IMG/VR virus record: IMGVR_UViG_3300000101_000096
Span: 1 to 30,365 of that record
Direction: 5' to 3' (one strand)
DNA: 30,365 nt
Origin: a virus
Part shown: positions 1 to 30,365 of the stretch, in pieces
Numbering within the stretch: position 1 is the stretch's first letter
How the letters are laid out: each line of letters starts with the position of its first letter
Notes under the pieces: model-generated
Seen by the model: only the letters and a program-made list of their open reading frames with translations
Database searches by the model: none
What the model was told of the DNA's origin: nothing
Made by a program: the position numbers and the translations under genes

Positions 1-47
1 CGGGGTGGGGTCTCTTTTAAATTGTTAAGTATGTTTTCGTATGACAT
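1..47 (-). CDS. start of a further gene, cut by the window edge
   Basis: A reading frame opens with ATG at 47-45 and stays open to the window edge, giving MSYENILNNLKETPP. Its ATG shares one base with the uvsX stop codon (TAATG), a typical translational-coupling junction, so it is very probably the next gene of the same operon. In T4-type genomes the gene after uvsX is often a replication gene such as a helicase or helicase loader. The 15 visible residues do not identify it, so no function is assigned. Confidence 0.6.
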   Translation of the reverse strand, partial: MSYENILNNLKETPP

Positions 48-1120
48 TAATCTAGTAGATTTGGAGATATTGGTGTTTCTTCTAAATCTCCTTCTTCGAT
101 TAAATCAAAGTCTACTGAACCTACTAGTTTTAACCAGTGTTCTTTGTGAGCATCTCTATACTTATCGATAGCTCTTTTATCATCTTCTATAAAACCATGT
201 GATGTCATAACAACTCTTCCTCTTGACTGTACTCCTCCAATATGGTTCTTTTCAATCTGTATATTCGTTCTTTTAGCAAATTCTACTTGAAGACCGTTCT
301 TTACAGCTTTGATTTTAGAAGTACCTGGATTGGTTATATTTCCAAAAGTAACTACTAGCGTAGCATCGTACCACATGGACATTCCTCCTTTGTTCTGCAA
401 CTTAGGTTGACCCATTGGATGTTCTGGTTTCATAGTCCATACCTTATTAATAGCTACTAACGTATTTGTATAAGGTGAATTCTCTTTTCTAGATAACAGA
501 ATCTTTTGATTTAGGTTATTTCCAAATTGAGTAGACATAGCTCCTGCATTCCATTCGTTATTGTTCTTATTAGAACGTACTGAAAGGTCACAAGGAATAG
601 ATCCGATAGAATCCCAAAAGAAACACATATCATAAGGTAGGTTACCTTTTGCTTGTTCGTCCATTAGATCAGCCATATATACTGCTACTTCTTCAATAGT
701 GTTTAATGAACCTCTATCAGCATAAAGGAAGTGTCCTTCATAATCTACTACATTCCCGTTGGTATCTTTAACTTCCTCAACCTTAAGTCCCATTTCTTTA
801 GCATGTTCCCAAGACCATTTCATCTCTGAAATAATGAATACTGGAAGTACACCCATTTTTTGAGCATTTACCGCAGCTTCTAATAAAGCTGTTGTCTTAC
901 CTGTATCACTATGCCCTCTTAAAAGAGTAATGTGACCTGTAGGGATTCCAGGTAGGGAGGTTATATCTTGGAAAGCTTTAGAAAGAGGAATCCATCCTTG
1001 TTCTTTAAACTTAACTGATGAAGAGGAATATCCCTTTTTTTTCTTAAAATTTCCTAAGTTAAATGATTTTTGTACAGACGCTGCTGCACGCGCTCTTACT
1101 TCTTCTTTCTTTTTTGCCAT
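47..1120 (-). CDS. uvsX: UvsX-like RecA-family recombinase
   Basis: This protein of 357 residues is the phage RecA/UvsX strand-exchange protein. It forms ATP-dependent filaments on ssDNA for recombination-dependent replication and repair. A Walker A loop GHSDTGKT is at residues 69-76. A hydrophobic Walker B strand ending in Asp (MCFFWD) is near 165-170, followed by SIGS. The N-terminal 40 residues are basic and low in complexity, and the C-terminus is acidic (near EEGDLEE), as in UvsX and RecA proteins. Its length is close to T4 UvsX (about 390). It starts two bases after the gp32 stop codon, so the two are co-translated, which fits their functional partnership on ssDNA. The family assignment is secure; a generic RecA paralogue is the only alternative. 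Confidence 0.92.
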   Translation of the reverse strand: MAKKKEEVRARAAASVQKSFNLGNFKKKKGYSSSSVKFKEQGWIPLSKAFQDITSLPGIPTGHITLLRGHSDTGKTTALLEAAVNAQKMGVLPVFIISEMKWSWEHAKEMGLKVEEVKDTNGNVVDYEGHFLYADRGSLNTIEEVAVYMADLMDEQAKGNLPYDMCFFWDSIGSIPCDLSVRSNKNNNEWNAGAMSTQFGNNLNQKILLSRKENSPYTNTLVAINKVWTMKPEHPMGQPKLQNKGGMSMWYDATLVVTFGNITNPGTSKIKAVKNGLQVEFAKRTNIQIEKNHIGGVQSRGRVVMTSHGFIEDDKRAIDKYRDAHKEHWLKLVGSVDFDLIEEGDLEETPISPNLLD

Positions 1121-1122
1121 GT

Positions 1123-1920
1123 TTATTCGTTAAATAGATCATCAAATTTACTAACTGTGTCTTTGTTGCCAGCCGTAGCTGTTTCCAAAGTAAAGTCTGT
1201 TTTTTGTTGACCTAAGCTTTCTGGCAGTTTATCTTTAGTTGTAGTTTCTGCTGTTTCTTCTGCAGATCCTGGGTTAAGGTAGTTTTGAAGTTGTTTTTTA
1301 ATGTATTCGTAATCATACTGGGTATGTACTTCTACAGGGTTTGGTTGAGTTTTAATCCAAGTATCTACTAAATCATTATTATCTGATAAAGGAGTTTGTT
1401 TAGGTTTAATCCTTACTGTAGTTTCAGGGTAAGGGTTACCTTGTACCTGCTCTACTACCATATCCCATCCGTTTATAACGTCTGTAAAGTCTCCGATATC
1501 TTCATCTTCTGCTAAAGCAAGTAATGCTTTATAGATTGTTACACCGAATCCCCATAACCTAACTCCTTTGTCTTCTTCTCCTCTTACTACTACAGGAGCA
1601 AATACTCTAGTTTTAGGGTTAATTTTACCTGATAGAGACCAGTTGTCTTTATCATTGGTCTTTCTTAACTCCTTTACAAATTCCTCAATTGGATCTTGTT
1701 TACCAAAGTTAGATAAAGCCACCATAGGGAATTTTCCAATCCCATAGTGAAATTTCAATTCCTTGAAAGGAAAAGCAGGGTCAAATGCAGATGGTACAAT
1801 ACGTACAGTCTGTTTACCTAGTTGAGGTTTCCAAAAAATCTTGGAATAGTCAGTTTTTTCTCTTTCCTGACCGTTGTTGTTTAGCGCATCTAATTTAGCG
1901 CGGATAGCATTAATGTCCAT
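1123..1920 (-). CDS. 32: gp32-like single-stranded DNA-binding protein
   Basis: At 265 residues this matches the T4 gp32 family, which coats ssDNA cooperatively and recruits replication and recombination proteins. The N-terminal segment resembles the cooperativity region (basic residues near NGQEREK). It is followed by the OB-fold core with FPFKELKFHYGIGKFP near residue 50 and a conserved WGFGVTIYKALLAL stretch near 123-136. A Thr/Glu-rich linker leads to an acidic tail ending KFDDLFNE, typical of the protein-interaction tail. No cysteine occurs anywhere, so the zinc-binding Cys/His cluster of T4 gp32 is absent. The gene sits directly before uvsX with a 2-nt gap. A TATTGATA variant of the recurring box lies 27 nt before the start codon. 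Confidence 0.9.
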   Translation of the reverse strand: MDINAIRAKLDALNNNGQEREKTDYSKIFWKPQLGKQTVRIVPSAFDPAFPFKELKFHYGIGKFPMVALSNFGKQDPIEEFVKELRKTNDKDNWSLSGKINPKTRVFAPVVVRGEEDKGVRLWGFGVTIYKALLALAEDEDIGDFTDVINGWDMVVEQVQGNPYPETTVRIKPKQTPLSDNNDLVDTWIKTQPNPVEVHTQYDYEYIKKQLQNYLNPGSAEETAETTTKDKLPESLGQQKTDFTLETATAGNKDTVSKFDDLFNE

Positions 1921-1947
1921 ATATAACTAATTTTTAAGTGATTATAT

Positions 1948-1955
1948 TATCAATA
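1948..1955 (-). promoter_or_regulatory. variant TATTGATA box before gene 32
   Basis: The sense strand reads CGTATATTGATAATATAA 27 nt before the gp32 ATG. It is one base different from the TATTTATA box found before many structural genes here and shares the CGTATATT flank with the box at 12887-12894. It may be a promoter, but this is the weakest member of the set. Confidence 0.3.
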
Positions 1956-1968
1956 TACGAAAAAAAAA

Positions 1969-2424
1969 TTAATTATCCAACTCTATTATCTGATAAAGTT
2001 TAGTATTAATTCTTTTTAATTCAGGACCCTTTGTAAGAAGAACACAGTTTCTGTAATCAGACCAGTTTATTCTATATGAAGTATCTAATTTACCGTCATT
2101 TAATGATTTAATAAGTGTGTTGAGGGCGTTTATTGTGTATAGTGTATTGGTCTCTTTCTTTCTATGTACTAAGATGGTATTATCTAAGAAAGCAGATACA
2201 TTTCCAAAATCTACATTATAAGTACAAATATATTCATCTTGACTTTTGGAATAAAGTACAAATATCTTATTGTATATTATCTTGTATCTTTCCTGTATAG
2301 AAGAAAGAACATTTTCTAAATCTGCTTCGGTAGAAAATGTGCAGAACAGTTTATTACTCATATCATCGTTTAAAAATACGTCGTCAAAATCATATGCGAC
2401 GGAAAAATCTGTAACTAATTGCAT
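1969..2424 (-). CDS. unknown protein between polymerase and gp32
   Basis: This 151-residue protein is not recognised. It has no signal peptide or membrane segment and looks like a soluble alpha/beta protein. The C-terminal half (NTLYTINALNTLIKSLNDG, then RINWSDYRNCVLLT) has the look of a folded, conserved domain. It lies in the replication block, 21 nt after the polymerase gene and 48 nt before gp32, so a role in DNA metabolism or its control is plausible, but only by position. The ATG at 2424 is preceded by only four bases after an exact TATTTATA box. If that box is a promoter, the transcript would be leaderless or would use the Met at residue 22 (near 2361). No recognisable Shine-Dalgarno motif precedes either start. 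Confidence 0.7.
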   Translation of the reverse strand: MQLVTDFSVAYDFDDVFLNDDMSNKLFCTFSTEADLENVLSSIQERYKIIYNKIFVLYSKSQDEYICTYNVDFGNVSAFLDNTILVHRKKETNTLYTINALNTLIKSLNDGKLDTSYRINWSDYRNCVLLTKGPELKRINTKLYQIIELDN

Positions 2425-2428
2425 TTAT

Positions 2429-2436
2429 TATAAATA
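2429..2436 (-). promoter_or_regulatory. TATTTATA box before the 151-residue gene
   Basis: An exact TATTTATA on the sense strand lies in the 21-nt gap between the polymerase gene and the next gene, four bases before the ATG. It matches the octamer before several structural genes, but the spacing is unusually short. Confidence 0.35.
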
Positions 2437-2445
2437 TAAAGTGTT

Positions 2446-3771
2446 CTACAAAACTAAACTATTACTATACTTAAACTTTACAGGGTATTTATTCCCATCT
2501 TCTAATATTTTCTGTATATCAGATAAAGTCTCTTTTCCATCTTCTTTACTAAAATCAAAAAGGATAGCATCGTAAGTATAAAGCGATATTTTTGTTTTCT
2601 TATTTCGTAAGTATCGCAGTACTTCTTTTAATATAAGAATATTATTTGAGGTTTCCAACGATTGCATCATATAATTCATTAATTTCGCTGGATGCATGTC
2701 TTTCAGCTTAGTTGTAAAGGCTTTTCCAGATTGTGGATTCCAAACATAACCTGATTTATTAAAGCTGTCCCACATAGCATCAATGTATTCTTGTATTTCT
2801 TTAAATATTTTTAAATTTTTATGCTTTTCTGGTATTTTGCCATATATTGCATGAAAATTAATCTGTTTTGCTTCTTTGTACTGTTCATCAGAAATTTCTT
2901 CTGTACCAAAGTAATGTTTAGCTAATTGCTTATGAGCAGATTCATTGGTAAGTTCATATTCAATCTGATTACAAAGTAACCTAAGGTGGTAACCATCGAA
3001 ATCAAACTCAACAAAATAATCATTGGTCGGATGGAAACATTTCCTATGTTGTTCACTCTTAGGGATAGCAGCGAAATTAACAGAATTAAAAGCATTGGTA
3101 GGTCTAGATGTAGCATTATATAGGTTATAAGATGTTAGTACATTATTATCAACTATATTATAAGCAGGTTCCCTTGGAGAGAATATCTCTACAAAAGGTT
3201 CATAGTGTATACCTATACCATGTTGTTCTAATAAATAAAATACATTAGTTGCAGTTTTATTATAAAAATCAAATCCATCTGGTATTTTGTAGTCTATTAT
3301 ATCCTCTATTGAGTTATAGTTTTTTTCACATGATTCGAAGTGTTTAGATATAGGTACTAATTTATTAACCTGTGGGTATTCTCTAAACTTATTGTAAAAG
3401 TAATTAAGTGCAGAATTACTACGACTAATTTCTAATCGTTCATAATTAACCATACTATACATAAGGGATATATCTATGGCTTCCTGTATATTAAAGTGGT
3501 ATAGAAGGTTCTTTTTATTGAGAGTATATACTTTACTGCTCTTTAATAGTAACTCATTGACACGTTGTTTATCTACATTTAAACCTTCTTCGTGATCTAT
3601 GGGTATAATATAACCGTGCTTACTTTTTAACACTCTTATATAGACTGCTATAGGGGTTGTTAATTTAGGGTGGTAAAGGTCGTGAGAAGAAATAACTTCA
3701 ACATAACATCCAAGCCTGAGTAGCTTTTCTAGATGTTCTAACTTATTATTTTCTTCAACTATATAAAACAT
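2446..3771 (-). CDS. compact family A DNA polymerase-like protein
   Basis: This 441-residue protein carries the Pol I-type polymerase core. It shows a TSRPTN...NFAAIP stretch (221-236) like the TGR...QNIP element. Motif A is D257-F-D-G-Y-H-L-R264. Motif B is K302-Q-I-N-F306-H-A-I-Y310-G. An N366...Q370 pair precedes motif C, YTYDAILFDF, with catalytic Asp401. These correspond to E. coli Pol I D705, K758, F762, Y766, N845, Q849 and D882. Departures are His262 at the E710 steric-gate position, Tyr298 at R754, and Y-D-A instead of H-D-E. The first 200 residues may be a decayed 3'-5' exonuclease domain: the spacing is suggestive but the acidic catalytic residues are not evident. No 5' nuclease is present. 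It is much shorter than Pol I (928) or T7 gp5 (704). Its neighbours gp32 and uvsX support a DNA-synthesis role. Confidence 0.8.
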   Translation of the reverse strand: MFYIVEENNKLEHLEKLLRLGCYVEVISSHDLYHPKLTTPIAVYIRVLKSKHGYIIPIDHEEGLNVDKQRVNELLLKSSKVYTLNKKNLLYHFNIQEAIDISLMYSMVNYERLEISRSNSALNYFYNKFREYPQVNKLVPISKHFESCEKNYNSIEDIIDYKIPDGFDFYNKTATNVFYLLEQHGIGIHYEPFVEIFSPREPAYNIVDNNVLTSYNLYNATSRPTNAFNSVNFAAIPKSEQHRKCFHPTNDYFVEFDFDGYHLRLLCNQIEYELTNESAHKQLAKHYFGTEEISDEQYKEAKQINFHAIYGKIPEKHKNLKIFKEIQEYIDAMWDSFNKSGYVWNPQSGKAFTTKLKDMHPAKLMNYMMQSLETSNNILILKEVLRYLRNKKTKISLYTYDAILFDFSKEDGKETLSDIQKILEDGNKYPVKFKYSNSLVL

Positions 3772-3820
3772 TGTATAACCTTTTATATAATATAAGAAAA
3801 ATAAATCGTACTACAAACTA

Positions 3821-4642
3821 TTAATAATTATTAAATGAATTATTATCTGGATCGTATCCGCCCATAGAGGTTCCGTCTAGATTTTCATCAATGGCATCTA
3901 AATATTGTAGCTGACCTCCACCGCCACCGCCTCCAGAGGTAGATGGAGTATTACTAGTGTTAACTGGTGGTATTGGAGTAGGTGAAACTCTTTTTTTCTT
4001 TTTAAACCTAGGTTTTGGTTTAACTTTAGGTGTATTTTGTATACTAGATATCTTTTTGATTATACGAACTTTTTCTACTCTAGGTAATTCTTCAAACTTA
4101 TAACCTTCAACATCTGATTCAATATTAACAAATTTATCGTATTCGGTAATAAAGTCATATAGCCCTTTCATTACTAAATCTTGTTTTTTAGTATTCTCTT
4201 TATTTCTAGTAATAGCTCCTTTGTAAAGATATCCTTGATTAAATATATCTTTTACTGGTTTGTCTATTATCCATTTTAAATCAACTCCTAAAAGGAATTT
4301 TTCTTTTGTTTTTTCTTTATAGGTAGTTCGTTTAGCTTCAACAATCTTACCGTTTCTTTTGTCTTTAACAAAGTACCTCATGAAAAATCCTTTTTCATAG
4401 TCTTCCGGGGTTGGGTAAACTTGTTCTGATACTAATTTTTGTTCGTAGGTAGGTTCAGGTAAATGTGGTTCAGAATCATCAGCAAAGATTTCAATAGAAT
4501 CTACACTTGGTATATCCTTAGTAAATGTTCTACCGTTATATAATTCATGATAGGATCCTTCATACGGCTGTCCTGAGGGAAGCAAAAATTGTCCTCTTTG
4601 AGCTAATAGTCCTTTTATATATTTAAATGCTGGTAGCCACAT
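3821..4642 (-). CDS. probable virion/baseplate-associated protein, unknown
   Basis: This 273-residue protein is not assigned to a named family. The N-terminal part has LPSGQPYEGSYHELYNGRTF (about 21-40), a short beta-type motif of the kind seen in phage structural proteins. A lysine-rich middle follows (70-200). A Pro/Lys-rich stretch (about 204-224) leads into a run of seven glycines near 237-243, and the tail is Asp/Asn-rich. The disordered C-terminal third suggests a flexible tether. Its ATG lies directly next to the hub-lysin stop codon, so it is expected to be co-translated with the hub and is most likely a tail or baseplate component. Ordering at the end of the baseplate cluster, before the replication genes, supports this only weakly. 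Confidence 0.65.
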   Translation of the reverse strand: MWLPAFKYIKGLLAQRGQFLLPSGQPYEGSYHELYNGRTFTKDIPSVDSIEIFADDSEPHLPEPTYEQKLVSEQVYPTPEDYEKGFFMRYFVKDKRNGKIVEAKRTTYKEKTKEKFLLGVDLKWIIDKPVKDIFNQGYLYKGAITRNKENTKKQDLVMKGLYDFITEYDKFVNIESDVEGYKFEELPRVEKVRIIKKISSIQNTPKVKPKPRFKKKKRVSPTPIPPVNTSNTPSTSGGGGGGGQLQYLDAIDENLDGTSMGGYDPDNNSFNNY

Positions 4643-4643
4643 A

Positions 4644-7442
4644 TTATTCTTTTTGATTTGGATCCCATGCTTGGAAATGCATGTAATCGTAGTTTTTTGC
4701 TCTACCTAAGCTATAAAATCCATTCCTTTCAAATATATCAATCATATTTTTATATTCAGGTTTAGAAAATGCTGCTTCAGGAGCTTTGGTTCTTAGTTTG
4801 TTTTTAGCGTAGTAGAGATCTATAGCAATACCCCATGAGTGCATACTCCAGGTTGTACCTCCTCTTTTAACTCTTTTATTATATGTTCCACTGTATACAT
4901 TTATTTTAAGAGATTGAACCTGTGCTGCTCCGTATGAGGAGAGTATTTGTTCGAATGCTTGTCTTAAATTTGAACTTACTTTAGAATGTACATTTCTAAT
5001 TTTACTCACAGGTTTACCGTCATAGGTTAAGTTAAAGCCTTTGGGCACTACTAAAGTAGTAAACGGACCTTCACCTGGTTGTCCATACATTGCTTTTACA
5101 TTTTCTTGACCTCTAGTACCTCCTACACTTTCAGCGGATAATGATGCTTTTGCTAGTTTTCTTCTATCTTCTTTTTGTTTTTTAAGTTTATCTTGAGATA
5201 TCTTAAATGCAGGGTCTGGTTCTTCGGTTGCTGGAAGTGTAAACATTTTAGTGTCTATATCTGTAACCCATTGGTTATTAGAATCTATTTGATCTGTAAT
5301 TCCGGTAATAATAAACCCTACTTTATTTGCGTATCTTGCTGGAAATACATTATTGTTAACTCTAAATGCTTCTCCTACTTTTAATCCGCTTATACCTTCA
5401 ATTGATAGCTTTAAGTCCATAGGGATAATACCCTTAAAAGGTGCTTTCTGACCTTTTTGTCTTACTGATCGTTGATTAAGCTTGTATGCTTTGCTAGTAA
5501 ACTGTTGATGGTTTACTTTACCATTTACAAAAGATTCTCTATCTAACTTTTTACTTCTACTGTAAACAGCATAAATGTTAGAAATAGCAGCTCCATACTC
5601 TAAAGCGATTTCCTGTTCTTTACCACTGTCATCGGTTGTACTATCTTTGGAGGATGTATTTTTTTCTGCTGGTCCTGTATTTAATTTATCTTTATACCTA
5701 TCTTTTACCCCGATATTATAACTTGACATAGCATCTAGGTTTTTATCGTCTCCAGAAACTGCTGCTGAAATTGCTAACATATTAGTCAATTCACCTGATA
5801 TCCTAGAAGAAAGAGAGAAATTAGTAACAAGACTTCCTAAGCCAACTAAATCTAATATATTAAAATTATCTTCTGATGATTTTTCCGGGTCGTAGTAATT
5901 TCTATCTACTACTCTCCATTCATTTTCAGTTTTGTCTAAATCTAAATCAAATTGATTTATACCCCCCAAGTTTGCATTTATATCACCTAGAATGCTTTTT
6001 AAAAAAGTAAATACGTTTTGTTTGTCTATATCTTTAGCTTTAGACATTGAAGTTAATGTTTCAATAGCATGATCTATATTAACTAGTATATGGTATACAT
6101 TTGAATTTTCAAGTCTATCATCATTTAATTCGTTTGGGTACTTTGTAGTTCCCGTGTATCCCCCGTATAGTTCAAGGTCAGATAAATAAACTCCTTTTCC
6201 TTCTTTTTTAGGAACCATACAGATTGATGGGTTAAATGCTACATGCCCTGGAAATGTTATATAAGAACTGGATAATTTATTCTCATATCTTTTAGTCCTA
6301 AAAAATGTTTCTTTTTCGCCTTTCTCGTTTTCCGGTACTAAAAAATTATTACATACAGATAAAAGAGTACCTAAAGTTGTAAAAACAAATTGATTTTCGT
6401 AACTAGTACCGGGCTCATATTTTTCATCTGCTGATGCTTCAGTTTCTAATCCTTCTACATTAAACCTATTACTCCTAGTAACAATAAATTCTTCTTCATC
6501 ATGTTTACCTTCTAAATCTAAAAGAAACTTTTTGGCAAATTCTTCATTTTTCCCACTAATTTTTAAAGCTCTCAATGCTTTAGTAATAGTAAAATCAGGA
6601 GTTTTGGATACTTTTGTTTGTACAAAATCTTTTAACCCGCTATCTTTATTATCCGGTAGAAAAAGTTTAAGTGATTCTACTATTTCTCCTTTTGCTTGTA
6701 CTTGCACACTGCAGTCAAAACCACCATCGGTATTATATGACCAGCTAAAATTTATAATTCTACCTAAAAATGCTGAGTAATTATGACATGTTTCTTCTTC
6801 TAGTTCTGTTATTTTTTTATCTAATTGAGATAGTGTTTTGGTTTTATCTAGAAAATCTTGAGCAATAGATGTTTCTATGGTGTTTATATCTAGGTTAGTG
6901 CTTTCGGAATCTAAATATGCTGCGGAACCGTACTCAACAAGTATGTTAAAACCCGGTCTAAAAAACAGTTGTTCCATAGCATCTAGTTGCTCTAAGGTCC
7001 AAACTTTAAACCCTATATCAGCTTTTTTTAAAGTCCCGTATGAGCCTTGGGATTGTACTTGGAAAGAGTCTATACCTATCATTGGCCTAAACCCTGATAT
7101 TTCATCATAAACATAACTGCTTTCGTTACCTTCATCTAGAAAGTTACCCATGAAGTTTAAACCTTCTCTTAACTTAGTAGTACTCTTACCTTGTGAGTCT
7201 TTAGAATTCTTTAATGTACCTCCTTGTAAAATATAATTTGATGCTAGCTTTGGTGTAAACTCAGTTTCGTTATCTATTTGACTATCTACTCCAGAAACTA
7301 CTCTACACCAAGATCCTTTGTTGTGTAAGAGCATATTTTTTTCTGCTATCTTTACAGGATCTTTGAGAATTTCTTTACGAGCTTCTAACTGCCTGAATAC
7401 AATAGGGCTAATAGGTATCCCAAATGCTTTTTTTGCCGCCAT
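4644..7442 (-). CDS. baseplate hub protein fused to M15 peptidase (tail lysin)
   Basis: This 932-residue protein joins a hub-like body to a C-terminal peptidoglycan peptidase. The C-terminal domain has S866-M-H868-S-W-G-I-A-I-D875 and D919-Y-M-H922-F-Q. This is the SxHxxGxAxD ... DxxHF signature of zinc peptidases of family M15 (L-Ala-D-Glu or D,D-carboxypeptidase type), with H868, D875 and H922 as likely zinc ligands and D919 as the likely catalytic acid. The body includes FRPGFNILVEYGS near residue 160 and a segment near 690-720 (ITGITDQIDSNNQW) that resembles the last beta domain of tail-hub proteins. It would sit at the tail tip and open the cell wall during injection. It overlaps the upstream gp53-like gene by a base and is followed immediately by the 273-residue gene. 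Hub assignment is inferred; the peptidase signature is clear. Confidence 0.8.
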   Translation of the reverse strand: MAAKKAFGIPISPIVFRQLEARKEILKDPVKIAEKNMLLHNKGSWCRVVSGVDSQIDNETEFTPKLASNYILQGGTLKNSKDSQGKSTTKLREGLNFMGNFLDEGNESSYVYDEISGFRPMIGIDSFQVQSQGSYGTLKKADIGFKVWTLEQLDAMEQLFFRPGFNILVEYGSAAYLDSESTNLDINTIETSIAQDFLDKTKTLSQLDKKITELEEETCHNYSAFLGRIINFSWSYNTDGGFDCSVQVQAKGEIVESLKLFLPDNKDSGLKDFVQTKVSKTPDFTITKALRALKISGKNEEFAKKFLLDLEGKHDEEEFIVTRSNRFNVEGLETEASADEKYEPGTSYENQFVFTTLGTLLSVCNNFLVPENEKGEKETFFRTKRYENKLSSSYITFPGHVAFNPSICMVPKKEGKGVYLSDLELYGGYTGTTKYPNELNDDRLENSNVYHILVNIDHAIETLTSMSKAKDIDKQNVFTFLKSILGDINANLGGINQFDLDLDKTENEWRVVDRNYYDPEKSSEDNFNILDLVGLGSLVTNFSLSSRISGELTNMLAISAAVSGDDKNLDAMSSYNIGVKDRYKDKLNTGPAEKNTSSKDSTTDDSGKEQEIALEYGAAISNIYAVYSRSKKLDRESFVNGKVNHQQFTSKAYKLNQRSVRQKGQKAPFKGIIPMDLKLSIEGISGLKVGEAFRVNNNVFPARYANKVGFIITGITDQIDSNNQWVTDIDTKMFTLPATEEPDPAFKISQDKLKKQKEDRRKLAKASLSAESVGGTRGQENVKAMYGQPGEGPFTTLVVPKGFNLTYDGKPVSKIRNVHSKVSSNLRQAFEQILSSYGAAQVQSLKINVYSGTYNKRVKRGGTTWSMHSWGIAIDLYYAKNKLRTKAPEAAFSKPEYKNMIDIFERNGFYSLGRAKNYDYMHFQAWDPNQKE

Positions 7443-7744
7443 TATCTTTCACTATTAAGTTCATTGTATAGTTTTATAACGTTAAATGGGTCTCCTGGTA
7501 TTCTAATCTGTACTCCAGGTTTAACAACTAGTGAATCTTTTTTAGAACCATTAACTCCGGCGATTATCCACCACAATGAAGCATTATTATAAAACTGTAG
7601 TGCTAAAGTGTCATACCGGTCACCGGCTGATGTTATAGCATAAATATCATCAGAGGATAGAGGTATTTCTGGAAATATAACATTTCTATAGTACCTTGTA
7701 CCTTCTATATCTGTTTTGCTTTCTATATTTTTATATCTATTCAT
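7442..7744 (-). CDS. 53: gp53-like baseplate wedge protein with LysM-type domain
   Basis: This is a 100-residue protein. Residues about 38-88 form a LysM-like unit: a GDRYDTLALQFYNNASLWW stretch, then IIAGVNG and a closing KPGVQIRIP. This is the arrangement in T4 gp53 and in the small LysM tail proteins (gpX type) that hold baseplate wedge and hub together. The N-terminus (RYYRNVIFPEIP) resembles the short extension that precedes this domain in such proteins. T4 gp53 is longer (about 196 residues), so this is a reduced version. It sits between two baseplate genes, with its ATG 3 nt from the previous stop codon and its stop overlapping the hub start. That supports a baseplate role; exact equivalence to gp53 is inferred. 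Confidence 0.72.
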   Translation of the reverse strand: MNRYKNIESKTDIEGTRYYRNVIFPEIPLSSDDIYAITSAGDRYDTLALQFYNNASLWWIIAGVNGSKKDSLVVKPGVQIRIPGDPFNVIKLYNELNSER

Positions 7745-9163
7745 TTAAAAAGCTTTTCCTGCAGCGCTTAATTGATCTAGTTGGGCTTGACTTGGTCGAT
7801 TTAGTATATTACCAACATCATTAATATATTTACTTTCAAACTGAGTATTAAAGTGATGTATAGGAGTAAATGCACAATTGACATCAAGAATATGAAACAA
7901 TTGAGAATCTTCTGCTCGTCCACCAACTGGGTAATCTGTGTTCCAGCTTAATCCGACACTGCTTAAGAAGCCTGTTTGGTTAATTAGGTAATCCCCTATA
8001 GTAATAGCTGTGAAATTACCTCTCATATAACTAGAACCTACATAAGTAGGTGCTAATGAACCTGCTAAAAGATTTAATTTGTCATACATGGGCTGTAGTT
8101 CTTGTCTAGAAAGTGCTGCGACTTTAAAAGAAAAACTAATAGCGCGACCAAATCCTCCATATGTATGAAAATCTTCAGCTCTTCCTATATACTTAAAACT
8201 ATTCCAATTAGCGGTATAGTCGTCATTAAAAGAATCTAAAAATGCTCTAAAATTTAAATGTGTAATTTTAGTATCTCCTCCTGTTGTTGTTTGAGGTGTT
8301 ATAATTTTAAATCTAAATTTTATTAAATCATCGTAAAGTTTATCTGTATCTGCATCTATCTCAGCTGCTTCTTCAATGGAAGAGGTTGTTGGCATTCGTG
8401 CGGTAATAGTATCATAGGCTGAGGTTAGATCAACATCGTTAAATCCAGTACCGTTTAATGTGAATGTAGGGCTTATACGGCTAGTATAAATACCGGTATC
8501 ATCTTCTCCGTAATTATAACTTTCGTTTATTATTTCATTAAAAGTTCCTTTATCACTTAAAGGGAAAGTGTCGCCTTCACTTAACTTTTCTGAAAGTAGA
8601 GTAGCTCTTGATTCTGTTGATCCGTCCGCTTTTGTTCTTGTACTAAAGTAATCTAATACTAAATTACTGTTATTGACTTCAAATTCACCTGATTTCTCTA
8701 GTATACCTCTAGTATTAATAGTTCCATCTTGTCTTCTATTATTTTTATACTCTATATGCCCTCTTACTCCTTTTAAATATCCTAATTTGCCTGAGAATCC
8801 TTCTACAAAGTGTAAACCTGTCCCGCTTACAGGAACTTGTGCTAATGTTGAGGCGAGTTGTTTTGCGGTTCCGCCAAGTCCTCTGAGTAATTTTCCTGCT
8901 GCTGTTTTATCTTTATTTTTTGTAGCTATACTTTGCTCTAAGGTGTTCAACATAGCCTGATTGGCTGTATGCTTCAATCCTACCGGAGTACTTGTTAGCA
9001 GCTTGGTAATTCTCTTTAAATCGTCAACTCGTTTAGTAGCTTCCAAGTGAATACCTTTCGGGCTTGGATTATTATTGATGTCCTTAATTACTAAAGGTTC
9101 ATCAGATCCAAACTCACCAAAAGTCAACGACTTGAGATCTGTCTGTATATCGATTAACGGCAT
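7745..9163 (-). CDS. baseplate or tail-tube-cap protein (putative)
   Basis: This 472-residue protein has no signal peptide. The N-terminus (MPLIDIQTDLKSLTFGEFG) and the Lys/Ala-rich helical stretch at about 60-105 are followed by a mainly beta protein. Near residues 390-440 it has GDYLINQTGFLSSVGLSW, then DYPVGG and a LFHILDVNCAFTPIHHF stretch. This pattern is common at the end of tube-like proteins such as the T4 tube initiator and cap proteins gp54 and gp48. It lies between the tape measure/86-residue genes and the gp53-like gene, where tube-initiation proteins are expected. Its leader is A-rich without a ribosome-binding motif. Virion structural function is likely; the specific role is inferred. 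Confidence 0.65.
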   Translation of the reverse strand: MPLIDIQTDLKSLTFGEFGSDEPLVIKDINNNPSPKGIHLEATKRVDDLKRITKLLTSTPVGLKHTANQAMLNTLEQSIATKNKDKTAAGKLLRGLGGTAKQLASTLAQVPVSGTGLHFVEGFSGKLGYLKGVRGHIEYKNNRRQDGTINTRGILEKSGEFEVNNSNLVLDYFSTRTKADGSTESRATLLSEKLSEGDTFPLSDKGTFNEIINESYNYGEDDTGIYTSRISPTFTLNGTGFNDVDLTSAYDTITARMPTTSSIEEAAEIDADTDKLYDDLIKFRFKIITPQTTTGGDTKITHLNFRAFLDSFNDDYTANWNSFKYIGRAEDFHTYGGFGRAISFSFKVAALSRQELQPMYDKLNLLAGSLAPTYVGSSYMRGNFTAITIGDYLINQTGFLSSVGLSWNTDYPVGGRAEDSQLFHILDVNCAFTPIHHFNTQFESKYINDVGNILNRPSQAQLDQLSAAGKAF

Positions 9164-9178
9164 TTATATTTGTTTTGT

Positions 9179-9439
9179 TTAACCTCTGTTTGTTGAATTG
9201 GTACCTGTAATGTCTGCTGCTCTCGAATTGATACCTTTTTCTGGTAAATTATCAATATAGTTGTTAGCAGGTTTTTTACCTTTTAAACTCAATTCAGATT
9301 GACCAGCTAAGATATCCGGATCATCAGTTATTGAAGATTTAAAGTGTAGAGTAGAAGTTTTTAATGCTCCTGCTCTTTTTGAAGGTGTTTGTCCTTTTAG
9401 TCCTAAAACAGATTCTTTTACTTTTGATAATAGTGACAT
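9179..9439 (-). CDS. small conserved-looking tail-region protein, unknown
   Basis: This protein has 86 residues, is basic at the N-terminus (KVKESVLGLKGQTPSKRAG) and is rich in Ser, Asn and Gly towards the C-terminus, with no membrane segment. I do not recognise it. It has its own TATTTATA box 16 nt before the ATG. It ends 15 nt before the next gene, so it probably heads the baseplate transcript. Position between the tape measure and baseplate genes suggests a minor tail or assembly protein. Confidence 0.65.
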   Translation of the reverse strand: MSLLSKVKESVLGLKGQTPSKRAGALKTSTLHFKSSITDDPDILAGQSELSLKGKKPANNYIDNLPEKGINSRAADITGTNSTNRG

Positions 9440-9455
9440 AATTGTGTTGTTTTGA

Positions 9456-9463
9456 TATAAATA
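9456..9463 (-). promoter_or_regulatory. TATTTATA box before the 86-residue gene
   Basis: The sense strand reads ACTATTTATATCAAAAC with 16 nt between the box and the ATG. It lies in the 28-nt gap after the tape measure stop codon. It matches the octamer at the same distance before the tape measure and tube genes. Confidence 0.55.
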
Positions 9464-9467
9464 GTTA

Positions 9468-11837
9468 TTAATTGCTAAGTTTTGAATTTAATACAAGTGT
9501 TTGTCCGACTTTAGCTCCGTCTAGGTAAACATCTCCTCCATTACTAACAATAGATATAAGCTGTTCGAGTAGTTTTTCTACATTTCCTCCTAACTTAGTA
9601 CCACCTGCCATAGTAATTGTATCTTCTCCGAGAGGTCTAATTGTAAAGTCAGAAACTGGCATTTCTTGACTTCTAGATGTTGCTTTAGAAATATCTCTTG
9701 CTGCTAATCCGGCATCGATAGCTACAGAAGCTGCTGTACCTAAACCTGGTATAGTACTTGCAACACCAGATGCTAATTCTCCTGCAGCACCTAACCAATC
9801 TCCTTGAGATGCTCTACTTATTGCAAATCCTACTCCTGCTAATGCTCCTAAGATAGGAATTTTTTTAAGGAGAGATTTTCCTACTGCTTTAGCACCTAAT
9901 TTACCGGCTTGTTTACCTAGGCTCTTACCAGCAGCTCCTCCACCTTTTTTAAGGAGGGCATCTTTTGCTGCTTTTCCTCCAAAGCCTGCGGCTATTTGTT
10001 TTGCACTTAGTTTACCAGCGTTTTTTGTTACTGTTGATAAACCTTTGCTAGATTTCATTAAACCTTTTATACCTTTACCTGCCTTAGCAATACCTTTAAA
10101 TAATTTAGGACCTATTGCTACTCCAGCTAGTATCATAACTAAGAGCTTAACTTCCTTAATCAGCTCTTGCATAACGTTAGTTATGTTAGCAAATGGATTT
10201 CCTTCACCTGTTAAATCTTGGGATAATTTACTCATGGCAGAAGCCATATTATCCCCCATTTTTTCTTGGGCAATTGCCATTGCTTTTGCAGCAGTTATGG
10301 ATGCTTCTTTATCTGCTAATTCATCTTTACCAATTTTTCTTAATGCCTCCTCTTTAGACATCCCTTTTTTCATTAATGCATCTATCTGTTGCTGGGTGTT
10401 AAGTTTTGCTAAATCCTGTATACCGGTTTCTTCAGCTACTTTCTTTAAAGCTTCTTGTTGCATTAAAGTACCTGCTAACTCATCTCTATTCATACCTAGA
10501 GATTTAGCTAAAGCATCTTGTTGAAGAACGTTCAGGTTGGCAAACTCTGCTGCTGATCCCACATTCTTAGCTAACTCTTCTGCTAATGTTACTTGGTCGC
10601 CGGCTAATGCTGCTGATCTAGCTTTATCTAAATTTAATTCTCTTCCTAGAAGCAATTCTGCTTCCATTTCTGCTGCGATTGATGATTCGAAATCTAAAAA
10701 TCCTTCTGCAGAGGAATTTAACTGAGACATAGATAATCCAAGCTTTCTTGCATTAAATGCTGCTTTTGCTACGCCGCCTGGAAATTTACTAGTAGTTAAT
10801 AATGTAGCTTTAGACATTGAACCGATATCTTTCATTACATCTTGATATCTGATACTTTGTTCAGTATTTGCATCCATTGCTTTCAAAGTACCTATCATAG
10901 TAGTAGATTGATCAGCAAATGAACCTTCAGATAAGGCTGAGAATCTATATAAGTTTGCTGCTTCATCAGCAGAAAGACCTAGTTTAGTAGTCATTTTAGA
11001 GACGACTACTGCTGTTTTAGTACTTGCAATTGCTCCTGTTTCTAATGCTTCAGATAAAGCAAATGTTGCTTCTCTTGCCTCACGAGCTGTAACTAACGTA
11101 CCTTCAAGAGCATCTATTTGATCACGGTTAAATTTAGCTGCTTGGTTTGAAGTAATATTAAAAGTTTTTCTTACATCCTGAGTAGCTTCATCAAATCGGT
11201 TTAAACCGTCTACTGCTGTAACAAATAATGCTTTTCCTATAAGGCTAGTTATAGACATTAAACTAGCGCCTATTCCTTTCATACCGCTTCCTGTTTCAGC
11301 TACAGCATCTCTTCCTGCTTTGGCAGCTTTACCGAAATCTCCAAATAATTTATTTATTACAGGAATATCCTTTACAAATTCATCTGCTTTATCAAAAAAC
11401 TTAACCGTATTATCTATTTTTTGATAAGATTTAAGTAACTTATTAGCTTCTTTTGTTAGTTCTTTAGAAGCCTGTAATTGATCATTAAGCAAAACTGCTT
11501 TAGATTGATCAGATTTTACTTGTGATTGTGAAAGTTTATCTATTTCTCTAGCAAGACTGGTTTGGCCTTCTAGTGCTTTTTTATAAGTTTCAGTAAATTT
11601 AGCTGATTTGCTTTTGGATTTTAAATCAGAAGCAGAAAAAACAGAAAGTTTTTTTGCTAAATCAACATTCTCTTGACCTAGCTTAGTGTAGTAATCCATT
11701 TCCCCAGCAGATTCGCCAGTTTCTTTACCTACTTCCTTCATAGCAGCTTTCATCTGCTTTAGTATATCAACAAACTCTGATCCTGCTTTACGCAGTTCAT
11801 TCATTTCGTCTATTCTATCTTTAGGTTTGTCAGCCAT
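9468..11837 (-). CDS. tail tape measure protein
   Basis: At 789 residues this is the long helical ruler that fixes tail length and is ejected through the tube on infection. The first 160 residues are Lys/Glu/Gln-rich and likely coiled coil. The middle is Ala/Leu/Glu-rich and almost entirely helical (repeated ADEAANLYR-, AAEFANLN- and EALRKIG-type segments). Hydrophobic segments typical of tape measures lie near residues 560-575 (LLVMILAGVAIG), 655-675 (IPILGALAGVGFA) and 690-715. The last 25 residues form a short beta-like tail (GGDVYLDGAKVGQTLVL). It follows the chaperone pair, the classic gene order. By the usual 0.15 nm per residue it would predict a tail near 110-120 nm (an estimate). T4 gp29 is shorter (590) and this protein is not obviously its homologue. 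Confidence 0.85.
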   Translation of the reverse strand: MADKPKDRIDEMNELRKAGSEFVDILKQMKAAMKEVGKETGESAGEMDYYTKLGQENVDLAKKLSVFSASDLKSKSKSAKFTETYKKALEGQTSLAREIDKLSQSQVKSDQSKAVLLNDQLQASKELTKEANKLLKSYQKIDNTVKFFDKADEFVKDIPVINKLFGDFGKAAKAGRDAVAETGSGMKGIGASLMSITSLIGKALFVTAVDGLNRFDEATQDVRKTFNITSNQAAKFNRDQIDALEGTLVTAREAREATFALSEALETGAIASTKTAVVVSKMTTKLGLSADEAANLYRFSALSEGSFADQSTTMIGTLKAMDANTEQSIRYQDVMKDIGSMSKATLLTTSKFPGGVAKAAFNARKLGLSMSQLNSSAEGFLDFESSIAAEMEAELLLGRELNLDKARSAALAGDQVTLAEELAKNVGSAAEFANLNVLQQDALAKSLGMNRDELAGTLMQQEALKKVAEETGIQDLAKLNTQQQIDALMKKGMSKEEALRKIGKDELADKEASITAAKAMAIAQEKMGDNMASAMSKLSQDLTGEGNPFANITNVMQELIKEVKLLVMILAGVAIGPKLFKGIAKAGKGIKGLMKSSKGLSTVTKNAGKLSAKQIAAGFGGKAAKDALLKKGGGAAGKSLGKQAGKLGAKAVGKSLLKKIPILGALAGVGFAISRASQGDWLGAAGELASGVASTIPGLGTAASVAIDAGLAARDISKATSRSQEMPVSDFTIRPLGEDTITMAGGTKLGGNVEKLLEQLISIVSNGGDVYLDGAKVGQTLVLNSKLSN

Positions 11838-11853
11838 AGGTACTTGTATATAC

Positions 11854-11861
11854 TATAAATA
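11854..11861 (-). promoter_or_regulatory. TATTTATA box before the tape measure gene
   Basis: The sense strand reads GCTATTTATAGTATATAC, 16 nt before the tape measure ATG, directly after a hairpin. The position suits a late promoter whose start point gives a leader of about ten bases. Confidence 0.55.
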
Positions 11862-11862
11862 G

Positions 11863-11891
11863 CTAAGGCCTCTATTATTTAGAAGCCTTAG
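11863..11891 (-). other. hairpin at the end of the chaperone ORF
   Basis: Inverted repeats CTAAGGC and GCCTTAG (7 bp) at 11863-11869 and 11885-11891 enclose an inner TCTA/TAGA pairing. The stop codon of the frameshift ORF (11877-11875) lies in the loop region. No U-run follows, so it is not a textbook terminator. It could be a processing or pausing hairpin, since a TATTTATA box follows at once. Confidence 0.4.
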
Positions 11892-12135
11892 TAGTAAAAG
11901 TAGGTCTTTTGATTTTACTAGAATTAGATACAGATTTAGCTTGTTTTGCCATTTGCTCGGTTTTTTCGTTTTCCTTATTAAAATGCTCTTGAATTTTATT
12001 AAAGGTAAACTTCCTCAACCATATAGGCATATTATAAACTGTCGGCCAATCGAATCCGCCGTTACCATGAAATACTATATCGTGAATTTGACTGAATAGT
12101 TTTATCCTATATTCAGAGGTCAGGCCAAAAAAACT
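11875..12135 (-). CDS. frameshift extension of tail chaperone (gp51/GT-like)
   Basis: This frame is bounded by an in-frame stop (TAA at 12138-12136) and TAA at 11877-11875, and it encodes 83 residues after the overlap with the upstream gene. It reads GLTSEYRIKLFSQIHDIVFH, then GNGGFDWPTVYNMPIWLRKF and a Lys/Glu/Ser-rich tail. The YNMPIWLRKF region looks like a real conserved segment. No ATG, GTG or TTG occurs before the Met at 12030-12028, which lies inside that segment and would give only 51 residues. The sequence can therefore be made in full only if ribosomes leave the upstream frame at the T7 run (12133-12127) by +1 or -2. The position between chaperone and tape measure genes matches the gpG/gpGT arrangement. 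A 51-residue product from the internal Met is the alternative. Confidence 0.65.
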   Translation of the reverse strand, partial: SFFGLTSEYRIKLFSQIHDIVFHGNGGFDWPTVYNMPIWLRKFTFNKIQEHFNKENEKTEQMAKQAKSVSNSSKIKRPTFTTKASK

Positions 12136-12856
12136 TTAACGTCACGGGGACGTCGATGTCCTCCTGGCCACCATCTAAGGTATCTACTGTTGTCACCATA
12201 TTAATATCAGGTGAAATTTCTATATATTTTTTTCTTAAAGCTCTCGCATCTTTAGCTAATAGGTAATTATCTACAAAGTTTCGAACATCTTTTTTTTCTG
12301 TTAATCCATTCACAGAGGTAATCATATGTTTTAAACGAGTAGAACTACCAGCATCAGATTTTTTATCTATTTTTTGTAACCCTATTACTTCCCTATCAAT
12401 TGCTTTTTCATCACCGTGAGTTAGTAGTTTAAAAGTAATAGTATTGTCTGTGGACGGTAATACAAACACAAATTCGTTTTTTCCGTCTTTGACTAATTTT
12501 TTATCTAAATAAGTACTTTCTAATGTTGAAAGGTCTACTGTGTGTTCCTCTCCGTTATAAGCTATTTGATAATCTTTACCGTAGGATAGTACTCTAGCAG
12601 CTACCATAATAGCGTTTTTATCTCCTAATAGTAGATCATTAAAGTTAATATCTTTATCAACTATTAAAGATTTAAGTAACCTATCAACAGCTGTTCCGTC
12701 TCTAAGGTAATTTTGGTTAGTTAAGATATCTTCTTCCTTAGCAGTCATGTACTTCATTTCTACTACACCGCTTGATAAAGGAGAATCTTCAGGATAAAGT
12801 AAGCCTTTTGAAGGTAAATCTACTTTTTCAGTAGGCAAATTAAATTTTGGTTCCAT
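12113..12856 (-). CDS. 26: gp26-like baseplate hub/tail assembly chaperone
   Basis: This is a 247-residue protein. The N-terminus FNLPTEKVDLPSKGLLYPED and the following VEMKYMTAKEEDILTNQNY are the characteristic opening of the T4-type gp26 family found in many marine T4-like phages. The rest is a compact alpha/beta domain ending KFFWPDL. In T4, gp26 acts in hub assembly. By position just before the tape measure gene, this protein also corresponds to the tail assembly chaperones of other phages. The last codons run over a TTTTTTT slip site, and an overlapping frame continues downstream; frameshifting would give a fusion of about 326-327 residues. It starts after a strong hairpin terminator and a TATTTATA box 30 nt before the ATG, so it heads a separate transcript. 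Confidence 0.8.
   Translation of the reverse strand: MEPKFNLPTEKVDLPSKGLLYPEDSPLSSGVVEMKYMTAKEEDILTNQNYLRDGTAVDRLLKSLIVDKDINFNDLLLGDKNAIMVAARVLSYGKDYQIAYNGEEHTVDLSTLESTYLDKKLVKDGKNEFVFVLPSTDNTITFKLLTHGDEKAIDREVIGLQKIDKKSDAGSSTRLKHMITSVNGLTEKKDVRNFVDNYLLAKDARALRKKYIEISPDINMVTTVDTLDGGQEDIDVPVTLKFFWPDL
12127..12136 (-). other. putative ribosomal slip site (AAG TTT TTT T)
   Basis: Codons AAG TTT TTT TGG at 12136-12125 precede the stop TGA at 12115-12113. A -1 shift would terminate at once (TTG GCC TGA). A +1 or -2 shift enters the 83-codon extension frame. Seven consecutive T on the mRNA strand are a plausible slippery stretch. Confidence 0.6.
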
Positions 12857-12886
12857 AAATTTTATTTAGTTATAACTTGTTCTATA

Positions 12887-12894
12887 TATAAATA
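12887..12894 (-). promoter_or_regulatory. TATTTATA box before the gp26-like gene
   Basis: The sense strand reads CGTATATTTATATATAGAAC, 30 nt before the ATG and about 27 nt after the terminator hairpin. A promoter here would restart transcription after termination. Confidence 0.55.
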
Positions 12895-12920
12895 TACGAA
12901 GAAAAAATTTTAGAGACAAC

Positions 12921-12945
12921 AAAAAACCCGGAAAAGATCCGGGTT
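12921..12945 (-). terminator. intrinsic terminator after the tail tube gene
   Basis: An 8-bp perfect stem AACCCGGA/TCCGGGTT with a 5-nt loop (TCTTT) is followed by a T run on the sense strand (six T in all, counting the last two stem bases). It lies 28 nt past the tube stop codon. It is the clearest rho-independent terminator in the window and would let sheath and tube be transcribed as a unit with strong output. Confidence 0.85.
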
Positions 12946-12973
12946 AATTAATTTAAAGAGGTAGGTGTGTGTA

Positions 12974-13459
12974 TTAGTAGTTTAATACGCAGTAGTCCAT
13001 TGCTACTGTAATGCTGATTTCAACAGCTTCATCAGATGTCCAGTCATATTGACCAAAGTCTCCGTTTGTTAGTATAGCACCTTTAACGATCCATTCTCCT
13101 ACAATGTCTCCTACAGGTCCTAATATATTTAGAGTTAAATCTTTCTTATAGAAATCAGAATACCCTGCTCTACCAGTTACTGATTCGTAACCCTGTCTTG
13201 CCCATTCCATTACTGCTTGAGCACCACTTGGTGTTACTGGATCGTAGAGTGTCATGGTCATATCGTCCCATTCTCTTTTTCCTCTAATTTTTCTATATGA
13301 ATTGATGTGGTCTAATTTTATAACGTTATCGGTAAAGGTAGGAGCCTTTACATTCTTTACCATAAAGGAAGGAATGTTATCGATAAGCATTACAAATCTG
13401 TTCTGCACCTTTGGTTCAAAGGCCTTAAACATAATTTCGTTTGGATCTAATACTGCCAT
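12974..13459 (-). CDS. 19: tail tube protein, gp19-like
   Basis: This 161-residue protein is almost the length of T4 gp19 (163) and matches it in character. The start MAVLDPNEIMFKAFEPKVQN is followed by RFVMLIDNIPSFMVKNVKAP, the usual tube-protein opening. EWDDMTMTLYDP near residue 64 and a terminal EISITVAMDYCVLNY strand complete the beta-barrel pattern. It polymerises into the inner tube through which DNA passes. It follows the sheath gene by 38 nt with its own TATTTATA box 16 nt upstream of the ATG, and is followed by a strong terminator. Independent promotion of a protein needed in many copies is sensible. Confidence 0.93.
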   Translation of the reverse strand: MAVLDPNEIMFKAFEPKVQNRFVMLIDNIPSFMVKNVKAPTFTDNVIKLDHINSYRKIRGKREWDDMTMTLYDPVTPSGAQAVMEWARQGYESVTGRAGYSDFYKKDLTLNILGPVGDIVGEWIVKGAILTNGDFGQYDWTSDEAVEISITVAMDYCVLNY

Positions 13460-13475
13460 GTTGTATTTACTTTAT

Positions 13476-13483
13476 TATAAATA
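13476..13483 (-). promoter_or_regulatory. TATTTATA box before the tail tube gene
   Basis: The sense strand reads GATATTTATAATAAAG, 16 nt before the ATG, in the 38-nt gap after the sheath stop. The flanks closely match the sheath-proximal box (GATATTTATAATAAAC). Confidence 0.6.
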
Positions 13484-13497
13484 TCGTTAATTAAAAA

Positions 13498-15255
13498 TTA
13501 TCCATTAAATGTTGCTCCAGTAGGCTCAACTGTAAAGTCAAGTACTATAAATTCTGCAGTTTTAGCTGGCTGAATGAATATTTGACCTATCAATTGGTTT
13601 CTGTCTACAACATCTGCGGTGTTGTTCGTGTCGTCCATTACTACTCTGAAAGTATAAAGACCTTGTCTCTGTACTACTGATTCTAAGTATGGGTTTACTA
13701 TAGATAAAAATCTGTTTCTAGTTGCTACTGTATTTTGTTCAAATACTAAGTTTCTAGCTTGATCTCCTAAGAACTTCTTAAGCTCGATTAATAATCTTCT
13801 TACGTTTACTCTATCTAAAGCTGATGCTTTAGTTTGTAAAGTCTTTTGACCAAATACTGCGATGCCTTGTCCAGGGAAAGTAGCGATTGGGTTAACTTTA
13901 CCATCATACAATAAGTCTCTTTGACCTCTTGTTAGTTTTTGTTCTGCTTGAATTACTCCTACGATTCCTCCTCTTACTAATCCGGCTGGTGCAAACCAAG
14001 GTGCTGAACTATTATCTGTAAATGCATATACTCCTGGTATAACACATGAAGAAGGTACAAATATATTCCTTCCTGTTGCAGATACTACTTGAACCCATGG
14101 CCAATAAGATGCTGCATATGAACTATTCAATGATGTTGCTGTTCCTGTTACGGAATTTACTGTGGATCCGTGATTGTCTAGATCTACTACGGCAATACAG
14201 TCACCTCTAGATTCCGCTAGTGTAATCACACTATTTAATACTCCTGCTTGATCTGCGTTTTTATAGATTAAACCTGGAGTTGAGATGATATTGAAAATAT
14301 ATTCATCTTTATTATCTAAAATTGAAATTGCATCTGTGTAGTTACCTGATGTTAACCCTTGTGAGTTTGTATTAGATATAGCAGAGAAGTAATTTGCAGA
14401 AGCAACTGCATTGTCTCCAGCAGCACCGTGGAAAGATCCAGACTCTACTTTTGGAAGAGATCCTGAATAAGAATTTCCTGCTCCATTTACTCCAACTGAT
14501 ATACCATCATTAAGTAGGTACTGTGTGGTTTGAGAACCAACTGATGCTACATAAATAAAGTTAGACTTGTTTACATAGTCCCCGAAAGTTTTAATATACG
14601 TCTTAGCACCGTCTGTTGCTTTAGCCTTATATTGTGTTCCAATAACTGTTTCTATATAGTTAGAAGAATCTGGGTCTAATGAGATATTGTTAAACGTTTC
14701 TAATATAACTTTATTACTGTGGCTATCATCTCCTCTTCTTATTAGCAGAGTAAATGTACCTTTTTTGTTATCTACGTTTTGTACTTCCCATCTAATGTTG
14801 TCTCTTGATCCAGATACTAATACTCCACCACTTCCTGCAATTTCTACTCCAGCAACGGTAACACCAGTTGAAGCATTAAAGATTGCTCCTTTACCTAATG
14901 TCTTAAGAACAAAAGGTTGAATACTGTCATTTGCTGATGATGAAACGTGTGTGGTAGTTGCGTTAGTAAATGATCCTGTTACTACTCTGGTTACTAATAC
15001 TGAGCCGCCTCCTTGTTGGAAGTAGTTTTTAACTCCAATTGAAGTTAAGAATTCTTGTTTAGTTGATCCAGAAGTAAATGTCTCTCCGAACTTTCTAGCG
15101 TACTCGTTATAAGAAGTTACAATAGTAGGTTCTTCTACTGGTCCTTTCACTGTTGGTCCGATGATTGCTGCACCGGCTTCTACAGGAGCAGGGGAGATAA
15201 AAGAGATGTCATTTTCTCTCGCAAATACACCTGGGGAGATGATTGATTCTGCCAT
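13498..15255 (-). CDS. 18: tail sheath protein, gp18-like
   Basis: This 585-residue protein (T4 gp18 is 659) opens with SPGVFARENDISFISP and then AAIIGPTVKGPVEEP, the hallmark of the sheath N-terminus that docks on the tube and neighbouring subunits. The middle (about 80-330) is a Ser/Asn/Gly-rich variable domain exposed on the sheath surface. The conserved C-terminal domain holds PGQGIAVFGQKTL, RVNVRRLLIELKKFL near 470-490, and a final FIQPAKTAEFIVLDFTVEPT strand. It contracts during injection. Two TATTTATA boxes and a hairpin lie upstream in a 141-nt gap, which suggests strong independent late expression, as for T4 gene 18. Confidence 0.95.
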   Translation of the reverse strand: MAESIISPGVFARENDISFISPAPVEAGAAIIGPTVKGPVEEPTIVTSYNEYARKFGETFTSGSTKQEFLTSIGVKNYFQQGGGSVLVTRVVTGSFTNATTTHVSSSANDSIQPFVLKTLGKGAIFNASTGVTVAGVEIAGSGGVLVSGSRDNIRWEVQNVDNKKGTFTLLIRRGDDSHSNKVILETFNNISLDPDSSNYIETVIGTQYKAKATDGAKTYIKTFGDYVNKSNFIYVASVGSQTTQYLLNDGISVGVNGAGNSYSGSLPKVESGSFHGAAGDNAVASANYFSAISNTNSQGLTSGNYTDAISILDNKDEYIFNIISTPGLIYKNADQAGVLNSVITLAESRGDCIAVVDLDNHGSTVNSVTGTATSLNSSYAASYWPWVQVVSATGRNIFVPSSCVIPGVYAFTDNSSAPWFAPAGLVRGGIVGVIQAEQKLTRGQRDLLYDGKVNPIATFPGQGIAVFGQKTLQTKASALDRVNVRRLLIELKKFLGDQARNLVFEQNTVATRNRFLSIVNPYLESVVQRQGLYTFRVVMDDTNNTADVVDRNQLIGQIFIQPAKTAEFIVLDFTVEPTGATFNG

Positions 15256-15281
15256 GTTGGTCTATTTTATTTTTAGTTTAT

Positions 15282-15289
15282 TATAAATA
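15282..15289 (-). promoter_or_regulatory. TATTTATA box, proximal, before the sheath gene
   Basis: The sense strand reads GATATTTATAATAAAC, 26 nt before the sheath ATG. It is nearly identical over 16 bases to the box before the tube gene. Confidence 0.6.
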
Positions 15290-15339
15290 TCATTCAGGAA
15301 TGTAAAACAGTACAGTAAAAATAAGTTTTACTTCTCTTA

Positions 15340-15347
15340 TATAAATA
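15340..15347 (-). promoter_or_regulatory. TATTTATA box, distal, before the sheath gene
   Basis: The sense strand reads CCTATTTATATAAGAG about 84 nt before the sheath ATG and 3 nt after the 3' side of a hairpin. It may be a second start site for this abundant protein. Confidence 0.45.
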
Positions 15348-15350
15348 GGA

Positions 15351-15373
15351 AAGGAGGATGTAAAACCCTCCTT
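15351..15373 (-). terminator. possible hairpin terminator before the sheath gene
   Basis: A 7-bp perfect stem AAGGAGG/CCTCCTT with a 9-nt loop lies 23 nt after the stop codon of the 103-residue gene. The following sense sequence has only a short, interrupted T stretch, so termination would be weak. It is not a ribosome-binding site, because the sheath start is about 95 nt away. Confidence 0.4.
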
Positions 15374-15396
15374 CCTTTTAAGTATGTAAAAGTTTT

Positions 15397-15708
15397 TTAT
15401 TTTTTTGCTTCTACAACCTCTGGTTCTACTACTTCTTCCGAAGCAGATTCCTCAGTTTTTGGTGCTGGGATGAACTCGCCAGCTTGTAAGTCAATAGAAC
15501 CAACTCCGTAAGCTTCTTCTAAAGCTTTTACTAAATCAGTTTCTGATTGTCTTAATTCACCTAAAAATGCTTCTGCTTTGTCTTTTCTTTCCTCAAGATT
15601 AATTTCTGCTAAAGAAATTGTTCCTAATTCCTGAACCAATGCAGCATTTTTTTGCTGAAGTTCTTGTAACTGGTCAAGCTCCTCTTGAGCTAACTTTTGA
15701 TTTGCCAT
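15397..15708 (-). CDS. small coiled-coil protein, probable virion or assembly factor
   Basis: This is a 103-residue protein. Residues 5-68 have strong heptad character and high Glu/Gln/Leu/Lys (EELDQLQELQQKNAALVQEL and onward), predicting a long coiled coil or helical hairpin. The C-terminal 25 residues are Glu/Pro/Val-rich and acidic. No enzyme motif or membrane segment is seen. Short coiled-coil proteins are common beside the sheath gene in marine T4-like phages, where a structural or chaperone role is assumed but not known. A near-box AATAAATA (plus strand 15752-15759) lies 43 nt upstream. Confidence 0.7.
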   Translation of the reverse strand: MANQKLAQEELDQLQELQQKNAALVQELGTISLAEINLEERKDKAEAFLGELRQSETDLVKALEEAYGVGSIDLQAGEFIPAPKTEESASEEVVEPEVVEAKK

Positions 15709-15774
15709 AATTTTTAATTTTAATTAATCGATTAATATACTTTAATATAAGAATAAATATCTTATAAAACAACT

Positions 15775-16143
15775 TTAGTTTAATTTTTTTACTACTGTTG
15801 TTGGGTTTATTGTTTCTGCTAAACTTTTTGAAACGCAAGATTTAAGGTAGTTGATAGGGTCTTCATAAGGACTGTTATTATTAATAGATTCAGTTACCCA
15901 ACCAAGAACCGTATCGCTATCTAAACTATCAAAACTAGTAAAGGAAGATAAGTTATTTGTATCCATAGTAACCTTATCACTGTGTATGTATTTTTGTGCA
16001 AATTCTTCTTCACCCTCCGAGCATATTAAACTATAATTTATTGTATGAATAACATCAAGTTCTGTGTTAATAGGGTTTTGTGTATCTGAACCTGTTGGGT
16101 ATACTTCTAGTCCGTCTATAGTCCATGTATATGTTACTGCCAT
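15775..16143 (-). CDS. small phage protein, DUF7936-like (tentative)
   Basis: At 122 residues, the start AVTYTWTIDGLEVYPTG, a middle HTINYSLICS strand, and a C-terminal segment DTVLGWVTESIN resemble a widespread small phage family (remembered as DUF7936) that opens with a YTWTI strand and has a V-GW motif in its second half. I cannot confirm this without a search. The family's function is unknown and it commonly lies near tail genes. The gene follows the glycosyltransferase pair by 29 nt, with a TATTTATTATAAATA box before its ATG, so it may start a new transcript. Confidence 0.65.
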   Translation of the reverse strand: MAVTYTWTIDGLEVYPTGSDTQNPINTELDVIHTINYSLICSEGEEEFAQKYIHSDKVTMDTNNLSSFTSFDSLDSDTVLGWVTESINNNSPYEDPINYLKSCVSKSLAETINPTTVVKKLN

Positions 16144-16155
16144 GTTAGTGTATTT

Positions 16156-16170
16156 TATTTATAATAAATA
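16156..16170 (-). promoter_or_regulatory. double AT box before the 122-residue gene
   Basis: The sense strand reads ACTATTTATTATAAATAAAA. It combines a near match to the recurring octamer (TATTTATT) with the canonical T4 late-promoter octamer TATAAATA, 12 nt before the ATG. Confidence 0.45.
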
Positions 16171-16172
16171 GT

Positions 16173-17081
16173 TTAATCTTTTTTTAAATGAATACTAGCC
16201 CAGTTTTCTACTACTTTACCGTTTGGTAATTTCCTATTTTGAAATGTTACTTTCTCTACAGGTATGTCTGCATACATTCTACACTCTTTAACTTGTTTGG
16301 TATATCTACCTTTATCTCTATTGCTATACTTAAAATCAAAGTCTTCTTTAGTACTACTTTGTAATGAATCAGATTCTTCTCCTATTGTTCTAAGTGTATC
16401 CATTAGTCGATGTGCTACACCCTGTGTAACTGGACCTGCATTCTGTATTATCATCGAATAATCTGGTGAATATACTTTTAATTCAAGGCTCTCTAAAAGA
16501 ACGTCTGCGGGAAATTTAACTGGTAGTGCTTGTTCCATAATCTTTATTGCTCCTTTTTTGCTTACTTGATAAGCATGAGCACCGTAGTAGTCGATATTTA
16601 ATTCTGTGTTATTTAAATGCTCTGAGTATTTTCCTGTATGTGCTATTTCTCTTTCATCAGCAAAGTTTGAACGACCCCAGTATACTACGTCATAATCTGA
16701 TTCTTTTATATCTTTGGTTATTTTTTCAAGCTCACCGTTATATATGTACTTATAAAACTTTTTAGTAAATCGAGCATCATCTTCTAATATTAAACAAGAA
16801 TTATATTTAGAAGATATAAATTTAGTATAAGCTTTTTGGTGTGTTAAAGCGGTTGCAATAATATTTTTAGTAAGTAGTCCAACTGGATCTGTAAATACAG
16901 GGAAAAGTGTTTTGCTTTTAATCATATCGGGAATTGAAGGTAGTACATCTCCGGTAACAGCGCTTATAACTTCATAATTTAACCCCGGTATGAATTTTAA
17001 CTCTTCAAGTAATGTTTCCTTACGTCTATAATCCTGTGTTCTGTTTAATATGTATATTATGTCTACTCTTAAGTTTTTCAT
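16173..17081 (-). CDS. glycosyltransferase family 25-like protein
   Basis: This 302-residue protein fits the GT25 (LPS beta-galactosyltransferase/procollagen galactosyltransferase) pattern. The start IIYILNRTQDYRRKE has the conserved Asn/Arg/RR element. An Ala-x-x-Gly element follows (ISAVTGDVLPS, 39-49), then ALTHQKAYTKF near 78-88, and LILEDDARF with the metal-binding EDD at 100-102. A later YGAHAYQVSKKGA stretch (about 165-177) is also typical. It would transfer a sugar from a nucleotide donor to a protein or glycan. It overlaps the preceding gene by four bases (ATGA), so the two are co-translated and probably act in sequence. Targets could be the nearby adhesins or host surface glycans; the sequence does not decide. 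Confidence 0.82.
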   Translation of the reverse strand: MKNLRVDIIYILNRTQDYRRKETLLEELKFIPGLNYEVISAVTGDVLPSIPDMIKSKTLFPVFTDPVGLLTKNIIATALTHQKAYTKFISSKYNSCLILEDDARFTKKFYKYIYNGELEKITKDIKESDYDVVYWGRSNFADEREIAHTGKYSEHLNNTELNIDYYGAHAYQVSKKGAIKIMEQALPVKFPADVLLESLELKVYSPDYSMIIQNAGPVTQGVAHRLMDTLRTIGEESDSLQSSTKEDFDFKYSNRDKGRYTKQVKECRMYADIPVEKVTFQNRKLPNGKVVENWASIHLKKD

Positions 17082-17968
17082 TTATTTAAAATATTCTTAT
17101 TTAATTTATTATCTAGATATTCTATATTAATTAATTTGGATGAATTTATACATCTATAAAGATACGAAATAGTTTCACTGTACTTGTACCCTCCTCTATT
17201 ATCTAATATACGTCTTTTATCTACTCCGTAATGTTTATAAGATAAGAGACTTTCTTTTAAATCCCAAATACCTCTGTTATTTTTTTCTTCTTTAAATTTT
17301 ATTTTTTCACAAGAGTATATGTTTTTATTTAAAGTTCTGTGTTTAATTTTGTTTATATATAAAAGTTCTTTTAGTTGATACTGTTCACATGCAGTAAGGT
17401 ACCCTGTGTTAAGGTTATCTCCTAGCATCGCTGTAAATTCTGTTAGTCTGTCTATTGTTTGCTGTCCATAATCTCTTGCAAAATTAACATTTGGTAGATA
17501 CAGTAAACTCACATTAGCTGCTTTATCTTGTATAAATTTAATTGGATCTTTTAGTTTTTTATTAAATTCATCATTTCTATTTATATACCATTGACTCATG
17601 TCTTCATCATAACTATATATAACTTCATCGTTTAATAATTCGTCTATGTTTTTAAAGATTAAAAAATCATGATCTATAATTAACATAGGTTCTTTAGTCT
17701 GAGATATTATTTTCGGTTTACAACCAGCCCATAGTACTTTTCTATTAATTTTATCTGAATAATTTAGAATCTCTACCCTATCCCATAGGTATATTATATC
17801 TAAGTTAAGAAATTTATCGTATGTAAATTTATCGACATATAATATAGTACTATGTTTAGGATGGTATTTTTTCCATAAACATAAAGACGTAATTAATAGT
17901 GTTATATTTAATTTACTGTAGAATGAATCAAAACCGGTTACATTCTCATATACCCATTTTACTGTCAT
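17078..17968 (-). CDS. GT-A-type glycosyltransferase-like protein
   Basis: This 296-residue protein is less well recognised. It has a GT-A-like layout. An N-terminal TLLITSLCLWKKYHPKHSTI leads into ILYVDK, and a DxD-type metal-binding signature sits at D99-H-D101 (PMLIIDHDFLIFKNIDE). A LLYLPNVNFARDYG segment and a C-terminal YKHYGVDK follow. The arrangement resembles DUF6734-type phage proteins, but this is from memory. The gene starts 9 nt after the 182-residue protein and overlaps the GT25 gene by 4 nt, forming a two-gene glycosylation cassette inside the structural cluster. It is unusually rich in Lys, Ile, Asn and Tyr compared with its neighbours, which hints at separate acquisition. Confidence 0.68.
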   Translation of the reverse strand: MTVKWVYENVTGFDSFYSKLNITLLITSLCLWKKYHPKHSTILYVDKFTYDKFLNLDIIYLWDRVEILNYSDKINRKVLWAGCKPKIISQTKEPMLIIDHDFLIFKNIDELLNDEVIYSYDEDMSQWYINRNDEFNKKLKDPIKFIQDKAANVSLLYLPNVNFARDYGQQTIDRLTEFTAMLGDNLNTGYLTACEQYQLKELLYINKIKHRTLNKNIYSCEKIKFKEEKNNRGIWDLKESLLSYKHYGVDKRRILDNRGGYKYSETISYLYRCINSSKLINIEYLDNKLNKNILNK

Positions 17969-17977
17969 ACTTTATTA

Positions 17978-18526
17978 TTAAACGTCTAGTATATTTTCTG
18001 CTGGTATTTGTTCTGCTAGAGTTTCTTTTAGGTGGGTATAACATTGACTTAACAAACTACCACTACGAGATAGGTCTATGGGATGTTTTTGTTCTATTGA
18101 TTCACTTACAATTCCAAATTCTTCCCATGTCATTATTTCCTGTGTGGTCACTTCATTCCCATCTTCATCAAAATCAGTTACATCAACAGATGAAGAATTA
18201 ATAGTTGTTCCGTAATGTTTAATATTAACATCTTGTAATGCTCCTGTTAACGGGAGAGTCATTGTATATTCTATATCTAAATCACCTGTAAAACTTCCTG
18301 ATTCTAAGCTCATACTCATATGAGGTATGGGGAAGGTAGCTGTTGGTAATTCATCTCCGAAGTACCTTATACGTGACATATCTGCTTCTAATTCATTTTT
18401 AAAGCACATAGGAGTGTACTCTATAGTTCCAACCCAGGGCATGTATTTAACATACTCTATCCTTATATAAGAACCTGTTGTTGCTCCTGCTACTGTGTTT
18501 AGTGTACCTTCTAATCTAATTGCCAT
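17978..18526 (-). CDS. probable virion structural protein, unknown
   Basis: This 182-residue protein looks mainly beta in the first two thirds (RLEGTLNTVAGATTG, YIRIEYVKYMPWVGTIEYTP, SMSLESGSFTGDLDIEYTM). The C-terminal third is acidic and helical (SRSGSLLSQCYTHLKETLAE). No catalytic motif or membrane segment is seen. It lies between the adhesin genes and the glycosyltransferases, with its own TATTTATA box 14 nt upstream. A minor tail, neck or fibre-attachment role is a guess from location. Confidence 0.65.
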   Translation of the reverse strand: MAIRLEGTLNTVAGATTGSYIRIEYVKYMPWVGTIEYTPMCFKNELEADMSRIRYFGDELPTATFPIPHMSMSLESGSFTGDLDIEYTMTLPLTGALQDVNIKHYGTTINSSSVDVTDFDEDGNEVTTQEIMTWEEFGIVSESIEQKHPIDLSRSGSLLSQCYTHLKETLAEQIPAENILDV

Positions 18527-18540
18527 TGTTTGCTCTTTTA

Positions 18541-18548
18541 TATAAATA
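18541..18548 (-). promoter_or_regulatory. TATTTATA box before the 182-residue gene
   Basis: The sense strand reads CTTATATTTATATAAAAGAG, 14 nt before the ATG and about 14 nt after the stop codon of the last LamG gene. Confidence 0.55.
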
Positions 18549-18562
18549 TAAGAAAAAATATT

Positions 18563-19975
18563 CTAAAAATCAAATCTTACTTTATATGATTTATAATTCA
18601 AACTTACCTGATCTGCTGATAAAGCTTGATTGTATACTCTAATAATAGGTATTTTCCCGTTATGTACATAGTTTCCATTTGTGTAAGAACCGACCCTTAC
18701 CGTAGATCCAGTTGTCGTGATTGTACCAGTAAGTGATTTTGATGCTTTTAGCACTCCATTAACATAAATTGCTTGTGTAGTTCCGTTATACGTTGCTACT
18801 ACATGATGGTATGCATTTAAACCATGTGAAAAGTTAGAATTAATATTACTGTCAGAAACACTACTTGTTGATACTCTAAAGTTAAATTTTCCTCCTTGAT
18901 CTTCCAATAACCAAGTCCAAGGGTATCCTTTGTATGTTATAACGCCATAGGGTTCTCCGCCACCTCCTTGTGCATCATATTTTACTATTGCTTCAACAGA
19001 TACAGTTGAGGATGTGTTTAGTAAAGAGTGGTTTGTAATTTCTAATCTATCATCTGTTCCATCGAAATCTACAAAACCGTTAGAATCAAAAGATACATTG
19101 GCAGTGTTAATCGTTGTGTTTTTAGTCATATCCATTAACCCAGAAGTATTACTTCTACTTGAAGTAGTTCCAGATGAAGTATGGTCCATAAACGCTGTGG
19201 GTGCATCTGTATCTATTTCTAACTGTACATCTGCTACTCTAAATTGCCGTCCTGCTGAGTTATGTCCTTGACCGTACATGTATATAGAACCGTAGCTGTT
19301 ACTTAAATCTCTGTTTGTACTAATAGTAAATACCTTATAAACTCTTTGCCATTTACCGACTACTGTATTCTTAGCTGTTACGGCATTACCACTTCTTCCA
19401 TCCCAGAAGTTATTATTCCCAGCTGTGTTCTTACTGTATACTCCTGCATCTGCATGACAAGATAAATGGTTGGTCCATTGTAGCCAAGATATAACGTATT
19501 TATCCCCATGTGATAATCCATATGAAGACCAAGCAGACATTCCTAAACCATAGTATTTAGCTTTCCATTGACTGTCTACAGCATTATAGTTAACAACAGG
19601 TTTTTTTAGTATTGGATCTAATACCCAATGAGCGTGGTGAGTATTGGCTGCATTACCAACTCCTCCGTTATAGTAACCTGTGATATCTCCTCCTTGAGCA
19701 TTATAAGCTCTTATTGCACCAGGGTGATTAGCATTCCAACTACCTGCAGATGTAGCACTATATGCTGTATAGGAATCTTGTGCTACTGCATTATTGTGAG
19801 CTATGTAGTTTATACTCGGTTTTCCTCTAAAGAATCTAGAAAGTCCTCGTCCACGTTTTTGACCTTTTCTGTGATGTGGTCTAAATTTATGGAAATTAGG
19901 ATTTGTATCAGCAAATTCTCCTGTATCGTATGCGAAGATTAGTCCGCTTTTACTTATGTGTGGTCCTGAGTACAT
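18563..19975 (-). CDS. LamG-type adhesin with inserted carbohydrate-binding-like region
   Basis: This 470-residue protein shares the opening GPHISKSGLIFAYD and the closing IRVYNQALSADQVSLNYKSY with the two genes before it. The C-terminal ~180 residues (from about 285) form a LamG/concanavalin-like jelly-roll: FDGTDDRLEI, VSVEAIVKY, YHHVVATYNGTTQAIYVNG and a final VRVGSY. Residues about 85-270 form a separate Trp/His/Asn-rich beta region (WLQWTN, GKWQRVYKVFTIST, FRVADVQLEIDT) typical of carbohydrate-binding modules in phage tail proteins. A basic stretch follows the N-terminus (HHRKGQKRGRG). It is likely a receptor-binding or tail-tip protein. It has no signal peptide. Confidence 0.75.
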   Translation of the reverse strand: MYSGPHISKSGLIFAYDTGEFADTNPNFHKFRPHHRKGQKRGRGLSRFFRGKPSINYIAHNNAVAQDSYTAYSATSAGSWNANHPGAIRAYNAQGGDITGYYNGGVGNAANTHHAHWVLDPILKKPVVNYNAVDSQWKAKYYGLGMSAWSSYGLSHGDKYVISWLQWTNHLSCHADAGVYSKNTAGNNNFWDGRSGNAVTAKNTVVGKWQRVYKVFTISTNRDLSNSYGSIYMYGQGHNSAGRQFRVADVQLEIDTDAPTAFMDHTSSGTTSSRSNTSGLMDMTKNTTINTANVSFDSNGFVDFDGTDDRLEITNHSLLNTSSTVSVEAIVKYDAQGGGGEPYGVITYKGYPWTWLLEDQGGKFNFRVSTSSVSDSNINSNFSHGLNAYHHVVATYNGTTQAIYVNGVLKASKSLTGTITTTGSTVRVGSYTNGNYVHNGKIPIIRVYNQALSADQVSLNYKSYKVRFDF

Positions 19976-21165
19976 TATGTTCTATTTTTATATGCGATAT
20001 AATTTCTTTTTACTTCTGTACTGGTTATTCCTCTGTTGTAAATCTTAAATAAAGATATGTTACCGTAAAGGCTGTATCCTCCAGTATTATAAGAACCAAT
20101 GTATAGGGTACCTGAATTAGTTATATTGTACCCTGTAGTGGTCCCGGTCATTGTTCCTGCTTCACCGTTTATGTATATCTGTAACGTACCGTTGGTATAT
20201 GTAGCTACTATGTGGTTATATTGATTCTGTATTAATGGAGTGGTTGTACCTACTCCTCCTCCGTGCATATATACATTATATGTTGAACCATTTAAATATG
20301 CATCGATTGAAGTAGTATTATTGTTCACACACCAAAGTCTATCGTTTCCAGTAGAATTAGTTGGTTTAAGTACCATTTCTATACTACCATTTTGTCCAAA
20401 TGCAGTATTACTTGATCCGGCTATAGTAAAGTAATCATCTGTACCGTCATATATAAATGCTCCGGATTTACCTTCTATCGGAAGATGTATATTCATTTTA
20501 GCATATGCTGTACTTATATTCTCTCTAATATAATGATGTGTGTGAGGTTTTCCAATTTTGCCTAAAAGTACATATTCTGGTCTTGCTACTCCAATATGAC
20601 TACTAGGTAAACCAATAGACTGTAGTATTGCTAATGTTGTTGAATCGTTATCATTATTTTCTGCTGCATGAGATCCTATTATAACGTGAAGAGCATCTGG
20701 GTATTCTATATTAATAGCTGTAAAGTCTTGTTGAAATTTTAAATGTTGATCTGGTTGACCATCGTATGTATCATAACAATGTCCGGAGATTCTCTCTCCA
20801 TTAAAGTATGAACTAGCTAACCAAGTTTCGGAATCTTCTAAATATACAAAGTATCCCATATCCCTAGACATGTTATACAGTTTACCGCTGGTTGTATTAT
20901 TATAACCTGAGGTTATTCCTTGTCTACTAGCAGGAGAGTAGTTTCCTTCCGGATAGGTTATACCTATCATAGTAAATGGATTACCTCCTGTAGATGTAGC
21001 CATTGTACCTATAGCATATTCAGTTCCACTTACAAGATCCCTAATTTGTCTGTCTCCAGAGGTAGATAGTTTCGATAGACTCCCAAATCCTCTTATATTA
21101 GAATATGGATCAAGGGCAAAGATTAATCCTTCTCTTGTTATGTTAGGTCCTGTTGATGCTCCCAT
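19975..21165 (-). CDS. LamG-type adhesin with ILEI/FAM3-like domain
   Basis: This 396-residue protein opens GPNITREGLIFALD and closes with FKIYNRGITSTEVKRNYIAY, like its paralogues. A LamG-type domain fills about 232-392 (YDGTDDYFTI, QYNHIVATYTNGTLQIYING, LYIGSYNTG). Residues about 103-215 look like the ILEI/PANDER fold (interleukin-like EMT inducer; FAM3, POMGNT1 and CEMIP proteins). They show CYDTYDGQPDQ, then DALHVIIGSHAAENNDNDST, TLAILQSIGLPSSHIG, and RPEYVLLGKIGKP, the usual DTY...VLIASHDE...L.LG...R.SY.LIG order. This domain binds or recognises glycans in some proteins. Its stop overlaps the next start (TAATG). An adhesin role is likely. Confidence 0.75.
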   Translation of the reverse strand: MGASTGPNITREGLIFALDPYSNIRGFGSLSKLSTSGDRQIRDLVSGTEYAIGTMATSTGGNPFTMIGITYPEGNYSPASRQGITSGYNNTTSGKLYNMSRDMGYFVYLEDSETWLASSYFNGERISGHCYDTYDGQPDQHLKFQQDFTAINIEYPDALHVIIGSHAAENNDNDSTTLAILQSIGLPSSHIGVARPEYVLLGKIGKPHTHHYIRENISTAYAKMNIHLPIEGKSGAFIYDGTDDYFTIAGSSNTAFGQNGSIEMVLKPTNSTGNDRLWCVNNNTTSIDAYLNGSTYNVYMHGGGVGTTTPLIQNQYNHIVATYTNGTLQIYINGEAGTMTGTTTGYNITNSGTLYIGSYNTGGYSLYGNISLFKIYNRGITSTEVKRNYIAYKNRT

Positions 21166-21176
21166 GATTTTTTATT

Positions 21177-21866
21177 TTATATAAATCTATGTTTTAATGC
21201 ATTATAATTTTGTAAAACCTCACTACTAGAAAGCCCTCTGGTGTAGGCATGTACTACTGCTATATTTGCTATTAAGTATACCCCGGTATAACCTAATCCT
21301 ATTCTAATGACAGCTGTAGTATTATTGGCCATAGGTGTATACTCATCTGTTGTTGTTTGTGTATTTACCCCATTTATATACCATTTTGCTCCTCCTGGGT
21401 ATCTTGAAACAGCAAAATGTGCCCAAGTGTTTCCAGGTATACTACTACTACCAAATCCTTTATAAGACCCACCATTTGCACCATTACTTCCATAATAATA
21501 ACTTATCCCACCTCCTTGTTCATGGGTCATAGTACCTGAACCTCCATATGCTTGATCCCAAAAATTTCTTCTTCCGGAGTTTACAGTATGATAAACCCAC
21601 ATTTCTATAGTTTGACCATCATTAAACCCTAATGAAGTTTGGTTTGAAGCTATCTGTAAGTAGTCATTACTACCATCAAAGTACATATTCTGTACTGAGG
21701 TTCCCGTATCTTGCATAGCAGGTGAACCGTAAACAGTTGCGTTATTTCCATTAGTAGTGAGATCATATACTGTTGACGAATTTGCAGTCCAACATCTTGG
21801 GGATGCAAAGTCAAAGGCTAATCCTAAATTCTGTGTCACTATAACCGGTCCTCTGTTTATTCCCAT
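21177..21866 (-). CDS. short LamG-type adhesin
   Basis: This 229-residue protein is essentially one LamG/concanavalin-like jelly-roll. Recognisable pieces are NMYFDGSNDYLQI, GQTIEMWVYHTV, WAHFAVSRYPGGAKWYING and IRIGLGYTGVY, followed by a closing VVHAYTRGLSSSEVLQNYNA. The first 20 residues (GINRGPVIVTQNLGLAFDF) match the opening of the two following adhesin genes. It is the simplest member of a three-gene paralogous series and lacks an inserted domain. Its ATG shares a base with the stop codon of the giant tail fibre (TAATG), so it may be a fibre-tip or accessory receptor-binding protein made with it. Confidence 0.75.
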   Translation of the reverse strand: MGINRGPVIVTQNLGLAFDFASPRCWTANSSTVYDLTTNGNNATVYGSPAMQDTGTSVQNMYFDGSNDYLQIASNQTSLGFNDGQTIEMWVYHTVNSGRRNFWDQAYGGSGTMTHEQGGGISYYYGSNGANGGSYKGFGSSSIPGNTWAHFAVSRYPGGAKWYINGVNTQTTTDEYTPMANNTTAVIRIGLGYTGVYLIANIAVVHAYTRGLSSSEVLQNYNALKHRFI

Positions 21867-24800
21867 TATGCATTTTTTTGTAACTTAGAAACTAAATCTT
21901 TCAATTCGTCAATTTGTGTTTGTTGTTCTTTTACTGCTTCGATTAATAATGCTGTTAATTTTTCATATTTAACTGCTTTATATCCAGTTTTTTCTCTAGT
22001 CGTTACTATTTCAGGAAGTACTTCTTCTACTTCTTGTGCTATTACCCCTATATCTGCTCCTCTATTTAATTGGAACTTTTGATCTTCTTCTTCTTTAGTA
22101 AGTTCTCTCCAATCAAAAGTGACACCGTTAATTTTCTTTATCTTATCTAATGGTTTTTCTATTAGCTTTATATTCTCTTTTAATCTCCTATCAGATGTTG
22201 AGAATGCTGTGACATCCGCGGTTGCGATTACTGCTCCGTTAACATATAAATTATGTTCAGTTGTGTGACTAGGTTGACCTACATAGTAAGAGGCGGCGGC
22301 TGATCCACCATCCATCATTAAACTTCCATAATACAAACCAAATGTACCGCTGCCGTAACTGTTTTCAACTTTATACCCACCAAGGGTCCAGAATCCATTA
22401 TACCCTATTGCTGATCTTCCTGTTCCATTGTCACACCATACCGCTTGATGTCCTCCAGCCATTGTACCGCCTGTAGTGTTGTTGGTATGTTTGTATGCTA
22501 ATCCGTATAAATTTCCAAAGTTAGTTCCAGCTGCGTGGTTTTTATATGCTGCACCCATTGACCATATATGGTCTGTCTTAGTTGAGTCGTAAGTTCCAAA
22601 GATACCTGCAGATCTTACCGAAGATACTAATCCTCCTGAGAATGAATCATCTGCATCTGATCTTAATAGAGATGCTCCTTGTATACCGTCAACTTTATCT
22701 GCATCTAATCCTGATCCTGCACCATCATTACGGTCATGCCATTGTTTTGCCCATGTAGTGAAAGTCCCATCATTCGCTCCTGATCCACCAGAATAAGTTC
22801 TTGTATAGACGTTTTCATTATAATAAGATGCTGCAATTTGGAATCCATGGTCATTACCGGTATTACTATGTCTAATATTTATCATGTTATGCCAGCTGGA
22901 ACCAGGCATATTTGAAGCAGTGTCGGATTGATAGAAACCAGATGGTACTGAGTTGTTAAAGTTAGTACTATCATTAATTTTATTAGCACCGGTACCGCTT
23001 ACAAATCTAGTACTATCTATACCGTCTAATAACATAGCATTAGAAGCAGTAGTTGCTGTGGATGCTATGGATGCAGATGTAGCAGTGGTTGCTGTTGTTG
23101 CATTTCCTGATAAGGCTCCTACAAATGTTGCCGCTTGCAAGGAACCATTACTAGTACCACCATCAACATCAAAATGCCATCTGTTAGCAACATCATCATA
23201 TCTAATGTAATCATTATTTTGAAATCTTATTTTTGCTGCAGTTCCTATTATTAACGTATTAACAGTCAATTGTGTTGCTGTATCAGCGGCATCACTTCTT
23301 AAGAAAGATGTTGAATCTATACCGTCTAGTAACATTGCATTAGAAGCAGTAGTTGCTGTGGTTGCACTTGTTGCTGTTCCTGCTGCATCTGCATATTCAG
23401 AATGAGAAGCACTTGTTGCAGAACCTACTGTTCCACTTACCCCAGATCCTAAAGCAGTAGTTGCATGAGAAGCAGTGGTTGCACTTGTAGCACTTGTAGC
23501 TGTTGATGCATTACCTGTTAAAGGTCCTATAAATGATGTTGCTGTTAAAGATCCTGTTACGTTAGTATTACCATCAATATCTACTGCTCCATCAAATGAA
23601 GATGTTCCACTTGCATTTACACTTAAGATTGGAATACCTGATATATCTGATATGTTTAGTAAGTCTCCTGTTAAATCATCTGTTATAGAGAATAACTGAC
23701 CTTGAGAACCTTGTATGTCTAAGACTGTAGACCCTGATCCATATACTTCTAACTTAGCTGAGGGAGTGGTTGTTCCTATACCAACGTTATCACACGCAAA
23801 AGTTATATTGTCTTCTGCTGAAATAGCCATATCACCTGTATTGTGATTATACCTAAATCCAGCCGCTGTTGAACTTGCTACATCTCCAAAGAATATTGTA
23901 CCTGTTTGAGAATTACCTGAAGATATTGTTATACCATTGCTTCCTAATGACCTTAGATGTAAATCATCTGCAGCTGCATTAGCTGTCGCTACTGTAGCTA
24001 ACCCTATGTTAACCCTTGCGTTACCGTCTACTGTAAAACCGTAACCACTAGCAGCTGTGCCACCATTAGTTGCATACAATAAGTAGTCACCTGTATCCCA
24101 ATCGTGATTGTATAGTTTAAGAACATTACCTCCTCCGCTAGCATTGTGAATATAAGCCGCGTAAGTGCCTGGAGTAGCTGCTCCTTGAACATGAAGCTTA
24201 CTAGTAGGGCTAGCCGTCCCAATACCTAGGTTACCATTATGGTCAAGTTCCATTTTAATGTTTGACCAATCTGCAGAACCTGATTTACTTGTGTACCAAT
24301 AGTGTGAGTGGTTTTCAGAAGCTGCATTCCCTACTGTTCTCCAATGTCCGGAATAGTAGTGTATATCATTACCGTATGATCTAATCATACCTCCGTAATT
24401 ACCGGTAATACCTAATTCTAAACTTGCATAGTTACTTGTACCTCCTATTCGTAAAGCAGCTGTTCCATTTGCTCCTCCTGCTCCTAAGTCAATATTAAAT
24501 TTTGTTGCTGGAGATTCTGTACCGATACCTAGTTTACCATCAGCAGTAAGGTTCATTAAGTTATCTGAACTCCAATGTCCGAAAGTTAGTATGTTAGTAT
24601 TACTAGCATCTGCTTTCCACTTATATCCAATATATCCTGAATTCTTAGTATTTCCTGTTTTACCTACTAGAATTATATTATTCTGATTTGCAGTTAAATT
24701 AGCACCTAAAACCTCTATTGAATGTATGAATGTAGAGGTAGAAGGATTATCTATCTGTAATGTTGCATTATTACCAGTACCTGCAGATGTAAGTACTAAA

Positions 24801-27800
24801 TCTCCAGTCATTGTATCTCCTCCAACTGCTACAAATCCTGTTGAATCAATACCATCTAATAGCATTGCATTAGAAGCAGTAGTTGCAGTAGTTGCAGTAG
24901 TTGCACTTGTTGCTGATGTTGCTGTTCCTGCTGCATCTGCATATTCAGAATGAGAAGCAGAGGTTGCTGTTGCTGCTGTTTGTGCTGCTAAACCAGAAGT
25001 AGCTCCATCATTACCATCATCCCACATTTTTCTCCAAGAACCGTGTACGCCCCCTGGGTTATCTCTCCAGTACATGTTACCGTTAGATGAAAATGCAAGT
25101 TGTGCACTATAGTTACTACTGTGCTGTCCTACAGTTATTACTCCATTTGCGTTATCTGATGTTCCTGGTTTGTTGGATGAGCTATTATTAAATCCTCTAT
25201 ATTCAAGCTGTCCTACGCTTACACTGTCTGCAACTGTATTTAAGTTTTCAGCAGATGGTCCTGTTCCTCCTGCTTTAATCTTTGCAGCTGTTCCTGAAGT
25301 GTTTTGATTCCAAGTAGGAACTGTACCTTGTAACCCTGAGTATAGAGCAGTAAGAGCATGAGAAGCTGTTACAGCTGAGGTTGCTGATACGTTTGTTAAG
25401 TTACTACCATTTCCGAAGTAAGCTGATGCAGAAACATTTCCGATAACTGAAAGTTTTTCTGTTGGAACTGCTGTCCCTATACCTACTAAACTTCCTGTAA
25501 CTACAAGAGTGTTTGTATTATAATCACCCAATGTAACAGTTGAATCAGATTCTACCTCTAGTAAAGGTGTACCCGATATGTCACTAACTGAGAATAAAGA
25601 ACCAGATAGTGAATCAGTAATTGAGAATAATTGACCTTGAGATCCATTGACTTCAAAGACTGTAGACCCTGATCCATATACTTCTAACTTAGCTGAAGGA
25701 GTAGTTGTTCCTATACCAACGTTCCCGCTAGTATCAATCATCATCCTTTCAGCTTGATTCACCCAGAAGTCTAATGTTCCACCTGCTGCTGATCCTCCTT
25801 GACCTGCTTCTATTTTTAAAGCTCTTTCTGTTGTATATAGATGACCTGTTGAGTTTGATGAGTTTTGAACTAATAGTGTTTGATTACCAGTTTGACCTGT
25901 ATGAGCTATTATTAAGCCTCTAACAGTAGAAGTTGCTAATCCATCAATTTTTATATTACCTGAATTAACTTGTAATTTTTCTCCAGGTGATGCTGTACCT
26001 ATTCCTACTTTACCTGATTTAGCTATTATAGTATTTGGATACTCAGTTCCCCCGCCCCAAGTACCAATTCTAAATGCACTACTTTCGCTACCATCAGTTA
26101 CATCAATAGCTAAAGCCGAAAGTTCCACCCAACTAAATTCGTCTCCATTAGAGTTATCCATTCTATAGTTTGTGAAACCAACGTAATCATTATCTGCAGG
26201 TGATCCTCCGTTTTTTAAGAAAGTTAATATTGGAGGACTTAAATCAGCATTTGTGTTTATAAGTTTTAAATTTGTTCCCCAAGCAGCAGCAGTGGTATTA
26301 GTTAAAGTCCCAGTCATTGTATCAGCTGCATCACTTCTTAGGAAAGATGTTGAATCTATACCATCTAATAACATTGCATTAGAAGCAGTAGTAGCAGTAG
26401 TTGCTGTTGAAGCGTTTCCAGATAAAGCTCCTACAAATGTAGCTGCAGTTACATTACCTTTAAATATACCAGAACCATCAGTATTGTTAAGCCTAATCAT
26501 TACACTGTTGGTTTGACCACCAACATTATTTTCAATACCTAAGTTATTACTTGAACGTGTAAAATCAAATGAATTTACTGGGTTGTTATGCCATATCCCC
26601 CAAGCAGTGTTGTTTTCTTTATATATCCAAGGAGATGTTTCTCCGTTAGAAGCAGCAATAGAGCGAAGAAATACAGGGTAAGTTGATGTAGCATCTGCGG
26701 TCATTCTAATTCCTTCTGCAGAAGCTCCACCGTCCATAGTGATAGCTGTTCCGTTTAAAGTAGAAGTAAGGGTACCAGTCATTGTATCTCCTCCAACTGC
26801 TACAAATCCTGTTGAATCAATACCGTCTAATAACATTGCATTAGAAGCAGTAGTTGCTGTAGCTGCATTTCCTGTTGTGTTTTGATTCCAAGTAGGAACT
26901 GTTCCTGTTAATCCTGAATACGGAACAAATGATGCTTTTAGTCTTGAATCAGTTACATTGTAAACTGTACAACTGGCTAAGTACCAAGTAAATGTGGATG
27001 TTCCTCCTGATACGTATACATGTCCACCACCACTAAAGGTTCCGCTATCTCCACAGTGTGATACTCTAGCGTACCATTCCCATTTTCCGGTTCCAGCAGT
27101 ATTAGTTAACCAGTATGTTGTATTATTTGATCCTTGTGCATTCTCTGCAGTAACTAATGATCTACCTGTTTGTAGTTTAGCTTGAAATATCTGTACAAAT
27201 GTATGATTATCTTGGGAAGATATTGTTGAAATAAATCCTCCATGCCCTGGGGATGTTGTATTTCCGTTATGTACTATTTTTAATACGTATCCAGAGCTGT
27301 TTGGTGCACTCGCTGCTAATGTTGTAGAGTCTGTTTCTCTAGTTATTACTACTCCTGTTCCTCCTGAGTTATTATATACTTGTACAAAGTTGGTTCCTGT
27401 TGTGAAATCTTCATCGTCGTGAATTTTACGTCCACTACCTCTTACTGCAGTTACTATTGGATTCCAAGGACCTCTTTCTGTTGAGTTGCTCGGCATATCA
27501 AGTAATTTCTTACCGTCAATAGTTAAGTTACTTAACGCTATACTTCCTGCAGATGCTGCATAACCAGCGTCATCGGCATATTCAGAGTGAGAAGCACTTG
27601 TTGCACTTCCTACCGTTCCACTTACCCCAGATCCTAATGCAGTAGTTGCATGAGAAGCAGTTGTAGCTGTTGTAGCGTTTCCAGATAAAGCTCCTGTAAA
27701 GGTAGTTGCTTGAAATGAAGATGCTGAAACGTTACTGCTTGCATCAACACTCATTCTGGTTGTTCCGGCTACCATTAAATGTGTAGGATGATTACTCATA

Positions 27801-30365
27801 GTACCCAGCTTACCGGCAGCGTGACCATTATGAGCATACATTGTTGTAATAATACCGTCTCCAGTACTCTGTCTCGCATCTATTCTAGCGTGACCTGTTC
27901 CTGCTACATTTATTCTAGCGTTCCAGCTACCGTCATTAGATACGCTAGCGTAGTTATTTCCGAATTCAGTATATGAGTTAGAAAATGAAACTACCCCTGT
28001 TGCTAAAGCATTTGAGCCGAGTCTAAAATAGTCTGTTGAATCTAAACCATCTAACAACATTGCATTGGATGCAGTTGTAGCTGTTCCTGTTGTATTTTGA
28101 TTCCATGTAGGGACTGTTCCTGTAACTGAAAGATTTCCTAATATGTTTAAAGATCCTGTAAAGTCGTGATTATCACCTGATGTATCTCCAAATTTAGTTG
28201 AACCTGATTCGTATATTATTGATGAACTTATTAGTTCACTTTTAAATTCTTGTGCTGTTAATGTACCTGCTACAGTTACATCTCCTGTGAATGCTGCATC
28301 TCCGTTTTCAATAGTTAACCAGGTAGCTGAGCTAGCTCCAGTGTTGTCGCTTGCTTTAAAAAGAAAAGCTTTATTTCCGGTTGTACTAGACCAAATATCA
28401 AAAATTGATTCATGATTACCAGTAGTTTCATCCTGTCTGAATACAATCCTGTTTGCTCTATCTTCAACTTTAAATCCAATATACTCACCGTTATTTCTTC
28501 CGAACCTTACATTTGGAGTTGTTGAAGCATCTGTTGTTTTAACCAGTAGCCCTACATCTCCTGCTCCTATAGTGATATCTAAATTATTGTCTATACTTAC
28601 AGCACCGTTGAAGTAACTTGTACCGTTATTATAGAAATCATATGAACCATGTACACCGGTCGACATAACAGCAAATTTGCCTGTTGAATTACCTGTTGGC
28701 ATGCTTACATTACCTGCAAAAGTAGCATTTTGTGAAGTATCTAAGTGTATAGTTCTAGTACCACCTGACCATATATTTGTATCTTGGTTGTTGTAGATGT
28801 TAAATGATTGCGCTGCTCCTCCGGTTTGTGTTCTAGTCGAACTATTTCTCCATATCTCTGCTCCTCCAACGTCACTTTGGATTCTTAAAGAAGTATATGC
28901 TGCCGAACCAGCATTGCTGTTTTTATGATCAATAAAACCTCCGCTATTAACATTGGTATCAAAAGTTGCAGCACCGTTTATATCTAAACTACCACCTTCA
29001 ACTTCACCAGATGTTTGTATGTTACCAGCATTATACATTCTAAACATAACGCTAGAATCTGTTTCGTTGTAAAAGTAAATTCCACTAGAATCATGTTCTA
29101 TTGAAATACCTTTACCACCTGTTCTATCAAAAGACATTTTTTTATCTGACCCTGCGTTATTTACATTAACAGTACCACCGGTAGTTACACTACCTGCAAA
29201 AGTTGCGTTACCCGCACCATTAAACGCTAACTCTTCTCTGTTTGAATCTGTTTCATTTACTATTCTTAAACCTTCTGAATTGCCTAAACATATTCTATAT
29301 GTATCATGCCCAGTTCTTGTTAATTGATAACCATTAGCATATGTCGTACCTTGAGCAGCTATAAATTTAGGTGCTTGAGTACTTCCTGCAAAAGTTGCAT
29401 TACCGCTTGAATCAAACTCGGTGTTTCCTCCAGATACAACAAAGTTACCGCTTCCGGCTATTCGAGGTCTAAAATGTATATCACCTGCATATCCATTAAA
29501 GTATACATTATTATTATTTTCGTATACTGTAAATCTATCAGATCCGGCTTCTCTTAATCTTAGGTAGTAGTTATCTGTTCCTCCACTAGTATCTATATTT
29601 AATACATTGTACTTTGTATCTTCATACCATTTATCCACAAAGTAAGCGTCTCCACCATAGTAGTTATTAGAGAAAATATGGGATATTCTTGTAGAAGTTG
29701 TACTAAAATCAGTTAGTGTATACCTAACATGTGTAGTTGCTGTACCTCCTGAACTAAATGTTACGTAATAGGCGCTTTTTGCATAATCTGATATATCTCC
29801 TCGAGAAGTATAGGTAGTACCATCAGTTGATGTTTCTATTTCAATACTCTTTGCTCTCCATGCTCTTGAACTAAAAGCTATTCCTGCTCCTGAACTGTGT
29901 TGAAAATTTCTACCTGATACAGTAATCACAATGGTGTCAGTAGTAGCTACACCTATGCTTTGCATGCTGTTTGTAGATCTAAAGCAATTGCTACTTAACG
30001 AAAATGCTGTTCCGTTTTTAGTTGCAGATACTGTAAATCTTTCTGTTGCACCAGCATATGCATTTTCTACTGCACCGGGGAGTATAAAATTTTTGGTTCC
30101 GTTCTCTGCGCCTTGTTCTGCTACGAATCCAGCAAGTGTAGATAACCCTGTTCCGTTGTTATTTAAAGTACCGTACAAGCTACCGTTAATAACCGTATCA
30201 TCATCTTGTGAATTACCTAATATACTATTCCCCTGTGTTGTGAGAGTCCCTGTTATTGTTAGGTTACCTGTTATAGAAGCGTTTCCGGTATGTGACCCAT
30301 CCCATTCTGCTGTTACTCCTGTTATGTTACTACCATCACCGTGAAAATTGCCTGCGTAAACATTA
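21866..30365 (-). CDS. giant tail fibre with S74 chaperone, 5' end missing
   Basis: The frame is open to the right window edge, so the N-terminus lies outside. The codon at 30178 is TTG and 62 further codons continue upstream (NVYAGNFHGDGSNITG...), so it is not the start. At least 2,830 residues are present. Most are Ser/Thr/Gly/Asn-rich beta-repeats: NATFAG blocks, GIGTTTPSAKLEV blocks, six SNAMLLDGIDST blocks and TVPTWNQNT blocks. Two pyocin-knob-like segments (GFYQSDTASN... and YRGFNNSSSN...) lie near plus 22730-22970 and 25010-25270. A carbohydrate-binding-like insert is near 26940-27480. The C-terminus holds a peptidase S74 chaperone (STSDRRLKENIKLIEKPLDK, then GVIAQEVEEVLPEIV, 22000-22200), with the Ser-Lys dyad spaced S-x4-K, then a trimeric coiled coil. 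It binds the host and cleaves off its chaperone after trimer folding. Confidence 0.88.
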   Translation of the reverse strand, partial: NVYAGNFHGDGSNITGVTAEWDGSHTGNASITGNLTITGTLTTQGNSILGNSQDDDTVINGSLYGTLNNNGTGLSTLAGFVAEQGAENGTKNFILPGAVENAYAGATERFTVSATKNGTAFSLSSNCFRSTNSMQSIGVATTDTIVITVSGRNFQHSSGAGIAFSSRAWRAKSIEIETSTDGTTYTSRGDISDYAKSAYYVTFSSGGTATTHVRYTLTDFSTTSTRISHIFSNNYYGGDAYFVDKWYEDTKYNVLNIDTSGGTDNYYLRLREAGSDRFTVYENNNNVYFNGYAGDIHFRPRIAGSGNFVVSGGNTEFDSSGNATFAGSTQAPKFIAAQGTTYANGYQLTRTGHDTYRICLGNSEGLRIVNETDSNREELAFNGAGNATFAGSVTTGGTVNVNNAGSDKKMSFDRTGGKGISIEHDSSGIYFYNETDSSVMFRMYNAGNIQTSGEVEGGSLDINGAATFDTNVNSGGFIDHKNSNAGSAAYTSLRIQSDVGGAEIWRNSSTRTQTGGAAQSFNIYNNQDTNIWSGGTRTIHLDTSQNATFAGNVSMPTGNSTGKFAVMSTGVHGSYDFYNNGTSYFNGAVSIDNNLDITIGAGDVGLLVKTTDASTTPNVRFGRNNGEYIGFKVEDRANRIVFRQDETTGNHESIFDIWSSTTGNKAFLFKASDNTGASSATWLTIENGDAAFTGDVTVAGTLTAQEFKSELISSSIIYESGSTKFGDTSGDNHDFTGSLNILGNLSVTGTVPTWNQNTTGTATTASNAMLLDGLDSTDYFRLGSNALATGVVSFSNSYTEFGNNYASVSNDGSWNARINVAGTGHARIDARQSTGDGIITTMYAHNGHAAGKLGTMSNHPTHLMVAGTTRMSVDASSNVSASSFQATTFTGALSGNATTATTASHATTALGSGVSGTVGSATSASHSEYADDAGYAASAGSIALSNLTIDGKKLLDMPSNSTERGPWNPIVTAVRGSGRKIHDDEDFTTGTNFVQVYNNSGGTGVVITRETDSTTLAASAPNSSGYVLKIVHNGNTTSPGHGGFISTISSQDNHTFVQIFQAKLQTGRSLVTAENAQGSNNTTYWLTNTAGTGKWEWYARVSHCGDSGTFSGGGHVYVSGGTSTFTWYLASCTVYNVTDSRLKASFVPYSGLTGTVPTWNQNTTGNAATATTASNAMLLDGIDSTGFVAVGGDTMTGTLTSTLNGTAITMDGGASAEGIRMTADATSTYPVFLRSIAASNGETSPWIYKENNTAWGIWHNNPVNSFDFTRSSNNLGIENNVGGQTNSVMIRLNNTDGSGIFKGNVTAATFVGALSGNASTATTATTASNAMLLDGIDSTSFLRSDAADTMTGTLTNTTAAAWGTNLKLINTNADLSPPILTFLKNGGSPADNDYVGFTNYRMDNSNGDEFSWVELSALAIDVTDGSESSAFRIGTWGGGTEYPNTIIAKSGKVGIGTASPGEKLQVNSGNIKIDGLATSTVRGLIIAHTGQTGNQTLLVQNSSNSTGHLYTTERALKIEAGQGGSAAGGTLDFWVNQAERMMIDTSGNVGIGTTTPSAKLEVYGSGSTVFEVNGSQGQLFSITDSLSGSLFSVSDISGTPLLEVESDSTVTLGDYNTNTLVVTGSLVGIGTAVPTEKLSVIGNVSASAYFGNGSNLTNVSATSAVTASHALTALYSGLQGTVPTWNQNTSGTAAKIKAGGTGPSAENLNTVADSVSVGQLEYRGFNNSSSNKPGTSDNANGVITVGQHSSNYSAQLAFSSNGNMYWRDNPGGVHGSWRKMWDDGNDGATSGLAAQTAATATSASHSEYADAAGTATSATSATTATTATTASNAMLLDGIDSTGFVAVGGDTMTGDLVLTSAGTGNNATLQIDNPSTSTFIHSIEVLGANLTANQNNIILVGKTGNTKNSGYIGYKWKADASNTNILTFGHWSSDNLMNLTADGKLGIGTESPATKFNIDLGAGGANGTAALRIGGTSNYASLELGITGNYGGMIRSYGNDIHYYSGHWRTVGNAASENHSHYWYTSKSGSADWSNIKMELDHNGNLGIGTASPTSKLHVQGAATPGTYAAYIHNASGGGNVLKLYNHDWDTGDYLLYATNGGTAASGYGFTVDGNARVNIGLATVATANAAADDLHLRSLGSNGITISSGNSQTGTIFFGDVASSTAAGFRYNHNTGDMAISAEDNITFACDNVGIGTTTPSAKLEVYGSGSTVLDIQGSQGQLFSITDDLTGDLLNISDISGIPILSVNASGTSSFDGAVDIDGNTNVTGSLTATSFIGPLTGNASTATSATSATTASHATTALGSGVSGTVGSATSASHSEYADAAGTATSATTATTASNAMLLDGIDSTSFLRSDAADTATQLTVNTLIIGTAAKIRFQNNDYIRYDDVANRWHFDVDGGTSNGSLQAATFVGALSGNATTATTATSASIASTATTASNAMLLDGIDSTRFVSGTGANKINDSTNFNNSVPSGFYQSDTASNMPGSSWHNMINIRHSNTGNDHGFQIAASYYNENVYTRTYSGGSGANDGTFTTWAKQWHDRNDGAGSGLDADKVDGIQGASLLRSDADDSFSGGLVSSVRSAGIFGTYDSTKTDHIWSMGAAYKNHAAGTNFGNLYGLAYKHTNNTTGGTMAGGHQAVWCDNGTGRSAIGYNGFWTLGGYKVENSYGSGTFGLYYGSLMMDGGSAAASYYVGQPSHTTEHNLYVNGAVIATADVTAFSTSDRRLKENIKLIEKPLDKIKKINGVTFDWRELTKEEEDQKFQLNRGADIGVIAQEVEEVLPEIVTTREKTGYKAVKYEKLTALLIEAVKEQQTQIDELKDLVSKLQKNA
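23721..23788 (-). repeat. 68-bp near-identical tail fibre repeat, copy 1
   Basis: This 68-bp stretch, encoding part of VGIGTTTPSAKLEVYGSGST, differs from copy 2 at 25656-25723 by only two bases, both silent. Such DNA identity inside one gene favours recombination between copies. Confidence 0.85.
25656..25723 (-). repeat. 68-bp near-identical tail fibre repeat, copy 2
   Basis: Partner of the repeat at 23721-23788, with two silent differences over 68 bp. Unequal exchange between the two would delete or duplicate about 1.9 kb of fibre in frame (1935 bp, divisible by three). Confidence 0.85.

Follow-up and report, generated by a model that had tools for sequence, protein, structure and literature searches.

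A very probable programmed frameshift into the +1 frame in the gp26-like tail assembly chaperone gene of a clade of T4-type phages

Sequence comparison indicates that the gp26-like gene described here very probably undergoes a programmed frameshift into the +1 frame, by which a single gene would yield a short and a long tail assembly chaperone. The gene lies in the window, the complete 30,365-nucleotide stretch of viral DNA that was analysed (IMG/VR record IMGVR_UViG_3300000101_000096). Most ribosomes would complete frame 0 and release a short form of 247 residues, while a minority would move one base forward on a run of seven T and then continue in the +1 frame, giving a long form, about 326 residues in length, with the junction LTLKFFGLTSEYR. 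In the P site, tRNA-Phe on UUU (in some relatives, tRNA-Leu on CUU) would re-pair with the overlapping codon one base on, with the Trp codon UGG waiting in the A site during the slip. An internal AGGAGG motif probably stimulates this event, and a hairpin would absorb much of the 26-nt spacer and draw the motif closer to the P site. If lambda G/GT is a guide, the tape measure protein would be coated by the short form, and tube subunits would be brought in through the extension.

Organization of the chaperone locus

The frame-0 gene (12113..12856, minus strand) encodes the gp26-like short form, which scores above the curated cut-off of PF12322 in a profile search (28.4 bits against 24.5) and also matches phrog_150 (7.9e-12). 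Its 3' end reads GTG ACG TTA AAG TTT TTT TGG CCT GAC CTC TGA, with the stop codon at 12115-12113 and the T7 run at 12127..12133 (minus strand). The extension frame, +1/-2 relative to gp26, reads TAA / AGT TTT TTT GGC CTG ACC ... and spans 86 codons from stop to stop (11875..12135, minus strand; stop at 11877-11875), 83 of them after the slip; its protein sequence is conserved beginning at the junction. The -1 frame at the run reads TTT TTT TTG GCC TGA and stops immediately. No ATG, GTG or TTG was found in the window's extension frame ahead of the internal Met, which lies 85 nt 3' of the frame-0 stop within the conserved VYNMPIWLRKF block. A preliminary description of this DNA had reported a gp26-like gene ending just past AAG TTT TTT TGG, a third frame opening at the run for 83 codons, an immediate -1 stop and the lack of a start codon ahead of a Met inside the conserved part, all of which are borne out on the minus strand (gene at 12856-12113, open frame at 12135-11875).

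The chaperone gene sits between the genes for the tail tube (12974..13459, minus strand; phrog_4542, 1.3e-23) and the tape measure protein (9468..11837, minus strand; phrog_167, tail length tape measure protein, 2.6e-5), with the tail sheath gene further upstream (13498..15255, minus strand; PF04984, 3e-14). The order sheath, tube, chaperone, extension, tape measure is shared with the annotated relative immuto, and the position directly before the tape measure gene, to which the preliminary description had drawn attention, holds in both. Elsewhere in the window, an open frame of at least 2832 codons (21866-30364, minus strand) runs off the window end.

Frame relation and conservation of the extension

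Chaperone and extension were matched by tblastn in Flavobacterium phages (immuto), Microcystis phage Mel-JY01 and a 484-kb uncultured phage, and IMG/VR was scanned with each part separately, the best 80 loci being retained for each. In each of the best 80 loci retrieved with gp26 as the only query, the extension is present in the same relative frame, which excludes a chance origin of the extension. The extension lies in the +1/-2 frame in all 162 loci that have both parts, those from IMG/VR being among the best 80 for each part. These loci collapse to 88 clusters under 85% identity; as phylogeny is not considered in the cluster counts, the P values given below are optimistic.

Protein-level conservation with variable third bases extends over the FFGLT, QIH.IVFHG and GGYDW blocks of the extension, all 5' of the internal Met, and in 42 of the 88 clusters a start codon is absent as far as extension residue 9. 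The extension alone is predicted to form three helices, at modest confidence (pLDDT 71.5), and no significant structural match to this predicted fold was found.

Constraint at the slip site

The junction is nearly invariant. Codon 1 of the run is TTT in 87 of the 88 clusters and codon 2 is TTT in 82, CTT in five and CTA in one, followed by TGG in 87 clusters and CCT in 88. In immuto the site reads GTT AGC TTT CTT TGG. Every Phe codon at codon 1 is TTT (87/87), against 85% TTT elsewhere; where Asn precedes the run it is encoded by AAC (52 clusters) and never by AAT (0 of the 88 clusters), AAC making up 32% of Asn codons elsewhere; and the base preceding the run is never T in the 88 clusters. 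Synonymous identity over the last five frame-0 codons scored is 0.99, the maximum of the gene, against a gene mean of 0.53. The constancy of CCT and GAC is accounted for by the extension frame (Leu and Thr). The third bases of AAC and TTT are unaccounted for by that frame, and the slip itself is therefore indicated. In members of the window clade the second ORF overlaps the first in a different frame, and the junction holds a slippery site. The preliminary description had proposed a programmed frameshift in this gene and had named three signs to seek in relatives: a conserved T run, an extension already conserved ahead of the internal Met, and constrained synonymous positions in the overlap. 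Each is observed, and with the frame relation common to all loci and the constrained junction the proposal is supported.

The upstream AGGAGG motif and hairpin

Two elements that the preliminary description missed lie upstream of the run. An AGGAGG (56 clusters) or GGAGG (25 clusters) motif occurs within 45 nt before the run in 81 of the 88 clusters, against a background of 0.9% of 48-nt windows elsewhere, and it mostly ends 26 or 23 nt before the first T; in the window, AGGAGG (12160..12165, minus strand) ends 26 nt before it. Since the residue preceding GAG varies across clusters (E, G, Q, K, R, M or V) and three exceptions retain GGAGG in a different codon phase, selection on the RNA is indicated. 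The second element is a predicted 6-bp hairpin in the spacer (GACGUC/GACGUU; 12138..12154, minus strand), the motif-to-run spacer of the window having a predicted folding energy of about -5.9 kcal/mol. Across the 88 clusters this spacer folds at -3.75 kcal/mol versus -1.83 kcal/mol in synonymous shuffles (P 5e-10, phylogeny ignored), and it likewise folds more strongly than base shuffles (P 1e-9, phylogeny again ignored). The effect is strongest here among the stretches tested, and RNA structure downstream of the run is only slightly enriched. A fixed hairpin register was searched for across the clusters and not found, the tendency to fold alone being conserved; a folding tendency is therefore claimed rather than a single conserved structure. 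RNAalifold applied to five junctions gave a long G-U-rich pairing between motif and T run, which was dropped, its covariation being unconvincing.

Stimulatory Shine-Dalgarno (SD)-like motifs act at a spacing of about 3 nt in +1 shifts and about 10-14 nt in -1 shifts. The AGGAGG of the clade, ending 26 or 23 nt before the run, does not lie about 3 nt from the slip codon, and its 26-nt spacing falls outside both of these stimulatory ranges. The effective spacing is uncertain because the hairpin register differs between relatives. AGGAGG and hairpin together probably act as the stimulator of the slip.

Direction of the shift and alternative explanations

A shift of +1 is considered the likelier direction, a preference founded on the distant relatives LR756508 (AAC TTT CTA TTC) and Streptococcus phage GXN1 (TTC TTT CGT), which re-pair only at +1: there tRNA-Phe re-pairs one base forward, from UUU to UUC, and not two bases back, assuming that the shift occurs at that codon. 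Re-pairing one base forward in the P site is possible in the members examined, through UUU_U, UUU_C or CUU_U. A -2 slip as in phage Mu, in which the P-site tRNA-Phe would move back two bases and add one extra Phe (LKFFFGLT), seems rather unlikely. Such a slip requires TTT at codon 1, where TTT is strictly kept, a strictness unneeded for a +1 slip at codon 2 alone, and a distant SD usually pulls ribosomes backward. However, TTT at codon 1 also permits a +1 slip there, so that its strict conservation fits either -2 or +1 at codon 1, and in LR756508 and GXN1 re-pairing two bases back is impossible. The absence of T before the run also speaks against -2; a non-T base would block a tandem -1 slip and is no help to a -2 slip.

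It is very improbable that the extension is instead a separate protein, without fusion, started at a conserved CTG in the overlap or at the internal Met. In 85 of the 88 clusters CTG stands at codon 5 of the extension, the internal Met is common among the clusters, and T4 gene 25 is served by a split SD lying where gene 26 ends, in the account given by PMC3014915; but the CTG is replaced by CTA in three clusters and is absent from SP-15 and RM378, the residues before the Met are as well conserved as those after it, and the immuto extension has no internal Met. Moreover, the AGGAGG motif lies 36 nt ahead of the CTG, initiation leaves the constraint on the T run and on the preceding base unexplained, and T4 gp51 carries a homologous cyanophage-type tail in fused form. 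Equally improbable is slippage of RNA polymerase on the seven identical bases, which would give mixed mRNA and a fusion through transcription: the run is broken at codon 2 in six of the 88 clusters (CTT in five, CTA in one) and at codon 1 in one, with frame and extension kept, seven bases are short for efficient polymerase slippage, and the upstream AGGAGG implicates ribosomes. A sequencing error or decayed gene, suggested by the coincidence of a homopolymer with the frame change, is practically negligible, being refuted by the same frame relation in 162 loci, including the annotated isolate genomes immuto and Mel-JY01.

Relation to cyanophage and T4 chaperones

The programmed shift into the +1 frame proposed for the window belongs to a wider family. 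The gp26-gp51 overlap of Kyanoviridae resembles the window in its homologous chaperone, in an other-frame extension at a T run and in an upstream SD-like motif, but differs in using the -1 frame, with the motif 8-11 nt upstream rather than 26 nt. All 60 distinct cyanophage junctions examined place the extension in the -1 frame at T TTT TTC, and 56 of them are preceded at 8-11 nt by an SD-like motif. The -1 version at T TTT TTC is found in cyanophages and some Straboviridae, and the -1 form also fits phages pf16, ACP17, VH7D, P19, OLIVR6 and LR756511, while the +1/-2 form fits SP-15, GXN1 and RM378. A slip-coupled chaperone in a T4-like phage, which the preliminary description had thought notable, is thus not rare, since it fits every cyanophage junction examined. 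Annotated cyanophage gp51 falls within the -1 extension of gp26, many junctions having no nearby ATG (locus L170, 6125-6364; loci L171-L250), and to judge from these frames it looks mis-annotated as a separate gene.

T4 itself has two genes and no shift, as previously stated, whereas the window has one gene and a proposed shift into the +1 frame. The two T4 proteins are nevertheless not unrelated: both gp26 and gp51 fall in PF12322, the family of the window's chaperone, and in phrog_150, and they represent short and long forms side by side, gp51 corresponding to the cyanophage long form. In hhalign comparisons the alignment of the cyanophage fusion with T4 gp51 runs on into the C-terminal tail of gp51 (99.1%), while that with T4 gp26 stops near the junction (99.2%). 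The window-clade fusion gave no significant hhalign match to either T4 protein, and direct profile comparison of its extension with the gp51 tail was likewise not significant (2.3%); homology between window and T4 therefore rests on PF12322, phrog_150 and the cyanophage bridge, in which the window-clade extension scores 68.5% against the cyanophage extension and the latter matches the gp51 tail (98.2%; hhalign). In a midpoint-rooted tree with several long branches, gp26 and gp51 of T4-like phages form one clade (100/99), and VH7D and P19 fall outside it, among the frameshifting phages. On these sequence relationships T4 gp26 and gp51 are paralogues that match the short and long forms, and the tree together with the gp51 tail alignment makes the T4 genes look like a duplication that replaced the frameshift; by the same comparisons, the chaperone frameshift is old.

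Some junctions depart from these patterns. Stenotrophomonas phage IME-SM1 (locus L253, 3661-4020) has T5 rather than T6 and an extension in a relative frame different from that of its relatives, which reflects either a homopolymer error or a real switch. Vibrio phage D506 (L256) and Serratia phage Kevin (L257) have a -1 extension without T TTT TTC, and the overlapping TAATG of D506 makes coupled initiation possible. The T4 gene 26-25 junction (locus L166, 7801-7860, minus strand) has a split SD and hairpin at the 3' end of gene 26, the place occupied in the window clade by the AGGAGG, hairpin and slip site; the two signals at the same gene end may have a shared origin or be a coincidence.

Comparison with other recoding systems

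A -1 slippery heptamer (X XXY YYZ) does not describe the site, as the extension is +1/-2 in all loci and the -1 frame ends at GCC TGA. In prfB +1 frameshifting, CUU_UGA resembles the CUU_UGG variants of the clade, and a P-site slip, a slow A-site codon and an upstream SD-like motif are common to both; prfB differs in having its SD 3 nt away and a stop codon, compared with 26 nt and a sense Trp codon in the window. The split ribosome-binding site of T4 gene 25 is likewise comparable, combining an SD, a hairpin and a P-site codon at the 3' terminus of the gp26 gene, but it serves initiation of gene 25 and not frameshifting; its hairpin is described as cutting the SD spacing from 27 to 11 nt (Malys and Nivinskas 2009, as cited in PMC3014915). 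Lambda G/GT (-1) and P2 E/E' and Mu (-2) share with the window the position before the tape measure gene and the short/long logic (PMC5009743), and differ in protein family (by the present tests), in slip site and in having no AGGAGG at 26 nt with a hairpin.

A 2016 review treats T4 as an exception to tail-chaperone frameshifting (PMC5009743), and for phage 0305phi8-36 a two-gene chaperone without frameshift has been proposed (PMC2147016). The T4-like chaperone genes were identified by Vladimirov, Gautam and Davidson (2022, Virology 566:9-15), as cited in PMC10885494 for the presence in some T4-like phages of two genes, a short and a long one, and in PMC12846349 for poly-T frameshift signals in T4-like phages. 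As represented by these citing papers, the short/long logic of gp26 and gp51 was therefore already known. Neither the +1/-2 form nor the AGGAGG-hairpin layout was found mentioned in the literature searched, which covered few subscription journals.

Shine-Dalgarno-poor genes, host and bS21

The 21 minus-strand genes of the window have A-rich starts essentially without an SD site, like the rest of the clade, in which none of 87 gp26 starts has an SD and one as short as 4 nt precedes 8 of 332 long ORFs. Such starts fit Bacteroidota-type translation and suggest a Bacteroidota host for the window; the host of immuto is Flavobacterium. A gene for ribosomal protein bS21 is present in four of the five clade-related records longer than 150 kb, namely Mel-JY01, LR756508 and two records containing clade loci (L071 and L122), and none was found in the shorter clade records searched, which are fragments. 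In Bacteroidia ribosomes bS21 helps to hide the anti-SD, and prfB frameshifting in F. johnsoniae is low and is higher in bS21 mutants. A rather doubtful proposal is that the slip is stimulated by SD/anti-SD pairing across the hairpin-shortened spacer, in phages that make no use of SD sites for their own genes, at a rate that would depend on whether the 16S rRNA tail is left free by bS21. If true, phage-encoded bS21 could couple the ratio of the chaperones to ribosome state in the infected cell.

Implications

The proposed shift would add a large group of aquatic T4-type phages to those with frameshifted tail chaperones, with a homologous gene shifting forward in some lineages and backward in others, and it lends support to the view that the separate genes 26 and 51 of T4 replaced a frameshift. 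The AGGAGG-hairpin-slip layout, in genomes poor in SD sites, offers a testable claim on how slippage of elongating ribosomes may be induced, perhaps in hosts whose anti-SD pairing is believed to be blocked.
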